Origin: a halophilic archaeon SHRA6
Lineage (GTDB): Archaea > Halobacteriota > Halobacteria > Halobacteriales > Haloferacaceae
Direction of reading: 5' to 3'
Length of the DNA: 64,000 nucleotides
NCBI GenBank assembly: GCA_005239175.1
Contig: SOPS01000004.1
Location: 1 to 64,000 of the forward strand
The notes beneath the pieces are model-generated. The model ran no database searches. It was not told where the DNA came from and saw only the letters and a program-made list of their open reading frames with translations. Made by a program: the position numbers and the translations under genes. This document shows positions 1 through 64,000 of this stretch, piece after piece; position 1 is the stretch's first letter, and each line of letters begins with the position of its first letter.

Positions 1-219
1 TGCGTGGCACAAGAGTGGTTCAACAAGCAGAATGAGAATGTGCTGTCTCTCGAAACCCTTCCTCATGTGAGAAAGGTGAGACGGACAGTATCGGGCCTGT
101 GTGAAGAGGCCGACGCTCACGGAGCGGTTTTCGCTTCGGGTGTTACCGACACGGAGTCGGCACGACCTGAGAAGGGAGTGCGAGCGGAATTAAAGACTGT
201 TGCGTCCACCGCGGACTAG
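1..219 (+). pseudogene. Unidentified 3' ORF fragment, cut by the left window edge
   Basis: The reading frame is open from the first base and stops at 219; an internal GTG lies at 4. The product is about 72 residues, polar, with no domain I recognise. It ends 9 bp before a strong hairpin (229-250). A frame running into a hairpin is what the 3' end of a haloarchaeal IS1341-type tnpB looks like, and the polar tail is compatible with such C-termini, but the zinc-finger part would be outside the window. This is a weak inference. Confidence 0.2.
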
Positions 220-228
220 ACACAGACG

Positions 229-250
229 CCACGGGTCACCCGACCCGTGG
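229..250. repeat. Perfect 9-bp-stem hairpin, copy 1
   Basis: Stem CCACGGGTC, loop ACCC, stem GACCCGTGG. The same 22 bp recur exactly at 12565-12586. Two identical palindromes 12 kb apart suggest an end hairpin of a mobile element (IS200/IS605-type ends carry such hairpins) rather than unrelated terminators. Confidence 0.7.
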
Positions 251-722
251 TACTTCACATAGTGGTGTTCGTAAGAACCCTCTGGCACCCAGCGCGTAGT
301 CCAAAAATATCTGTGGTTAATTCTAAAATCGAGGATATAACGCTGTTCGGTACCCGCGGGGACACTGTCGTTAGGACAGACGTGGGCGACGTAGTCGCTG
401 GTGGCAACGATGGTTACCCTTTGATGAAGTTGCGAATCGGCACGATTCTGGCGTCGGCCGTTACCGGCCTCACCGCGGTTGACATCCAAATCGGCGGCGC
501 TGTTGAAATCATCAAAGATTGATAGGTACAGGTTGCTGAATACAGAGCGCGTGTCTTGCAGAAAGAGCGATGTTCTATCGATCCGCGGATTTATCCAGGG
601 ACCGCTTGCACGCTACGTCTTCCTCGAAACGCTCACTGTGACAGTGGGATTCCTGCCGCCCACCCTGCGACGAATTCTATCCCACCCCTGCCCTTTATTT
701 TCTGACTTCCCCAAGTCGAACT

Positions 723-1619
723 ATGACAGGTGATATGGAGGCCCGCAAGCTTGGCGACACCGATCAGGAAACCACGGTTGCCACGTTCGGCGCCATTGCC
801 CTGAACTGGCTCGAACAGGAGGGGGCCAATCAGATGATCGAACACGCTCTCGATCACGGTGTGAACCACTTCGACGTAGCACCCCAGTACGGCGATGCCG
901 AACTCAAACTCGGGCCAAAACTCCGCCAGCACCGTGAGGACATCTTCCTCGGCTGTAAAACCCAGAAACGCGAGTATGATGGTGCTCGGCACAAACTCGA
1001 GCGCTCGCTCGACAGACTCGGCATCGACACGATCAATCTCTACCAGGTCCACGGGCTGGAGTATGAGGAAGAACTCGACACCATCACGGGTGAAGGCGGC
1101 GCCCTCGAGGCGTTCCGCGAGGCAAAGGCCGAGGGACTGATCGATCACATCGGCCTGACGAGCCATGGGGATCCTGACCTCATCATAGACGCGATCGATC
1201 GCATCGACGATCTCGAGACGCTGATGTTTCCGCTGAACCCCGTCGTGATGGCCAAGACCGACGCCGAGTACGACTACGAGGCAGTCCTCGAACGCGCCAA
1301 CGAAGAGGGCCTCGGGACGTTGATCATCAAGGCCTTCGCGAGAGGCCCCTGGCCCTCAGAGGCCGAACTCCCGGTCGAGGACCGCCCGTACGCGAACTGG
1401 TACGAGCCCGTCGATACGCCCGAAGAGATGCGCGAGCGTTTCAACTTCGTGGCCTCTCAGGACGTGACGAGCGTCGTGACACCGGGCGATCCCAAGCTCG
1501 TTTCGATGGCCTTCGACGCTGCCTCGCGGTACGAGCCTCTGGACGAAGCCGCCCAGCGATCGCTGATCGAGAAGTTGCGCCACGAAGACTCGCCCGTCCC
1601 CGAGCAACTTCACCACTGA
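723..1619 (+). CDS. Aldo/keto reductase family oxidoreductase (cassette passenger)
   Basis: Predicted NAD(P)H-dependent reductase with a (beta/alpha)8 barrel, 298 aa. The AKR tetrad is visible: D51 and Y56 in FDVAPQYG, K79 in GCKTQ and H110 in YQVHG. The segment SSxKR-type cofactor tail is poorly conserved, so cofactor choice is open. A TATA-like TTTATTTTC at 694-702 lies 21-29 bp upstream of ATG 723, fitting a leaderless start there; ATG 735 is the alternative. The methyltransferase gene follows 7 bp after the stop, so the two are probably one transcript. Both lie inside the mobile cassette. The substrate is unknown. Confidence 0.85.
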   Translation: MTGDMEARKLGDTDQETTVATFGAIALNWLEQEGANQMIEHALDHGVNHFDVAPQYGDAELKLGPKLRQHREDIFLGCKTQKREYDGARHKLERSLDRLGIDTINLYQVHGLEYEEELDTITGEGGALEAFREAKAEGLIDHIGLTSHGDPDLIIDAIDRIDDLETLMFPLNPVVMAKTDAEYDYEAVLERANEEGLGTLIIKAFARGPWPSEAELPVEDRPYANWYEPVDTPEEMRERFNFVASQDVTSVVTPGDPKLVSMAFDAASRYEPLDEAAQRSLIEKLRHEDSPVPEQLHH

Positions 1620-1626
1620 TCGCTCC

Positions 1627-2349
1627 ATGTCAGTTCCACAGACTGTCGAAACCGCTCTCGCGGACCGCCCGGTCGAGGGTGCGACCTGCCTCGAGGCGGG
1701 AGCCGGCGTCGGTAATACCACCCGCGGGCTACTCGAACAGGGCGCAGGCCACGTCTACGCAGTCACCAACAACGCCGAACACGCCCGGGACCTCAGGTCC
1801 TCTCTTACTTCCCACGAGGCGTCCCGGACCTCGATCCTGGAAGCGGACCTTCAATCCACACCTCTCGAGTCGAACGCGGTCGATCTCATCACCGCACATG
1901 GCTTGTGTAACGTTGTTCCACCCGCTGTTCTCGGACGGATTTCGGCAGAGCTAGCCCGGATTGCCGCCCCTGGGGCACACCTCGTCGTTGACGATTACGA
2001 GCCGCTCCCCGACGACGCGGCTATCAGCGACCTCTTTGCCGTCGAAAACGCTGCGTCGGAGCTGGCTGACGGCACGCCCGCGCTCACGTTCTATCCCTCT
2101 GATATGTTGCGCCGGGTTTTCGAAGGCCACGGTCTGACCTTTGATCGCAAACGAATCCTGCTTGATCCCGTCCCCTGGACGATCTCTCACGTCGAGGCTC
2201 ACGCTAACCTCGCTCGGAAGACTGCGAGTAATCTCCCCCGAAGGCTCGCTGATCCCCTCGCCGCCGAACTCGATCGGCTCGTCGAAGAGATTGGGTCAGA
2301 GTCGACAGGGACGATGTACAGTCTCGCGTTTCGGATGTCCGAGCGGTAG
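1627..2349 (+). CDS. Class I SAM-dependent methyltransferase (cassette passenger)
   Basis: Product of 240 aa. Motif I of the Rossmann-type SAM-binding fold is clear near residue 23 (LEAGAGVGNTTRGLL), followed by the acidic end of strand 2 region and motif IV-like DLITAHGLCNVVPP near residue 85. There is no signal peptide or membrane segment. The gene is 7 bp behind the aldo/keto reductase, suggesting co-transcription and perhaps action on the same small molecule. The acceptor cannot be read from sequence. The gene ends 112 bp before the right end of the mobile cassette. Confidence 0.8.
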   Translation: MSVPQTVETALADRPVEGATCLEAGAGVGNTTRGLLEQGAGHVYAVTNNAEHARDLRSSLTSHEASRTSILEADLQSTPLESNAVDLITAHGLCNVVPPAVLGRISAELARIAAPGAHLVVDDYEPLPDDAAISDLFAVENAASELADGTPALTFYPSDMLRRVFEGHGLTFDRKRILLDPVPWTISHVEAHANLARKTASNLPRRLADPLAAELDRLVEEIGSESTGTMYSLAFRMSER

Positions 2350-2469
2350 TTCGGCGTACTTCAGTATCGTTCTCGCCTGTCGATACCGCTCTGCAGAATA
2401 CACACTCTGTATTTAGCATGGCGTCAAGAACATACCATCGATTGAGGATTTCAACAGTGCCAAATCGGC

Positions 2470-3282
2470 TTAATCAAGACCGACCTGCGTAGTGTTCGAG
2501 ACGACATTCAAATCAGCTCTGACATCCATAATCACTCTTTACGACATTTTCTACGATCGGTTTCGCGTCGATGACCAGTGTAAATGATATCATATGTAAC
2601 AGTTTGATATCTTACTACGTAGTATCATTTAAAATTAATTATAGGCGAGATATACGAATCAAATAATATACTTTGCTGTGTACTATTTAAAAAATCAACA
2701 CAAAGTGATATTTCAGTATATATTAAATGAAATATATAAACGACAATCGACTGCAGAATGGATAACCCAATTATGACTAAAGTGATACAATTGGCTAATA
2801 TCCCGAAATCACCGATTTCTGGCGTACAACAAGACACCTACGTCTCGCCATCGGCCGCCTGTTCCTTTTACCATGATAATTCTACGTCTGGTTAAGACTC
2901 ATTGAGCAAGTCTCGATGCATTCTACCCAACTTACACAAAGGCCACTTAATCTTCGTCTGACATAAGCAGCCGGTGTTCCCGATTAATTGAAAATTAACT
3001 CCATTACACACCTATCTATGTAATCTCTTGAGCAGTGTGAGTAATCTCGTATTACCACGGATACATGATCTTGTTTTCGTAGATGTCCTTACAGTACCTA
3101 TCTCTTCTCAGACTGTCTCTTTACCGTGGTGCTGGAGCAATTAACGGTCCCAGACTCCGAGCCAGTGCCGCTGCAGGCGCCCTCATGGGTGCCTTTTTAG
3201 CAATCTTTGGGAGGATGTTTTAGAAACTGAGGTCGTCCTTGGTCGAATTCCACCATGTCAACCATTCGTACGATCGAATCAG
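2470..3282. other. AT-rich intergenic stretch without a convincing gene
   Basis: About 810 bp, clearly AT-richer than the flanks around 2580-2760, with short ORFs on both strands but no coding signature that I trust. No RNA gene, transposase or repeat was recognised. It begins with the right-hand target duplication of the cassette. Confidence 0.5.
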
Positions 3283-4287
3283 TTACAGTTCGGTATTTTG
3301 GACCTGTGTACTACACGTATTATTTTGATATAGCTGAGTAGTTACTGCTAACGGGAGATAAAACAGGAGATGTTCGCGTCCGAGTGATCCCGGCGATGGG
3401 CGGCTTGAACTTGTTCGGTAAGGCGCTGTTGCTTTCGCACTCAGGTAACTCCATCCAGCGTTGATCCGAAAATAATCTTTGACGACAGGCTCTGGGTACG
3501 CATTAGAAAGAGTGTCATATATGCTAACTCCACGTTGACGAGCCCGATTACAGTCCGGTTCTGGGAAAAATTCGCGTGCGAAAAACGCATACACATGTGG
3601 CATTTCAAACAGCCCATCTATGACGTCGTCAATCGATGTCGGGTGTATTTCACCTTCCTCCGGCATCTGGGCATCCTCGATTGACCCCGCAATTGGCTCG
3701 ACTGCTTGTACTTCTGGGCTTAACTCATCAGTCCGCTCAGAACCCGAAAAATACGCAATACAGCACTCTGGGTAGCCGTGTAACGCTCCTTGATACTGTT
3801 CGAACGTGGCGCGATTACCAGTGACGACTGCGTCGATGTTTCGCTCAAGTACGTCTGTCGGCACTGGCGAGTCCCCCTCGCGGAAAAAATAGATGCGCGC
3901 ACCATACTTGACCTCCTTGGGTGTTCTCAACCACTCTGGTACAACGAAGCAAGTGCCGGAGAATTGTTGTTTTACGTAATTGACTTCTGGGAGTTGTTGG
4001 AGCAGATTTCGGAATTGTATAGAGGCTGATCTGAAGTTTTCACGTGACAGGGAATCCACGTCGATCTGAATCTGATTGAAGACCTCGCGTGACTGGGACG
4101 CAATTTTTTGACGGCCTGTCAGCGACTGAGAACTCTCAACCGTATCTATTGCCAACTCCTGTCCCCGCAAATACTTCTCATCTAATTGAATGCTTGCACC
4201 GCGTCGTTCGTTTTCCAGCACTGCGCGTATGTCCAGTGCGGCAAAGGCCGGGAGGGCTGTAAGACTGTTCACATCTGACGATGACAA
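3283..4287 (-). CDS. DUF483-like archaeal protein
   Basis: Cytoplasmic protein of 334 aa. The most telling feature is GYPECCIAYFSGS near residue 170, a paired-cysteine motif typical of DUF483 proteins of archaea; it is followed by an acidic stretch and a C-terminal LGREHLLFYLPLAV segment. The biochemical role of the family is not known to me. A TATA-like TATAGTATA lies about 30 bp upstream of ATG 4287. It stands alone: the neighbours are the cassette side and the divergently spaced usp gene. It could also be a more distant metal-binding family. Confidence 0.55.
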   Translation of the reverse strand: MSSSDVNSLTALPAFAALDIRAVLENERRGASIQLDEKYLRGQELAIDTVESSQSLTGRQKIASQSREVFNQIQIDVDSLSRENFRSASIQFRNLLQQLPEVNYVKQQFSGTCFVVPEWLRTPKEVKYGARIYFFREGDSPVPTDVLERNIDAVVTGNRATFEQYQGALHGYPECCIAYFSGSERTDELSPEVQAVEPIAGSIEDAQMPEEGEIHPTSIDDVIDGLFEMPHVYAFFAREFFPEPDCNRARQRGVSIYDTLSNAYPEPVVKDYFRINAGWSYLSAKATAPYRTSSSRPSPGSLGREHLLFYLPLAVTTQLYQNNTCSTQVQNTEL

Positions 4288-4469
4288 GGTGATCCACCAT
4301 TCAGAAAATCTACACTATACTATAATAATTTTCGCCCACAGTTGAGGACAAAACGATACGCTAACTGCCATGGTGAACCGTATTCAGGACAAGCCCTGAG
4401 GCGCATTGTCGTTGAAAGTCGGATGTGTATCAACCCTATGTTAGCCGCTATATCCGCTCTGCTATCGCA

Positions 4470-4880
4470 TTACCGTTTACGCACGATCGTTACGGTACAG
4501 GGTGCCCGCCGTGTTACTGACTCAGCAACGCTCCCGAGTAACACCTTCGAGAGTCCAGAGCGACCAGTACTGCCCATAACGATGTGGTCAATGTTGTTCT
4601 CTGTGGCGTACTGTACGATCGATCGTGGAGCATTACCTTCGGTCATGTCCGTTACGATATTTCGCCCATGCTCTGCAGCGATCTCTTCAGCCTTCTCCTG
4701 TATCTCTACACCCTTTTCAGCTGCAAGCTCGTACGCGGATTTAGTCCTGTCTCGAGGAAACTCCGTAACCTGAATCACGTGGAACACGTGTACCTTCGCT
4801 TCGGGAAAGAGTTCAAACGCTTCAGTGAGGGCCGCTTCCGATGCTGCGGACCCATCCATGGGGACTAACACGTTCTTCAT
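4470..4880 (-). CDS. Universal stress protein, UspA family
   Basis: Single-domain USP of 136 aa with the usual N-terminal strand NVLVPMDGS and the C-terminal nucleotide-binding motif G-x2-G-x9-G-S, seen as GSTGRSGLSKVLLGSV from residue 103. This marks the ATP-binding subgroup. USPs are small cytoplasmic dimers linked to stress survival. A TATA-like TTATAAAATATT lies just upstream of the start. The nearby CBS and amphi-Trp genes are the same kind of small stress-associated protein, but they are on the other strand. Confidence 0.92.
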   Translation of the reverse strand: MKNVLVPMDGSAASEAALTEAFELFPEAKVHVFHVIQVTEFPRDRTKSAYELAAEKGVEIQEKAEEIAAEHGRNIVTDMTEGNAPRSIVQYATENNIDHIVMGSTGRSGLSKVLLGSVAESVTRRAPCTVTIVRKR

Positions 4881-5180
4881 GACTCGACCAGTCGGCTCAT
4901 ATTATAAAATATTTCCCACAGTTTGGCGGACAATCCCTACCCGAGCGGGAGTAATAGCGTTATCTGATAGAATAGTTACAGGGGTCTCTTCGCCAGCGAA
5001 TCGATTGACCACCCCTTTGCCGGTCAGTACTCCCTGAGGACACCTGCTCGTCCACGGTGCCGAACCGTCGGTGGATTTCGTCGAATGGGCTACAGCTGGA
5101 GGCCTCACAGTTCTCACAAAACAGGAACCATAATAATCTATTATACGGTTCACCTCAAACTTTCATCTGGGTGAATCAAA
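4881..5180. other. Divergent promoter region between usp and the CBS gene
   Basis: Holds the TATA-like element of usp (about 4901-4913) and, for the CBS gene, an AT-rich AATAATCTATTATACGG near 5130-5146. The reverse strand around 5000-5120 can be read as a short cysteine-containing peptide, but without support; no gene is called. Confidence 0.45.
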
Positions 5181-5600
5181 ATGCCTATCGAAGACCTTGC
5201 CCGAAGCGATGCCATAACAGCGCCTCCTGAAACGCCGGTCACCGATCTCGCCACGATCATGGCCAAAGAGAAGGTCGGAAGTGTTGTCATTACGAACGGT
5301 GACGCGCCAGTTGGGATTGTCACAGATCGTGATCTGACCGTTCGTGTCCTCGGAGAGCAAGCCGATCTGGCAAGTCAGACTGCTGAGGACGTGATGACCA
5401 CTGACCTTTGTACAGCCGAACCCGATGCTGGATTCTACGAAGCGGCTAGCCTAATGGCCGAACACGGCGTCCGGCGGCTTCCAGTCTGTGAAGGTGACTC
5501 TCTCGTCGGAATCATTACGGCTGATGACATGACTGAGCTACTCGCCGACGAGCAACAGCACCTCGGAAACATCATCCGATCCCAGCGGCCAGAGTACTGA
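5181..5600 (+). CDS. CBS-domain pair protein
   Basis: A stand-alone Bateman module of 139 aa: CBS1 at about residues 8-62 (TDLATIMAKEKVGSVVITN, then GIVTDRDL) and CBS2 at about 72-128 (MAEHGVRRLPVCEG, then GIITADDM). Such proteins bind adenosyl ligands (AMP, ATP, SAM) and act as energy or redox sensors. No enzymatic or membrane domain is attached, so its partner must be a separate protein. The amphi-Trp gene starts 6 bp after its stop, so they form an operon. Confidence 0.92.
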   Translation: MPIEDLARSDAITAPPETPVTDLATIMAKEKVGSVVITNGDAPVGIVTDRDLTVRVLGEQADLASQTAEDVMTTDLCTAEPDAGFYEAASLMAEHGVRRLPVCEGDSLVGIITADDMTELLADEQQHLGNIIRSQRPEY

Positions 5601-5606
5601 TCAACA

Positions 5607-5849
5607 ATGCCAGAAGAAGTCCTGTACAAAACCGAACACCAGGAAACAAGAACCCAGATCGCTGAAGCGTTACGCGATGCTGCAGATCAGATCGAATCGG
5701 GAACGGTCGAACTCACGAACAATACCGACGAAGAGACAGTGAGCATCCCGGAGAATCCGAAATTCGAAGTCGAACTCGAACGCCTCACGGATTCGGAAAC
5801 TGGAGACCAACGGTACGAACTCGAATACGAGATCAGGTGGACGAAGTAG
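5607..5849 (+). CDS. Amphi-Trp domain protein
   Basis: Small acidic protein of 80 aa with the alternating hydrophobic pattern and terminal RYELEYEIRW segment typical of the amphi-Trp domain. Function in haloarchaea is unknown; these proteins commonly sit beside CBS or Usp genes, as here, where the CBS gene ends 6 bp upstream. There is no signal peptide or membrane segment. Confidence 0.8.
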   Translation: MPEEVLYKTEHQETRTQIAEALRDAADQIESGTVELTNNTDEETVSIPENPKFEVELERLTDSETGDQRYELEYEIRWTK

Positions 5850-6025
5850 CACCCGGATAGCCAGACACTCGCCTCTCTGTCTCGTGCGGTATTTTTAGCA
5901 CTTGTTACTGCTCTCAACAGGAAAAGCAGAGTGCTCCGTTGTAGCCCTCAGCACTCGAGTGCCACTACTTTTGAATAGCGCGACGATCGATTGAAGCAAC
6001 TGTACTCGACAGCTGTCGTCACGAT

Positions 6026-6218
6026 TTAGCCGCTAATCGAAGTCCTATCATCAGTGCTGACGGCCGTGACGCCTCGCCCGTAAACTCCCATAGTGATCCC
6101 GGTTGCAAGCAAGTTCACACCGAACAGGAAGCCGACCACCCAGCTCGCAGTGCTCGACAATCCCATCCAGAGCAAGCCGGCGGCAACCAGCGAGATGACG
6201 CCGTTGGCAAGAGACCTT
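6026..6218 (-). pseudogene. HdeD (DUF308) membrane protein, C-terminal remnant
   Basis: Only the last ~64 codons survive: an in-frame run NGVISLVAAGLLWMGLSS, then a second hydrophobic helix WVVGFLFGVNLLATGITMG, then a short polar tail and stop. This matches the last two transmembrane helices of HdeD/DUF308 proteins, which normally have six. An in-frame TGA lies just upstream and no start codon with the earlier helices is present. It is a truncated gene in an accessory region with several other wrecks. Confidence 0.65.
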
Positions 6219-6259
6219 TGCGGGAGCGATCATGGTTACGTAAGGTCATTCTTGCTCAG

Positions 6260-6772
6260 TCACTCCGTTGACTTCGATGAGTTCCCGTCTTCGCCCATGG
6301 ACTCCCCAGTAGACTCATCAGGCGGTTGTGGCCCCCCACCCGTTTGCGCTTCCTGTGCGTCTCCCCAGCCCCCGGAATCGATCACCTCGAAGAGTTTCTG
6401 CCAGTTCTCGTCGTCTTCATCTTCCGGGAGCTGGTCCCTGAGCTGTTGTAGGTCAGATGGGGGCACAAGCGTCCCTACAAAGTCCATAATGACCTGGGCA
6501 TGATAGGCCGCATCTGGTCGATCGGCTCCCTCTATTTCACTGACTCGAGAGACGAACTCCGTCCAGTCGAATCGTTGGCCGTGCTCGTGGACGGCTCCGG
6601 TCAGGTACCATTTGATCTCCATCGGAAGTGACGCGGCAAGGTCCTCGGCGTTTCCTTCCGGGATTCGCTGTCCCAGAGTCAGGAGCGTCGCCCGTATTGC
6701 GCGTACTGTCTCACCAGTTCCTGGAAGTTCAAGTCGGTGCTGTATCTCTCCTGTGAACTCGTCGAAATTCAT
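6260..6772 (-). CDS. DUF2267 protein
   Basis: Product of 170 aa. The N-terminal ~125 residues match the DUF2267 pattern: MNFDEFTGEIQHRL, then ATLLTLGQRIPEGNAEDLAASLP with the pLP-x-E-x-K-W step (LPMEIKWYL), a repeat-like second half and VPPSDLQQLRDQLPE. The last ~45 residues are an acidic, Ser/Pro-rich low-complexity tail. The function is unknown; DUF2267 genes often occur with usp and CBS genes in stress islands, which is what surrounds this one. Confidence 0.85.
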   Translation of the reverse strand: MNFDEFTGEIQHRLELPGTGETVRAIRATLLTLGQRIPEGNAEDLAASLPMEIKWYLTGAVHEHGQRFDWTEFVSRVSEIEGADRPDAAYHAQVIMDFVGTLVPPSDLQQLRDQLPEDEDDENWQKLFEVIDSGGWGDAQEAQTGGGPQPPDESTGESMGEDGNSSKSTE

Positions 6773-7423
6773 GGATTCTCCCCTCTATTAACGAAATCGT
6801 TCCTTTGAGTTTGGGTTTGGCTGCCCAGATTGCGGACCCGGTAACGATTCCGATCACTAATCACACTCCCGAGACTCTCTTTTTTTACCACCGTGGCTTC
6901 GTTCCCCGCCGGTCGATCCCGCTGAGCTGTGAGTACTCCTGTTTCTACGATATTTTCTATTGGCATCGGCCCTCACCTCAGATCACGACAGCCAGTTGTA
7001 TAATTGTATGTGCGTAATTCTGTACATTCCGATCTTGAGCTGCGTGACGAATACCAATTCTCGACTAGGTCCGGACCTAGTCGATCACGTAGGTGGGTAC
7101 ACGCACAGTAATTCAGTCTGCAGAGACGATGGTTTCTCTCGGTTCGTGTTTGTGCCTGAAAAAGCGGTGTCGAACCTCGTTACTGAGTTGCTCTGGACAG
7201 TACCCTCCGTTCTCAATGTATCGTACCGAGGTGCTTGAATGAAAATCGTATACGTTTGCCGATACAGATCTTGTAATCTAGTATCTGCACAGCCGCGATC
7301 GGCTTTACGACCCTGACTGGGACGATTGTACACGCGAGGTTCGATCGACAGATGTCATTCTATCGATCGACGTACGGATTCTAACGTCAGTATCGATCCG
7401 TCCGGTGAAACAGTGGCAATTGG
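6773..7423. other. Intergenic stretch with no gene seen
   Basis: About 650 bp with only short ORFs that look like chance frames on both strands. It must contain the promoter of the DUF2267 gene near 6800-6870. I see no RNA gene, transposase fragment or strong repeat. Confidence 0.4.
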
Positions 7424-7837
7424 CTATGCGTTTTCGAAGACGTCGACGGCGGCCTGTGCGACCTCCATGTCTTCTTCGACACTGCCCCCAGAGACGCCGA
7501 CACCTCCGACGACGGTGCCATCCTCGTCTTTGAGCGGAAATCCACCGCCGAACGTTACGATCCGCCCGTCGTTCGTATTCCCCAGTCCATATAACGACTC
7601 TCCCGGTTGTGACACCTCGTGGATGGTCTGTGTGTCTAATTTCAACGATGCCGACGAGTAGGCTTTGTTCTGTGCGATATCGATACTCGCGATGAGTGCC
7701 TCATCCATCCGGTGAAACCCGACGAGGTTACAACCTTTGTCCACCACCGCAATACACATTGGGACGTCGATCTCGACTGCTTTGTCTTCTGCTGCTGCGA
7801 TGAGCGCTTTTGCTGTCTCCAGTGTCACTTCTTTCAT
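7424..7837 (-). CDS. GlcG/HbpS-type haem-binding family protein (DUF336)
   Basis: Product of 137 aa with the whole family pattern: an N-terminal helix LETAKALIAAAEDKA, strand VPMCIAVVDKGCNLVGFHRMD, the helix IASIDIAQNKAYSSASL, the loop LYGLGNTNDGRIVTFGGGFPL and the Gly-rich end GTVVGGVGVSGGSVEEDMEVAQAAV. Members bind haem or small catabolites and act as scavengers or sensors; the ligand is not fixed by sequence. It is monocistronic, with no signal peptide. Confidence 0.88.
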   Translation of the reverse strand: MKEVTLETAKALIAAAEDKAVEIDVPMCIAVVDKGCNLVGFHRMDEALIASIDIAQNKAYSSASLKLDTQTIHEVSQPGESLYGLGNTNDGRIVTFGGGFPLKDEDGTVVGGVGVSGGSVEEDMEVAQAAVDVFENA

Positions 7838-8401
7838 GTTTAGTTTACTCCGTGCTCAAGATCAGTAGGACGGAGAATAAATCTATGGGCTACTATTCGG
7901 TTGATCGCCTCGTCTGCTGGCGTTCTTCCGATGCGTGGTTGATACGGTTTCTGATGATCTGCGTACGGATGCACTGGTCTGGCCAGTTGCGTGCGATCGA
8001 TCGACTGGTTCCTTACGAATCTTGATCGTAGTCATGTGACTGGTGTCAGGTCGTGTGGAGTGGGACGAACTCTCGGTGCCGGATAAATGCACGGATATCG
8101 GGGTCACTGGCAAACTGCTGGAGATTTTCCTCGTCGTATCTTCTGTCCCTACTCAAGACCGGATTGTCGCTGTATTCTGTTTCACGACTCGGGGCGTAAT
8201 TCTCGGATCGCGCTTTCGTGTCGCTGTCACCTGAATGATGGACAGCGCTGTCGCAGTATCAACCAACAGTGTGATCTTTGTCCATTGTATTCTCAGTAGT
8301 AAATATACTTTTTTTGATAGTTCTGTTTCTGAATAGGGAGGAATTTTCATTCAGTGGGGAAATCCTTAATGATTTTACATGCAAGAGTCGGCTATTCTAG
8401 T
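7838..8401. other. Intergenic stretch with no gene seen
   Basis: About 560 bp. A likely TATA element for the next gene is GTAAATATACTTTTTT near 8299-8314. The short ORFs overlapping it are not supported by start context or composition. Confidence 0.4.
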
Positions 8402-9211
8402 ATGTCCAATGAGACTTCCCTGTACAACGGAGTATCGAACTACGACATGTGGAGTCGCCGGAATTACCTCGTGGCGACAGTCGGTATCGCAGCGTTAAGC
8501 GGATGTGCCGGTGATAATGGTGACGGGACAACCGAACCCGAAGATGGGGATGCAGACGGGACAACCGACCCCGACGATGGGGATGGAGACGGGGAACGCC
8601 CGGAGGGAGTGTCAGCGGAGGAGTTCGAACGCGGCCCCGTACCCGACGTGTACATCTCTGCGATGTCACTTGGGGGTGAACAACGCAATCCCGACGAGTT
8701 GGAGACCAAAGCTGACGTTAGTTTCTCCGAGTACGAGGAAGCACAGGAGAACGACGCACACCAGCCGGGGACGTGCTGTGCGAACTGTGCAGACTACATC
8801 GTGGACAAAAATGGTGACACCTTCGGTGCATGTTCGGAGGTCGAGGGATACGTCGACGGTGAGGACTGGTGTGTAATTTATGAGGAACTGCCCGAACCTG
8901 ACGTCCCCGACGGAATGTCCGAAGAGGAGTTGGCCACAGCCCAGCTTCCAGCGGAGTACCGGACGGCGACCTCACAGGCTGGTGAAGAGCGCGATCCTGA
9001 TGATCTTCAAAGTCAAGAAGATGTAATGTTGATGGAGTCTGTCGAGGCGATCGCGGACGGGCCTGCGCAACCAGGACAGTCCTGCGGAAACTGTGCGGAA
9101 TTTATCCTCGACAAGAACGACGACATGTGGGGCGGCTGTGCGAAGGTTGAGGGATACATTGCAGTCGAAGACTGGTGTTCAATCTGGGAGCCCGTCAGTG
9201 AAGAAGTCTAA
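8402..9211 (+). CDS. Tat-exported lipoprotein with two tandem HiPIP-type iron-sulfur domains
   Basis: Product of 269 aa. A twin-arginine signal (SRRNYLV, R19-R20) leads to a lipobox ALSGC with C35 as the lipid anchor, so it should sit outside the cell membrane. An acidic Gly/Asp/Thr linker follows (36-66). Two homologous domains come next, each with the cysteine ladder C-x2-C-x14-C-x12-C: C126, C129, C144, C157 and C228, C231, C246, C259. Both end in a WC pair (DWCVIYE, DWCSIWE), as in high-potential iron-sulfur proteins. Each domain should hold one 4Fe-4S cluster for electron transfer. ATG 8402 was chosen over the 5' extension; ATG 8450 is also possible. Confidence 0.8.
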   Translation: MSNETSLYNGVSNYDMWSRRNYLVATVGIAALSGCAGDNGDGTTEPEDGDADGTTDPDDGDGDGERPEGVSAEEFERGPVPDVYISAMSLGGEQRNPDELETKADVSFSEYEEAQENDAHQPGTCCANCADYIVDKNGDTFGACSEVEGYVDGEDWCVIYEELPEPDVPDGMSEEELATAQLPAEYRTATSQAGEERDPDDLQSQEDVMLMESVEAIADGPAQPGQSCGNCAEFILDKNDDMWGGCAKVEGYIAVEDWCSIWEPVSEEV

Positions 9212-9362
9212 GTAGCGTTCTTTCCTCCGGCCTTTTCACCAATAATCGTCCGCCGATTCTACTCTGTCACTTTACAGGGGTCAACTGCCCCATCATAACA
9301 TTTCTGTGGGGTGATCGTGCTCGACTCTGGTAGGTGAGACCCAATCTGCGTACGGACTGGTC

Positions 9363-9958
9363 TCACTCCATCTCGGGGACGTCGTCCTCTTTGGTCGCAC
9401 TGACGGCTGAGTCGACCCAATCGTCGATGTTCTCAGCGACGTAATCCTGCCCGCCGAGGCCGACGGCCACGCCAATCCCGATCGCCAGCGCGAGCGCAAG
9501 CGCGCCGAAGAAGGCCGCGATGAAGGCGGTGAATAGATTCGTAGCGATGTCGAAGCCGACGACAAGCACAACGAGCGCGCCGAGGACGATCGGTAGGAAT
9601 GTCGCCAAGTCTGAAAGCAACTCTGTGAGCTGTGGAATCCCAGCACATCCCCCGCGCCAAGCAACGCAACGAAGTAGATGTAGTACGCGACAACCATCCC
9701 AAGCGCTTTCGCGATAGCATCGCCATCACCGCTCCCGACATTCTCCACTGCGGTCCCTCTCGCGTACTCACTGATCCCGATCCCACGAACAAGGCGCGTA
9801 ACAACACTCCCGACGATTCGACCGATAATATACCCAAAAACGAGGATGACGAGTGCCGAAACGAGTGTCGGCAGATACGCGATTACGTCTGTGATTGTCT
9901 GCTCGATAGCACCATTAATCTGGACTCTGTACTTACTACGTGGGTTTCGGTTTATGAT
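9363..9958 (-). pseudogene. MscS-type conserved TM-helix protein, disrupted
   Basis: Read on the minus strand, the frame gives NGAIEQTITDVIAYLPTLVS, then a hydrophobic helix, GRIVGSVVTRLVRGIGI, then AKALGMVVAYYIYFVALLG and GDVLG. At about 9637 one base appears missing, and the reading continues in the next frame as IPQLTELLSDLATFLPIVLG and GVGLGGQDYVAENIDDW to the stop at 9363. This is the pattern of haloarchaeal small-conductance-channel-like TM-helix proteins. No start codon is found in frame; a stop lies just before 9958 and a mobile cassette begins at 9971. It is broken twice, unless the frameshift is a sequencing error. Confidence 0.7.
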
Positions 9959-9970
9959 TTGCTAACGAGT

Positions 9971-10314
9971 GGCTCTGTTGAAATCCCATTCTTCAGACAT
10001 ATTCTTGCCTGAAACAGCCGGTCGATGAGAGCTGCGAACACAGCGATCAGCCGGAGCCACACAAGATTAATACTACATGAGAGATTATCTCAGTTATGAC
10101 CGAAGAACAGGGACGAACCCTCGGAATTATCAGTATCATCTTGTCAGTCTTGGCATTGTCGTACACTGTCCTTTGGTTCGTTGGGGTGGTCTGAACTGAG
10201 TCCGAGAGCCAGCTCGCGGATATTTTCTGCCACTGTACTAATCGCTTCGTGAGTCCCCTGTACTGACCGCGACTGGGTCATAATATATCACTTGCTGAGG
10301 ATTTCAACAGAGCC
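9971..10314. mobile_element. 344-bp IS6-like microcassette with 8-bp target duplication
   Basis: Ends are perfect inverted repeats over GGCTCTGTTGAAATCC. The flanks are the same 8 bp on both sides: TAACGAGT at 9963-9970 and 10315-10322. It has no transposase and is too short to hold one. It contains a promoter-like ATTAATACT (10066-10074) and a 32-codon ORF. The tips match those of the cassettes at 496-2461 and 17432-18481. It landed right in front of a now broken membrane-protein gene. Confidence 0.85.
10096..10194 (+). CDS. 32-residue predicted membrane microprotein inside the microcassette
   Basis: ATG 10096 to TGA 10192-10194. The peptide begins MTEEQGRTLGII and continues as one hydrophobic helix of about 20 residues (SIILSVLALSYTVLWFVGVV), so it is probably a single-span membrane protein. 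A TATA-like ATTAATACT is centred 26 bp upstream, which fits a leaderless transcript. It is the only gene in the cassette. The function is unknown; it may be a passenger or a toxin-like peptide, which is speculation. Confidence 0.5.
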   Translation: MTEEQGRTLGIISIILSVLALSYTVLWFVGVV

Positions 10315-10427
10315 TAACGAGTACAACAGCTTCAAACATATCACTCCGCTTGAATTTCATCTGCTGGCTCATGTGACGAATCAACGACGACACGAAGATA
10401 ATAACCCCTGACGTGCAAGAGAACTGT

Positions 10428-11465
10428 ATGACCACGCAGAGCAACTCACCCCAACAGTCTTCACACCGAATTGCACTCACGATCTTTGCAGTAGTTACCA
10501 CAGTGCTTGCCGGACTGCTCATTTTCACATACTTGCAGTACATCCTGTTCGCGATCGTACTCGCATACGTTCTCGCACCCGTCCAAGAGGTACTCGAACA
10601 GCGGCTGAGTTCGAAGGTGGCCGCGGTCGGTACGATTATGATGTCGATCGTCGTGTTTTTCATTCCGGTTGTCTACGTCCTCGGTATCGCATTTCGGCAG
10701 GGCCTGGCGCTTATTTCCGCAATTGAGGATGGAGCATTCAGCCCAGAATACATCCAGGACCAATTCGAGACCATGGGATTCGCCGTCGATCTTAGCTTGG
10801 TGTACTCGACCTATCAAGGGACGATTACGCAGACCCTGCAGCGACTCGCCAGTGGTACACTTTCGATTATCGGCGGCCTTCCGGGCGTGCTAATTGGGCT
10901 CACGGTGACCGGTTTCGTTCTCTTTGCCCTGTTACACGACGGGGATCGGTTCGTTTCGTGGGTGGAATCTGTTGTCCCGATCGACAATCGTGTTCAGCGG
11001 GAACTGTACGTAAAACTCGACAACCTGATGTGGGCCTCTGTCGTGGGTAATGTCATTGTCGCGGGCATCCAAGCCGTGCTACTGGGGATCGGTCTTGCAG
11101 TTGTTGGGATGCCCGGTGTGGTCTTTTTGACTGTTGCAACCTTCGTCCTCACATTGCTCCCGCTCATCGGTGCGTTCGGTGTCTGGGTGCCGGCTTCAGC
11201 CTATTTATTCTTGATTGACCGGCCTCTGGCAGCGGGCGTAATACTGGTGTATGGGTCGATAATTAGCGTCTCGGACATCTACCTTCGGCCAGTAATCATT
11301 GGTCGGAGCGGGGCAATGAATGCGGCGACTATCGTGGTCGGCATCTTCGGGGGCCTCATCGTGTTTGGAGCCATTGGCCTCTTTATCGGCCCCGTGGTCC
11401 TCGGAGGAGCGAAAATCGTACTCGACCTATTCGCCCGGGAGTACGCGAAACCGATCGCCAACTAA
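10428..11465 (+). CDS. AI-2E family (PerM/YdiK-type) membrane permease
   Basis: Product of 345 aa with the family architecture: two N-terminal helices (about 18-75), a hydrophilic stretch, then a C-terminal bundle including FVLFALLHDGDRF and the helix pairs TFVLTLLPLIGAFGVWVPA and DIYLRPVIIGRSGAMNAATIVVGIFGGLIVFGAIGLFIGPV split by short loops. The DIYLRP element is typical. Transported substrates vary in the family (AI-2, Na+/H+), so none is assigned. ATG 10428 is preferred over the upstream GTG at 10413. It is monocistronic. Confidence 0.88.
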   Translation: MTTQSNSPQQSSHRIALTIFAVVTTVLAGLLIFTYLQYILFAIVLAYVLAPVQEVLEQRLSSKVAAVGTIMMSIVVFFIPVVYVLGIAFRQGLALISAIEDGAFSPEYIQDQFETMGFAVDLSLVYSTYQGTITQTLQRLASGTLSIIGGLPGVLIGLTVTGFVLFALLHDGDRFVSWVESVVPIDNRVQRELYVKLDNLMWASVVGNVIVAGIQAVLLGIGLAVVGMPGVVFLTVATFVLTLLPLIGAFGVWVPASAYLFLIDRPLAAGVILVYGSIISVSDIYLRPVIIGRSGAMNAATIVVGIFGGLIVFGAIGLFIGPVVLGGAKIVLDLFAREYAKPIAN

Positions 11466-12212
11466 CCCAACCGTCTCCGCATCTGTTTTGCCCAATTGAC
11501 GCAGTTTGGAGTCAAACATCCCCTCTAGCAGGCGTCGGACCCACCTACAGTGTGGACACCCGAAGATAGTGGCTAGATACTGAGTATCAGAGTGGGTCAA
11601 TGTGTCTTCTGAGTAAAAACTACCCCTGCGGCTCACCAGTAGTATCAATCAGATACGTCGCTCCTGTTGAGCGAGAAGCGAAACCACGATTTTTATGAAG
11701 TTCGTATTCGGCTACAGGCCAAATATACCATTTCTTAGTATAATAATTTAGATTGAAATATTGTTTCTGATAAGCTCGATCATCTGCCCATACTCATGAC
11801 TACAAAACTGATCTACACGCCCGAGCTCAAAATCTTGATCACAACACCCCAGACAACTCGTGGCCCAACTCGCAGACAAGCAGCACTAGGTATACATCGT
11901 TGTAGATCCCGGAATACACGAATCGCTCTGTGCAAAGTCTGACTAGTGACGACCAAAATAACGCCTTCTGGAACCTTTGTCGAACACTGTGGGAATCACG
12001 ATGTGGATAACGTCACGTAGCAATCCCTAGTGCGGCGGATACACATCGCTCCTCGTCAACGCCATGTCTTTCAGCAGTTGACCACACTCGTTGCAGCGCG
12101 TCTGGGTGAGACACGGTCTCCATCTCAGATATAAACACGACGAGACCCGAGTCAATACAAAACATCGGATATATGAAAAGATACCAAAAGTATAGTTTAT
12201 ATTACTTTTATA
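11466..12212. other. Mostly empty intergenic stretch
   Basis: About 750 bp. The minus strand at 12013-12165 can encode a 50-residue peptide (METVSHPDALQRVW core), but no good promoter or homologue is apparent. A 73-codon frame at 11427-11648 (minus) contains GCPHCRW but overlaps the end of the permease gene. Neither is called. 11700-11760 is AT-rich. Confidence 0.35.
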
Positions 12213-12560
12213 CTAGTGAAGAGTCAACTGGTGACTGAAATTCACTGTTGCACTCTTCTTTGAGGAGTTCAAGTTGGAGGCTTGCAACGCTCAGCGGATT
12301 CTGGATATCGTGGCTGACAAAGCTGGCAAACTGCGAAAGCTGCTCGGTTTTTCTTTCAGCTCCTGCTCTTGTTCAATCCGAGCGTGCTGACCGCGGTCTC
12401 CACGATCGCCACCTAAATTGCTGTCTCGCTGGAAGCTGACTGCATTCCCGGTACGGCGCTGTGGAGTTGGGTAATTCGCTCGTCGGCACTCGGTCGTGCC
12501 TCGTCGTTTCCCATCCCCGAATCCATTGTCTCCGTATCGGATTCTAAAGAAAACAGCGAG
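12213..12560 (-). pseudogene. Histidine kinase remnant (GAF start plus H-box), frameshifted
   Basis: The minus strand shows, in successive frames, ADERITQLHSAVPGMQSAS (start of a GAF-type sensor domain), VETAVSTL, then RIEQEQELKEK, and after a further shift TEQLSQFASFVSHDIQNPL, the H-box with the phospho-accepting histidine, then SVASLQLELLKEE and a stop at 12213. At least two frameshifts (near 12415 and 12350) and the lack of N, G1 and G2 boxes make it a dead fragment. It lies directly beside the hairpin at 12565, which may mark the element that disrupted it. Confidence 0.7.
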
Positions 12561-12564
12561 AGTT

Positions 12565-12586
12565 CCACGGGTCACCCGACCCGTGG
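12565..12586. repeat. Perfect 9-bp-stem hairpin, copy 2
   Basis: Identical over all 22 bp to 229-250 (stem CCACGGGTC, loop ACCC). It lies next to a decayed kinase gene and before an AT-rich gap. Confidence 0.7.
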
Positions 12587-12884
12587 TCGTTTACCTGGGT
12601 GTATTCGTTATTTTGAACTATCAAAATAAATGTATTATAGACGACAACTATTTGTTGTGAATGTTTGTGTAAGAATTCTGCCGCGTGTGTATCTAGCTGT
12701 AAGCGGCGAACACACGCGTATATCGTAGTCCTATGCTGGTTCGTTGTGTGCAACACGATCGGCTTTCTCGAGTTTCCTTCATATGATGCGAGGTGGATTT
12801 GAGAGCGGGGATTCCCAGAATCTTGGAATGAACTCGATACTATATGCGATATCCCCACTAATCTACATGTGTGAGGTGAGAACT

Positions 12885-13409
12885 ATGGCAACCAAAATGG
12901 CGAATCCAATGGCGACGGATTTCGCGTTTAGCCTTGACGGGCCACTGGCGCGATACTGGGTTGCGTTGCTGCGTGTAATCACCGGATGGTGGTTCTTCCA
13001 CGCGGGCATAACCAAGCTCATTGAGGATGGGCTGGCATACTCTTACGGGCCGATGTACCTCCAGGGGATGGAGGGAACGGCTCTTGGACCGATCCCAATG
13101 TGGATGGGCAACAACCTTGCGTGGTTGATCGCCCCGGGTGTGCCGCTGTTCGAGACGCTAATCGGACTCGCGCTCATATTCGGTGTGGTGACGCGGCTAG
13201 CCGCATTCGGCGGGGCGTTCTTCATGGTCCTGTTCTGGATCGGTAACGCCGACTTCGGACACGGACTCGTGAGCGGCGACTTCATGGGACTGCTGTTGTT
13301 CATCACAGTCGCAGCCCTCGCGGCCGGTCGCTACTACGGGCTTGATGCGATCCTCGAACAGACTGCCCTGGTCAAGCAACACCCGAGACTGAAATACCTA
13401 CTCGGCTGA
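12885..13409 (+). CDS. DoxX/DoxD-family membrane protein
   Basis: Product of 174 aa with four transmembrane helices. The family pattern is clear: LARYWVALLRVITGWWFFHAGITKL in helix 1, a loop with GMEGTALGPIPMWM, then PLFETLIGLALIFGVVTRLAAFGGA and a helix GLLLFITVAALA. It resembles the DoxD small subunit of thiosulfate:quinone oxidoreductase more than plain DoxX, but the substrate is unproven. ATG 12885 has an unusually good Shine-Dalgarno for this genome (GAGGTGAG, 12873-12880), deciding it against a longer upstream frame. The next gene follows 13 bp later, in the same operon. Confidence 0.85.
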   Translation: MATKMANPMATDFAFSLDGPLARYWVALLRVITGWWFFHAGITKLIEDGLAYSYGPMYLQGMEGTALGPIPMWMGNNLAWLIAPGVPLFETLIGLALIFGVVTRLAAFGGAFFMVLFWIGNADFGHGLVSGDFMGLLLFITVAALAAGRYYGLDAILEQTALVKQHPRLKYLLG

Positions 13410-13422
13410 GGAGGTGAACACT

Positions 13423-13731
13423 ATGGAAACCAACTACACTGTCATCGACAAAGCGGCACTGGCACTCAGCAGCGCGCTGATGCTATTGGGCATCGTCGTC
13501 CTGGGGTTCGTAGAGGTCTTGGCGGGCCAGCCCTACGGGGCAGCTCCGGTCGAACAGACCAACGATGCGGGAGAGGTCGTTAACACGCTGTACCCGGCGA
13601 TCGATCCGACCCTACGAACCGGGCTGGTGATCGCCGGGCTGGTCATCCTGCTGCTGTGGGGACTCTACCGGATGGCCGGTACCCCGGTCGATAACGTCGA
13701 TCGCCAAACGGTCGAAACGAGAGCAGACTGA
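13423..13731 (+). CDS. Small two-helix membrane protein paired with the DoxX-type protein
   Basis: Product of 102 aa with helices at about 10-32 (ALALSSALMLLGIVVLGFVE) and 62-82 (GLVIAGLVILLLWGLYRM), and an outward-looking loop between them. Start ATG 13423 is set by GGAGGTGA just upstream. Co-transcribed with the DoxX-type gene and likely its partner subunit, in the way DoxA accompanies DoxD, although it shows no DoxA motif I can name. Confidence 0.65.
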   Translation: METNYTVIDKAALALSSALMLLGIVVLGFVEVLAGQPYGAAPVEQTNDAGEVVNTLYPAIDPTLRTGLVIAGLVILLLWGLYRMAGTPVDNVDRQTVETRAD

Positions 13732-14234
13732 CGCTACGCACAGCGTCGTTTTTTATTGAAACAGGTCGGTACATTCGGGTCTACGCTTCACTCGGCTCGT
13801 CTAACTTGTTCACTCGGAGAAGAATCGTTCGCCGTCGTAGTGCTTAGCGGGATCTCGTGCGTGTTGTTGGTACTCGCTAATCCTAGAACACCGTGCTCGT
13901 CTGCCTGTAGATACTCGTCGATGCTTGACTCAATCATCCCGCCGGTATATACGTATTCAACGTTGTACTTGGAGACTGCACGTGGCCGAGACTCACATAG
14001 ACTTCCCGGTGCCGAGATACGGTCCGTACATGGCGCGATCGAGGCATTCTCGACATCCACTCCAGCTTAGACCGAACAGCGCCAAGCGAGATTTTGTTCA
14101 AGATGCCATGTTTGGTAGTTCAGTGTGATATTCTGACTAACAGTGTTATTTTCAATACTATTATTATGAGATGAAATACGCAATCCAAATTATATTTCAA
14201 CTAACAATAGTTCGTTCCATAATATTGTGTGATA
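13732..14234. other. Intergenic stretch with no supported gene
   Basis: About 500 bp. A 90-codon minus-strand frame (13788-14060) exists but has no recognisable motif or promoter. 14130-14230 is AT-rich and should hold the promoter of the following gene. Confidence 0.4.
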
Positions 14235-15230
14235 ATGAACTACAAGACTGTGGCAGATCTAAACGCAGACACCCGTCGTCTCAAACAGAACCTCCCGAAA
14301 GATATCGATCTAGTAGTTGGAATCCCGCGAAGCGGTCTCTTGGCAGCGAATCTGCTGTGTCTATATCTCGATGTTCCGATGACAGATGTCGATCGTCTTT
14401 GTGAGGGAAAAATAATCGACACTGGGGAACGATTTGGGAGCTTGAGTCGGCTCGCTGATTGTACCTCCGTACTCGTTATCGATGATTCCGTTGCAACGGG
14501 GAATCAGATGACAGAAACCCGTACGCGACTCGATAACCACGATTTTCCGTTTGATATCGAATACGGTGCAATATACGTTTCTCCGCGAGGGTATCAGTAC
14601 GTGGACTACTGGAGCGAGGTAGTTCCATTCCCACGCGTATTCGAGTGGAACATCTTCCACCATACGAGACTAACAGACTTCTGCGTGGATCTCGATGGTG
14701 TGCTCTGTCGCGATCCGATACCACAAATAGAGAATGACAAGGACAACGACCGCGAGCTTCTCACGAATCCCGAGCCAAATATGGTCCCGAATCAGCGTAT
14801 CGGTTGGTTAGTATCCTCCAGATTAGAAACGTTCCGGCCCGAGATTGAACAGTGGCTAGCTGCCCACGGGATCAACTACGAGACGCTCGTAATGAGGAGT
14901 ACCCCAGAGACGAAGACTCGTCGAAACCGAGGCAATTACGCAGAATATAAAGCACGGGTATATGACACAACTGACTCAGATCTCTTTATCGAAAACGATC
15001 CTACCCAGGCAGCGGAGATTTGCGAAAGGACAAATCGTCCAGTGTTTTGCTCCGCCACCAACGAGATGCTGAAACCGGGAATGGTCCGCCGGTCACAACA
15101 CCGCCTTGTGAAGAGCGTTTCCCGCATACAAAAAGAGCCAATTTTGTTTCCCGCTAGAACCGCCAAACGGTTCTCATCTCAATGCTATCACCAGATTTCG
15201 AGATATTGGCGATCGAAGAATAAGCCCTAA
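14235..15230 (+). CDS. Phosphoribosyltransferase-like domain fused to a HAD-like domain
   Basis: Product of 331 aa. The N-terminal half has the type I PRTase fold marks: VVGIPRSGLLAANLL and the PRPP-binding loop VLVIDDSVATGNQM near residue 82. The second half opens with CVDLDGVLCRDP near residue 150, a HAD motif I (DxDG), and contains an acidic ENDP segment late that could be motif IV. The last ~60 residues are basic. PRTase-HAD fusions are known from surface-polysaccharide loci, but no such genes are near. ATG 14235 (MNYKTV) is preferred; ATG 14229 is in frame. It is a lone gene beside the integrative element, AT-richer than the backbone. Confidence 0.7.
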   Translation: MNYKTVADLNADTRRLKQNLPKDIDLVVGIPRSGLLAANLLCLYLDVPMTDVDRLCEGKIIDTGERFGSLSRLADCTSVLVIDDSVATGNQMTETRTRLDNHDFPFDIEYGAIYVSPRGYQYVDYWSEVVPFPRVFEWNIFHHTRLTDFCVDLDGVLCRDPIPQIENDKDNDRELLTNPEPNMVPNQRIGWLVSSRLETFRPEIEQWLAAHGINYETLVMRSTPETKTRRNRGNYAEYKARVYDTTDSDLFIENDPTQAAEICERTNRPVFCSATNEMLKPGMVRRSQHRLVKSVSRIQKEPILFPARTAKRFSSQCYHQISRYWRSKNKP

Positions 15231-15498
15231 TTAGGTGTAAAAGCCTACTGGATGCCAAGAATTCGAGGATCAAGAATCCCTCTTCGTGAGCATTATTATA
15301 GATAGTACTGACAGGATTGAAATAGGCGTTTCTGGTCTTTCGTTGTGCAAGCTGCGATTGACTGGATTCGAATCCAGGCTCCGCTCGTTGATGCTCGTTC
15401 TCTCGTAATACCAGATTGCTGCGATGGACCGCTGGGATTCTCGCGAGTGAAGCGATCGGGACGTTGGCGAGCCAATGAGTCGAGCGAAGCGAGACGAA

Positions 15499-15514
15499 TG
15501 GACCCGCCGGGACT
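15499..15514. other. Second att-like copy of the tRNA-Ala 3' end
   Basis: TGGACCCGCCGGGACT matches the tRNA-derived core at 28011-28026 in 15 of 16 positions. It lies 90 bp outside the exact copy at 15589, suggesting an earlier or tandem integration at the same site. Confidence 0.5.
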
Positions 15515-15588
15515 GAGCAAACCCGAAGGGTTTGCGGAGGTCGGCGGGGCCACTGAACGAGTTTGAGCGCAGCGAAAACGAAGTGAAG

Positions 15589-15604
15589 TGGACCCGCCGG
15601 GATT
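15589..15604. other. att site, displaced tRNA-Ala core
   Basis: TGGACCCGCCGGGATT is identical to 28011-28026. It directly precedes the integrase gene, the usual place for the displaced att copy. Confidence 0.75.
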
Positions 15605-15752
15605 GTCACCCTCCTCGCGCCTGACGGCGCTCAGGGCCTCTCACCCGTCGCGTCCACACGCTCCCTCGGACCGTCTCGGGAACGTGGAACTTACGGGTCG
15701 GGCCAGCCAACGGATCGCCCCAACTACCGGAGGTCGGCTACAGGAACAACCC

Positions 15753-16769
15753 ATGCACGGACTTGAACCCCTATCGCCGTCCGAAGCCGTACAATCATAC
15801 GTGACCTCCCGAAAGTCAGAGGTCTCTCAATCAACGATCTACGAACACACCACCAGACTCAATCGGTTTACCGAATGGTGCGAGAAGCAAGAGATCACCA
15901 ACCTCAACGAACTAACCGCCCGGAAATGCCGATCGTATCTCGAATACCGCCAAGAACGAGTCGCCCCAACGACACTCGAAAACGAAATGCGAACCTTCCG
16001 AATTGCCGTCGAAGAATGGGAAACGATCGACGGCGTGATAGAAGGGCTGTCGAAAAAAGTGAAAGTTCCCGCCGCCAAAAAAGGCTACCAAAGCCGAGAC
16101 GTTAAAGTCGCAAAAGACCACGCCAAAGGGATACTGGCCTACCTCGACAAATACGAATACGCCAGCCTTCGACACCTCATGTTCTCGCTGTTTTGGCACA
16201 CCGGCTGTCGGACCGGCGGTCTTCGGGCGCTCGATCTACAAGACTACTACCCCGATCGCTACCGGAACCCACTACTGACGTACAACCACCGACCCGAAAC
16301 AGGCACGCCGCTCAAAAAAGGAAAATGGGGCGAGCGAGAAGTGCCGCTCTCGAACGAAATGGGGTCGCTGATCGATGACTACATAGAAGGCCACCGACAC
16401 GACGTGACAGACGAACACGGGCGCGAGCCGCTGCTGACGACCGAGAACGGACGGCCACAAAAAACGACCGTTCAACGGAACATCTACGTGGTGACTACCC
16501 CGTGCTATATCGGCTTTGCCTGTCCCCTAAAGAAAGATCCCGCCGAGTGTGAATTTACTGCATACAACAAGTCCTCGCAATGCCCAGATTCAGTCTCGCC
16601 ACACGGTATCCGCCGTGGATTTGTTACAAAAATGCGAGATATGGGTGCAGACTTTGATACGATCGGAGACCGAGTAGACGCCTCTCCCGACACACTTCGA
16701 AAGCACTACGATTCCCCAACGCCGCAAGAAAAGCGAGATCGGCAACTGGAATGGGTCGATCGGGTATAA
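15753..16769 (+). CDS. Tyrosine recombinase / phage-type integrase
   Basis: Product of 338 aa. An N-terminal SAM-like core-binding domain covers about residues 8-95 (VQSYVTSRKSEVSQSTIYEHTTRLNRF split over a helix pair). The catalytic domain shows the first Arg in WHTGCRTGGLRALDL, the HxxR box in SPHGIRRGF and the nucleophilic Tyr in LRKHYDSP near the end. Cysteines (CYIGFACP, C-E-F, QCPDS) between the first Arg and HxxR may bind zinc, common in haloarchaeal integrases. ATG 15753 is chosen; the frame is open back to the att site. Its target is the tRNA-Ala 3' end, shown by the flanking repeats. Confidence 0.92.
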   Translation: MHGLEPLSPSEAVQSYVTSRKSEVSQSTIYEHTTRLNRFTEWCEKQEITNLNELTARKCRSYLEYRQERVAPTTLENEMRTFRIAVEEWETIDGVIEGLSKKVKVPAAKKGYQSRDVKVAKDHAKGILAYLDKYEYASLRHLMFSLFWHTGCRTGGLRALDLQDYYPDRYRNPLLTYNHRPETGTPLKKGKWGEREVPLSNEMGSLIDDYIEGHRHDVTDEHGREPLLTTENGRPQKTTVQRNIYVVTTPCYIGFACPLKKDPAECEFTAYNKSSQCPDSVSPHGIRRGFVTKMRDMGADFDTIGDRVDASPDTLRKHYDSPTPQEKRDRQLEWVDRV

Positions 16770-16995
16770 ATATCAATTAATAGATACTTTCGAGACATAA
16801 AAAGGCTCGAAAGCGGTGTCTGAAACCACTTTGGCTACAGAGCGCACCGGGGACCAAGCCAAAACCAGCGGGAAGGCATCTATACACCTCCCAAAGAGAC
16901 CGGTACAAAGAAAGCGGATTCCACTCAAGAGAAATTCAATGACTTTATTCGGAATATCAGAGACGAACATCATCGAAACTGGAGATAGAGAGGAT

Positions 16996-17403
16996 ATGAC
17001 TATTGATAGTAGAGGGACAGACGATCACGTTTCCCTCAGTAGTAACTGGACCATCCCAAATCTTACCATGAGTGGGATTGAGAGCGTCTACATATTCAAA
17101 AAGGGTGAAAACCGGTATCTCGTTGAGTGCTGGGGAGGTATGACTGGAAATTACGTCGTTACCCGAGAAGGCATCGAAGAACTTGGAACTACCCTTCTTA
17201 GTAATCAAGAACCGATTCCGAGTTGGACGATCTACTCAAGGCCTGACGAGCTTCCAGACTGGGTCCCATCGGACTATCACCCTCCCGATCCCGTGGAATG
17301 TGATAAATGCGGTACTGAAGTAGCCGTCACTACGATTCTAACACCGATGACTGCTGAAAAGTATGAAAAGTATTGTCCCGATTGCTGGAATGATTCTTTG
17401 TAA
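16996..17403 (+). CDS. Zinc-ribbon protein of unknown function
   Basis: Product of 135 aa from ATG 16996 (a longer frame starts at GTG 16816). Residues 1-90 look like a small beta-rich domain; near the end a CDKCGTEV knuckle and a second CPDCW knuckle 30 residues later make a C-x2-C / C-x2-C zinc ribbon. There is no helix-turn-helix. It follows the integrase within the element and could be a small DNA- or protein-binding accessory factor. Low-GC composition agrees with the element. Confidence 0.5.
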   Translation: MTIDSRGTDDHVSLSSNWTIPNLTMSGIESVYIFKKGENRYLVECWGGMTGNYVVTREGIEELGTTLLSNQEPIPSWTIYSRPDELPDWVPSDYHPPDPVECDKCGTEVAVTTILTPMTAEKYEKYCPDCWNDSL

Positions 17404-17431
17404 GGGCCTTCCCGGACCTTTACACCCATGG

Positions 17432-18481
17432 GGTTCTGTTGAAATCCTTGAGAACTGATAGGGTCGGCGTGCGAGATACAGAGGTTCTATACAGCAATCG
17501 CTAACTGTGGATTGCAAACTTTTACCGATGAATGAATTAGTCAGTAGCGATGTAAATTACGGATCGGCCAAAAACATGACAAAGTCTTCCACTGCTTGTC
17601 CTGACAGTGCTCCCGCTGCACCGCCTACAGACCCTCCAATATACGACCCTCCAATATACGCACCAATTAATACACCCGCTAAGCTGGAAATATAGGACTT
17701 TGACACATGTATAATCCAGTTTGGCGCGTAATCCTTTACGATTTGTCTTAAATAAGTAGAGAGAATTACTGGCTCATCGTCTAACCGATCTTCTGCATTT
17801 CTTTCTAAATCTTGTCTTACTTGCTCGAATGATTCTATTCCTTCTCCTACCTCCTGCTTAATTGCATTCCAGTTTTTATTTAGCTGGTTTTCTGAGATTG
17901 TGATAGCGTAAGCTACGGATTCCATAAAATCGTTACTAATCTTTTTTAGCCGAGAAAGTATTGGTGAGTTTCGGAGAGAGAAGATGAATTCTTCGAATAA
18001 AATGTCATTCAGACGAGTTCCTTGTCCATATTTTCGGGCGTATCTTCTGCTTGTTGTTGATTTAGAGATAGAATCATAAATTGTGGAGTAATCGTCAATG
18101 AAATCCTCAGCCCTGAAGGGTGAAATTTCAAATTGATCTATTTTTCCCTTCAATTCTTCGTATCGGTAGAATGAGCTGTAAGCGCTAAAATAATCTCTCA
18201 CCGATGCTTCTTCAATAAGTTCGTCTTCGGACAATAATTCATAAAATGAATGCGAAATGTAGAATGAAATCTCATTATTATGGTTTTCAATCATTTCAAA
18301 CGTAGATTCATAGCTATTGTCCGAGAAAAGAGAGGGGTCCAACATTGTTTTAATGTCGTCTGTCATGCCATATCCATGTTAGCCAAATGTATTAAATCAT
18401 ATGAGCCCACGTGCAAGGTTCGCGCTCTGTATTCAGCACGGCTCCAAGCACATATCACCGGTTGAGAATTTCAACGGAGCC
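17432..18481. mobile_element. Third IS6-like cassette, around an unknown gene, nested in the integrative element
   Basis: The left end reads GGTTCTGTTGAAATCC and the right end, reversed, GGCTCCGTTGAAATTC. The left-end subterminal ATACAGAG box lies 39 bp in, as in the 496-2461 cassette; the right-end box (GCTGAATACAGAGCGCG, 18421-18437) lies 44 bp in, again as there, and is identical to the box at 535-551. The flanking 8-mers are ACCCATGG and ACTCGCGG (5 of 8 equal), so the target duplication is decayed or lost. The interior holds one minus-strand gene and no transposase. Confidence 0.65.
17557..18366 (-). CDS. 269-aa protein of unknown function with a Gly-rich hydrophobic C-terminus (cassette passenger)
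   Basis: I do not recognise the family. The N-terminal ~190 residues are polar, rich in Ser, Asp, Glu, Tyr and Phe, starting TDDIKTMLDPSLFSD and FYISHSFYELLSEDE, a pattern vaguely like PIN-type folds (unproven). The last ~45 residues hold AGVLIGAYIGGSYIGGSV, a glycine-zipper-like segment often found in membrane-inserting proteins, then GAAGALSGQAVEDFVMFLA. A TATA-like TTTAATAC (rc of 18389-18396) lies 23-30 bp upstream of ATG 18366. It is very AT-rich beside its neighbours. Possible defence or toxin role is inference from mobile context only. Confidence 0.6.
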   Translation of the reverse strand: MTDDIKTMLDPSLFSDNSYESTFEMIENHNNEISFYISHSFYELLSEDELIEEASVRDYFSAYSSFYRYEELKGKIDQFEISPFRAEDFIDDYSTIYDSISKSTTSRRYARKYGQGTRLNDILFEEFIFSLRNSPILSRLKKISNDFMESVAYAITISENQLNKNWNAIKQEVGEGIESFEQVRQDLERNAEDRLDDEPVILSTYLRQIVKDYAPNWIIHVSKSYISSLAGVLIGAYIGGSYIGGSVGGAAGALSGQAVEDFVMFLADP

Positions 18482-19057
18482 ACTCGCGGGAATTACCCAT
18501 AATTTTGGGAGCCGGGTAACACTTATCAGCGACACCTCAAATCAACCATGTCAAAACTCCCCTACTGAGATCCGAGAGCAGCGAGAAGACAGACAGTCTC
18601 AGTAACGTGGACCGTTCGTTATTTTGTGTGAATAAGGAGTCTTAGTGATTACATCAGGATACTATTACAACACTCATCACCGTTTTAAAACTGATAGACT
18701 GTTTAATTGGTACCTCCACGATCGTATTGGAGGCAACAAAGAAGCTCAATTGAAGTATTAATATTACTCTGAAATATTCTCCATAGAACTGAATACCGAA
18801 CCACAATAATACGACAATTGTCGAACCCCAACTACTCCCATCAGAGAGCAGTTAGTAGAGTAAAAATGACAAATCTAATCAGAGGGCCGTAAAGGGGGCG
18901 TAGAGAGCTTTCTTAAGTTAGATGATGAATCCCCCTCATAAGATTATAAAAGCTTACTCAGAGCAACCTCGTGCGTCTGAGGGCAATCTGTGGACTGAAT
19001 AGAGAGTGCAAATGAAAGCTGGCGGATTCAGAAGAAGATTTTGAGAGGAAAGGGAGG

Positions 19058-19322
19058 AAAGGAAAGGGGGGACTACAGGGGGGATAGGATAGGTTGGAAA
19101 GGAGAGGCATTACTGGGTACGTTGTCCTAAACAGGGTATATCCACTTACCAGATGAACCGGTAAATAATTACCAGATAATCCAGTAAGCAATTACCGGAA
19201 TTAATTCCAGTAATCAGCAAGAAGGCACCCAAACAGAACAAGCAACGTACCGTACAGCAACCGCTACCGTACAGCAACGTACCGCAACGCACCTATCCCC
19301 CCTATAGTCCCCCCTTTCCTTT
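19058..19322. repeat. Separated 31-bp inverted repeat (30 of 31 bp)
   Basis: 19058-19088 begins AAAGGAAAGGGGGGACTA and ends AGGGGGGATAGG; 19292-19322 is its reverse complement with one mismatch. The arms are strand-biased purine/pyrimidine tracts and enclose about 200 bp that hold the dyads and ACAGCAAC repeats. Confidence 0.8.
19146..19213. repeat. Three imperfect dyads at exact 23-bp spacing
   Basis: The units start at 19146, 19169 and 19192, each of the form TTACCRG-N-CCRGTAA. Each is a near-palindrome and could bind a dimeric protein; the regular two-turn spacing puts them on one DNA face. They look like iterons or operators. Confidence 0.75.
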
Positions 19323-19482
19323 AGCAACATACAGCAGCTCTTACAACAACGGTACAGCAACCTGTAACGGATCTACTTAGGAAATCCAGTTACCAGCAAG
19401 AAGGGTGCTGTTCTGGTTAGTCGTTTCATATCCCGATAAGTACCAATACTGACTACAAAGAGTTCCCTTATCAGCGAGAAGA
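19215..19482 (+). repeat. Element-wide motif CAGCRAGAAG, cluster of three copies
   Basis: Copies at 19215-19225, 19394-19404 and 19472-19482, each preceded by a TCC-N(1-2)-T-rich flank (for example CCAGTAATCAGCAAGAAGG). Further copies occur at 26713, 26741 and 27793 in the same element. Confidence 0.6.
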
Positions 19483-19704
19483 ACGGCTATGAACCTGTAA
19501 TTCAAGGAAATTGAGGTAAGATTGGTATGAAATTGGGAGGGGTTTGACGATCGGTTTCGGTGTTATAGAACATGGGTTCGACAATTGACGTAATAATACT
19601 GAGATCCGTCCAGAATTGACTTACTTATATCCAAGTGTAAGAGTACAAAGCAGCTGTCTTCTTGCCCGCAACCAACGGATGTATAGATAAACTTATATTT
19701 AGTT

Positions 19705-20424
19705 TTATAGATCGCGTTCTGTGAAGATCAATCGGGTGCTGTTCTCCGCTAACCATTCTGAATGTGATTTATATTCTGGATCGTACTCGGCAACGAGCGA
19801 CCAGAACTCGTCAGTATGGTTCTGTTCCCTAAGATGTGCTAATTCGTGAATTACGATGTAATCAACTACATCGGGCGGAGCCATCATTAATCGCCAATTC
19901 AGGCCTAACGTTCCGGTCGTGGAACAGCTCCCCCATTTCGTCCGTTGGTTCCGGATTTCGATCTGATCATATTCGACCCCCATTTCTTCGGCGAAATAGT
20001 CCGCACGGTCTTGGAAATAGTCGCGCGCTTCTCGCTGATACAGGGTTTCCAATGCCCGCTGTATTGAAGTCTGGTCAACGTGGTGTTTTGCTAATCGGAA
20101 CTCGTAATCAATCACCGCCGAAGAAGACCGCTTCTCAACAATAATCTCGAACGGCTCACCGAGATACGGAAACGTCTCACCGACAACGAACTCTCGATCT
20201 GGGATCTGCTCGCGGTACTCGTCGTACTTTCGTTTCTTGTCTATAACCCATCCCGCGTTCTCTTTCAGAAGCTCCGAGGGAGGTGTCTCGTCAGCTTCGG
20301 GAAGGACAACCCGGACACCGTGAATATCAATATCAATCCGGGGTTTGGATGCTTCCCGGCTATGTTGAACATCGTACTCAACGGTATGTCCCAACAATTC
20401 CACAGACTTGGCGCTTTCAGCCAT
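19705..20424 (-). CDS. M48/YgjP-like zinc metallopeptidase of the R-M operon
   Basis: Product of 239 aa of the YgjP (DUF45) type. The C-terminal part has the zinc motif HELAHLREQNH (HExxH plus a third His) and TKWGSCSTTGTLGLNWRL, the family's W-G-S-C signature. There is no membrane helix. ATG 20424 overlaps the hsdR stop by 8 bp, so it is translationally coupled and last in the operon. Genes of this family frequently accompany type I restriction systems; the role there is not established, and turnover of HsdR is one suggestion. Confidence 0.85.
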   Translation of the reverse strand: MAESAKSVELLGHTVEYDVQHSREASKPRIDIDIHGVRVVLPEADETPPSELLKENAGWVIDKKRKYDEYREQIPDREFVVGETFPYLGEPFEIIVEKRSSSAVIDYEFRLAKHHVDQTSIQRALETLYQREARDYFQDRADYFAEEMGVEYDQIEIRNQRTKWGSCSTTGTLGLNWRLMMAPPDVVDYIVIHELAHLREQNHTDEFWSLVAEYDPEYKSHSEWLAENSTRLIFTERDL

Positions 20425-23377
20425 AGTTCTGAATGAGGTAATTCCGAATGTCGTCAACAAACTCGTTGTCGTCCCGAATCAAGTGACCGAGGTCGTGGTT
20501 TTTCACCAATACATCGAGAAGGATCCGCTCGATTTCCCCGATAGTTTGCTGGTTCATCTTCCATCCGGGATAGCCGCGATCGACTCGCTTGGTGAACTGG
20601 CCGACAATCTCCTCAGCGACCTCCTCCGCCTGTTCGTCGGATTCGATCAGGTCAGGGGTCTCCTCAGTCAAATGGGTATAGATCGCAAACTCGGCGTCGT
20701 TCATCCCCCGTTCGGCGGCTTCATCCTCAACTACTAACACCGCTTCTTCAACTGATTTGAGAGCTTCGACAGCCTCGGGATCGTCGATCCGATCTCCTTG
20801 CCACCGCTCAACAATATCCGTTACTCGTTCGCTGAGTCGTTTGTATCGGGGATTCTGGTTCTCTCGGGGATGTAGATGTTCACGAGTCGCGTGAGCGATC
20901 TGGGACGCCTTAACTCCCGGATTATCGAGATCTTCTACGTCTTCAAGATATTCCTCGCCGAGTTTGTACGTGGGGAAGTCCCGTTTGATCTCTGGAATAT
21001 CAACGTGTTTATCGATGATCTTTCGGGTCTTCTCTTGCATCTCATCTTCCGGGCTATCCATGCCTGACGTGATCCGTTTGAACGCTACGTGAATCCGACT
21101 TATCCACTTGTACTTCCGTTCGATGCCTTCGGTTACCAACCGAGCATCGGGAGCAACCGCTTCGTAGAGGTTCTGGAGCCGACGAAAGTTTTGTTTGAAC
21201 TCTCGGCGTTCTGGATGTGTACTTACCCGTTCGATAGCCGCTGATGTGGCCTCTTGGGTGTCTTCTTTCGGGATCCCGTCGAAAATATCCAGTACCCGCT
21301 CGGTCTGTTCAACAAGCTCATCGTAGAGTTCGTCCTTATCTCGGGCGGCGTAGGCTTTCGTCTCGGCGTCGTAGTCAAGCGCCTCGTCAATATTCTCGAA
21401 GACCCCTTGGAAGTCCACAATCTCTCCGTTCTCCTTACCGGAGGCTGGTCGGTTCGTCCGGGCAATAGCTTGCATCAGATTGTGGTTCTTCAGGTTTCGA
21501 TCGAGATACATCGTCTTCAGGATCGGGGCGTCGAAACCCGTCAAGAGCATATTATGGACGACGAGGAGTTTGGGGTTCTCGTCCTGTTTGAACGCCTTGA
21601 CGATGCTGTCCCGCTCCTCTGAGTCCGTGTGGAACTGATTGATGAGGTCTGGATCGTCTTGGGTTGAGGTGTATAGAACTTCGACCTCGTCCTCACCGCG
21701 TCGTTCAATAAGTCGCTTCCCGTACATTGCTGCCGATCGCCGGCTCGGAGTGACGACCATTCCCTTCCAGCCGTTGGGAGCCACCTTCTCGCCGTAGTGG
21801 GAATCAATTTCTTCGACAGCCCGATTGACGCGGGGTTCGATTTCGGCCAAAGTTGTCGCGGTGACACCGTTCCGGATTGCCTCGCGCTTCTCGTCCGTTG
21901 TCATCCCGCGAAACTCTTGTTCAAATTCCTCATCCAGCCCAGCCTCGTCGATCACCCATTCCATTTGGTGACGAAGCGTGAAGTAGACAGGAAGGATCAG
22001 GCCGTCGTCGATCCCCTGTTTGACTGAGTATCGATGAAGGTAGTCTTCGCCCTCGGGGGAAAACTCGCGGAAGGTATTACGATCCTCGTGCTTCTCGCCC
22101 TCTCTGACCGGCGTACCAGTAAACCCGAAGTGGCTACAGTCGGGGAGAGCTGCGTCAAGACGGCTTCCGAGATCGGCTTCCATAAACCGGTGAGCCTCGT
22201 CGGACATTACGATTACCTCGTCGTTCCCTTGAGTGTCCGGCTCCACGTCTTGGAACTTCTGGATCGTCGTGAGAACGAGTTGGCTACTTCCTTCCTCGAT
22301 TAATTCTTGGAGGTGATCGATGCTTTCGGCTTCGGTCCATCGCTCCAGCGAGAGGTTCGCCAGTTGGTCCCTCATTTGGGAGTTCAATTTGTCCGTATCC
22401 ACGATCACGAAGACTTGCGGATTACGGGAAATGGTAGAGCGGGACAAGAGGTTCTGAGCGGCGTACAGCATCGTGAAAGACTTCCCCGACCCTTGGGTAT
22501 GCCAGATCAATCCCCGGTCGTGGACGCCCTCTTGGACTCTCTGAAGGATTCTGTTGACCGCATAGTATTGCATATACCGGGGAACGATCTTGGCGTCACC
22601 GCCGGCTCGCCGCTCGAAAAAGACGAAGTGTTTCAAAAGGTCCAGTATCGTTTCGGGGTTACAGAGTGCGGTGACGGCTTGCCGCATCTGGTTGTCGTGT
22701 TGAAATTGTTCGGGGGCGTCGTTCCATGGTTCGTAGAACTCTGTGGGTGCCCCTACGGATCCGTAGCGGAGTTCCATGGTATCTGCGGCGATGTTGAACA
22801 GGCCGGGAACAAACAGCCGTGGCACGTCATCCTCGTACGCGTGTAGATCGCTAATCGCGTCGTAGTAGTCGTTGTCTTGAGCGAGGCTTTTCAGCTCCAT
22901 CGTCACGATCGGGATCCCATTCACGAACAGGTTCACGTCCGGACGAATGGTAGTTCCCCGAGAGATTGAGAACTGATTGACTGCGTGGAACCGGTTTGCG
23001 TCCAGATCGTCGAAATCAATCAGATCTACGTAGATCGTCTCCGTTCCGGCGCGGGCGTTCTCGACGGTGAAGGTTTTTCCCTTCGTGAGTAGCTCGTGAA
23101 ATTCCTGATTGCCCGTGAGCAGATTGTCATGGTCGAGATCGCGTCGAAGTGAGGTGAGGAACTTCTCAACGTTGTCTTCGGTGATCTTCTCGTTGAGTTC
23201 GACGACTTGCTCGGCCAGTAGGTTCCAGTAAATGACTTCGTTGCTTCGTCGATCGTAGGCTGAATCGAGAACTTCTGCGCCCCGCCCGCCGTCCATGCCA
23301 TGTGTTTCCCAACCGGCAGCGTCGAGCCACGAGAGAAGCGATCGTTCGACACCACCTTCGTTAGGAATACTAACCAT
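20417..23377 (-). CDS. hsdR: Type I restriction enzyme, HsdR subunit
   Basis: Full length, 986 aa. The N-terminal nuclease domain has RPDVNLFVNGIPIVTMELK (PD-x-ExK, about residues 140-160). The translocase motor has Walker A HTQGSGKSFTM, the DEAH box MSDEAHRF, SF2 motif III FGFTGTP and motif VI MQAIARTNRP. It cleaves DNA after ATP-driven translocation when the HsdM2-S complex meets unmethylated sites. Its ATG overlaps the stop of the upstream membrane-protein gene by 1 bp. No frameshift is seen, so the system looks functional. Confidence 0.95.
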   Translation of the reverse strand: MVSIPNEGGVERSLLSWLDAAGWETHGMDGGRGAEVLDSAYDRRSNEVIYWNLLAEQVVELNEKITEDNVEKFLTSLRRDLDHDNLLTGNQEFHELLTKGKTFTVENARAGTETIYVDLIDFDDLDANRFHAVNQFSISRGTTIRPDVNLFVNGIPIVTMELKSLAQDNDYYDAISDLHAYEDDVPRLFVPGLFNIAADTMELRYGSVGAPTEFYEPWNDAPEQFQHDNQMRQAVTALCNPETILDLLKHFVFFERRAGGDAKIVPRYMQYYAVNRILQRVQEGVHDRGLIWHTQGSGKSFTMLYAAQNLLSRSTISRNPQVFVIVDTDKLNSQMRDQLANLSLERWTEAESIDHLQELIEEGSSQLVLTTIQKFQDVEPDTQGNDEVIVMSDEAHRFMEADLGSRLDAALPDCSHFGFTGTPVREGEKHEDRNTFREFSPEGEDYLHRYSVKQGIDDGLILPVYFTLRHQMEWVIDEAGLDEEFEQEFRGMTTDEKREAIRNGVTATTLAEIEPRVNRAVEEIDSHYGEKVAPNGWKGMVVTPSRRSAAMYGKRLIERRGEDEVEVLYTSTQDDPDLINQFHTDSEERDSIVKAFKQDENPKLLVVHNMLLTGFDAPILKTMYLDRNLKNHNLMQAIARTNRPASGKENGEIVDFQGVFENIDEALDYDAETKAYAARDKDELYDELVEQTERVLDIFDGIPKEDTQEATSAAIERVSTHPERREFKQNFRRLQNLYEAVAPDARLVTEGIERKYKWISRIHVAFKRITSGMDSPEDEMQEKTRKIIDKHVDIPEIKRDFPTYKLGEEYLEDVEDLDNPGVKASQIAHATREHLHPRENQNPRYKRLSERVTDIVERWQGDRIDDPEAVEALKSVEEAVLVVEDEAAERGMNDAEFAIYTHLTEETPDLIESDEQAEEVAEEIVGQFTKRVDRGYPGWKMNQQTIGEIERILLDVLVKNHDLGHLIRDDNEFVDDIRNYLIQNYG

Positions 23378-23712
23378 TAGAATTCCCTCATTCCAGCCTC
23401 ATAGTTAGTCGTCCAAACGGCTAATCCGACAAAAACATACACAAGTACTGTCAGAAGTGCTTTACCGGGTCTATCGAGTGCTACAGCAACCAAGGGAATC
23501 ATGGCATTTATCAGTTCAATAGCCAATATCCCGATTATAGTTCCAAATTCTGTGGGCGAGTCAGAGTACAGCGGGGGTAGAATGTTGATATATGCAAATA
23601 GCACGTTCACTCCAAATGCGACAGATGCACCGGTGGAATACATCCTACGCCATTGACTCGGTCCGGCCAGAAGATTCCCGATAGCGTAGCTTGCTCCACG
23701 ATCACTAACCAT
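23377..23712 (-). CDS. Small membrane protein embedded in the type I R-M operon
   Basis: Product of 111 aa with about three or four transmembrane segments (GASVAFGVNVLFAYINIL, IIGILAIELINAMIPLVAVA, LLTVLVYVFVGLAVW). No family recognised. Its start overlaps hsdS by 8 bp and its stop overlaps the hsdR start by 1 bp, so it must be co-translated with the R-M genes. Type I operons do not normally encode a membrane protein. It could tether the complex at the membrane or be an added effector; both are guesses. Confidence 0.75.
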   Translation of the reverse strand: MVSDRGASYAIGNLLAGPSQWRRMYSTGASVAFGVNVLFAYINILPPLYSDSPTEFGTIIGILAIELINAMIPLVAVALDRPGKALLTVLVYVFVGLAVWTTNYEAGMREF

Positions 23713-25087
23713 ACTGGGTGATTTCGTCGGCCACCTCTATGTTAGTGTCGGTTGTCCTGACTGTTCCCGAGAGGAGGTCTTGCATAAGACCTTTCTTGAG
23801 ATGTTGAAGTTCTTTTCTGTTTTCTCTGTTTGAATATATTATTGTATGCACATTCTCAATCAATTCTTTTATTTTCTCTTTCTCGTTGTCTCTCGGTTCA
23901 ATCAGTCCCATTTTTTTAAGATCAGTCACAGATGTTTGGGGCTGTGCCGTGCCGTAGCTCATCGCATTAATTTGTTTTTGGAATATCTGAGAACGGAAAA
24001 AATAGTAATAGTATTCAGGATTAGTAACTCGGCTCTTTGGGCGTAGTATCACCATCCCAGAATTAATTCTTATATTGTCATAATCTACTTCCTCGTCATA
24101 GAGTCCAAAATTTCCAACCGTTCCTCTTGTAGTCATAACAATATCTCCTCGCGATAACTTTCCTTTTCTCAGCTCTGCATCTTTTTCTTTTGATATAAAT
24201 TCTGTTTCATGAAATTCTAAACCTTCCTTGGTCACGTTATTTGCACTCAAAAATAGGCAATATCCGTCTTCACAAAACTCTGATTGCTTTGGATAGTTTT
24301 TACCTCGATCTCCATCTATAATATCAAATTTATCGGGGATAGTCTTTAGACTCCAATCATTAGGAATAGATGTTTTAATAGGACCAAGTCTCACTTCTTT
24401 AGTATTTTCATGGCCGTAATAGCCATTGGTGAAAACGTCCTGTTCGATACCGGCACGAACACTCCTTACCTTTTCGATAACTTTCTCAGTCTTTTGAATC
24501 ATCTGATCGACGGTGTAGAGCACGCTGGCGATTTTGCGCTGTTCTTCAAGTGGCGGTACGGGTATATGGAAATTCTCTAATTTATCACTTGATAGGTATG
24601 AAATAGTTGAACCAGTTGCCAGTTGATCTAATTCTTCCGCACAGTCCGAAATCGCATAATAGAGATAATGAGTGTTGATGCTGTCCCGAGTTACAATTCC
24701 CGCAAATGTCTGATTAGATAATAGTTCTCTTGTAGTGATTGCACACACCCCCATGGTGGTACTACAAGAACACATAAGAGTGCCTTCAGGAAATGATCGG
24801 AGATTCATTTCGCCCATCAGTTCTCGACTGACGTACCTTTCACCGTCTATCGGTTCCGAGATATATACACCATCTAAATCCTCAATTCGAACCCATGGAA
24901 TATCTCCATCAAACCGAGTCGGCTTATCACGTTGAGGATAGATTATTTCAGACGTATGATTGACGATCGGATCAAAGTTCCAATCACCTGGTATTGTCTT
25001 TTTTGTTGGTCCCCATCGGACTGATTGGCGCTCTGGACTATCGGACACCTCGATGAACTCGTTAAGTGTCACTTCCTTTTCATTCAT
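23705..25087 (-). CDS. hsdS: Type I restriction specificity subunit, HsdS
   Basis: Product of 460 aa with two target-recognition domains (about 18-180 and 235-410), each followed by a conserved helical dimerisation segment: PPLEEQRKIASVLYTVDQMI after TRD1 and EKIKELIENVHTIIYSNREN after TRD2. Both TRDs open with a similar W-P-T-K/S-IP-DW pattern (TIPGDWNF, SIPNDWSL). The subunit sets the bipartite DNA target of both methylation and cleavage. It is markedly AT-rich, especially TRD2, as is common in exchanged specificity genes. It overlaps hsdM by 8 bp. Confidence 0.95.
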   Translation of the reverse strand: MNEKEVTLNEFIEVSDSPERQSVRWGPTKKTIPGDWNFDPIVNHTSEIIYPQRDKPTRFDGDIPWVRIEDLDGVYISEPIDGERYVSRELMGEMNLRSFPEGTLMCSCSTTMGVCAITTRELLSNQTFAGIVTRDSINTHYLYYAISDCAEELDQLATGSTISYLSSDKLENFHIPVPPLEEQRKIASVLYTVDQMIQKTEKVIEKVRSVRAGIEQDVFTNGYYGHENTKEVRLGPIKTSIPNDWSLKTIPDKFDIIDGDRGKNYPKQSEFCEDGYCLFLSANNVTKEGLEFHETEFISKEKDAELRKGKLSRGDIVMTTRGTVGNFGLYDEEVDYDNIRINSGMVILRPKSRVTNPEYYYYFFRSQIFQKQINAMSYGTAQPQTSVTDLKKMGLIEPRDNEKEKIKELIENVHTIIYSNRENRKELQHLKKGLMQDLLSGTVRTTDTNIEVADEITQYG

Positions 25088-26582
25088 AGTTCAGGGCCTC
25101 CATGTGCTGAGTCATCCGCGCCTCGATCTCGTCGTGTTCGGCCTGTAACTCCCGTAATGTCGCTAATTCCTCGGCCACGTCAATGTCCTCCTCGGGTTCG
25201 GTCGTATCTACGTACAGCGCGATGTTCAGGTTGTAGTTGTTCTCTCGGATCTCATCGAGAGACACCGTACGACTCACGCGCTCCTCAGTTACCCACTCGC
25301 GGAAGTTCTCAACGATGTGGTTGAGGCCGTCCTCGGTGAGTTCGTTTTGGTTCGACAACTCCTCGTAGAACGCGTCGTCTGCGGCGTGGATGAACTGCAC
25401 TTCGCTCTCGCGCTCGGTAGTCTTGTCTGTATTCAACACGAGGACAGCAGAGGGAATCGCGTTGTTCTGGAAGAGGTTCTTCGGAAGCCCGACAATGGCC
25501 TCCACCATATCGTTCTCCAGCATCGACTTGCGATACCGCGACTCGTGCTTGCGGAACAGCACACCGTGAGGAATGACGATCGCGGCCTTGCCGCCCGCCT
25601 CATCGCGATCGGGACGCATGAGTTGTTTCGCTATATGCATAATGAAGGCGTAGTCTCCTCGATCGGCACGCGGAAGTTTCTCGTGCCAGTCGAATCGGTC
25701 ATACGGGTCGTCTTGGAGATCATCTTTCGCCCAATCAGCCGAGAACGGGAAATTCGCAAGCACTCGATTGAAGCGAGTGAGTTCGTTCGCGTCGTCGTCG
25801 GTGAACGCCGGACTTGATAGGGAGTCTTCCCGCTCAATCTTCCCTTCCAGCCCGTGAATGGAGAGATTCATTTTTGCGATCGCCGCTATGTCTGGGTTGA
25901 TCTCCTGTCCGGTGAACGTGAGTTTGGTGGGATCCCCGCCCTGTTCCTCGCGGTAGTATCGGGCGGCCTCAATGAGCATCCCGCCTGAGCCTACTGTTGG
26001 ATCGTGGAACGTCATCCCGTCATTGAAATCGTCTACAAGCCGGACACAGAGATTGACAATCTGGGGCGGTGTAAAGAACTGGCCTCCGGATTTACCTTCT
26101 TCCTCGGCGAAGTGGCGGACTAAGTCCATATAGGCCTCGCCGAGCATATCAGGGGGAACGCTATCTCGATCGAGGTCGTACTTCGAGAGGTGTTCGATGA
26201 GCTTTCCGAGCCGATCGTCGTTGAGGGCGTCGGCGTCGATGTAGTCCGCCCGGAAGACACCTTTCAGTTCGGGGTTCTCCTCGTTGAGTACGTCAAAAGC
26301 TTCATTGAGTGTCTGATCGATGTTGTCGCTAACGGCGCGAACGTCTTCCCATAAATAACCTTCTGGGACGACAGGAATCTCATATAGGTTGTTCCGCCGG
26401 GCGAAGTCCTCGCCGTATTCTTCAAGATTCTGTTCGTACTGTTTCTCGAACTCATCAGAGATTGTCTTGTAGTAGACAAGGGGGAGAATGTACTCCTTGT
26501 AGTCAGTCGGATCAACAGCGTCACGAATTATATCGGCGCATTTGAACAGGTGGGATTCGAGATCGTTCAACGAGAGAGGCAT
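25080..26582 (-). CDS. hsdM: Type I N6-adenine DNA methyltransferase, HsdM
   Basis: Product of 500 aa. The N-terminal HsdM_N helical domain starts LNDLESHLFKCADIIRDAVD; the methylase core has SAM motif I in DPTVGSGGMLIEAARYY and the catalytic motif IV as NFPFS, the NPPF variant. Together with HsdS it methylates adenine in the target. ATG 26582 (MPLSLNDL) is chosen because family homology starts there; the open frame runs further upstream through promoter DNA. It is first gene of the five-gene operon. Confidence 0.95.
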   Translation of the reverse strand: MPLSLNDLESHLFKCADIIRDAVDPTDYKEYILPLVYYKTISDEFEKQYEQNLEEYGEDFARRNNLYEIPVVPEGYLWEDVRAVSDNIDQTLNEAFDVLNEENPELKGVFRADYIDADALNDDRLGKLIEHLSKYDLDRDSVPPDMLGEAYMDLVRHFAEEEGKSGGQFFTPPQIVNLCVRLVDDFNDGMTFHDPTVGSGGMLIEAARYYREEQGGDPTKLTFTGQEINPDIAAIAKMNLSIHGLEGKIEREDSLSSPAFTDDDANELTRFNRVLANFPFSADWAKDDLQDDPYDRFDWHEKLPRADRGDYAFIMHIAKQLMRPDRDEAGGKAAIVIPHGVLFRKHESRYRKSMLENDMVEAIVGLPKNLFQNNAIPSAVLVLNTDKTTERESEVQFIHAADDAFYEELSNQNELTEDGLNHIVENFREWVTEERVSRTVSLDEIRENNYNLNIALYVDTTEPEEDIDVAEELATLRELQAEHDEIEARMTQHMEALNYE

Positions 26583-26893
26583 AGGAGAACCCTCTACACC
26601 GACCACTAAATGTGCTACGATAGGATAGGGAGTCGGGAAGGTCGGTACGGGCGAGAACGGCGCTGACCGATCCGCACTTCTGAAACGGCTGTTAGCTTTC
26701 CTAAGTATGACGCCTTCTCGCTGATTAGGTACTCCGGTACCAGCGAGAAGCGCGCCGATCCATTCAAGCCGTTTTCCACCCGAAGGGTCCACAGATCCGG
26801 GAATGGAGACTGATTACGATTCTTAGCGGTTTCCGACTGTGACCCCGCCTTCATAGAATATAATATACAGGGCTTTATATACCCCCCCTCCCA
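26583..26893. promoter_or_regulatory. Promoter region of the R-M operon with an inverted CAGCGAGAAG pair
   Basis: CCTTCTCGCTG (26713-26723) and CAGCGAGAAG (26741-26750) form an inverted pair 17 bp apart, the same motif as in the origin-like block. Position upstream of hsdM suggests a regulator or element-specific binding site. AT-rich sequence near 26857-26880 probably belongs to the terminator or end of the neighbouring gene. Confidence 0.5.
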
Positions 26894-27478
26894 TTACCGA
26901 CTACGCTTGCTCGGTCCCGATGATTCCATGTCCCAAGATACCTTGTGATACGTGGAAACCCGCTCTTTCATCGTGAAATTATACTTGTACGCAAAGTCCC
27001 AGAATTGTATTGCCCTCTCGTCGTGCTCTGGGTCTTCTGTTCGGGTCTTTGTCTTGGGATGGGCCCGTCGTTTATCTTGGTCATCACTATGGACGACATA
27101 GGCACAGACAGCCCATATAACGAGTTCTTTCCGGATGCCCCACTTGCGTAGGTCTTGTTCGAGAACGTAATTGGTGGCTTTCTTGACCTGTCGTGGTAAC
27201 ATCTCCAAGTAGCTGCTGATGTACTTCGTGAGATCTCGATTTGTACAAAAATTGATGTATATCTGGTTGTACCAGTTCGGACCGTTCTTGAGACCTTGGT
27301 TCATCTGATCGAGATGCCTGTAGTACTTTCCTTTTCGGGAGTACAAGTAATCCGCCTCCCAAAACTGATTGGCGTGTGATCTGGCCCAGTTCTTGTCTTC
27401 GTAGTCAATCTTGGTCTCATTCTGGGTATTGGGTGTTGCTATTCCCGTCGCTGTCGGCTTGTCCACTTTCGTAGTCAT
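26894..27478 (-). CDS. 194-aa helical protein of unknown function
   Basis: I do not recognise this gene. It is polar and mostly helical by composition, with W/Y-rich segments (NWARSHANQFWEADYLY, WDFAYKYNFTMKERV) and basic ends; there is no signal peptide, membrane helix or metal motif. The middle (LPRQVKKATNYVLEQDL, IRKELVIWAVCAYVVH) could be read as a cyclin-like fold of TFB type, but the match is thin. It is the gene nearest to the tRNA end of the element and is transcribed towards the R-M operon, so a regulatory or replication role is possible but unproven. Confidence 0.6.
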   Translation of the reverse strand: MTTKVDKPTATGIATPNTQNETKIDYEDKNWARSHANQFWEADYLYSRKGKYYRHLDQMNQGLKNGPNWYNQIYINFCTNRDLTKYISSYLEMLPRQVKKATNYVLEQDLRKWGIRKELVIWAVCAYVVHSDDQDKRRAHPKTKTRTEDPEHDERAIQFWDFAYKYNFTMKERVSTYHKVSWDMESSGPSKRSR

Positions 27479-28010
27479 AGTCAGATAGGAGAGAGCAGTT
27501 GCTGGGTAGGTGAGATTCTAAGAACCCGTCTCCCCCCTAAGAGACTCAGCGATTGTATTAAATCTACCGGCCTTTGTAGTGCGATTTTCGATCCTCGGAA
27601 GACCTCTTACCCGTTTTAACGATACTGATTGTAGATGTAGATCTTGTGCGTCTTCCTTTACCAGCTCTTACGTGTATGAAATTCCAGCAAATATCTTCGA
27701 GCCGGGTTACGGTATTCCGCGATCCGCCGATCGAGTGGTGTCAAAACCCGGCCATCAATCAGGGGAACCACGACGTGCAAACCGATCGCCCGCCTTCTCG
27801 CTGAGTGTGGGTTTTGTACGTGGTACGAAGGTTTAAATGTATCAGGATTCTTTACTCAATTACTGTAATCGACATACTGTAGAGGGGGTGTTACCGTCAC
27901 CTCTCCTGCCCCATTGGGTTAAGCCGGTGTGATTTGCGGTGCTATATGGGCGGTTTCTTTAAAAGGAACCCGTCCCCGTCTGTTCAATGGGGAACGGTGA
28001 GGTCGCGTGA
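27479..28010. other. Element end next to tRNA-Ala
   Basis: No gene seen in about 530 bp. One copy of the element motif, CCTTCTCGCTG, is at 27793-27803. The boundary with chromosomal DNA is the tRNA core at 28011. Confidence 0.5.
27793..27803 (-). repeat. Element-wide motif CAGCRAGAAG, terminal copy
   Basis: CCTTCTCGCTG on the plus strand, the sixth copy of the dispersed motif, 200 bp inside the att boundary. Confidence 0.5.
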
Positions 28011-28082
28011 TGGACCCGCCGGGATTTGAACCCGGGGCCTCTCCCATGCCAAGGGAGTGATCTACCCCTGATCTACGGGCCC
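28011..28082 (-). tRNA. tRNA-Ala (anticodon GGC)
   Basis: The minus strand folds as a tRNA of 72 nt: acceptor GGGCCCG pairs with CGGGTCC, discriminator A, anticodon stem CTCCC/GGGAG enclosing the loop TTGGCAT with anticodon GGC (Ala, codon GCC), and T-loop TTCAAAT on stem CCGGG/CCCGG. No encoded CCA, no intron. Its 3' end is the integration site of the neighbouring element and stays intact. Confidence 0.95.
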
Positions 28083-28358
28083 TTGCTGCACCCGATCGTT
28101 CCCCTGTCCACATATTAAGCCCTTCGACTCGATCGCGATCGGGTGCGACCCAGTTGCACGCCCCAGCCAAATGAAAGCCATTAAACCCCCGAACGACCCA
28201 CAAAAAGCTGGGAACAGCACAGTCGTAACTCTGACTCGCCCACGAGGGCTTGGGATTACGATAGTGCGTCGCCTGTCGAGTAGCCCTAAAACCGATCGCG
28301 GTTGGGTCTCGACAGGCGAACATGTCGTTTTGCGGCTTGTGCCGTTCCAATTCAAACA

Positions 28359-28823
28359 ATGGCACGAATGCATACCCGCCGCCGCGGTTCGTCCGGTTCG
28401 GACCGACCGGTGGCAGACGAACCCCCGGAGTGGAGCGACGTAGATGCCGAGGAGATCGAAGCACGCGTCGTCGAACTGGCCGAACAGGGCCACGACCCAA
28501 GCGTCATCGGACTCAAGCTGCGCGATGAAGGCGTCAAAGGAGTCCCGATCCCGAACGTCAAACTCGCGACTGGCAAGAAGGTCACCGAGATTCTCGAAGC
28601 ACACGACGCTGAGCCGGAGATTCCAGAGGACCTCCGGAAGCTGATGGAACGGGCCATTCGACTGCGCGAGCACGTCGCAGAAAACGGCCAGGATCATCAG
28701 AACAAACGCGCCCTACAGAACACCGAGTCGAAGATTCGTCGCTTGGTCAACTACTATCGCGGCGACGCTCTCGATGAGGACTTCAGCTACTCGTACGAAG
28801 CGGCTGTCCGCCTCCTCGGGTAG
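28359..28823 (+). CDS. rps15: 30S ribosomal protein S15 (uS15)
   Basis: Product of 154 aa, the long archaeal form. The archaeal N-terminal extension starts MARMHTRRRGSSGS and carries PEWSDVDAEEIEARVVELA; the S15 core has the helix-turn HVAENGQDHQNKRALQNTES and ESKIRRLVNYYRG, which bind 16S rRNA helices h20-h22. It begins a conserved cluster: a RecJ-like gene follows 24 bp downstream, then pcc1 and rps3ae. Confidence 0.97.
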   Translation: MARMHTRRRGSSGSDRPVADEPPEWSDVDAEEIEARVVELAEQGHDPSVIGLKLRDEGVKGVPIPNVKLATGKKVTEILEAHDAEPEIPEDLRKLMERAIRLREHVAENGQDHQNKRALQNTESKIRRLVNYYRGDALDEDFSYSYEAAVRLLG

Positions 28824-28847
28824 ACCGAAACCCACACGCACTCGCCC

Positions 28848-30077
28848 ATGTCCGACACCCGATCCACGACCGGCACGCAAGCTGACCGCCCCAGCACCGT
28901 CGCTGAGGCCCTCGCGAGCGCGCCGTTCGTCCGGATTCGGGTTGCGACGGACGCGGACTCGATCGCCGCCGCCGGCGTTCTCGTCGACGGCCTCGACGCC
29001 GTTGGTGTGCCGTTTCATGCGCGCGCGGTCGATCCGTTTGCCCCCGATGCGGACGACGGACTATCGTCAGCCGAGAGCGGAGACGACACGGTCGACGTCC
29101 ACGTCGGCCCAATCGCTCACGCAGGGTCGATCGACACGGTCACAGTGCCGAGAACAGAGACTCCTGCGAGTGTGACGGCCTTTGCTGTCGTCCAGTCGCT
29201 TGGCGTCGAGCCTGATCCGATCCGAACACTTGCGGGAAGCTTCGCCGCGGGTGGAGTAGATGCCGCCCCCGAGGCGGCTCGATCGCTCGCCGAAGAACGG
29301 GGGACGATCGAACGCCGCCCCGGCGTTGCAACCGCGACGCGCGACCTCACAGATGGCCTCGCACACACAACGCTGTTTCACGCGCCGTTTTCGGGCGACG
29401 AGGCGGCGACGACGTCGTTACTGGCTGCGTTGAACCTGCCAGCCGAGCCAGACGCGGACGCGTGGACCCGGCTGGCGAGTCGCGTTGCGCTTGCGGTCAC
29501 AGACGGCACAGCTGAGTCTGCCCCGACGCGATCGGCCGAATCGATCGGCCATGCGCTGTACCCCTACGCAACGATCGAGCATCCATTCGCGACTATTGGC
29601 GGCTTTGCCGACGTACTCGCGACGCTCGCTCTCGCGTATCCAGGAATGGCGCTCGCAATCGGGCTCTCACCAGCCAGCGACGGGCTCCGCTCGAACGGAC
29701 TCGAACGCTGGCGATCGATCGCGACAGCGTCACACGAGGCTATCGAGTCCGGACACACAGGCCGATACGACGGCCTGTTCGTTTTGCGTGCAACCATCGA
29801 GGACCCGGGAACACTCCCGACGATCGCTCGCCTGGCACGGACATCAATCTCGCCAGAACCATTCGTATTGGCGATCGAGGGATCACCAATCGATGGCCGC
29901 CAGCACGCAGCGGTTCATTCGGACGGGGCCATCGACGCTGCCGAGGCACTGCGATCGGCTGCGTCCTCAATCGACGGCCACGCGGCCGGGTCAGAAACGA
30001 CGGCAGTCGCCAGCATCGACACGGAGTCAGACCGAAGCAGCGACCTCATCGCTGCGCTTCGGGAGGCGATCGCATGA
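28848..30077 (+). CDS. RecJ-like/DHH-related protein (archaeal)
   Basis: Product of 409 aa. A RecJ-type Rossmann start is visible as RIRVATDADSIAAAGVLVDGLD (about 28-50), where the usual DxD/DADG motif is reduced to ATDAD, and GPIAHAGSID later; the classical DHH triad is not seen, so nuclease activity is doubtful. Identification rests mainly on the conserved neighbourhood rps15 / RecJ-like / pcc1 / rps3ae of haloarchaea. It overlaps pcc1 by 4 bp (ATGA), so the cluster is coupled. Confidence 0.65.
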   Translation: MSDTRSTTGTQADRPSTVAEALASAPFVRIRVATDADSIAAAGVLVDGLDAVGVPFHARAVDPFAPDADDGLSSAESGDDTVDVHVGPIAHAGSIDTVTVPRTETPASVTAFAVVQSLGVEPDPIRTLAGSFAAGGVDAAPEAARSLAEERGTIERRPGVATATRDLTDGLAHTTLFHAPFSGDEAATTSLLAALNLPAEPDADAWTRLASRVALAVTDGTAESAPTRSAESIGHALYPYATIEHPFATIGGFADVLATLALAYPGMALAIGLSPASDGLRSNGLERWRSIATASHEAIESGHTGRYDGLFVLRATIEDPGTLPTIARLARTSISPEPFVLAIEGSPIDGRQHAAVHSDGAIDAAEALRSAASSIDGHAAGSETTAVASIDTESDRSSDLIAALREAIA

Positions 30078-30403
30078 GCGAACCCGTGCGACCGGCGGAC
30101 GAGGATCGCTCAGCAACGATCGAGACGTCGAGCGACGATCCTGTGACGGTTGCGGCCGCGCTTCGGCCGGACAACACGTCGTCGATCCGCACCGACGCCG
30201 CGGACGACTCCGTCCAGACGTCGATCGAACGTGACACGACTGGCGGACTCGCCTCAACCGTTGACGACTACTTTGTCAACCTGGGCGTCGCCGAAACGAT
30301 CGCAGCGACTGCACGGACGTATGCGGCGACTGCGGGGACACACAACCAGAACGGAGCACCGACTGACAACCAACCTAACGACATACACGAAACCTATGAG
30401 TGA
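30074..30403 (+). CDS. pcc1: KEOPS complex subunit Pcc1
   Basis: Product of 109 aa; the first ~80 residues match the Pcc1 fold, with ALRPDNTSSIRT and the acid-rich strand, then GLASTVDDYFVNLGVAETIA. Pcc1 is the dimerising subunit of KEOPS, which makes the t6A modification on ANN-decoding tRNAs with Kae1, Bud32 and Cgi121 (not in this window). It overlaps both neighbours (4 bp and 8 bp). Confidence 0.8.
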   Translation: MSEPVRPADEDRSATIETSSDDPVTVAAALRPDNTSSIRTDAADDSVQTSIERDTTGGLASTVDDYFVNLGVAETIAATARTYAATAGTHNQNGAPTDNQPNDIHETYE

Positions 30404-31037
30404 ACGATCAGTATCACGACAGAAACGCGGAAAGCGATGGTACACCGTACTCGCGCCCGAGCAGTTCGATCGCGAGGAACTCGGTGAAACCGTCGCAGAA
30501 GAGCCCGACCAAGTGCTTGGTCGAACAATCGAAACGACGCTCGGTGAACTCGGCGGCGATGCCGGCGCGAACAACACAAAGCTCACGTTCAAGATCAACG
30601 ACGTCGGCAGCGACAGCGCCTACACTGAGTTCGTCCAACACGAACTCACCCGTGATTACCTCCGCAGCCTCGTCCGCCGCGGTGCGTCGAAGGTCGACGC
30701 GAGCATCACGGTCCTCACACAGGACGACTACCGCCTGCAGGTGCAGCCGGTGGCGTTTACGACAAAAAAGGCCGATCGGAGCCAGGAGGCGGCGATCCGC
30801 CGCGTCATGATCGACCTCGTCAAGGAGGCTGGCACCGAGCGGACCTTCGAACAGTTTGTCGACAGCGTCATTGAGGGACGACTCTCTTCGGCGATCTACG
30901 GCGAAGCGAAGACGATCTACCCGCTTCGCCGCGTCGAGATCAAAAAGCTGAGCCTCCGTGCACGACCGTCTGAGGTCGCTGCTGAGGAGGAAGTCGCGGT
31001 TGACGTCGACGAATCTGACGTCGCCGTCGACGAGTAA
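30396..31037 (+). CDS. rps3ae: 30S ribosomal protein S3Ae (eS1)
   Basis: Product of 213 aa with the archaeal/eukaryotic eS1 pattern: KRGKRWYTVLAPEQFD at the start, KLTFKINDVGSDSAYTEF, then DYLRSLVRRGASKVD and PLRRVEIKKLSLRARPSE at the end. The acidic C-terminal tail is a halophile trait. ATG 30396 lies within the last codons of pcc1 (8-bp overlap). There is no bacterial counterpart, confirming archaeal origin. Confidence 0.96.
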   Translation: MSERSVSRQKRGKRWYTVLAPEQFDREELGETVAEEPDQVLGRTIETTLGELGGDAGANNTKLTFKINDVGSDSAYTEFVQHELTRDYLRSLVRRGASKVDASITVLTQDDYRLQVQPVAFTTKKADRSQEAAIRRVMIDLVKEAGTERTFEQFVDSVIEGRLSSAIYGEAKTIYPLRRVEIKKLSLRARPSEVAAEEEVAVDVDESDVAVDE

Positions 31038-31087
31038 CGCGCTCTCAATATCGACGATCGCGACGTTCGTTTTTATACAATATTCGA

Positions 31088-31504
31088 CTATTCTTCGACG
31101 AGAATCTCCCCGATCATTCCGCCCTGTTCGTGGGGGATACAGACGTACGGAAACTCACCAGGCACCTCAAACGTGTGCGTGAACTGCTCGCTGTTGTCGA
31201 TGCCACCAGACCCGTCTTCGGCCCAGGCGTCCCGGGCGTCTTGGGTGGCCGAGAAGCCGCCCGTCGCAAAGAACGCCGCATCTTCAGGAATCAGCGAGTC
31301 GTAGGCCGTCACGGTGTGTGCACGCGTGCTCGTATTCTCCCAGACGACGGTGTCGCCCACTTCGATCGTAAACTGATCGGGGGTATACGCGCTCGCGGTC
31401 ATGCCGATATCGTAGTCGTCGTCACTTTGTAGAAGCGTCACGCAGCCTGTAACTGACACGATCGCCGTCCCACCTGCACCCTGCAAAAACCGGCGTCGAT
31501 CCAT
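31088..31504 (-). CDS. Halocyanin-like blue-copper lipoprotein
   Basis: Product of 138 aa. Tat signal and lipobox: DRRRFLQGAGG and VSVTGC, so it is anchored outside the membrane. The plastocyanin fold shows the copper ligands: His in RAHTVTAYD, then Cys, His and Met in PYVCIPHEQGGM. Acts as a small electron carrier in respiration. It is convergent with rps3ae and stands alone. Confidence 0.92.
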   Translation of the reverse strand: MDRRRFLQGAGGTAIVSVTGCVTLLQSDDDYDIGMTASAYTPDQFTIEVGDTVVWENTSTRAHTVTAYDSLIPEDAAFFATGGFSATQDARDAWAEDGSGGIDNSEQFTHTFEVPGEFPYVCIPHEQGGMIGEILVEE

Positions 31505-31613
31505 ATAGACAGCTAGGAGTCGGAGAAATTTATGGCATCCGATTGTTCTCACAGGCTGGGCTTTGTCGCACTGGATAACAACACGTAAATCGATCGTGTC
31601 CATCGGCGGAGGT

Positions 31614-32327
31614 ATGAAGCCTCGGTTCCTGGGACGACTCGGGCTCGCCGACGCGGTGACGGTCGGTAACGCCGCGCTTGGCTTTCTTGCGGCCGCCATT
31701 GCGATCGTCGACACGGGGCTCGCCTCGCGGCTCATCCTGCTGGGTGCGATCGCTGACGGCCTCGACGGCGTGATTGCTCGGCGGAGGGGTGGGACGGCCG
31801 CGGGACCGTATCTCGACTCACTCGCAGATGTCGCCTCGTTCGGGATGGCACCAGCGGTGTTGGTTGCCGCGGTGACCTTCGACACGTGGGACCTACAGAC
31901 AGAGCCAGGGATGGTCGCGATCGGGTTGGCGATCGGCGCGTTGTTTGTCGCCATGGCGGTCACGCGCCTTGGCCTCTATACGGCGTACGATACTGATGTC
32001 AAACAGACTGCAGGCGCACCGACGACGCTCGCGGCGACGATCCTTGCGGCCAGCGTGCTCGCGGGCTACACCGATCCGTGGTTTTTGCTCGCACTCACTG
32101 GATTGCTCGCTGGACTCATGGTGTCGACGCTACCGTATCCTGACCTTCACACCCAGGACGCGCTGGTGATGGGTGTTGTGCAGGCTGTCGCAGTCGTTGC
32201 ACCCGGATGGATTGGTCGAGACTTTGCGGTTGCGCTGTTGGTACTTTCGCTTGCGTACCTCTCCTTGTCGCCGATCTACTACTGGCGCGATGGGCTAAAC
32301 TGGGGTCCGCTCAGACGGCGATCGTGA
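31614..32327 (+). CDS. CDP-alcohol phosphatidyltransferase, probable archaetidylserine synthase
   Basis: Product of 237 aa, integral membrane enzyme with 6-8 helices. The CDP-alcohol PT motif is complete: D48, D51 and G52 in ADGLDGVIARRRG, A55-R56, then G64, D68 and D72 in GPYLDSLADVASFG. It condenses a CDP-activated archaeol with a polar alcohol; closeness to PssA-type sequences suggests L-serine. ATG 31614 follows GGCGGAGGT; the longer frame from 31563 is not needed. Confidence 0.85.
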   Translation: MKPRFLGRLGLADAVTVGNAALGFLAAAIAIVDTGLASRLILLGAIADGLDGVIARRRGGTAAGPYLDSLADVASFGMAPAVLVAAVTFDTWDLQTEPGMVAIGLAIGALFVAMAVTRLGLYTAYDTDVKQTAGAPTTLAATILAASVLAGYTDPWFLLALTGLLAGLMVSTLPYPDLHTQDALVMGVVQAVAVVAPGWIGRDFAVALLVLSLAYLSLSPIYYWRDGLNWGPLRRRS

Positions 32328-32352
32328 CGCACCGCCGAACCGATAGCGATAG

Positions 32353-32628
32353 TCACATCCCCATATCAGCGGCCGGGTCTGGGATCGGCAACGTGGCAAT
32401 GGACTCTCCGAGCAGTTCGGCGGCGTGATCGAGCGCCATATCGAAGCCGTAGTAGCGTTCGAGTTCGTCGCCGTCTGCGGTGGGCCTGACTTTCAACATT
32501 GCGTATCCCTCGATGTTCTGGGCGATCGCAGCCGACCCGTTCGGGCCCGAAAACGAGAGGATTCGCTCGCCGTCACGTTCGGTGTACGTCGCCTCAATCT
32601 GTCCGTTCGTCTTCACAGCGTCGGGCAT
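32353..32628 (-). CDS. Conserved-looking 91-aa haloarchaeal protein
   Basis: Small acidic protein without signal or membrane helix. The body (IEATYTERDGERILSFSG, AQNIEGYAMLKVRPTAD) looks like a small beta-rich domain and the end (MALDHAAELLGESIATLP) a helix. No function known to me. It is convergent with the CDP-alcohol transferase gene. Confidence 0.6.
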   Translation of the reverse strand: MPDAVKTNGQIEATYTERDGERILSFSGPNGSAAIAQNIEGYAMLKVRPTADGDELERYYGFDMALDHAAELLGESIATLPIPDPAADMGM

Positions 32629-32824
32629 GTGTGTTTCGGTATGGGCGCGACGTAATCGAACCTGTCGGTTCGATAGATCCAGCTATGGGTTAGAGGACTA
32701 ACGTGTCGGATTGATGGATTGATTTATGCTCGACGGCTCGCTCTGGCTGTCGGATCGATCGACCGCTTCGAGTGTCAGTTCGTCGACTCAGACGCAACGC
32801 TCGCGAGCGGGTGTTGAACCGAGA

Positions 32825-33095
32825 TGAAGTATGAATGTGGACGCTGCCGAGATTGCCCGGCGTGCCGACGTGGGTAGTCCCAGTTGCCTCCTCCACCCCG
32901 CGACCCGACGAGCGACGCACGTCCGCCGGTGGGCTGCTCACTTCCGTGCCTGACCCATTACCGCCGGTGAACCGGCGACGAGCGTCCCTTCGGACGCGGC
33001 CGCCGGACCGCTGTCCCCGTCGGACGAGGCTTCTCTGTTGGCTGTTGGGGCCCGCGTCGGTCTGACCGGACGCCCACGGCATTCGGCCCCCGCTA
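32825..33095 (-). ncRNA. Signal recognition particle 7S RNA
   Basis: On the minus strand, ~270 nt GC-rich sequence in a gene-free region. The diagnostic domain IV is present: GGGTCAGGCACGGAAGTGAG followed by CAGCCCACC, with the GGAA tetraloop and symmetric-loop sequences bound by SRP54. GTCCGAAGGGAC forms a further small stem and the ends are complementary in part (GCCGAATGCC / GGCAATCTCGGC region). Boundaries are estimated from the run of structure. SRP RNA guides co-translational targeting with SRP19/SRP54. Confidence 0.88.
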
Positions 33096-33356
33096 AAGAC
33101 TCTATGGCGGGTTTTGAGCAGGGCCTAACTGCCCGACCTAGTCCATTAAAATCTACACCGGAGCCACATAAGGGCCTTTCGACTCGCCGCCTTCACGTCC
33201 GTCGATCGTCTGCCCCCGGTCTTCCGCTCCCGGTCGTCCGCCACCGATCGGTAAGCTGCAATTGTCCAGGAGCGATCGAGTTACCCTCGTCAAAAATAGC
33301 CCCTCTCATTTGCGTTCGATGATTGCCTACTGTCGTCTACTACTATCAAGATATGA

Positions 33357-33773
33357 CTAACGGAGGACAGCCCACGCGTAGAGCCCTCCCGTCACAGCGA
33401 CGATCGCCGACATGCCCACGCTCAACATGGGATGATACTCGATCCACGAGTATTCGGACGGGAAACTAAACACGATCGTATCGGTGATGCTCACCGCCCA
33501 CAACACCGTCATACCAAAGAGGACAACGCCGACGACAGCCATGATTCCTGCAATGAGCTCTGGATCGGCCTGGCCACGCTCGCCGGAGAGAAAAATCACG
33601 ACGCCCAAAAGCGAGAGGAACACGGCTCCGGCAATGCCGACTGGCCCCGCCCCATAGTACGACCCGAGCAACACGGCTTCGGAGTTGACAAGCAGGTACG
33701 GAGCCGACAGCACGATCGCAAGAACGAGACACGACACCGCGCCGACGTACGGCACAATCCGGGCGAGATCCAT
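33357..33773 (-). CDS. Four-helix membrane protein of unknown function
   Basis: Product of 138 aa, four predicted TM helices: YVGAVSCLVLAIVLSAPYLL, GPVGIAGAVFLSLLGVVIFL, LIAGIMAVVGVVLFGMTVLW and MLSVGMSAIVAVTGGLYAWA. It has no other motif. Upstream and divergent from the thiolase gene. Confidence 0.65.
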   Translation of the reverse strand: MDLARIVPYVGAVSCLVLAIVLSAPYLLVNSEAVLLGSYYGAGPVGIAGAVFLSLLGVVIFLSGERGQADPELIAGIMAVVGVVLFGMTVLWAVSITDTIVFSFPSEYSWIEYHPMLSVGMSAIVAVTGGLYAWAVLR

Positions 33774-33896
33774 TGTAGCTGCTCTTGGTCTCGACCGGTG
33801 TTAAATACCAGCCGTTTCGGTCGCAGGCACGGTCATTCTGAGCGACTTCCTGTGAAAAGTCGAAACGGGTAAACCAATGGCCGACGCGCGTTCGCT

Positions 33897-35048
33897 ATGG
33901 AACGCGTTGCACTCATTGGCGCGTCGATGACCCAGTTCGGGCAACGAGATGCCTGGGTCCGAGAACTACTCTCGGAGGCCGGACTCGCGTGTCTCGACGA
34001 TTCGGGTGTCGAACCAGCGGCGATCGACCACCTGTACGTATCAAACATGGCAAGCGGGGAGTTCGAGGGGCAAACGGGGATCCCAAACGCTCTCGCCCAC
34101 GATCTGGCCGCGATGCCGGCGTACACCGCCAGGATCGACCAGACCAGCTCATCAGGGGGTGCGGGCGTCTACGCTGCCTGGCAATCTGTCGCCTCTGGGG
34201 CTTCCGATATGACGATGCTCGTTGGCGGCGAGAAGATGACACACCGATCGACCGCGGAGGCGACGGATGTCATCGCGTCGCTGACTCACCCCGTTGAGTA
34301 CAAACACGGCGTGACCCTCCCGTCGTTTGCAGGACTCACCGCTCGGCTGTATCTGGACACCTACGACGCACCGAGAGAGAGCCTTGCCAAGGTCGCGGTC
34401 AAGAACCACGCAAACGGCGTCGACAATCCACATGCACAGTTCCAAAAGGAAGTCGACCTCGACACCGTGCTCGAATCGCCGATCGTCGCTGATCCACTCC
34501 GGCTGTACGACTTCTGTCCGATTACCGACGGCTCAGCAGCGCTTATGTTCTGTCCGGAGTCGATCGCCCGCGAGTACACCGACGACTATGTAACGATCGA
34601 GGGGATTGGCGGCGCGACAGACACCCACGTCGTTCACGAGCGCGCGGATCCGACGACAATGGGCGGTGTCGTCGATTCGAGCCAGATCGCCTACGAGATG
34701 GCTGATATGGACCCCGACGACATGGACATCGCCGAACTCCACGATATGTTCACTATTCTCGAGTTCCTCCAGTCAGAGGATCTTGGGTTTTTCGAGAAAG
34801 GAACCGGGTGGAAGGCCGTCGAGGAGGGACGGACCGATCGCGACGGCGAGTTGCCGATCAACACCTCCGGCGGACTCAAATCGAAGGGCCATCCGCTCGG
34901 CGCAAGCGGTGTCGCACAGGTGTATGAGATCTACGCACAGCTCACCCGCACCGCAGGGAACCGCCAGGTCGACGCCGACGTTGGCCTCGCGTGTAACGTC
35001 GGTGGGTTCGGCAACTGTGTTACGACGACGATCATGGAGGCAAACTAA
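33897..35048 (+). CDS. Thiolase-family protein (acetyl-CoA acetyltransferase like)
   Basis: Product of 383 aa of the archaeal SCP-x/thiolase type. The nucleophilic Cys normally in the N-terminal half sits in a region reading TSSSGGAGVYAAW, where a serine occupies the position in place of Cys; the C-terminal GGLKSKGHPLGASG and LACNVGGFGN match the His and Cys signatures of thiolases. It is fused in operon (TAATG overlap) to a DUF35 protein; such pairs work with HMG-CoA synthase in the mevalonate pathway or in acyl-CoA breakdown. The pathway cannot be decided. Confidence 0.88.
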   Translation: MERVALIGASMTQFGQRDAWVRELLSEAGLACLDDSGVEPAAIDHLYVSNMASGEFEGQTGIPNALAHDLAAMPAYTARIDQTSSSGGAGVYAAWQSVASGASDMTMLVGGEKMTHRSTAEATDVIASLTHPVEYKHGVTLPSFAGLTARLYLDTYDAPRESLAKVAVKNHANGVDNPHAQFQKEVDLDTVLESPIVADPLRLYDFCPITDGSAALMFCPESIAREYTDDYVTIEGIGGATDTHVVHERADPTTMGGVVDSSQIAYEMADMDPDDMDIAELHDMFTILEFLQSEDLGFFEKGTGWKAVEEGRTDRDGELPINTSGGLKSKGHPLGASGVAQVYEIYAQLTRTAGNRQVDADVGLACNVGGFGNCVTTTIMEAN

Positions 35049-35431
35049 TGACGGACGAGCATCCACCCATGGAAGCCGCGGTGTACGGCGACGGATCGAT
35101 CACGTACCCACCACACCCGCGCGGCCCAGACGGCAGCGAGGCAGAATCGACGATCGACCTCAGCGACTACAACGCCGAGATCATCACGTGGACGACGTCC
35201 ACGGCGACCCCACCGGGCGTGCGCGCACCGAATCACCTTGCGATCGTCGAGTTCGATGTTGACGGCGAGCCGGTTCGGGCGATCGGACAGCTCACGACTG
35301 ACGACGTTGCGATCGGCGACCGTGTCGAAGCGGTGTACGTTGACGAACTCCGAGATCCTGACGCGGGAATCAGAGAACCCGACAGTCAGGCGTGGGACGG
35401 CTACCGGCTCCGCCCAGTGGACGACGAATAG
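35048..35431 (+). CDS. DUF35 OB-fold protein, partner of the thiolase
   Basis: Product of 127 aa with the OB-fold half of DUF35 (APNHLAIVEFDVDGEPVRAIGQLT and IGDRVEAVYVDEL). The N-terminal zinc ribbon typical of the family (C-x2-C pairs) is absent: no cysteines at all are seen in the protein. In known complexes DUF35 bridges thiolase and HMG-CoA synthase and shelters the acyl intermediate. Start ATG overlaps the thiolase stop. Confidence 0.8.
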   Translation: MTDEHPPMEAAVYGDGSITYPPHPRGPDGSEAESTIDLSDYNAEIITWTTSTATPPGVRAPNHLAIVEFDVDGEPVRAIGQLTTDDVAIGDRVEAVYVDELRDPDAGIREPDSQAWDGYRLRPVDDE

Positions 35432-35467
35432 CAGCTGCGACCCAGGATCGACTGTTTGCGTTACGCG

Positions 35468-36409
35468 TTACTCTGTTTTCCGATCGTCAGGAGTCTCATC
35501 AATCTCACCATTCTCATCAGCCCCATCATTCTCGCCATTCTTAGCAGCCGCATCCTTTTCGCCATTCTCAGCAGCCCCATCAGTCTTGTCAGCACCATCA
35601 GTCGCGCCAGCCTCGGCTTGATTAGCTCCGTGGGTGTCCGCGCTGGCCTCGCCTTGGCTCTCAGACCTCCCTGAGTCGTCCTCGTCGACATCTTCCTCCG
35701 GATCGAGATCCTGCTTGATGGCCTCCAGCTCGGCGTCGACATCGATCGCTGTCGGATCGTCCAACTGTTCGTCGTTCGATCCGCTATTCCCCTCAGTCTC
35801 TGTGGAAGTGGCAGTCTCGTCAGCGTCGCCGGCGTCGTCGGTGACGTCAATGAAGACGCCGCCATCGCTGTCGGGCGTTCGGGATCGATCGATCTCGTTG
35901 GTTGACTGTGTTGATTGATCGCGCTTTGTTCGATCGCGACTCGCTCGGACGTCGCCTTCGGCCTCGCGGATTCGATCTTCGATCTCGCGGGTGAGCGATC
36001 GTGCGTCTTCGACCAGTCGGCGTGATTCGGGGTTCTCCGGAAGATTTGCCTCCGAAAGAGCCGTTCGGAGCTCTGAAAGCCCGCGAGCCAGTTCTTCGCT
36101 TGCCTGTGAACCGAGCCGATCGAGCTCCGTTCGCGCTCCAGATGTCTCCTCGCGGACTGCTCGCTTTGGATCTGCCAGCCGCATCGTCCGCCGGAGCAAT
36201 TCAAGAGACTTGATCGTCGCTTCTAACATCGCGATAAGCGTTGGAATGGTGTACTGCTCGGTAAACCGAAGCAGCTCGCCTAATGAGGGTGGCCGCGGCG
36301 GCCGGCGGGTGGAATCCGATCGGAGCTCGGTGCGAAGCGCCGAAAGCGTTTCCTCTAACTCGTCGAGGCGATCGGCCAACTCGTCGTCACGGGGCGAACG
36401 AGAACTCAT
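35468..36409 (-). CDS. Coiled-coil protein with acidic repeat tail, unknown function
   Basis: Product of 313 aa from ATG 36409 (MSSRSPRDDELADRLDELEE). Helical, coiled-coil-prone first 170 residues (LADRLDELEETLSALRTELR; FTEQYTIPTLIAMLEATIK), a disordered middle and a tail of short acidic repeats of the type ENGEKDA and ENDGADENGE. Repeats in the DNA (CCATTCTCATCAG-like) suggest length variation. No family known. Upstream extension of the frame to 36529 is judged not translated. Confidence 0.6.
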   Translation of the reverse strand: MSSRSPRDDELADRLDELEETLSALRTELRSDSTRRPPRPPSLGELLRFTEQYTIPTLIAMLEATIKSLELLRRTMRLADPKRAVREETSGARTELDRLGSQASEELARGLSELRTALSEANLPENPESRRLVEDARSLTREIEDRIREAEGDVRASRDRTKRDQSTQSTNEIDRSRTPDSDGGVFIDVTDDAGDADETATSTETEGNSGSNDEQLDDPTAIDVDAELEAIKQDLDPEEDVDEDDSGRSESQGEASADTHGANQAEAGATDGADKTDGAAENGEKDAAAKNGENDGADENGEIDETPDDRKTE

Positions 36410-36588
36410 ATACTCTGCTAGGGCCGGATTGTGGTTAAGCGTGGTGACGGATGGTCGACCGAGTTCGGCAGCGGACGGTGCCGATCGGTTGGGAATGAAT
36501 CCGAGTAAGTGATGAGAACGTATTGCCACTCAAATGGTATTGTGGAAAATACACAATATATTTATTACGTGAACGCGTAGTATAGATA

Positions 36589-36939
36589 ATGGAACAACAG
36601 TCATCGACATCCTACAGCACTCGGCCGACGGCGATCGCAGACGTTGCAGGCTGGGAGTCGTTCATCGATCGACACGGAACGGCTCTGCTTGAACTGTACA
36701 CCGAGGGGTGTGGCATCTGCTCGAGCATGGAACCAGTTGTGGCCAACGTAGCCAAGGCAGTCGATATTCCCGTCGCGACCGCAAACGCCCGCGGCGATCC
36801 GCAGTTTATCGATCGGTTCACCGTTACAAGCGTCCCCATGTTCGTACTGGTAATCGACGGGGAGATCGCGGCCACGCGTGCGGAGGGATTTATTTCAGGA
36901 GACGATCTTACGGCGTGGATTGAGGATCACCTCGAATAG
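36589..36939 (+). CDS. Thioredoxin-family protein
   Basis: Product of 116 aa. The thioredoxin fold has the redox motif CGIC in ELYTEGCGICSSMEP and the cis-Pro segment TSVPMFVLVIDGE. It lacks a signal peptide, so it is cytoplasmic. The TATA element ATATATTTATTA is about 30 bp upstream of ATG, fitting a leaderless transcript. The CGIC rather than CGPC motif points to a specialised partner. Confidence 0.9.
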   Translation: MEQQSSTSYSTRPTAIADVAGWESFIDRHGTALLELYTEGCGICSSMEPVVANVAKAVDIPVATANARGDPQFIDRFTVTSVPMFVLVIDGEIAATRAEGFISGDDLTAWIEDHLE

Positions 36940-36983
36940 GGAACGCAGGTTGGGAGGAAGACGCGGCGATCGTTCACCGCAGC

Positions 36984-38072
36984 TCAACGCGGCTTCGCGC
37001 GACGGTACTGTGGCGGCCACTCGACATCGACCCCGAGTTCGTCCGCCGCATGTAGCGCAAAATAGGGATCCCGGAGGTGTTCACGGCCGACAATTGCAAG
37101 ATCAGCGCGGCCGTTCCTGACGATCGCATCCGCGTGTGTTGCATCAGTGATTCCACCAACTGCGCCGACCGCGATGTCCGTTTCGGCGTTGATCCGCTCG
37201 GCGAACTCCACCTGGTAGCCCGGTCCCGTATTCGTGATGTTTTGATCTGGGTGAATCCCCCCAGAACTCACGTCGATCAGGTTGGCACCAAGATTTGAGA
37301 GCCGATCAGCAAGCTGTATCGACTGCTCGAGGTCCCACGACGGGCGATCGTCGATCCAGTCGGTTGCGGAGATCCGGACGAACACCGGCTTCTCCTCCGG
37401 CCACACGTCTCTGACTGCCGCAGTGACTTCCTCGACGAGCCGCACACGATTTTCGAAGCGTCCGCCGTACTCATCCTCGCGATCGTTCGCAATCGGCGAC
37501 AGAAACTCGTGCAACAGGTAGCCGTGGGCGGCGTGTATCTCTGCGATATCGAATCCCGCGTCGAGCGATCGCCTCGCGGCCGCCGCAAAGTCGTCGATCA
37601 GGTCGTCAATATCCCCTAGGCTCATCTTCGTGACGCCGCGATCGCTATCCTCGTAGGGATATGGTCGATCGCTCGGGCCGATTGGCACCCAGCCGCCTTC
37701 CTCCAGCGGGATCGGACCGCTCTCGGCCTCCCAGGGACGATACGTGCCAGCCTTTCGGCCCGCGTGGGCGAGTTGGATGCCGGGAACGCTGCCCTGTTCG
37801 CGAATGAACGACGTGATCGGTTCGAGTGCTTCGGCGTGCTCGTCGCTCCAGATCCCGAGGTCCTGTGGAGAGATCCGCCCCGCAGGCGTGACTGCGGTTG
37901 CCTCACTAAGGACGATTCCCGCCCCACCAACTGCGCGGCTCCCGAGGTGGACCCGATGCCACTCTGTTGGAAGCCCGTCCTCCGCAGAGTATTGACACAT
38001 CGGCGACACCGTGATCCGGTTTCGAATGTGGGTGTCCGCGAGCGTGATCGGGTCAAAAAGCGTCTCCGTCAT
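36984..38072 (-). CDS. Old-yellow-enzyme family flavin oxidoreductase (YqjM type)
   Basis: Product of 362 aa. FMN-dependent TIM barrel: RNRITVSPMCQYSAEDG at the start has the Cys of the YqjM type, IQLAHAGRKA binds the flavin ring, and AEIHAAHGYLLHEFLSPIANDR is the core substrate motif, with RFENRVRLV and VSSGG later. It reduces activated C=C bonds with NAD(P)H. ATG 38072 is chosen because family homology begins at TLFDPITLADT; the long frame to 38165 is unsupported. It is convergent with thioredoxin. Confidence 0.93.
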   Translation of the reverse strand: MTETLFDPITLADTHIRNRITVSPMCQYSAEDGLPTEWHRVHLGSRAVGGAGIVLSEATAVTPAGRISPQDLGIWSDEHAEALEPITSFIREQGSVPGIQLAHAGRKAGTYRPWEAESGPIPLEEGGWVPIGPSDRPYPYEDSDRGVTKMSLGDIDDLIDDFAAAARRSLDAGFDIAEIHAAHGYLLHEFLSPIANDREDEYGGRFENRVRLVEEVTAAVRDVWPEEKPVFVRISATDWIDDRPSWDLEQSIQLADRLSNLGANLIDVSSGGIHPDQNITNTGPGYQVEFAERINAETDIAVGAVGGITDATHADAIVRNGRADLAIVGREHLRDPYFALHAADELGVDVEWPPQYRRAKPR

Positions 38073-38200
38073 TACCTGCGATAGACCCCTCGTGGGTATA
38101 CCGCTGCGGTCCCCGGAGGGCCTTGCCGGCGATCGCAGACCCACGGTCTGGCTTAGGTCAACCAAAACCTATATAACTTTAGGGTCGCCTAAGCTCTTGT

Positions 38201-38356
38201 ATGGCTGCTCGACATGCTGGAATGGTCGGTGATATCGCCGAGGAACCTCCCTGTGTTTCTGCGCTTCGCTCCTCGCCGGATCGCACTGTCTTTACCGAAG
38301 AAGGAAACTGCGACGGCTGGATTTCTACGGACTTCACTGTCGAACTCTGGCAGTAA
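38201..38356 (+). CDS. 51-aa haloarchaeal small protein
   Basis: ATG 38201 to TAA 38356. The peptide has the body ALRSSPDRTVFTEEGNCDG followed by WISTDFTVEL, a compact pattern I recall from short conserved haloarchaeal proteins. A TATA-like TATATAAC at 38170-38177 lies 24-31 bp upstream, so a leaderless start is well placed. There is no signal peptide. It is divergent from the OYE gene and upstream of the HEAT-repeat gene. Confidence 0.65.
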   Translation: MAARHAGMVGDIAEEPPCVSALRSSPDRTVFTEEGNCDGWISTDFTVELWQ

Positions 38357-38460
38357 CCCACCGTGTTCGGATTATTGCGGCGCTGAATCGACCGTTCTGT
38401 TCGCTCGGATCGCTGCGAAAGGGAAACGCTCTTAGGAGTATCGCGCCGACGTGTGTACAT

Positions 38461-39756
38461 ATGAGCAACGGCGACGACGAGGAGACGCCGGCCGACGAGG
38501 AATCCGGCTCGGCCACCGAAGCGATCACCGAGGAGGGCCTCACCGAGCGGCTCGACGACGCCGAGGCGGCGCTCGAGGCGGCCGAGACCGAGGCCGACCT
38601 CGACGAAATCGAAGCGGACCTCGACGCAATCGAGACCGACATCGAGGCCGCGGACCTGCCCGAACCGGACGACGAGGACGAACAGCCTCCTGCGGAGGCA
38701 CTCGACGAACGGCTCTCTGGACTCCGCGATGAACTTGAATCCCAGCGCGGCCCATACGCCTCCGAGGCGATCGAAGCCGTTGAATCAGCCGCCGAAACCA
38801 TCACCGAAACCCGCTGGACGGACTCTGGCGAGGACGAAGTCACCGCGGCTGTAGCGACATTCGCGGCCGCGATTGAGGAGACGCTGGACACCTCGATGGA
38901 GACAGATGTCCCGTCGCTTGCGGCGACAGACGAAGTGCTTTCGAGCGCATCCGAAGCGATCGAGGCAGCTGATCTCGACCCTGACGAGGACACTGAAACG
39001 ATCGCCTCGCTGCTTGAGGCAACCGGGGCCCTCGAAGACGACCTCGACGCTGCTGAGGAGTGGGACGACCTCGAAACCCGCGAACAGCTCCAGGCACAGG
39101 GATTTTACGACGTGTTGGGCCACTACAAGGACTACCCGCCGGAGTGGTCGGCGCTCAAAGAATACGAGTCCCGTGGCAACGTCGACATGATTCTTCTCGC
39201 ACTCGAGAGCTTCCAGTCAGACTTCATGGAGCGTCACTGTCTCGAAGCACTCGAACGGATGGGCAAGCGCGCGGCGACCGACGAGGCGATCGAGACAATG
39301 CTCCAGCGAGCGAACAAACGCGACAAGCCGGCGATCCGAATCCTCGGCAAGATGGCCGCCGAGGACGCTGTCGAAACTCTCGTCGAGTACGTTGATGCGG
39401 ACTCTGATCCAGCCTTACAGAAGGTGACGTTCAAAGCCCTCGGCGAGATTGGCGACGAAGCGGCGACACAGGCGCTTGCGAACAAACTTGTCATGGATAA
39501 CGCCAACGTCAGACCGCATGCGGCCCGTGCGCTCGGGCTGATTGGCGACACACGAGCGATCGGTCCGCTCTCAGACACCCTCCGCACTGACGAAAACGAC
39601 AATGTCCGTGCGAGTGCTGCGTGGGCGCTCCGGCAGATCGGTACCAAGCGCGCGCTCGAACGTGTCGTCGACCTCGGGTCCGACAGCGCGTTCGTCGTCG
39701 ACACCGAGATTCAGAAAGCGACCGAAGAGCTCAACGCTGCGGCCGCCTCCGCCTGA
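38461..39756 (+). CDS. HEAT-repeat protein with acidic coiled-coil N-terminus
   Basis: Product of 431 aa. The first ~110 residues are extremely acidic helical repeats (AEAALEAAETEADLDEIEAD). The C-terminal ~200 residues hold at least four HEAT/PBS-lyase-type repeats, for example AIRILGKMAAEDAVETLVEYV, TFKALGEIGDEAATQALANK and RALGLIGDTRAIGPLSDTL, plus AAWALRQIGTKRALERV. HEAT arrays are scaffolds for protein contacts; no catalytic part is seen. Cytoplasmic, monocistronic, upstream of the secreted PLD-like gene by 37 bp. Confidence 0.8.
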   Translation: MSNGDDEETPADEESGSATEAITEEGLTERLDDAEAALEAAETEADLDEIEADLDAIETDIEAADLPEPDDEDEQPPAEALDERLSGLRDELESQRGPYASEAIEAVESAAETITETRWTDSGEDEVTAAVATFAAAIEETLDTSMETDVPSLAATDEVLSSASEAIEAADLDPDEDTETIASLLEATGALEDDLDAAEEWDDLETREQLQAQGFYDVLGHYKDYPPEWSALKEYESRGNVDMILLALESFQSDFMERHCLEALERMGKRAATDEAIETMLQRANKRDKPAIRILGKMAAEDAVETLVEYVDADSDPALQKVTFKALGEIGDEAATQALANKLVMDNANVRPHAARALGLIGDTRAIGPLSDTLRTDENDNVRASAAWALRQIGTKRALERVVDLGSDSAFVVDTEIQKATEELNAAAASA

Positions 39757-39793
39757 GCGAACCTTTTTATTTGAAGCCGGCTCCAGCCGGGGC

Positions 39794-41527
39794 GTGTCAC
39801 GAATCTGGGCCGCGCTTCGATCGATTGCGATCGTCTGTCTGTTACTCGGAGCTGCCGCGTTGCCGGTCGGCGCAGCGAGTCCCGATTTCGTCCACGATCG
39901 CGACGTGGGTCCAGAGCACCCCCGAAGCACACTCATATCCCACACTGAACAAGCCAACTCGACGGGGGAACAGAACACGACCGTCACAGAGCCGAGTACC
40001 ACCGTCGCAGAGCAGGGGCCAGGAATTCTCGAAATCTACCCGAACACCTACCGCCACGGAAACGAAGGCGAATTCCTCGTTGTCTCCATAACGGACGCGG
40101 GCAACTGGACGGTGCGGGACAACACGGCGAGCCTGACACTCCCGGACAACCACAGCGGGCCGATCGCAATCAGCCCCGATCCACCCGTTGCGCGCACACT
40201 CACCGACGTCCCGGTCATCGAAGCGCCGGATGGCTTTCGACTCGCACAGGACGGTGAGACGATCCGCCTCGAACAGAACGGATCGATCGTCGACGAGGTG
40301 ACGTATGGCCGTGCCCCAGAAGGCACTCGGTGGCTCAAAGGCGCCGATTCGAGGTGGGTCCCGATCGGTCTTGAGCCCCGCGCCGAGGCGCCGACAGGCT
40401 CCGCAACGGTCACCACGTTCGTTCTTCCAGACGCACCTGAGTCGGCGATCGAGCCGATCAAGTCGGCGACCGATCGTGTCTACGTCGGGGGCTACACGCT
40501 CTCTTCAAAACGCGTCGCAACCGCCCTCATCGACGCACACGAACGCGGTGTCGATGTCCGGGTAGTGCTCGAAGGCGAACCCGTTGGCGGCGTCAGCGAT
40601 CGCCAGGCAGCGGTACTCGACACACTGGTTGCAAACGGAGTTGAGGTGCAGGTTTTCGCTGGCGAAAAGCGACGATTCGAGTTCCACCACCCGAAGTATG
40701 CGGTTGTCGACGATCGCGCGATCGTCCTTACCGAAAACTGGAAGCCCTCGGGAACGGGCGGAAATGCAAGCCGCGGGTGGGGGGTAGTCGTCGACTCCGG
40801 AGAGACTGCCGACGAACTGGCTGCCGTGTTCCGCCACGACACAGCGTGGGACGACACGACTCCTTGGGAACAATACCGGGCCCGGGTCGAAACCACGGAA
40901 CAACGCCAGCCAGCGGGCTCGTATCCAGCCAACCATGCCCCGCGACAGATTGATGGGGCGAACGTGACGGTGCTGACGGCACCCGGCAACGCCGAACACG
41001 CAATTGTCGACCGAATTGATGGCGCTGACTCCCGCGTCGAGGTCATTCAGCCGTCGATCGACGGTCCCGACCAGGCGTTGACCAAGGCTGTCTTGCGCGC
41101 TGCTGAGCGCGGCGTCTCCGTCCGGGTACTCGTCTCGGACGCGTGGTACGACATCGATCGAAACCGAGCGCTGGCCGAGGAACTCAACGGCTATGCTGCG
41201 GATCGAGGGCTACCCTTTGAGATGCGTGTCGACGAATCCGGCGATCGCTACCAGAGAATCCACGCGAAGGGCGTGCTCGTCGACGATACCGTGATTCTCG
41301 GCAGCATGAATTGGAACGATAACGCCGCAGAAAATAATCGAGAAGTCGCGGTTGCGATCGACTCACCGGAGGCGGCAGCGTACTATCGTGGCGTGTTCGA
41401 TCGTGATTTCGAACGACAGTCGGACGATTCATTCGAGTATCGACGCGTCGGCTTGGTCGTACTCGTCGGCATTGTTGCCACGATCACGCTAGTCGCTGCG
41501 CGAAAACGCCTCAGGTTTGCGGACTGA
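39794..41527 (+). CDS. Secreted, membrane-anchored PLD-superfamily protein
   Basis: Product of 577 aa starting at GTG 39794; the TATA-like CTTTTTATTT near 39762 supports a leaderless start. A Sec-type signal (AIVCLLLGAAALPVGAAS) is followed by a beta-rich region, then two HKD motifs: HHPKYAVVDDRAIVLTENW (about 325) and IHAKGVLVDDTVILGSMNW (about 505). A C-terminal helix VGLVVLVGIVATITLVAA anchors it. Both PLD halves look active; it could hydrolyse phosphodiesters of lipid or nucleic acid outside the cell. The stop lies inside a 26-bp tandem repeat. Confidence 0.85.
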   Translation: MSRIWAALRSIAIVCLLLGAAALPVGAASPDFVHDRDVGPEHPRSTLISHTEQANSTGEQNTTVTEPSTTVAEQGPGILEIYPNTYRHGNEGEFLVVSITDAGNWTVRDNTASLTLPDNHSGPIAISPDPPVARTLTDVPVIEAPDGFRLAQDGETIRLEQNGSIVDEVTYGRAPEGTRWLKGADSRWVPIGLEPRAEAPTGSATVTTFVLPDAPESAIEPIKSATDRVYVGGYTLSSKRVATALIDAHERGVDVRVVLEGEPVGGVSDRQAAVLDTLVANGVEVQVFAGEKRRFEFHHPKYAVVDDRAIVLTENWKPSGTGGNASRGWGVVVDSGETADELAAVFRHDTAWDDTTPWEQYRARVETTEQRQPAGSYPANHAPRQIDGANVTVLTAPGNAEHAIVDRIDGADSRVEVIQPSIDGPDQALTKAVLRAAERGVSVRVLVSDAWYDIDRNRALAEELNGYAADRGLPFEMRVDESGDRYQRIHAKGVLVDDTVILGSMNWNDNAAENNREVAVAIDSPEAAAYYRGVFDRDFERQSDDSFEYRRVGLVVLVGIVATITLVAARKRLRFAD

Positions 41528-41640
41528 CTTTTAGGAGAAATGTCGCAGACTGACTTTTAGGAGAAATATCGCAGACTGACGTTTAGGAGAAATGTCGCAG
41601 ACCGATCTTCACAGAGAATGTCGTAGGCTGATCTTTACAA
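41522..41640. repeat. 26-bp tandem repeat between convergent genes
   Basis: Unit starts GACTGACTTTTAGGAG and ends AAATGTCGCA; copies begin at 41522, 41548, 41574 and, more diverged, 41600 and 41626. The first copy includes the stop codon of the PLD-like gene. Confidence 0.85.
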
Positions 41641-41674
41641 AATGAACTGCGCTTCTCGATCGCCGTGTGTCGAT

Positions 41675-43582
41675 TCAGTCTTCGATCGAAAGTGTCGTTG
41701 TTAGCTCTTCGTCGAGTTCGGCGTTCGCCATCTTCTCGACGAGCGAGTTGATCACTGCCCCGCGGCGACCCTTGACGAACTTGATCGAACCAACGACGAG
41801 GTGACCGCCGCCGGAGACGCCCGACCCGGGCAGCTCCTCGTTTAGCTCTGTGACCATATTCGGAATATCGAGACGCACACCATCGGATCGGAGCACCGCG
41901 AAATCGGGGCCGTAGCCGATCGTGATGACTGGCTCGCCGGTCGCTTTGACCTTCCGATCGTGGAGGTTTCCGGTCGTCTTCCCCGGCGCTGGGTAGGTGA
42001 ATCGGTGGGCGAAATCGTCGAGATCGATTCGGTAGAGGTGTGCCCCTGAATCGAGCCGTTCGTGTTCGACGTGGGGCTCGAGGGCACTTAGCTGGCGGTC
42101 GACATCCCGTGCCGCCCGCGTCGAGAGGAACTCAACGAGTTCGCGATGGCGCTCTGGATCGTCGCAGTCGACATCCAGCGCATCATTGACGAGCGCTTTG
42201 CCGTCATTGTATCGCAGCCAGTGTGCGGCGTAATCGAGTGCTTCACCAATGTCCTCGATGTGCGACCGGCTGTATCCCGCGTCGGCTGCCAGATCGAGAT
42301 ACTTCGTCATCGCGTCGGCCTTCGATCGGTCCGAAAGCCCTGCCACCGCAGGGACGTGTTCAAGATCCTCGGTGATCGACGGATCGATGAGCCGTGCGAG
42401 TTCGACACACATCATGCCGGTCGTAATCCGGTAGTCCTCACCGTGCAGGTAGGGGTTCACGTGCGCGTCGAGTAGCGGCTCGACAGCCTCCGGATCAGGA
42501 TGGTGGTGGTCGATAACAGCGATCGGGATGTCATAGTGTGCGAGATTCTCGTAGGCGGGCACGTCCTCTTCGGTTGAGCCGTTATCGAGCATCAACAACA
42601 ACGGGAGCTTCTGGCCGTGTCGTGCCTGTCCCTCTAACGCGAAGTTGAGGTCCCGGGTTACGTCTTCCATCTCGTAAAACGGGGCCTTGCTTGGGAGCCG
42701 TTTGAACAGGTGCTGTGGCGCGTCACTGTCGCGGTGCACTGAGGCAATCAGGTTCTCAAGTGCCAGCTGGAGCGGAATCGACGCACACATTCCGTCCCCA
42801 TCGGCGTGGTGTCGAACCCTAATTGGCCGGCCCTTCAGGACGGTCCGCCGAAGCATCGTTGCGACCGATCGTAGTTCCTCATGGATTGGCTCGAACGCCG
42901 GCCAATCGATCAACGGCTCGATGTCGGCGGGCTCAGCCCGTTCGTCGATCGACGATTCGAGGTCTTCGCGTGCGCGGGTCTCTTCTTCGCCGGTCAATGC
43001 GTCGATCGAGTCGGCCTCAAGTTGTATCGCGCTGTCGTGGGTTGTGACCCGTCCGCTGACGCGGACGACGTTTCCGACCGCAACCTCGGGGTACGCCCGA
43101 ACACCGGCGTCCTCGAAGGCCGCACAGATGACGATGCCCGTCGTATCGCTCAAATGAAAGAGAGTCGGGCCTGCGGTCTGTTTGATCTGAACGATCTCAC
43201 CCTCGATCGTCGCGTCGGTTCCTGCGGCGATCGACGCAATGGTGTCGATCGACGGCTGATGATCGATCGGCTCGGTTCGATACGTATCGAGGTCCGGGAC
43301 CGAAAAGGAGAGGTCACCGTTTGCTTTGACCTCCTCGAGACGGACGACGAGGCGATCGCCGACCTCGTAGGTCCTTCCAAGTGCACTTTCGTGGACGAGT
43401 CCAGAGACCGAGTCGGAGATGTCGACGAACACGCCGTAGTCAACGACCCCATTCACCACTGCATGGTAGTTGGCACCTTCCTCGACCACGTCGAGGCCAC
43501 ATTCGGGAGCGAGGTCGAAGACGATCGGCCGCATATCGTCTCCATCGCCGGAATCCCCGGCGGAGTTGGCTGTCATGGACAC
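41675..43582 (-). CDS. S1/OB-fold DHH-family nuclease-like protein
   Basis: Product of 635 aa. Order: an S1 RNA-binding domain at about 30-100 (AVVNGVVDYGVFVDISDSVSGL), a nucleic-acid OB-fold at about 120-200 (IEGEIVQIKQTAGPTLFHLSD), then a DHH phosphoesterase core: RVRHHADGDGMCASIPLQ near 258, LLMLDNGS and IAVIDHHHPD near 350, and a DHHA1-like end with SGGGHLVVGSIKF. It resembles archaeal RecJ/GAN-type single-strand exonucleases with added S1 and OB domains. No signal peptide; divergent from the JAMM gene. Confidence 0.87.
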   Translation of the reverse strand: MSMTANSAGDSGDGDDMRPIVFDLAPECGLDVVEEGANYHAVVNGVVDYGVFVDISDSVSGLVHESALGRTYEVGDRLVVRLEEVKANGDLSFSVPDLDTYRTEPIDHQPSIDTIASIAAGTDATIEGEIVQIKQTAGPTLFHLSDTTGIVICAAFEDAGVRAYPEVAVGNVVRVSGRVTTHDSAIQLEADSIDALTGEEETRAREDLESSIDERAEPADIEPLIDWPAFEPIHEELRSVATMLRRTVLKGRPIRVRHHADGDGMCASIPLQLALENLIASVHRDSDAPQHLFKRLPSKAPFYEMEDVTRDLNFALEGQARHGQKLPLLLMLDNGSTEEDVPAYENLAHYDIPIAVIDHHHPDPEAVEPLLDAHVNPYLHGEDYRITTGMMCVELARLIDPSITEDLEHVPAVAGLSDRSKADAMTKYLDLAADAGYSRSHIEDIGEALDYAAHWLRYNDGKALVNDALDVDCDDPERHRELVEFLSTRAARDVDRQLSALEPHVEHERLDSGAHLYRIDLDDFAHRFTYPAPGKTTGNLHDRKVKATGEPVITIGYGPDFAVLRSDGVRLDIPNMVTELNEELPGSGVSGGGHLVVGSIKFVKGRRGAVINSLVEKMANAELDEELTTTLSIED

Positions 43583-43703
43583 AGCTAAGACGGACCGACG
43601 TGTTAAGCTTGTTATCTTCGGTCGGAGGACAGATCAGCCTCCCTCGGACGGTTTCGTCCGTCGGTTCCGGAAGCCTTAGGCACCGCCCGAACCGACAACA
43701 TGT

Positions 43704-44180
43704 ATGCGCCTGTTTCGATCGAGCGAGATCCTCGGCATCGCGCGCGACACGCTCAGATTCGCGCTCGAGGCCTCCGAGGAGACGCACCCGAACGAGTACA
43801 TGGGCTTTCTCCGCGCGCAGGATTCCCGAACGCTGGGGCTCGATCGAAAAGGGCAGGTCATCACGGATGTGCTCGTCATCCCTGGGACCCAGTCGAACCC
43901 CGTCAGCGCGACAGTTCAGTCGAATCTGGTCCCGAATGACATCAAGGCGGTCGGATCAGTGCACTCACATCCAAACGGTGTGCTCCGGCCGAGCAATGCT
44001 GACCTTGGAACATTCACGAAGGGGAACGTCCACATCATCATCGGTGCGCCATACGGCTGGGGCGACTGGAAGGCATTTGATAGCCACGGCGAGCCCCGAT
44101 CGCTCGACGTCCTTGATGTTGAGCTTCCAGAAGAGCAGTTCTTCGATTTTACCCAAGAAGACATCGATCGCGAGCTATGA
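43704..44180 (+). CDS. JAMM/MPN+ metalloprotease-like protein
   Basis: Product of 158 aa with the JAMM motif [19 protein letters not shown] (HxHP-x7-S-x2-D) in the middle and an earlier acidic residue in [10 protein letters not shown]. Archaeal JAMM enzymes remove ubiquitin-like SAMP proteins from targets. It is not next to other SAMP genes; it overlaps the FAD-synthase gene by 4 bp, so the pair is co-transcribed. Confidence 0.85.
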
Positions 44181-44647
44181 CCGGCGAGACAGACGGCGAT
44201 CGGCCGGCCACCAGTCCCACTCGCGTTGTCGCACAGGGTACGTTCGACATTCTTCATCCCGGACACGTGCACTATCTTGAGGAGGCGGCCGCCTACGGTG
44301 ACGAACTCCACGTCATCGTCGCCCGGCGCGAAAACGTCACCCACAAGTCAAAACCGATCATTTCGGACCGCCAGCGCCGCGAGATGGTCAACGCGCTGGC
44401 GATCGTCGACGAGGCACACCTCGGGCACACGGAAGATATCTTCATCCCGATCGAACGGATCGACCCCGACGTGATCGTCCTTGGACACGATCAACACCAC
44501 GACCCCGAATCGATCGCCGCTGCGCTGGCCGATCGGGGAATCAGTTGTGCAATCGAACGGGCCGGTCCGCGCGAGCGCGCGTCTGCGGACGAGATTCTCT
44601 CGACCGGCGATATCATCGATCGAATACTTGAACGGCGCTGTGACTGA
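44177..44647 (+). CDS. ribL: FAD synthase, archaeal RibL type
   Basis: Product of 156 aa. Nucleotidyltransferase of the cytidylyltransferase fold: the ATP-binding HxGH motif is in [17 protein letters not shown], then [16 protein letters not shown] and [11 protein letters not shown]. Archaeal RibL makes FAD from FMN and ATP (or CTP). Overlaps the JAMM gene (ATGA). Confidence 0.88.
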
Positions 44648-44752
44648 ACCGGGCTAGTAGATCAAGAGGCGATCGCTTTTCGTAGCACTCGATTCCGATA
44701 GGGAGTCACAAAAACAGCAACGGCGATCGTGTCCTGGCGGCGTAGGTTTCAG

Positions 44753-45460
44753 CTACTCGTCTTCGACCTGTTCGTCAAGCCACTGGTCGTACTCTTCTTG
44801 ACTCACGACTTCGATTGAGAAGTACATCTGCGAGTGCGCAAGGCCACAGTATTCCGAACAGTAGCCTTGGTATGTCCCCTGTTCGTTCGCCTCAGTCATG
44901 ATTACGGAAGTTTGATCGGGGAAAGCGTCGGTCTTCAACCCGAGTTCGGGCACGTGGAATCCGTGTATCACGTCGTCGCTGGATACTCTGAAGTACACAT
45001 CTTGGCCTTCTGGGACCACGATTTCGTCAGCGCCGACTTCGAGGTCGTGTTCTGGGTAGTACATGTTCCAGCCCCACTGGTAGGCCTCTGCTTCGATGAG
45101 TACGTCGTTCTCATCGGGCGCGACCTCGTCGCCGGAGTAGGTGACGGCTTCGTTCGCCATGACGCCGTACGAGGCGGCGCCGACGAAAAGCAAGATGACG
45201 GCAGTTGCGACGGTCCAGGTCAGTTCGAGACGGCGGTTTTCCTTGGTCGGCTTTGGCTCGTCGTTATTGCGGAATTTCAACACCGCATAGAGGAGGAAAA
45301 ACTGGGTGACGAGCGTGACAGGCACCGCAATGAACAGCAGCTTACTGTCCAGTTCGTTGATTAGCTCCGCCGACGTGGACTGCGCAACCGCCGGCTGGGT
45401 GAACGCGGCGAGCGCGAGAACCGCCAGCAACGAGACGAATAGGACGCGCTTGGCTCTCAT
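44753..45460 (-). CDS. coxB: Cytochrome c oxidase subunit II
   Basis: Product of 235 aa with a signal peptide (LLAVLALAAFTQPAVAQ), two TM helices (FIAVPVTLVTQFFLLYAVL; VATAVILLFVGAASYGVMA) and an outer CuA domain: HGFHVPELGLKTDAFP supplies a His and the CSEYCGLAHSQM segment the two Cys, His and Met ligands. It takes electrons from a halocyanin or cytochrome. No subunit I gene is nearby; haem O synthase and a DUF7546-like gene are divergent next door. Confidence 0.95.
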   Translation of the reverse strand: MRAKRVLFVSLLAVLALAAFTQPAVAQSTSAELINELDSKLLFIAVPVTLVTQFFLLYAVLKFRNNDEPKPTKENRRLELTWTVATAVILLFVGAASYGVMANEAVTYSGDEVAPDENDVLIEAEAYQWGWNMYYPEHDLEVGADEIVVPEGQDVYFRVSSDDVIHGFHVPELGLKTDAFPDQTSVIMTEANEQGTYQGYCSEYCGLAHSQMYFSIEVVSQEEYDQWLDEQVEDE

Positions 45461-45597
45461 GTTATCGACCCTTAGAAATGGGCACCTAAATACCTACTGA
45501 CTCGCCCGATCGCCAGTCGTTGATCCGCCGACTGCAGGCCGATCGGATTGGAGCGCAAACGCGGGAGATAAATAGCGCGGTTCCCAAACCATTGATA

Positions 45598-47031
45598 GTG
45601 AATTCCGATCCCACGCAGGAGCGATCGCAACAGTCGCAGCGCTTCCCTGGCGTGCTCGCGGCCGCCGCGATGGGCGTATATTTGCTCCTCGTCGTTGGCG
45701 CAGTCACCTCGCTCACCGACGCGGCGGCGGCCTGTTCGGGCTGGCCGGCCTGTGGTGGCGGGTGGTCCCTGCCGACAACCACCGCAGGTGCGATCGCGAT
45801 CGGTCACCGGATCGCCGCAGCGCTCGTCGGCCTCACGGTGCTTCTCGCTGCGGTACTCGCCTGGAAAGGCCACACTGAGCGACGCGTCAAGACAGCAACA
45901 ACGATCGCCCTCTCGCTCTACCCGATTCAGGCCGCAATCGGCGCGGCGACGGCGATTTCGATCGTACCTCCTTCGCTCTCGTGGCTCCACCTCGCGGTTG
46001 GGATCGTCATCTTCGGGACCCTCCTGGCTGCGCTCGCGTGGCAACTGGAGGCCGACACCGGCGATCCAGACGAAACACCAACTGGAACCCCCTCTGAACC
46101 CGCCGAGCCGATCGCTGATCCTGATCCAACGGGCCCGTCGATCGCCGAGACCGCAACTGGCCTCAATCGTGTCAAACAGACTGCGGCAGCGTACTTCAGA
46201 CTAATGAAACCGCGGCTGATGTGGCTGCTTTGTCTCGTCGCCGCGGCCGCGATGGCGCTGGCAGGTGGACCAGGCCTCACCGTCTACACAGTAGCCGCCA
46301 CACTCGTGGGTGGCTCGCTCGCAATCGGTGCGTCCGGCACATTCAATCACGTCCTCGAGCGCGATGTCGATCGACGGATGGCGCGGACGAGCGATCGGCC
46401 AATCGTCACCGATCTGATCCCCGTCCGAAATGCGATCGCGTTCGGGCTGGCATTGACCGTCATCTCTGTCGGGTTGTTCGCGACGATCAACCTGCTTGCA
46501 GCGATCTTGGGCCTCGTCGCGATCGCCTTTTACAGCGTCATCTACACGCTTATTCTGAAACCGAACACCGTCCAGAACACAGTGCTCGGCGGGGCGGCTG
46601 GTGCGCTGCCAGCGCTTATCGGCTGGGCTGCGGTCACCGGCGAGATCGGGCTCGGCGGACTGGGGCTCGCTACGCTGATTTTCCTGTGGACGCCCGCGCA
46701 CTTTTACAATCTCGCGTTGGCGTACAAAGACGACTACGAGCGTGGCGGCTTCCCGATGATGCCGGTCGTCCGCGGGGAGACGACGACCCGTCGACACATC
46801 GTCTGGTACCTCGGCGCAACGCTCATCGCCGCAGCAGTGCTCGCGACTTCAGGAACGCTCGGGTGGTTCTACGGCGTCAGCGGGGTCCTCGTCGGGACGG
46901 TGTTCCTCTGGGCGGTTATCCGGTTGCATTATGAACAGACCGAACGCGCGGCGTTTCGGGCGTTCCACGCATCGAACGCCTATCTTGGCGTCGTATTGCT
47001 CGCGATCGTACTCGAAGGACTCGCGCTCTGA
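45598..47031 (+). CDS. ctaB: Haem O synthase with N-terminal CtaA-like part
   Basis: Product of 477 aa. The N-terminal ~150 residues have four helices and CSGWPACGGGW plus GHRIAAALVG, a haem A synthase (COX15/CtaA)-like half; an acidic Pro-rich linker follows (about 152-190). The UbiA prenyltransferase half has the Asp-rich motif NHVLERDVDRRMART and TPAHFYNLALAYKDDY: it farnesylates haem B. GTG 45598 fits a leaderless mRNA behind GATAAATAG (45567-45575). The combination is a known haloarchaeal feature. Confidence 0.9.
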   Translation: MNSDPTQERSQQSQRFPGVLAAAAMGVYLLLVVGAVTSLTDAAAACSGWPACGGGWSLPTTTAGAIAIGHRIAAALVGLTVLLAAVLAWKGHTERRVKTATTIALSLYPIQAAIGAATAISIVPPSLSWLHLAVGIVIFGTLLAALAWQLEADTGDPDETPTGTPSEPAEPIADPDPTGPSIAETATGLNRVKQTAAAYFRLMKPRLMWLLCLVAAAAMALAGGPGLTVYTVAATLVGGSLAIGASGTFNHVLERDVDRRMARTSDRPIVTDLIPVRNAIAFGLALTVISVGLFATINLLAAILGLVAIAFYSVIYTLILKPNTVQNTVLGGAAGALPALIGWAAVTGEIGLGGLGLATLIFLWTPAHFYNLALAYKDDYERGGFPMMPVVRGETTTRRHIVWYLGATLIAAAVLATSGTLGWFYGVSGVLVGTVFLWAVIRLHYEQTERAAFRAFHASNAYLGVVLLAIVLEGLAL

Positions 47032-47049
47032 GCCGCACTCACTTCGCTT

Positions 47050-47730
47050 ATGGCACACTCTGATTCGGCTGCGTTCTCGATCCCGATCCCGAGCACTCGG
47101 GCGCTGTATTGGACGCTGTTTCTCAACACCCAGCTGTTGGCTGTCCTCGGCTACGTTCTGTACACTGATGGCGAAATCCAATCGTACGGGTTCATGCTCA
47201 TGGGGCTGGTCTGGATCAACGTCGCCGTCTGGGTGCTGTCGACGGTCAATGTCGAACCGCCGACCGATCGCCTTCGCCGTCGAGCGATCGCACTTTCGGC
47301 TGGATATTTTCTCTTGCTCGCAGTCGCTGGCGGTCTCGTGAGCGCAGGGGTTGGCGAGGCGGCGACCGGCTTTCGGCTCGCAATCTTGCCGCCAGGGTGG
47401 GGGCCTGCTCCGCTGTACAGTGGCTACTACGTCAACATCACTTTGTTGCCGGCGTACGTGCTCGGCTACATTGCGCTCGCGTGGCTCGTCTATGCGGCGA
47501 TCGTCGATACTGCGGGCTCAGCGAAAGCCGGCGTCCTCGGGTTGTTTACCTGCATCTCCTGTTCGTGGCCGGTGATCGCGGTTGTCGGCTCGACGCTCTT
47601 TGGCGGCGGGTCGATCGTGGCTGCCTCAGCGTTGGAGCTCTCCTATGAGCTCTCAACCGCAGTGTTCCTGCTTACTGTCGCGTTGTTGTACTGGCGGCCA
47701 ACGCTAACGTCGATGCTCAGCGGGCGATAA
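47050..47730 (+). CDS. Multi-span membrane protein beside the oxidase genes
   Basis: Product of 226 aa with six or seven TM helices (LYWTLFLNTQLLAVLGYVLY; ALSAGYFLLLAVAGGLVSAG; NITLLPAYVLGYIALAWLVY; GLFTCISCSWPVIAVVGST). The CISC motif in a helix could bind metal. No function known to me; the position 19 bp behind ctaB suggests a role in haem-copper oxidase assembly. Confidence 0.7.
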   Translation: MAHSDSAAFSIPIPSTRALYWTLFLNTQLLAVLGYVLYTDGEIQSYGFMLMGLVWINVAVWVLSTVNVEPPTDRLRRRAIALSAGYFLLLAVAGGLVSAGVGEAATGFRLAILPPGWGPAPLYSGYYVNITLLPAYVLGYIALAWLVYAAIVDTAGSAKAGVLGLFTCISCSWPVIAVVGSTLFGGGSIVAASALELSYELSTAVFLLTVALLYWRPTLTSMLSGR

Positions 47731-47815
47731 GTCTCGATCGACTGCGCGGCTGGTGACTGGACTCTCGTTCGCCCGGATCGCGGGGTATTTCATCCGCCAC
47801 GGCAAACGCCAGTCT

Positions 47816-48055
47816 ATGACGACTATCGAGATCGAATACTGCGTCCCGTGTGGGATGTTGAACCGCGCCCAGGACGTCCAAGAGGCCATCTTGCGACAGT
47901 ACGGCGACTCGATCGATCGAGTCGCACTCGTCACCGGGGACGACGGCATATTCGTCGTCCGTGCAGACGAGACAGTGGTGTTCGACAAGACAGAAGATGA
48001 CTACGACGTCGACGCGATTGTTCGGGACCTTCGGGCACATGTGGGGGAGAATTGA
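47816..48055 (+). CDS. SelT/SelW/SelH-like thioredoxin-fold (Rdx) protein
   Basis: Product of 79 aa starting MTTIEIEYCVPCGML, with the CxxC redox motif of the Rdx family, where the selenoprotein versions have CxxU. ATG 47816 is followed by family homology directly; the longer frame is spacer. It overlaps the next gene (TGATG). Confidence 0.85.
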   Translation: MTTIEIEYCVPCGMLNRAQDVQEAILRQYGDSIDRVALVTGDDGIFVVRADETVVFDKTEDDYDVDAIVRDLRAHVGEN

Positions 48056-49041
48056 TGGACGCGATTGCGATCGGATTGGGCGAACTCGGTCGGCGAGAGG
48101 CGACGGCGCTCGCCGATATCGACGGTGTGAGAATTGTGGGTGGGGCCGATCCCGCAAAGAACGCACGCAGCGCGTTCAAAGCCGACCACGACGTTCCGAC
48201 CTACGAGACTCACGGTGAACTTCTCGCGAAAACAGACGCCGATCTCGCAAATATCGTCACACCACACACGCTTCATTACGAGGCGATCAAGGCGTGTCTA
48301 GAGCGAGACATCCACGTTCACGTCGAAAAGCCATTCGTGACCCAGATCGAGCACGGACGGGAGGTCATCGATCTCGCCGAGAAACGCGACCTCGTCCTCG
48401 CGGTTGGCTACCAGCGCCACTTCGATCCCCGGTATCGGGCGATTCGTGAACTGATCGACGAGGGGGCGATCGGCGAACCACACACGGTTTCCTGCCATCT
48501 CGAACAGTGGTGGCACGAGTTTGCCGCCAACTCCTGGCGCGGCAAGCCATCGCTCTCTGGCGGCGGACAGCTCTCTGATTCCGGCTCACACCTGCTTGAT
48601 GCTGTCCTGTGGACGACTCGCAGTGAACCGACTGCCGTTGCGGCAATGGTCGACGACTACGGCCTCGATGTCGATGTCAATAGTGCGCTTGCGGCAACAC
48701 TCGATCGCGACGGGACACAGATTACCGCCTCGATCAGCGTGAGCGGGGCTGGCCAGTCGACACCGGCTCCCGGCGAGTCGATCCGGATTCTCGGCTCGGA
48801 TGGGATGATCCGTTTTGATGGGAAGGCGATCCAGGTGACAGCCGAGGGCGAGACGACGACGAAGCGACCGAAAGACGTCGGGTTCGATGAACTGACCGCT
48901 CGAAAGCTCCAGAACACGGTGGATGCGATCCGGGGAACCGCCGATCTACAGATCCCAGCAGCAGACGGGCTCGCCGTGACGAAATTGACACTTGGGGCCT
49001 ACGAGGCGGCCGTAGAGAGACAAACCGTTCAGTTCGAGTAG
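48055..49041 (+). CDS. Gfo/Idh/MocA-family NAD(P)-dependent oxidoreductase
   Basis: Product of 328 aa. Rossmann start AIGLGELGRREATALAD (GxGxxG), VHVEKPFVTQ (EKP catalytic Lys motif) near residue 92 and the C-terminal domain with GSHLLDAVLWTT (His of the active site). Oxidises or reduces sugars or related polyols; the substrate is not visible. Translationally coupled to the Rdx gene. Confidence 0.9.
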   Translation: MDAIAIGLGELGRREATALADIDGVRIVGGADPAKNARSAFKADHDVPTYETHGELLAKTDADLANIVTPHTLHYEAIKACLERDIHVHVEKPFVTQIEHGREVIDLAEKRDLVLAVGYQRHFDPRYRAIRELIDEGAIGEPHTVSCHLEQWWHEFAANSWRGKPSLSGGGQLSDSGSHLLDAVLWTTRSEPTAVAAMVDDYGLDVDVNSALAATLDRDGTQITASISVSGAGQSTPAPGESIRILGSDGMIRFDGKAIQVTAEGETTTKRPKDVGFDELTARKLQNTVDAIRGTADLQIPAADGLAVTKLTLGAYEAAVERQTVQFE

Positions 49042-49048
49042 CGATGCT

Positions 49049-49759
49049 TCACCCGCCACCGAGATACAGTTCGGCTACGTCCTCGCTTTCAAGAAGTTCC
49101 TCGCCGGTCCCTTCGAACTTGTTTTCGCCCATATCGAGCACGTAGCCACGATCGGAGACCGAAAGCGCCTGGCGAGCGTTCTGTTCGACCATCAAGATCG
49201 CCGTGTCGGTCCCATCGCGAATATCGACAAGTCGATCGAACATATCGTCGACGAGATCCGGCGCAAGCCCCGCTGAGGGCTCGTCGACGAGGAGGAGTTC
49301 GGGATCAATCATCAGCGCTGATGACAACGCGAGCATCTGCTGTTGCCCGCCGCTCATCGAGCCAGCGCGTTGGTTCTGTCGCTCCTCCAAGATCGGGAAC
49401 CGCTCCCACACCGCCTCGAAATCGCTCGCCGTGAGATCGTCTTTGATGTACGCGCCCATTTCGAGGTTCTCACGGACGGTGAGCGTGGGAAACACGTTCG
49501 CACGTTGGGGAACGTAACACAGCCCCAACTCGCTGACCGTGTCTGGCCGGCGGTCTGTAATCTCTTCATCATCAAACTGAACTGTTCCCTCCCAGCAGTC
49601 GATCAATCCGTATATCGCTTTCAAGAAGGTAGATTTTCCTGCGCCGTTCGGACCGATTATTGTTACAATCTCTTTGGAATCAACGTCGAGATCGACTCCG
49701 TGGAGTATCGTCGCGTCGCCGTAGCCGGAAACAACGTCCCGGGCTTCGAGTAGTGCCAT
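49049..49759 (-). CDS. livF: Branched-chain amino acid type ABC transporter ATPase, LivF
   Basis: Product of 236 aa with Walker A GPNGAGKS, the signature SMSGGQQQ, Walker B LLLVDEPSAGL and the LivF-type end. It lies 73 bp behind livG, last in the livH-M-G-F operon. Powers uptake of a hydrophobic or branched-chain amino acid, or an amide/urea compound; the substrate depends on the binding protein at 54086. Confidence 0.92.
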   Translation of the reverse strand: MALLEARDVVSGYGDATILHGVDLDVDSKEIVTIIGPNGAGKSTFLKAIYGLIDCWEGTVQFDDEEITDRRPDTVSELGLCYVPQRANVFPTLTVRENLEMGAYIKDDLTASDFEAVWERFPILEERQNQRAGSMSGGQQQMLALSSALMIDPELLLVDEPSAGLAPDLVDDMFDRLVDIRDGTDTAILMVEQNARQALSVSDRGYVLDMGENKFEGTGEELLESEDVAELYLGGG

Positions 49760-49832
49760 GGTGTTTGATCGGAGTGTGTCGTGTGTTCGTCGCTTTTGTG
49801 TGATACTGCTTTTTTGAGACGATCGAGGTGGA

Positions 49833-50801
49833 TCAGTTCCCTCCCAGATACGCGTTGATGACCTCCTCGTTCTGTTGGATCTCTTCGGGAGATCCTTCGG
49901 TGAGCGTTTTGCCTTCGCTCATCACAATAATTGTATCGCTGAGATTCATAATCACCTCCATATCGTGTTCGACGATACAGAACGTGTAGCCCTCCTCTCG
50001 GAGTGTCTCTATTCGGGCCATCAGTTTCTCAGTGAGTGCGGGATTGACGCCCGCAACGGGCTCGTCGAGCAGGATGAGATCGGGATCGATCATCAACACC
50101 CGTCCCAGCTCGAGCAGTTTTCGCTGCCCACCCGAAAGGTTCCCCGACCGCTCGTTCCGGACGTGATCGAGCTCCAGCAGTTCGAGCATCTCCTCGGCCC
50201 GTTCGCGCACCGCGTTTTCCTCGCGATCGACGGCATCCTGTCGCAGCCACGTATTCGCGAGGTTTTCGCCGGCCTGGTTCTGCGGTGCGAGCATCAAGTT
50301 CTCGAGCGTCGTCATCTCTTCGAGCTCGCGAGTGATCTGGAACGTTCGGACAAGTCCTTCGCGAGCGAGCATGAACGGGCGGCTGTTTCGATGGCTCGCT
50401 CTGGACTGTTTTGCTTTCTCTTGGCCGGCGTACACACCCGCACCGACGCCGGCGCTTGCGGCGATCGTTCCGAGCGTCCCGGCCGCACCGAGTCCAAGCG
50501 CCGCGATTCCAGCGATCCCGCCGATCGCGCCGAAGGTGAGCGCAGACGCACCCCCCCAGATGACCCGCTCATCGCGACTCGGGGTCATGATGTTCTGGAG
50601 GTTTTTGTCTCGGAATCGGATCGTTCCGCCGTCTGGCTCCTCGAACCCGCTAATCAGGTTGAACGTGGTGGTCTTTCCGGCACCGTTCGGACCAATGAGT
50701 CCGGTGATCGATCCTTCTTCGATCGTGAAGCTCGCTCCGTCGACGGCAGTGATTCCGCCGAAGCGCTTCTGTAAGTTCTCGACTTCGAGTATCTCAGTCA
50801 T
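49833..50801 (-). CDS. livG: LivG ATPase with a ~60-residue hydrophobic insertion
   Basis: Product of 322 aa, about 65 residues longer than the usual LivG. Walker A is GPNGAGKTT, the signature NLSGGQRKLLEL, Walker B LILLDEPVAGV. Between Walker A and the Q-loop (GLVRTFQITREL) lies an Ala/Gly-rich stretch, about residues 85-130 (TFGAIGGIAGIAALGLG; GTIAASAGVGAGVYAG), long enough for two membrane-inserted segments. A soluble ATPase normally has none. Start overlaps livM by 8 bp. Confidence 0.92.
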   Translation of the reverse strand: MTEILEVENLQKRFGGITAVDGASFTIEEGSITGLIGPNGAGKTTTFNLISGFEEPDGGTIRFRDKNLQNIMTPSRDERVIWGGASALTFGAIGGIAGIAALGLGAAGTLGTIAASAGVGAGVYAGQEKAKQSRASHRNSRPFMLAREGLVRTFQITRELEEMTTLENLMLAPQNQAGENLANTWLRQDAVDREENAVRERAEEMLELLELDHVRNERSGNLSGGQRKLLELGRVLMIDPDLILLDEPVAGVNPALTEKLMARIETLREEGYTFCIVEHDMEVIMNLSDTIIVMSEGKTLTEGSPEEIQQNEEVINAYLGGN

Positions 50802-52473
50802 TTGTCTTCACCTCCGCGCTGTATTCCTCGCGGCCGAGCAGGCCATCGGGCATGTAGTAGAGGACGATGAGGAACAACACCCCGATGACGACCAGCCGGA
50901 ACGCGAGTACGTTGACCCGCAACGCTGCTGGGAAGTATCCGGCCAGCTGTGTCGTCGCCTGCTGGAACGCCCAGTAAACCCCCGCTCCGAGTAGGACGCC
51001 TTTGTTGTTGCCGACTCCCCCGATAAAGACGATGAGAAGCGCAATGAACGTCGTCTCTGGGTCACCGGTTCGGAACGTCAATCCCTGTGAGTACATCGCC
51101 CACATCGCGCCGGCGAAGCCCGCAAGCGCCGACCCGATCACCATACTCTGGATTTTGTAGACGAACGGGTCCTTGCCGAGGGACTTGACCACGTCTTCGT
51201 CGTTCCGAATCGCCCGCAACACCCGGCCGAATGGCGATTGAACGGCCGTCTCCAAGATGTAGTACAACACGCCCAACGACAGGACGAACAACGCGAGCTG
51301 GAACCGGCTGTAATCCAGTCTAACTGTGACGTCTCCAACCAACGCAATGCGATAGCCGATCCCGTCGCCGCCGAACCGGAGCGCCCACACGGCGTTTTCG
51401 AACAGCGTGCCGACCACACCGGAGACGCTGCCGGCACTGATTGGATCCGCGATCGGCAACAGGACGTACCAAATGGAGACGAACCACAGTCCACCGACGC
51501 CGATAACGGTGAGCTTGGCCTTATTTATCCAGTCGATCGACATTACTGCTTTGTAGTATCCGAACACGAGAGTGCCAAGCAGACCAAGCGTCAGCGCAAC
51601 CGACGCCGCCAGGCTGTCGAGCAACGGCAGCGGCAACAGCGCCACGAGCAGTCCGGTTCCGAGTCCGATGCCAACCGCCCATTCACGGCGATCGAGATCG
51701 CTGTATTTGTGCGCGATCTCGACGGTAACCACGAGCCAGCCGTACAGGGAGACGAGAGCACCGATGAGCAAGATCCCAGTAGTTGCGACGAGGAATCCCG
51801 TCGACAGGATGCCAGCGATCGCGCCGGCGACAGCGGCGACCGTAAACCGAGATCCAAAGAGTCCCGATCCGCGACTCGCGAGCCCAAATGTCGTAACGGT
51901 GTAGATCTCGGAGAGCGGAAGCCGTGACTCGTGCTCTTGTTGTAACGAGAGCCCAACAGTCGCGACTGCCCAGACGACAGCGACAAACAGTCCGAACGCA
52001 GCCGCGCCGGCAAGTGTACCGACCTCAAGCGGGAACAGCGACTGTAGCGGCGGCGAGTACCCACGGAGGGCATCGGGCCCGTTTGCCAACCAGCCCTCAG
52101 ATTGGATGACGCGCTGGAAGATGACAGAGATCCCAAGCAGCGTGATCGCGAGATAGTCTTCTCGTAACCGGATCGTCGGCAAGGCAACGAGTCCACCGAG
52201 AATCCCCGCCAGCACTGTCGCAACAAGGGCACCAACCGCCCACGTGCCGAGAATCGGAACGTCACCCAGACCAATAATGTATTCAGTGAAGTCTGTCGGA
52301 TCGTTCGGTGGCAGCACAAAGAAGGTCGAGACGTACGCGCCAACCAGGAAGAATCCGACGTGGCCGAAATCGAGCAGTCCGGTGTGGCCGAACTTGAGGT
52401 TCAATCCGAGTGAGAGTGTCCCGTAGATCGCGACCAGCAACGCGAACGAAATGACAACATCTGCGGCTGCCAT
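50794..52473 (-). CDS. livM: Liv-type permease, LivM
   Basis: Product of 559 aa, much longer than bacterial LivM (about 350-420). The core is recognisable: LSLGLNLKFGHTGLLDFGHVGFFLVGAY split into the typical N-terminal helices, ITLLGISVIFQRVIQSEGWL, and the C-terminal EAA-like loop FGRVLRAIRNDEDVVKSLGK followed by MVIGSALAGFAGAMWAMYSQG. The extra central ~170 residues add helices (210-345). ATG 52473 (MAAADVV) is preferred to the longer frame. Confidence 0.9.
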   Translation of the reverse strand: MAAADVVISFALLVAIYGTLSLGLNLKFGHTGLLDFGHVGFFLVGAYVSTFFVLPPNDPTDFTEYIIGLGDVPILGTWAVGALVATVLAGILGGLVALPTIRLREDYLAITLLGISVIFQRVIQSEGWLANGPDALRGYSPPLQSLFPLEVGTLAGAAAFGLFVAVVWAVATVGLSLQQEHESRLPLSEIYTVTTFGLASRGSGLFGSRFTVAAVAGAIAGILSTGFLVATTGILLIGALVSLYGWLVVTVEIAHKYSDLDRREWAVGIGLGTGLLVALLPLPLLDSLAASVALTLGLLGTLVFGYYKAVMSIDWINKAKLTVIGVGGLWFVSIWYVLLPIADPISAGSVSGVVGTLFENAVWALRFGGDGIGYRIALVGDVTVRLDYSRFQLALFVLSLGVLYYILETAVQSPFGRVLRAIRNDEDVVKSLGKDPFVYKIQSMVIGSALAGFAGAMWAMYSQGLTFRTGDPETTFIALLIVFIGGVGNNKGVLLGAGVYWAFQQATTQLAGYFPAALRVNVLAFRLVVIGVLFLIVLYYMPDGLLGREEYSAEVKTND

Positions 52474-52474
52474 A

Positions 52475-53890
52475 CTAGTTCCCCCCCACGATGCCTTCTG
52501 GTTTGACAAGCAATACAATCAACAGCACCACGAACGCGACGGGTATTCGGTAGGTCGCACTGAGTCCGGGGATCGCAAAGATGCCGACCTCCATTGCCAA
52601 GCCGACGACGTAACTGCCGAAAATCGCGCCGTACACGTTGATCCCACCGAGAATAACGCCGGCGAACATTGGCAACAGGAGGTTGAATCCGAGATTGATG
52701 GTGAGATTAGAGAATAGAAATCCGAGGAGCACCCCTCCGAGTGCACCGAACAGCCCGGCGATGATCCAGACGGTCATCATCACGCGCCGGGTATTGATCC
52801 CCCGAACCATAGCCAGATCACGGTTATCACTTGTTGCGCGCATCGCTTTTCCTAATGTCGTTGCCCTAAGCAGATAGTGCAACAGCGCCATCATCCCTAA
52901 CGCGGTGAGGATGATACCAAGCCGAAGCGGCGACGATCGGACCCGCGTTCCGTACCACGGATCCGCTGGAAGCGACCCAGACGAGAGTGCGGCTCCACCC
53001 AAGATGAACACCCCGATCGCCCCGAGCGCGGCGCCCAACCGAGGGCCAATAACGGCGGCCGTCCCCTTCCGCCAGCGGTAGACTCCCCAGGCGACGGCCG
53101 CAGCAACACCGATGATCGCGGCGAGTTCGAGCCACGAGTAACTCAACGTGAGCAGCAGGTCAGCCTCTTGGCCGCGTGTTTCGCGGATCCCGATCGAGAA
53201 GCCGTTGTTTGCCACAAAGAGGTCGAAGAACTTTGCGAGCGTGATGTCCAACTCCCGGCCGAAGAACGGGATGACGGTGTCGACCTCGTATGAGCGAATC
53301 TCACCGCCGAATATCGTTTGGATGCTGAACCGAACGATGAACGCGAGCGCAAGCGAGACGATGAGCATCATTGCGAGGGAGGCCTCTTTGGCTCTGAACT
53401 TTCGGAAGACGTACGACTCCATAAGTGGGACGAGCGCCCCGGCTAACACCACCGCAAAGAGCAATGCTGCCAGAAACGACGGCGCTCCAAAGATGACAAG
53501 TGCACCGACGACGACGGCCACGATCGCGTGTGTCGCCAGCCCGATCGCCGGTGGCACATCAATTCCCCACCACTCGCCTTTCAACGCCCGGATCCCGCCG
53601 AGATGATAGACCGTTCCGAGCACGGACGCGACCGACACGAAAAAAAGCATCCCCAGACCGCCCGTCCCGATCCCGCTATCGGTCGCAAACGCCTCAAATC
53701 CCGGCACGGTTCCGGGTCTGTTCACAAAAAGTGCTGCGTACGCACCAAGCGTGAGAAGATCTCCGTGTGCGAAGTTCGGAACATCTGCGATGTCGTACAC
53801 CAACGCGAGGCCGATCGCGCCGAGGGCCACGATGCTCCCGGTGACGATCCCGTTCAACACAGCATTTGTCAACCCCGTCTCGACTGCCAT
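52475..53890 (-). CDS. livH: Liv-type permease, LivH
   Basis: Product of 471 aa, also longer than the usual ~300. The LivH core shows NGIVTGSIVALGAIGLALVY, PNFAHGDLLTLGAYAALF and the EAA-like loop TTLGKAMRATSDNRDLAMVRGIN with GGINVYGAIFGSYVVGLAME. Two insertions add helices. It is the first gene of the operon, with the TATA-like sequence in the 195-bp divergent spacer. Confidence 0.9.
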   Translation of the reverse strand: MAVETGLTNAVLNGIVTGSIVALGAIGLALVYDIADVPNFAHGDLLTLGAYAALFVNRPGTVPGFEAFATDSGIGTGGLGMLFFVSVASVLGTVYHLGGIRALKGEWWGIDVPPAIGLATHAIVAVVVGALVIFGAPSFLAALLFAVVLAGALVPLMESYVFRKFRAKEASLAMMLIVSLALAFIVRFSIQTIFGGEIRSYEVDTVIPFFGRELDITLAKFFDLFVANNGFSIGIRETRGQEADLLLTLSYSWLELAAIIGVAAAVAWGVYRWRKGTAAVIGPRLGAALGAIGVFILGGAALSSGSLPADPWYGTRVRSSPLRLGIILTALGMMALLHYLLRATTLGKAMRATSDNRDLAMVRGINTRRVMMTVWIIAGLFGALGGVLLGFLFSNLTINLGFNLLLPMFAGVILGGINVYGAIFGSYVVGLAMEVGIFAIPGLSATYRIPVAFVVLLIVLLVKPEGIVGGN

Positions 53891-54085
53891 ATGAGGTTTC
53901 TCTAACTCCAGTTTCTATATTATTGTGGTAATTTCCATCTACTCAAATGATGGATATAACGGAAACACACTTATTTTGTAAATAAAGTTCATGTATCACT
54001 GGCAATATTTGTTATTGGTGTAACAACACCCACAATATCGGCCAATGGTTTAATTACAGAGAAGTACATTAGGTGTCAATGAATC
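53891..54085. promoter_or_regulatory. Divergent promoter region of the liv operon and binding protein
   Basis: AT-rich, 195 bp. TTCTATATTATTGTGG (53912-53927) can serve livH on the minus strand; GGTTTAATTACAG near 54047-54060 can serve the binding-protein gene, about 30 bp before ATG 54086. No clear operator seen. Confidence 0.5.
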
Positions 54086-55438
54086 ATGTCATCATACAGC
54101 AGACGTCAGACGCTCAAGCGGTTGGGCGCTGGCACGATCGGCGCTGTGACACTCGCTGGCTGTGCACAACAGGAGGGCGGAAACGGCAATGGCGATGGAA
54201 ACGGCGACGGAAACGGCAACGGTGATGGAAATGGCAACGGTGACGGAAATGGAGACGATGACGGGAATGGAGACGGAAACGGCGGCAGCGACGAGCCAAT
54301 TCAATTTGGTACGCTGTTCCCGGTCACCGGCACGAATAGCGCGTATGGCGGGGGCCATCAGGAGGCTGCAAACCTCGCGATCGAAGAAATAAACGCTGCT
54401 GGCGGCCCGCTGGACCGAGAGATCGAGGTGACGAACCGCGATACGGAGGGTGATCCCTCGCGTGCGGGTCAAAAGTTCCGCACGATGATCAACGAGGAAG
54501 GGATCGTCGGGCTCATTGGACCGTATTCGAGCGGGATCGGGACGACCCTCGCGCCGATCGCTCGCGACAACCAGGTCATGGAGATCAGCAACGGCAACAC
54601 CTCACCGGCGCTCGCAACAGCCGGCATAAACGAGAACAACGATGTGAAATACTACGGCCGGACAGCGCCGAACGACACCCAACAGGGGCTCGTCGTCGCT
54701 CGCATCATGAACGAGACCCTCGGTGCGGAAACCGCTTCGTTCCTGTACGTGGATAACCCCTACGGCGAGGGGCTTGCTGACGTGGCGAGCGAAAACTTCG
54801 ACGGCGAGACGTTGAACATGGTTGGCTACTCCCAGGAGACCAACGATTACACGTCGACGTTGGATTCCGTGTTCGAAGATGACCCGGACGTGGTCGGGGC
54901 AGTGATGTATCCCGGAAACGGAGAGACGATCCTCAACCAGTGGGACCAGGGCGGCTACGGCGGCCAGTGGGTTGCAGCCGAGGCGATCTGGTCGCCGGAC
55001 CTGCTCTCGAGTCTTTCGGATATTGTCGAGGGAATGTACATTACCTCGCCACAGACGGCCGACAGCGATACGTTCCAGGAAAACATGGGCGGACAGGACA
55101 ATATCACCCAGTTCGCGCCGCACGCCTACGACGCAACCTATCTGGAGGCGTTGGCGATACAACGTGGCGGCGAAGCCAGTGGGACCGCGATCGCTGAAAA
55201 CCTCCGCGCAGTCTCCCGGCCGACCGACGGCGACACGAACGTCGGTGTCGCCGAGTTCGAAGCCGGGAAGTCTGCACTCGAGAACGGCGATGAGGTGAAC
55301 TACGACGGAGCCTCGGGCAACGTTGATCTCAACGAGAACCTCGAACCGGTCGTTCCGTACCGAATCCTGCAGGTCGAAGACGGCGAAGCAGTGCTTCAAG
55401 AGGAGGTGCCGGTGTCGTTCTTCGAGGGCAAGATCTAG
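54086..55438 (+). CDS. livK: ABC transporter substrate-binding lipoprotein, LivK type
   Basis: Product of 450 aa. Tat signal SRRQTLKRLG and lipobox TLAGC anchor it outside. A Gly/Asn/Asp linker of NGDGNG-type repeats (about 32-70) precedes a type I periplasmic-binding fold: FGTLFPVTGTNSAYGGG, the LIGPYSSG segment, and ending VPYRILQVEDGEAVL. Divergent from livHMGF and almost surely its binding protein. The ligand may be a branched-chain amino acid or amide. Confidence 0.92.
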   Translation: MSSYSRRQTLKRLGAGTIGAVTLAGCAQQEGGNGNGDGNGDGNGNGDGNGNGDGNGDDDGNGDGNGGSDEPIQFGTLFPVTGTNSAYGGGHQEAANLAIEEINAAGGPLDREIEVTNRDTEGDPSRAGQKFRTMINEEGIVGLIGPYSSGIGTTLAPIARDNQVMEISNGNTSPALATAGINENNDVKYYGRTAPNDTQQGLVVARIMNETLGAETASFLYVDNPYGEGLADVASENFDGETLNMVGYSQETNDYTSTLDSVFEDDPDVVGAVMYPGNGETILNQWDQGGYGGQWVAAEAIWSPDLLSSLSDIVEGMYITSPQTADSDTFQENMGGQDNITQFAPHAYDATYLEALAIQRGGEASGTAIAENLRAVSRPTDGDTNVGVAEFEAGKSALENGDEVNYDGASGNVDLNENLEPVVPYRILQVEDGEAVLQEEVPVSFFEGKI

Positions 55439-55494
55439 ATTCGCGTTGGCCTCACTGTCGAAACGATTTACCGCCCCAACGCTAACGAGGGGAC

Positions 55495-56727
55495 ATGGTC
55501 GAGCTGGAATCCAGCTGGCATCCATCGACGAAGCTGAATATTATTGGCGGGGCGGTGGATTTCACGTCTGTCGATCCACTTCCAGACGACGTCACCCGCG
55601 ATCAGATCGAAGAATACTGTTACACCATTCGGACACTCTACGGCGATTACATCGACGAAATCGTTGACGAGACGACGCTCTCACAGCGCGAAGCGCAAGC
55701 ATGGGTCCTCCGAAACTTGGTATACGAGGGGGCCGATCGGCTCTCGTATGAGGCAATCGGCCTGTACATCTGGGCGATCGGCCGGGCAACTGATGGCGAC
55801 CCACTGTCTCGGACGATCGTCTCGGAGTACTATCAACGGGCGGAAACAAAGATCGAGCGCGCAGAGGAGACGGTCAAACGGACGGGGCCGCCGCCGTATC
55901 CGGACGAACTCTACGACGAACCGGCGCTGGTCTGGCTCGACGGGCAGGTGGCCGATCGGCTGCAGCGCCGTCTCAAGCCTGAGGAGACCTACACTGACCT
56001 GCTTGAACGTCTCCTTGACAAGACACTGGCTGATGTTTCGCTTCGATCGCTCATCGAGCGGTACGAAAGCGAGGAGGGGACCGCGTACGTCGCCGTCGAG
56101 ACGGTCAAACAAGACTGGGATCGCGAGCTCCGATTGGTCGTGCATACGCCTACGAACGGGGGCACGCCCGACCCCGTAGCGGAGGCAGACGCGGTTCGGA
56201 TCGGCGGTCAACCGTACCCCTTCGAGATAACCGAGCGATCGACAGTTCGACGGGAACGATCACACCTTCGTGTGCTCGATACGGCCGAAAACACCGAATG
56301 GGACCCGGTTACGATCGACGACGGGATCGAACGACTCGGTCGTATACTCCAGGCCGTCGAGGGATCAGTTGATGAATTGGTCGATCGAGTCGAGGCGTCG
56401 GGTGCTGTTGGCCTCGCTGTCGGAACCGAACCCGCTGCTGCGGGTGCACACCTATATCTGCGCTATCCGGAGGAGTCACCCATCGGAGGCGACGATTCAA
56501 GCGAGCTTCCGGACGAACTCGCGTATCTGCAGCGAATTGATCTCGACGATCGGACGCTTCACGTCGGCCGAATCACCGCGGTGACAGACGACGAGTTCCA
56601 ATCGATGGCTGCTGAAACGGTCGATCTGTGGGCGAGTTCGGCGGCTGAGGGAGGACCGATCGAACTCCCGACAGAGCCGATCGATCAGCGCGAGCGGTTC
56701 CCGGCGAAGGTGCTTCGGACCGCCTGA
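55495..56727 (+). CDS. Large cytoplasmic protein of unknown function
   Basis: Product of 410 aa, acidic, no membrane helix or signal. An N-terminal helical region (about 30-210) has DEIVDETTLSQREAQAWVLR and a C-terminal two-domain part follows. I see no catalytic motif; the frame is clean and composition typical of the backbone. Follows the binding-protein gene by 56 bp on the same strand. Confidence 0.65.
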   Translation: MVELESSWHPSTKLNIIGGAVDFTSVDPLPDDVTRDQIEEYCYTIRTLYGDYIDEIVDETTLSQREAQAWVLRNLVYEGADRLSYEAIGLYIWAIGRATDGDPLSRTIVSEYYQRAETKIERAEETVKRTGPPPYPDELYDEPALVWLDGQVADRLQRRLKPEETYTDLLERLLDKTLADVSLRSLIERYESEEGTAYVAVETVKQDWDRELRLVVHTPTNGGTPDPVAEADAVRIGGQPYPFEITERSTVRRERSHLRVLDTAENTEWDPVTIDDGIERLGRILQAVEGSVDELVDRVEASGAVGLAVGTEPAAAGAHLYLRYPEESPIGGDDSSELPDELAYLQRIDLDDRTLHVGRITAVTDDEFQSMAAETVDLWASSAAEGGPIELPTEPIDQRERFPAKVLRTA

Positions 56728-56757
56728 TCAGAACGCGACCACGGGGACTAGCCCGAC

Positions 56758-57780
56758 CTACTGTCCGGTTTTGATGATGTTGCCGTCCTCGTCATAGCGC
56801 GCCTGTGTAATGCGATCGTGCTGGTCCTCGCTGAGGTCGACCTCGGCTGCACCGACGTTTTCATCGAGTTGGCCGACCGTTCGCGCGCCGACGATCGGAA
56901 TACACGTAAACCGCGACTGATCCATCAGCCACCGCAGCGCAACCTGCGCGGGCGTGGCGTCGACTTCCTCGGCGATCGCTCTGATCTCCTCCAGCACAGT
57001 CCAGCCACGCGCGGAGAGATAGAACTTCTCGAATCGTTCGTCGAAGCTCCCGCGTGAACCGTCGGGCGCGCGGACGGATTTGGGGTCGTCTGGATCAGCA
57101 CGCTCGTACTTTCCCGTCAGGAAGCCCCCCGCCAGCGGCGAGTACGGACACACCGCGATGTCTTGATCCGCGCAAACATCGAGATAGTCGGCCACGTCCT
57201 CGTAGTAGGCGGCGTGAAACAGCGGCTGAGTGACGTCGAAGCGGGCGTAGTCGTTAACCTCGCTCTTCCAGAGCGCCTTTGTTAGCTGCCAAGCGGCCAT
57301 CGTCGACGCGCCGAGGTAGTTCACCTTGCCGTCCTCAACGAGTCCTGTCAGCGTCGAGAGCGTCTCCTCGATCGGTGTCTCCTCGTCCCAGCGGTGGATG
57401 TAGTACAGATCGAGATAGTCGGTGCCAAGGCGATCGAGCGTGCCCTCGATCTGGTTTCGGATGTGCGTGCGCGAGAGTCCCGAGCCGTTGGGATTGTCCG
57501 GATCAAAGCCGAAATACACCTTCGAAGCGATCACGAAATCCTCGCGATCGCGGGTTTCGAGCCAGTTGCCGATCCAGTCTTCGCTCGTTCCGTTCGGGTT
57601 GCCGTAGACGTTTGCAGTGTCGATGAAGTTGCCGCCGCGATCGGCGAAGGCGTCAAGCAGTTCGTGAGCCTCTGTCTCGTCGGTTTCGAGCACGCCGCCG
57701 GTTTTTCGACCGAAGCGCCACGTGCCGAAACACAGTTCCGATACCTTCGTTCCTGTTGCGCCGAGGGTTCGATAGTCCAT
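56758..57780 (-). CDS. Aldo/keto reductase family oxidoreductase
   Basis: Product of 340 aa, a full-length AKR: DYRTLGATGTKVSELCFGTW, the tetrad Asp/Tyr in FIDTANVYGNPNG, Lys in VIASKVYF and His in LYYIHRWDEE, then the C-terminal CIPIVGARTVGQLDENV that binds NADPH. ATG 57780 is set by homology start. It differs from the cassette AKR at 723 and is not its copy. Tandem repeats lie upstream in the spacer to an ABC exporter. Confidence 0.92.
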   Translation of the reverse strand: MDYRTLGATGTKVSELCFGTWRFGRKTGGVLETDETEAHELLDAFADRGGNFIDTANVYGNPNGTSEDWIGNWLETRDREDFVIASKVYFGFDPDNPNGSGLSRTHIRNQIEGTLDRLGTDYLDLYYIHRWDEETPIEETLSTLTGLVEDGKVNYLGASTMAAWQLTKALWKSEVNDYARFDVTQPLFHAAYYEDVADYLDVCADQDIAVCPYSPLAGGFLTGKYERADPDDPKSVRAPDGSRGSFDERFEKFYLSARGWTVLEEIRAIAEEVDATPAQVALRWLMDQSRFTCIPIVGARTVGQLDENVGAAEVDLSEDQHDRITQARYDEDGNIIKTGQ

Positions 57781-57821
57781 GTCGATCGGATCTACTCCCG
57801 TTTGGCTATTCAGTATACGGG

Positions 57822-57908
57822 TCCCGGCGGAATGATAGTACATCTCCCGGCGGAATGGTAGTACATCTCCCGGCGGGATAGTAGTACATCTCCCGGCGGA
57901 ATCGAAGG
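57822..57908. repeat. 23-bp tandem repeat in a divergent spacer
   Basis: Unit TCCCGGCGGAATGATAGTAC plus ATC, copies at 57822, 57845, 57868 and a partial at 57891. Located upstream of both the AKR and the ABC gene. Confidence 0.85.
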
Positions 57909-57989
57909 CGATCGTGCTGGGAGCAAGGAAGTATCGCCCATCAACGAGTCAAACAGAATCCTTACGAGCGGACCGACACGACCACTAGT

Positions 57990-58970
57990 ATGGAACACGC
58001 CCTCGTCGCCGAGGGGATTCGGCGCGAGTACGACGGAACGGTCGCGGTCGACGGGGTCTCACTGTCAGTCGATCGCGGGGAGATCTTCGGGCTGATCGGC
58101 CCCAACGGTGCGGGCAAGACGACGCTCATCCGCGCGCTCACCGGGACGACAGATGCCGAGGGTTCGGTGACACTGCTCGGTGACGCGGCCGACGCGGTCG
58201 ACGACGCGCGGATCGGCCTCCTGCCACAGTCGTTTTCGCCGCCCGATCGGCTCACGCCACGAGAGCTGATCGACTACTACGGCGACCTGTACGACGATCG
58301 CCGCGACACCGACGCGGTGCTCGAAGATGTTGGCCTCACCGAGGCGGCAGATACGTGGTACGAGAATCTCTCTGGTGGCCAGAAACGACGCGCCTGCGTA
58401 GGCATCACACTCGTGAACGACCCCGAGTTGCTGTTTTTGGACGAACCGACCACGGGGATCGATCCGGCGGGGCGGCGATCGCTGTGGCGGCTGCTCGAAT
58501 CGCTCGCCGATCGCGGGCGAACGATCTTTTTGACGAGCCACTCGATGACGGAGGTCCAGCGGCTCGCCGATCGCGTCGGCCTCATACAGGCGGGATCGAT
58601 CGTGGCCGTCGGCGAACCAACTGATCTCATTGCCAAACACGGCGGATCGAGCCGATTGGTGATCGGCACTGCAGAGGGGGTAACCGAGGAGGCGACGGCG
58701 GCGATCGAGACAGCTGGCTTTGACGCGGCTGGCGGCCTCGACGCGGTTGTAGTCGAGAACGTCTCCCCGGTGGAGATCTCGGCGATCGTCGAGGCGATCG
58801 AGGCCGCCGGCATCGAGTACGGGTCGCTCACGTGGACTGAACCCACACTCGAAGACGTGTATCTTGAACTTACGGGCGAAGCGTTCGAGGGAGTCGGCGC
58901 TCCCGGAGCGGGCGCGATCGAGCAGGACGGTGATGCAACTGCTGTCTCGTCCGAGGAGGGATCCGCGTGA
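57990..58970 (+). CDS. ABC-2 type exporter, ATP-binding subunit
   Basis: Product of 326 aa. Walker A GPNGAGKTT, signature NLSGGQKRR, Walker B LLFLDEPTTGID, H-loop SHSMTEVQ, then a C-terminal regulatory part and an acidic tail. Works with the downstream permease (4-bp overlap) in drug, lipid or polysaccharide export; the cargo is unknown. Confidence 0.93.
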   Translation: MEHALVAEGIRREYDGTVAVDGVSLSVDRGEIFGLIGPNGAGKTTLIRALTGTTDAEGSVTLLGDAADAVDDARIGLLPQSFSPPDRLTPRELIDYYGDLYDDRRDTDAVLEDVGLTEAADTWYENLSGGQKRRACVGITLVNDPELLFLDEPTTGIDPAGRRSLWRLLESLADRGRTIFLTSHSMTEVQRLADRVGLIQAGSIVAVGEPTDLIAKHGGSSRLVIGTAEGVTEEATAAIETAGFDAAGGLDAVVVENVSPVEISAIVEAIEAAGIEYGSLTWTEPTLEDVYLELTGEAFEGVGAPGAGAIEQDGDATAVSSEEGSA

Positions 58971-59728
58971 GCCGCGCCCGTCGGATTCGCGCGGAAGTAA
59001 CTGCCGGGTGGCACTCGTTTCTCCGGCGGCGGACAGCCGTGTTTTTCACCTTCTTTTTCCCGGTGATTCTCGTTGTCATCTTCGGCGCACTTGTTCGGAC
59101 TCAGCCGACAGACGGCGGGCTCTTCGCTGAGCCGGGCGCATACTACATCCCCGGCTACCTCGCGACGGTCGTGTTGTTCACGCCGCTGTCGCGGATCGGC
59201 AGCGAAATCGCTCGCCATCGCGACGGGAACCGATTTGAGAAGCTTGCGACGACGCCGCTCACTCGCGGGGAGTGGCTCCTCGCACAGACGATCGTCAACA
59301 TCGCTATCATTGGTATTGCGTGCGTGCTCATCCTCGGACTTGTACTCGCGATCACTGACGCGACGATCGCCCCCTCGCTCGGACTGCTCTGGTTGGGGCC
59401 GCTTGTCGTCCTTGGGGTGGTGTTGTTCTGTGGCTTCGGGGCGATCCTCGGGCGGGTTTCGGAGACACAGGACGGCGTGATCGCCGCGAGCAACACAATT
59501 GCGCTGCCGCTTTTGTTCCTCTCGGACACCTTTATTCCGCTGTCGCTGTTGCCCGAGTGGTTTGTGCCGGCGATCGAACTGTCGCCGTTGACGTACTTTT
59601 CCCGTGGCGTTCGCGCGGTGACGTACCCGCCCGCTGGCGACACGCTCGTGCCGGCGATCGCGATCCTCGCAGGACTTGCTGCAGTGTTCTTCCTCGCGGG
59701 GGCGTACGCGATCCCGAGAACGGAGTAG
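58967..59728 (+). CDS. ABC-2 type exporter, permease subunit
   Basis: Product of 253 aa with six TM helices (FFTFFFPVILVVIFGALV; IVNIAIIGIACVLILGLVLA; LGPLVVLGVVLFCGFGAILG; GLAAVFFLAGAYAI). The loop LSPLTYFSRGVRAVTYPP before the last helix is typical of the family. Its stop codon lies inside the 27-bp tandem repeat. Confidence 0.92.
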   Translation: MSRARRIRAEVTAGWHSFLRRRTAVFFTFFFPVILVVIFGALVRTQPTDGGLFAEPGAYYIPGYLATVVLFTPLSRIGSEIARHRDGNRFEKLATTPLTRGEWLLAQTIVNIAIIGIACVLILGLVLAITDATIAPSLGLLWLGPLVVLGVVLFCGFGAILGRVSETQDGVIAASNTIALPLLFLSDTFIPLSLLPEWFVPAIELSPLTYFSRGVRAVTYPPAGDTLVPAIAILAGLAAVFFLAGAYAIPRTE

Positions 59729-59803
59729 CGAAACTGATCAGAACACACAGAGTAGCGAAACTGATCAGAACACACAGAGTAGCGAAACTGATCAGAACAC
59801 ACC
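59724..59803. repeat. 27-bp tandem repeat between convergent genes
   Basis: Three exact copies of AGTAGCGAAACTGATCAG plus AACACACAG, starting at 59724, 59751 and 59778 (last lacks its final base). It spans the stop codons of the exporter and of the nickel transporter. Confidence 0.9.
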
Positions 59804-60643
59804 GATGATGAAGCCGGTGCCCATAATAACGAGAACGGCTGCAGAGAACGCTGGGAGGTACGGCGTGTACCGTTCGACCCGCTCTTCGTAGTGTTGGTAC
59901 CCTGCGATCAACAGCATGGTAAATCCGACAATCCCCACGATAACGGTGATCGCGTACGCGCTCATCAGTTCGAGGCAGTAGTTCGATCCGGCACAGAGTG
60001 CAATAATCTCGAACTCCTCTTCGTGTGCAAATCCAAGGAGGAACGCGAACCACGCAATCCCGAGGAGGCCACGATCGGCGGCATCATCGATATCTGCATG
60101 TGAGTGTTCACCAACGAACGGGATGATCCCCTTCAGCCGGGATCTCACGCCATTGTCGTCGTGGTCATGCGAGTGGCTGTGGTCGTTGTGGTGGCTATGA
60201 TCGTCCTGGTGGCTGTGGTCGTTGTGGTGGCTATGATCGTCTTGGTGGGTGTGCGTGTCGTCGTGGTCATGATCGTGATGATGGTCATGCGAATGGCTGT
60301 GGCCGTGTCGGTACTCACGGATTCCCAGCCCAATGAGCAAAATGCCTGCAACTAGGCTGACTGGCCCGCCAATAAACACATCCGCGCCGAGATGAATAGG
60401 TTCGTTGACCTCAGTGAGAGAGAAATAGTTTTTCGCGTAGAAGAACACCCCAACCATCGCGATACTGCTGATGAGGTGACCGAGACCGAGGATGAAACTC
60501 GCGGCGAAGCCGTAGACCCACTTGTTCGACTGATCGAGCGCGTACGAGGCAGCAACGGGCCAGCCGTGGCCCGGTTCCATGCCGTGTACGGCACCGAGTG
60601 CGATCGCCCCGAGCAGCAGACCGAGTGCGTCGCCGTGTAACAT
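59792..60643 (-). CDS. Nickel/cobalt transporter, NicO/RcnA type, with a His-rich loop
   Basis: Product of 283 aa from ATG 60643 (MLHGDALG). Six TM helices; the metal site of the family is seen as AVHGMEPGHGWPVA (HGMExGH) and GLGHLISSI. Between helices 3 and 4 is a long His/Asp-rich loop (HSHSHDHHHDHDHDD and HDHDDNG ends). It moves Ni2+ or Co2+; the direction (uptake or export) is not settled by sequence. Divergent from nikR with predicted operators. Confidence 0.9.
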   Translation of the reverse strand: MLHGDALGLLLGAIALGAVHGMEPGHGWPVAASYALDQSNKWVYGFAASFILGLGHLISSIAMVGVFFYAKNYFSLTEVNEPIHLGADVFIGGPVSLVAGILLIGLGIREYRHGHSHSHDHHHDHDHDDTHTHQDDHSHHNDHSHQDDHSHHNDHSHSHDHDDNGVRSRLKGIIPFVGEHSHADIDDAADRGLLGIAWFAFLLGFAHEEEFEIIALCAGSNYCLELMSAYAITVIVGIVGFTMLLIAGYQHYEERVERYTPYLPAFSAAVLVIMGTGFIIGVF

Positions 60644-60709
60644 CCTTGCAGAGAACTCGGCCAACGACGCCGATAATGGTTGTTAATACCGATCTGGGGA
60701 AATCGTCAT

Positions 60710-60725
60710 ACCAGTTGTTGGTAAC
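60710..60725 (-). promoter_or_regulatory. Predicted NikR operator, transporter side
   Basis: ACCAGTTGTTGGTAAC. It matches the site at 60808-60823 in 12 of 16 positions when one is reversed. It lies just downstream of TATA-like TGAATAAAGAC for the nickel-transporter gene, overlapping the expected start of transcription. Confidence 0.5.
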
Positions 60726-60807
60726 TTGATCGTCTTTATTCAGTTCGAAACGCGTGTAATGCCGTTCCAGACCCTATTCGGTCGGATTCGTATATAAAAT
60801 GGGTCAT

Positions 60808-60823
60808 ATTGCCAACTACTGAT
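60808..60823 (+). promoter_or_regulatory. Predicted NikR operator, nikR side
   Basis: ATTGCCAACTACTGAT, inverse of the 60710-60725 site (consensus RYCAGTWGTTGGYAAY). It follows the TATA-like TATATAAAAT at 60790-60799 of nikR, which would allow autoregulation. Confidence 0.5.
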
Positions 60824-60860
60824 ACGGAGACTCTTGTAGTGGTACGACCACCCCACTGGT

Positions 60861-61256
60861 ATGCGAACGAGCTTCAACATTCCTGATGAAGTCGTTGAGG
60901 AGTTCGATCGGGTCTGGCAGGAACAAGCTCTCGAAAACAGGTCGCGGGCGGTCAGAGAAGCGATGTTAGAGTATATTGAGTCACACTCTCGGCTTGAGGA
61001 GACGAGCGGTGAAATCGTCGCGCTCGTTGCCTTCGATTATCGCCACCACGAGGTGATACAGGAACTCCACGCGGTCCAACACGCCCACCAAGACGTGATT
61101 CTCAACACGAGCCACACCCACCAGGGCGAGTGGTGTCTCGAATCGCTCTTCTGTCGGGGTGACGCCGAAGCGATCCGAGAGCTCACATACCGACTCCGTG
61201 ACTTTGATGGCGTGCGTCGGGTGAAGGTGATGGTCATCCGAGATGGTACGGAGTGA
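60861..61256 (+). CDS. nikR: Nickel-responsive regulator NikR
   Basis: Product of 131 aa. Ribbon-helix-helix DNA-binding domain (MRTSFNIPDEVVEEFD, NRSRAVREAML) followed by an ACT-type nickel domain: the ligands H74, H85, H87 and C92 are visible in VQHAHQD and SHTHQGEWCLE. Nickel-loaded NikR represses nickel uptake genes; here the neighbour is a divergent nickel transporter. Full length. Confidence 0.93.
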   Translation: MRTSFNIPDEVVEEFDRVWQEQALENRSRAVREAMLEYIESHSRLEETSGEIVALVAFDYRHHEVIQELHAVQHAHQDVILNTSHTHQGEWCLESLFCRGDAEAIRELTYRLRDFDGVRRVKVMVIRDGTE

Positions 61257-61334
61257 CGACCCGGCTGATCGAATTCGTAGTAAACCGATCGTCACCGCCG
61301 ACGCTTAAGAGCCTCCCTGAGAAACTACTAACAT

Positions 61335-61982
61335 ATGAGTAAACAGGATGACCTCGATCGAATCGATGACAGCGGCGTAGTCGCTGTCCTCCGTGGGGCA
61401 GATGCGGACACGGTGATCGACGTGGCTGAAGCGCTAAAGGCAGGCGGCGTGACGGCAATCGAACTCACCGCAGATACCCCGAATGTGACGGACATGCTCT
61501 CGGACGTCACCGCGTCGTTCGACGACGAGGAGACAATAATCGGCGTTGGGACCGTTCTCGACGCCGAGACCGCCCGGGCGGTGACGCTCGCCGGCGCGGA
61601 GTTCGTCGTGAGCCCAAGCCTCCACGAGGACGTGATCGAACTCTGCAACCGCTACGGAACGGTTGTCGTTCCCGGTGCAATGACGCCAACAGAGGTCATC
61701 ACCGCCTACGAGGCTGGTGCGGACGTCGTGAAGGTGTTTCCCGCTTCAACGCTCGGGCCCGGCCACGTCAAGTCGATCAAAGGCCCGCTCGGTCAGGTGC
61801 CGATCATGACCACCGGCGGCGTGGATCTGGACAACGCCGCGTCGTTCATTGAGGCGGGGGCGTCTTCGATCGGCGTCGGTGGGGCGCTTGTCGACGATGA
61901 CGCGATCGAACGCGGCGACTTCGAGGCGATCACAGAGACGGCTCGCGCGTTCGCAGAAACCGTCGACGCAGCCCGCGAGTAA
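61335..61982 (+). CDS. KDPG / KDG aldolase
   Basis: Product of 215 aa, class I aldolase (KDPG-aldolase type). Catalytic residues are E43 in AIELTADTP and the Schiff-base K133 in VVKVFPASTLGPG; also MTTGGVDLDN for phosphate binding. It cleaves 2-keto-3-deoxy-6-phosphogluconate to pyruvate and glyceraldehyde-3-phosphate, the haloarchaeal semi-phosphorylated Entner-Doudoroff route. Monocistronic. Confidence 0.93.
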   Translation: MSKQDDLDRIDDSGVVAVLRGADADTVIDVAEALKAGGVTAIELTADTPNVTDMLSDVTASFDDEETIIGVGTVLDAETARAVTLAGAEFVVSPSLHEDVIELCNRYGTVVVPGAMTPTEVITAYEAGADVVKVFPASTLGPGHVKSIKGPLGQVPIMTTGGVDLDNAASFIEAGASSIGVGGALVDDDAIERGDFEAITETARAFAETVDAARE

Positions 61983-61999
61983 CCCTCGATTAAAACGCC

Positions 62000-62335
62000 A
62001 TGTCCGGAATTGTCTTTTATTCGACCGAGGCGCTCGAACCCGTCATCGAGTTTTACACCGAAACGATCGGCGCGACCGTCTGGCGCGAGCAGCCAGACTG
62101 TACCATTCTGCAGTACGACAACCTTCTGTTCGGCTTCTGTGCGCGCGATCGAACCGATCGCTGTGGGATCATCACCTTCGTCACCGAGGACGAAACGGGA
62201 GTCGATGAACTCTATCAACGGCTTGCTGATCGAGCCACCGAGGAACCACACTACAACGAGAAGTACGGAATTTACCAGTTCTTTGCGACTGATCCTGACG
62301 GTCGAACGGTTGAGTGTCAGGCGTTTCTGGACTGA
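62000..62335 (+). CDS. VOC-superfamily (glyoxalase/bleomycin-resistance) protein
   Basis: Product of 111 aa, two betaalphabetabetabeta units: VIEFYTETIGATVWREQPDC and YQFFATDPDGRTVECQAF. The last Glu (VECQ) is the expected metal ligand. Substrate unknown. Starts 18 bp after the aldolase gene and is likely co-transcribed. Confidence 0.85.
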   Translation: MSGIVFYSTEALEPVIEFYTETIGATVWREQPDCTILQYDNLLFGFCARDRTDRCGIITFVTEDETGVDELYQRLADRATEEPHYNEKYGIYQFFATDPDGRTVECQAFLD

Positions 62336-62347
62336 TTCAGTAACGGA

Positions 62348-64000
62348 TTACTCCTCAGCACGATCCGGCTGATCGCTGTCGGTAGAGTCGGACGATCGAT
62401 CAGCCTTGGGAGAGTCGGACGATCGATCAGCCTTGGGAGAGTCGGGCGATCGATCGGTCTTGGTAGAGTCGGGCGATCGATCAGCGTCCTCGCTCCCGGC
62501 CGCTGTGATCGCGGGTGTGAGCGAGTCGAAGTCGACTGGATTCGGAAGCGCAGGATCTTCGACCGTGTCAATCCACGCAAATCCGCTCGCCGGCTTTCGA
62601 TCGCGGCGGCGTTCCTCCAGCGAGGCCTGCAGCCGATCGGTAAGTTCCTCACGGATCCGTTCGACGTCAGCCCGATCGATATCGAGGGCGGCGGCATCAC
62701 TCCCCAGCACTGACAGCGACCCGGCCGTATCTGCGACGACTGTCCCAACATTCCAGCGTCGCTGGAAGATCGTTCGGGTGTCAATCACTGTCTGAATTCG
62801 GTAGTAGGGGACGACCTTGGCCTCTCGGTTCCAAAAGCCGCTGCGGGCAACGAAGTGGTCCTCGCCGAGCCAATAGCCGCGGTGGAGCCACTTGTAGTGG
62901 GCGGCGATCGGTGTCAATACGGCTGCACCAATGGGGACGTACCACGGGAACGGGATGCTGTAAAACCGCGTGATTGCGAACGCGATCGCCGTCAGTGCAC
63001 CGATCGCCAACAAGTACCGAACGGCGTACCGGCGACGAATCCGTTTGGGCGGTCGGGTAAATTCGGGCTCACCGAACGCTTCCAGCTCGTGGGCGAGTCG
63101 GTGGACGCGATCGACGGATGCCAGCGGGACCGCTGCCTCGCTTCCCTTCCCGTTGGCCTGTCCTGGCGCGTAGCCGGCGGTCTCGACCCCCAGCGTCGCG
63201 TACCCGAACCGTCGTTTCAACGGGTTGTCCTCGATCGTCACCGTCTGCACCTTATCGAATGGAATTGTTCCACTGTATCGCTGTACCAGCCCGCGCTCGT
63301 ACTGCAGTTCGTCCTCGGTCTGGGTGAGTCGGAAGCCCCAGTAGTTGACGACTGCCGAGATCGCTCCGACAATCCACGACAGCCCAATGACAGCCACTCC
63401 GACCACGATAATGAGCACTGTTAGCCCAATACCACTCACGTCGCCAGGGAGGATCGGCGAGACGAACGGCACCGAGCCAGTGAGGAGTGCGAGAATCGCA
63501 CCAGGGACCCGCGGATCGAACGACAACACGCCGACGAGCGCGAGTTCGCTGGGTTCGATCGAGAACAGCGCTTCGGGTTCAGCCGCGGGTTCGTCAGCGC
63601 TCGCGCCTTCTCGGCGATCGCGGCCTCGTTTGCGATCGCGGACGTCCGTCTGCAACGTTTCGGCCGTCTCTGCGGAGACGTACCGAATCACCGCCTCCGT
63701 CGAGCCGCCGCCGGCGGTTTCAACGTTCACTGCGGCGATTCCGAGCGCGCGCTGGATGATATTCTGGCTCACGTCGACGTTTTGGATCCGCCCGTACGGG
63801 ATCTCTCGCTCGCGGCGGTTGAACACGCCAGAGCTGAGATCGAGTGTATCTGCCGTGAGTTCGTAGCTAAACCGCCGGTAGTACAGTAGTTCGTAGCCGA
63901 TCGAGACTGCGAGGACGGCGAACGCTGCAAGGGCTAACAAGGGCCCACCGAACCCAGACGAGCCAGTCGATCCGACGAAGACGAGAATGAACAGCAGGCT
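62348..64000 (-). CDS. PH-domain (DUF304/YdbT-like) membrane protein, 5' end outside the window
   Basis: More than 550 aa; the frame is open to the right edge. The protein has alternating TM helices and PH-like (bPH2) domains: YYRRFSYELTADTLDLSSGVF, then IPYGRIQNVDVSQNIIQR, and again TIPFDKVQTVTIEDNPLKRR and VPYYRIQTVIDTR. Three bPH2 units are visible, as in YdbT-type. The C-terminal end consists of repeated SPDSPKADRS-type decapeptides, encoded by a 30-bp tandem repeat at 62378-62482. Function unknown. Confidence 0.88.
   Translation of the reverse strand, partial: SLLFILVFVGSTGSSGFGGPLLALAAFAVLAVSIGYELLYYRRFSYELTADTLDLSSGVFNRREREIPYGRIQNVDVSQNIIQRALGIAAVNVETAGGGSTEAVIRYVSAETAETLQTDVRDRKRGRDRREGASADEPAAEPEALFSIEPSELALVGVLSFDPRVPGAILALLTGSVPFVSPILPGDVSGIGLTVLIIVVGVAVIGLSWIVGAISAVVNYWGFRLTQTEDELQYERGLVQRYSGTIPFDKVQTVTIEDNPLKRRFGYATLGVETAGYAPGQANGKGSEAAVPLASVDRVHRLAHELEAFGEPEFTRPPKRIRRRYAVRYLLAIGALTAIAFAITRFYSIPFPWYVPIGAAVLTPIAAHYKWLHRGYWLGEDHFVARSGFWNREAKVVPYYRIQTVIDTRTIFQRRWNVGTVVADTAGSLSVLGSDAAALDIDRADVERIREELTDRLQASLEERRRDRKPASGFAWIDTVEDPALPNPVDFDSLTPAITAAGSEDADRSPDSTKTDRSPDSPKADRSSDSPKADRSSDSTDSDQPDRAEE
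62378..62482. repeat. 30-bp in-frame tandem repeat coding for a decapeptide tail
   Basis: Units begin GTAGAGTCGGACGATCGATC-like and recur at about 62388, 62418, 62448 with small changes. They encode repeats of DSPKADRSSD-type in the tail of the PH-domain protein. Confidence 0.75.

Follow-up and report, generated by a model that had tools for sequence, protein, structure and literature searches.

Two ordinary-looking enzyme genes near the start of the window, by which we mean the whole 64,000-nucleotide stretch of contig SOPS01000004.1 of the halophilic archaeon SHRA6 analyzed here, are enclosed by inverted ends and a short direct repeat. The locus raises the question of whether metabolic genes can travel as a mobile element that encodes no transposase of its own, and, if so, which enzyme moves them. 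Our reading, which we hold with high though not complete confidence, is that positions 496–2461 form a non-autonomous mobile insertion cassette that belongs to a modular gene-capture family and is mobilized by an IS5-type transposase acting in trans.

The focal cassette, its passengers and its insertion site

The cassette spans 1966 bp, with two enzyme ORFs inside and the inverted ends outside, and the perfect 8-bp duplication directly abuts both ends (Table 1). The terminal repeats are GGCGCTGTTGAAATC on the forward strand (496–510) and GGCACTGTTGAAATC on the reverse strand (2447–2461); their inverted match runs to 20 bp (90%), and a second, subterminal inverted match pairs 534–562 with 2390–2418 (79%). 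A subterminal near-palindrome, GCTGAATACAGAGNGNGTATTCAGC, was observed in the A- and B-type ends at these same two intervals and in many other ends. Neither the ORFs nor the profile matches between 496 and 2461 included a transposase. The original prediction had placed the ends, the perfect 8-mer, the reductase and methyltransferase and the missing transposase as we found them. By inspection, a D-Y-K-H-like set of residues appears to be in place in the reductase (D and Y in HFDVAPQYG, K in GCKTQ, H in QVHG), as does a glycine-rich motif I (EAGAGVG) in the methyltransferase. With a candidate TATA-like box 22–29 bp upstream of the ATG at 723, it is plausible that the cassette carries its own promoter.

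Table 1. Coordinates of the focal cassette, its surroundings and related elements in the genome of the window (G000); positions given without a contig are those of the window, and C3 is the contig with the focal cassette.
Feature	Position	Strand	Target duplication	Remark
Left remnant of the interrupted lipoprotein-like host gene	316..495	+		Paralogue G000:C1:565779 aligns gaplessly over the joined site
Left copy of the 8-bp target duplication, AAATCGGC	488..495			This 8-mer also borders the cassette in sister species G001
Left element end, B-type: 15-bp terminal repeat and ~55 bp conserved subterminal sequence with GCTGAATACAGAGCGCG	496..566	+
Candidate TATA-like box TTTATTTT ahead of the reductase gene	694..701	+		Inferred from sequence inspection alone
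Aldo/keto reductase, 298 aa, passenger gene 1	723..1619	+		PF00248, 68 bits; 72–77% identical chromosomal orthologues
Class I SAM methyltransferase, 240 aa, passenger gene 2	1627..2349	+		PF13649/PF08241 (Methyltransf_25/11); adjoins the reductase elsewhere in haloarchaea
Right element end, A-type: 15-bp terminal repeat and ~55 bp subterminal sequence	2391..2461	-
Right copy of the 8-bp target duplication, AAATCGGC	2462..2469
Right remnant of the same host gene	2470..2574	+		Same paralogue alignment
Focal cassette	C3:496-2461		8/8
Related non-coding 344-bp element (MITE), same terminal repeats	9971..10314 (C3)		TAACGAGT	Empty site in sister species
Related 1050-bp element, 269-aa ORF	17432..18481		none
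Alpha/beta hydrolase cassette	C3:100328-101551		8/8 or 7/8
GNAT cassette	C1:80094-80896		8/8 or 7/8
91-aa ORF element	C1:707684-708196		8/8 or 7/8
Composite	C2:110664-116073		8/8 or 7/8
DUF7387 + HicA cassette	C2:187323-188011		8/8 or 7/8
BrkB cassette	C2:469900-471332		8/8 or 7/8
Luciferase-like monooxygenase cassette	C2:499152-500437		8/8 or 7/8
281-aa ORF cassette, without Pfam family	C2:656805-658129		8/8 or 7/8

Joining the flanks restores a reading frame homologous to a 304-aa lipoprotein-like gene that stands uninterrupted at another locus of this genome, and their alignment, which gave 59% over 44 residues in the search, runs across the insertion point with zero gaps. As judged from this alignment, the empty site of the focal cassette is one by paralogy and not by orthology; the sole congener compared, G001, has the cassette in place, its reductase gene cut off near a contig end, and no orthologous empty site was found there. 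Because the same site is occupied in the sister species, the insertion is old. The empty-site comparison suggested in the original prediction thus yielded an uninterrupted paralogue, together with empty sites for sibling elements, and none for the focal site itself. A plasmid search with the cassette returned chromosome-like reductase/methyltransferase pairs and lone ends, and no further cassette copy.

Relatives of the reductase occur in about 20 of the genomes searched. Of 19 other loci inspected, 14 have the methyltransferase (55–63% identical) next to the reductase, one of them by a match of only 74 residues. None of these other reductase loci is bounded by an end pair, although in L087 a single end stands 0.8 kb upstream. 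Finding both genes without the ends in relatives had been proposed as grounds for abandoning the cassette; the genes are indeed found so, and the cassette stands, since a pair that is an ordinary chromosomal one elsewhere is here a captured one. The reductase and methyltransferase would simply be whatever genes stood between two such ends.

Recurrence, cargo and movement of elements with these ends

Within the window, the end motif was matched 12 times at up to three mismatches against 2.95 expected (0/100 shuffles), and across the 3.36-Mb genome GGYDCTGTTGAAATC has 36 sites at up to one mismatch against 1 for its reversed control, most of them pairing as inward-facing ends. Besides the elements in Table 1 that have a duplication, five paired-end elements of this genome lack a matching one. 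No transposase was found between any paired ends in this genome. The conserved stretch of each end is about 70 bp. By eye, the ends can be sorted into types A, B, C, D and E; these types are descriptive rather than a validated classification, as sorting by regular expression was only partly successful. Elsewhere in the window, a type I restriction-modification-like operon lies beside a SprT-like metalloprotease (19705–26792, ORFs named by eye).

Exact matches to the ends occur in 93 of 147 haloarchaeal genomes and to the reversed control in none, and a 29-base A-type end has 37 matches in 84,980 species genomes, all 37 in haloarchaea. Among the first loci, 109 inward end pairs lay within 7 kb, 57 of them with duplications of at least 7/8, a level that mismatched, unrelated flanks reach in about 0.2% of cases under a null that includes true pairs. 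Once later loci were added, the number of distinct elements with 7/8 or 8/8 duplications came to 74, 27 with a transposase match and 47 without, proportions that are not population estimates because loci were picked by ends or transposases. Their 70 cargo ORFs of at least 100 aa fall into 67 clusters; of the three clusters with several members, two each represent one cassette present in two genomes, and the third arises from double counting of a nested element. The cargo includes BrkB, GNAT, hydrolases, an SBF/ACR3-like transporter, a beta-lactamase-like hydrolase, a CAAX protease-like protein, a uracil-DNA glycosylase-like protein, PIN with AbrB-like proteins, HicA pairs, and a siderophore-binding protein with a flavin reductase. 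The mobile passenger-enzyme cassette originally proposed, and the search for other copies of its ends with different passengers, were therefore borne out by recurrence in this genome and in related haloarchaea, usually with 8-bp duplications; the accompanying suggestion that such cassettes are rare in archaea was not, as they are common in haloarchaea.

Several further observations concern individual elements. The 74 duplications suggest an AT-rich target with a purine first (61/74) and a pyrimidine last (61/74). Toxin-antitoxin-like pairs occur in cassettes at L028:1602-2114 (DUF7387 + HicA) and L178:1452-2167 (AbrB-like + PIN), and such cargo could stabilize its cassette. Hairpin-like MITEs of 124–125 bp with the same ends and perfect duplications were seen at L119, L071 and L077, and genome G004 has three end pairs of this size. 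At L230, one cassette is nested in another (436–1803 and 532–1190), each with its own perfect duplication. Viral contigs gave seven exact end matches, six without a partner end and probably due to chance, and one a true element: a 916-bp element with an HNH endonuclease ORF and the perfect duplication TGGTACTC in a predicted viral contig (L252:9928-10843), which is a possible vehicle between cells. No match to the transposase was found in the phage collection.

Evidence of movement comes from sibling elements. The sister species G001 has uninterrupted sites for the 344-bp element, with a single TAACGAAT, and for the GNAT cassette, with a single ATCGGCGA; the BrkB site is empty there too, but its intergenic stretch has diverged. 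The BrkB cassette lies at another site in G001 (95% identical), with homology beginning exactly at the element end and a different other end, and a cassette on contig C42 of G001 is common to Halalkalirubrum salinum N1521 (NZ_SRSG01000037). Genome G128 and Halorubrum salipaludis both hold a transporter cassette, 98.4% identical from end to end (1249 bp), whose flanks are unrelated and whose duplications differ between the two.

The probable parent transposase and rival readings

Transposases between these ends belong to the IS5 family (NF033579, 225 bits against a cut-off of 140). An end lies 52 bp before the transposase start codon in 30 of 30 close transposase loci examined, and at exactly this distance in 26 of 26 full-length elements with a duplication. 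Relatives at 82–83% identity carry the PGAP names ISHla2 and ISHxa2, which appeared in no paper found in our literature search. Pairwise alignments of the transposase elements usually share ~830–890 bp (the end and the gene) and then break off, and the far side, of 338–2405 bp, varies from element to element; the autonomous elements are therefore modular too. No close intact transposase was found in the genome of the window, the best match being 43% identical and the rest fragments. Two overlapping weak IS5 transposase matches with an internal stop lie near the 344-bp element (window 8025–8299), apparently a decayed IS5-type gene.

The original prediction called the ends IS6-like, which would make the locus an IS6-family element or compound structure moved by an IS6 transposase. 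IS6 terminal repeats read GG-CTGTTG, which the ends resemble, and IS6-type genes are present in this genome. IS6 likewise makes 8-bp duplications (PMC7986276). However, the search for an IS6 transposase between these ends found none of the genome's four PF13610 matches there, and all transposases examined between such ends are of the IS5 family, so that an IS6 origin was rejected as very improbable. An ordinary operon with chance inverted ends, to which the normal pairing of the genes elsewhere might point, has practically no probability left given the excess of end sites over the reversed control, the perfect duplication and the split host gene.

Two further readings accept the ends as those of a mobile element. 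The cassettes with an A and a B end might form a separate system with its own unsampled transposase, merely sharing terminal bases with the IS5 elements: their subterminal sequences are unlike the E and C ends of transposase-bearing elements, and a different enzyme could serve them because no transposase was found between A and B ends among the elements examined. We regard this as unlikely in view of the 15–17 shared terminal bp, the identical 8-bp duplication length and the A+C element L120 with its perfect duplication, which are the only links of A and B ends to the IS5 enzyme, and of C+D elements as a bridge. Alternatively, the locus might be a former passenger-bearing IS (tIS) whose transposase was deleted in place and which never moved without one. 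Passenger-bearing copies are frequent, as 23 of the first 57 elements with duplications carry the transposase, most with another ORF, and decayed transposases occur in L196 and L106, but the focal cassette has neither an E end nor a transposase remnant, transposase-less elements make up most of the 74, and two transposase-less sibling cassettes with cargo each occupy two different sites, all of which renders deletion in place quite improbable.

Proposed capture and relation to known elements

Mobilization in trans by an IS5-type transposase would account for the ends shared with IS5 elements, the duplication, the diverse cargo and the gapless focal paralogue. The A- and B-type ends, with their 15–17 bp of shared terminal repeat and conserved subterminal sequence, would be recognized in trans by a transposase of the ISHla2/ISHxa2 kind, which would cut or copy out anything between two suitable inverted ends and insert it with an 8-bp duplication. 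Capture, we infer, takes place when two neighboring ends around a host gene serve as one element. The 5.4-kb composite (L041:2165-7574) consists of two cassettes and intervening genes; because it shares one outer duplication, GGAATTGA, while its inner ends lack matching flanks, the outermost pair of ends acted as a single element. By eye, its intervening genes are halocyanin-like, a regulator, a lipoprotein and UspA-like. A 177-bp A+C element is enclosed within one outer duplication in L139 and stands alone in L120, and L196 has a transposase remnant beside its passenger. These four loci may be read as snapshots compatible with capture through pairing of neighboring ends. Because a close intact transposase is absent, the focal cassette is probably immobile in this genome unless a transposase re-enters.

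By its structure, the focal element qualifies as a mobile insertion cassette, with inverted ends of a known IS family, passenger genes in place of a transposase, and a duplication of the length seen in the transposase-bearing elements. It does not encode an IS5 transposase, as autonomous elements with the same ends do, and no PF13610 transposase accompanies these ends as in IS6; it has ~70-bp ends and no flanking transposase where a compound transposon has two complete IS copies, and its length and two enzyme ORFs set it apart from short, non-coding MITEs. The element type is known from IS231/MIC231 of the Bacillus cereus group (IS4 family), which has constant ends, IS copies with passengers next to the transposase, and passenger cassettes that lack it (Chen et al. 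1999, cited in PMC6542083; PMC2266710). The elements described here differ in their IS5-family transposase, archaeal hosts, 8-bp duplications (10–12 in IS231/MIC231) and nearly always different cargo. Haloarchaeal MITEs (e.g., ISH2) are likewise non-autonomous, trans-mobilized and have only termini in common with the parent, but those reported are short and nearly all non-coding (PMC3119063, PMC10264941), whereas the focal cassette holds two full enzyme genes. From ISHla2/ISHxa2 (IS5-like), to which the family is linked by an 82–83% identical transposase and its spacing from ends of the same kind, the focal cassette differs in subterminal sequence, in its two metabolic genes and in lacking the transposase. 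The literature searched, which included few subscription papers, yielded no account of archaeal IS5 elements with passengers. Integron gene cassettes are also interchangeable, mostly single-gene cargo with common ends, but here DDE transposition produces target duplications without a common insertion site or array, and the 8-bp duplications disfavor an integron identity.

Gene transfer in haloarchaea is frequent, and to our knowledge its small single-gene vehicles are poorly known. Short common-ended cassettes, present in the majority of the genomes examined and with almost one gene family per element, provide a concrete and testable vehicle, one that is easily overlooked because annotation displays an ordinary gene with no transposase as a flag. 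With dozens of such cassettes across haloarchaea, the observation is more general than first supposed. It is possible, though on balance doubtful, that one IS5-type system serves as a general means of gene capture and shuttling across haloarchaea, in which any two compatible ends are readily paired; if so, single genes such as enzymes, transporters and toxin-antitoxin pairs would be continually packed into exchangeable cassettes, forming a DDE-transposase counterpart to the integron cassette pool.
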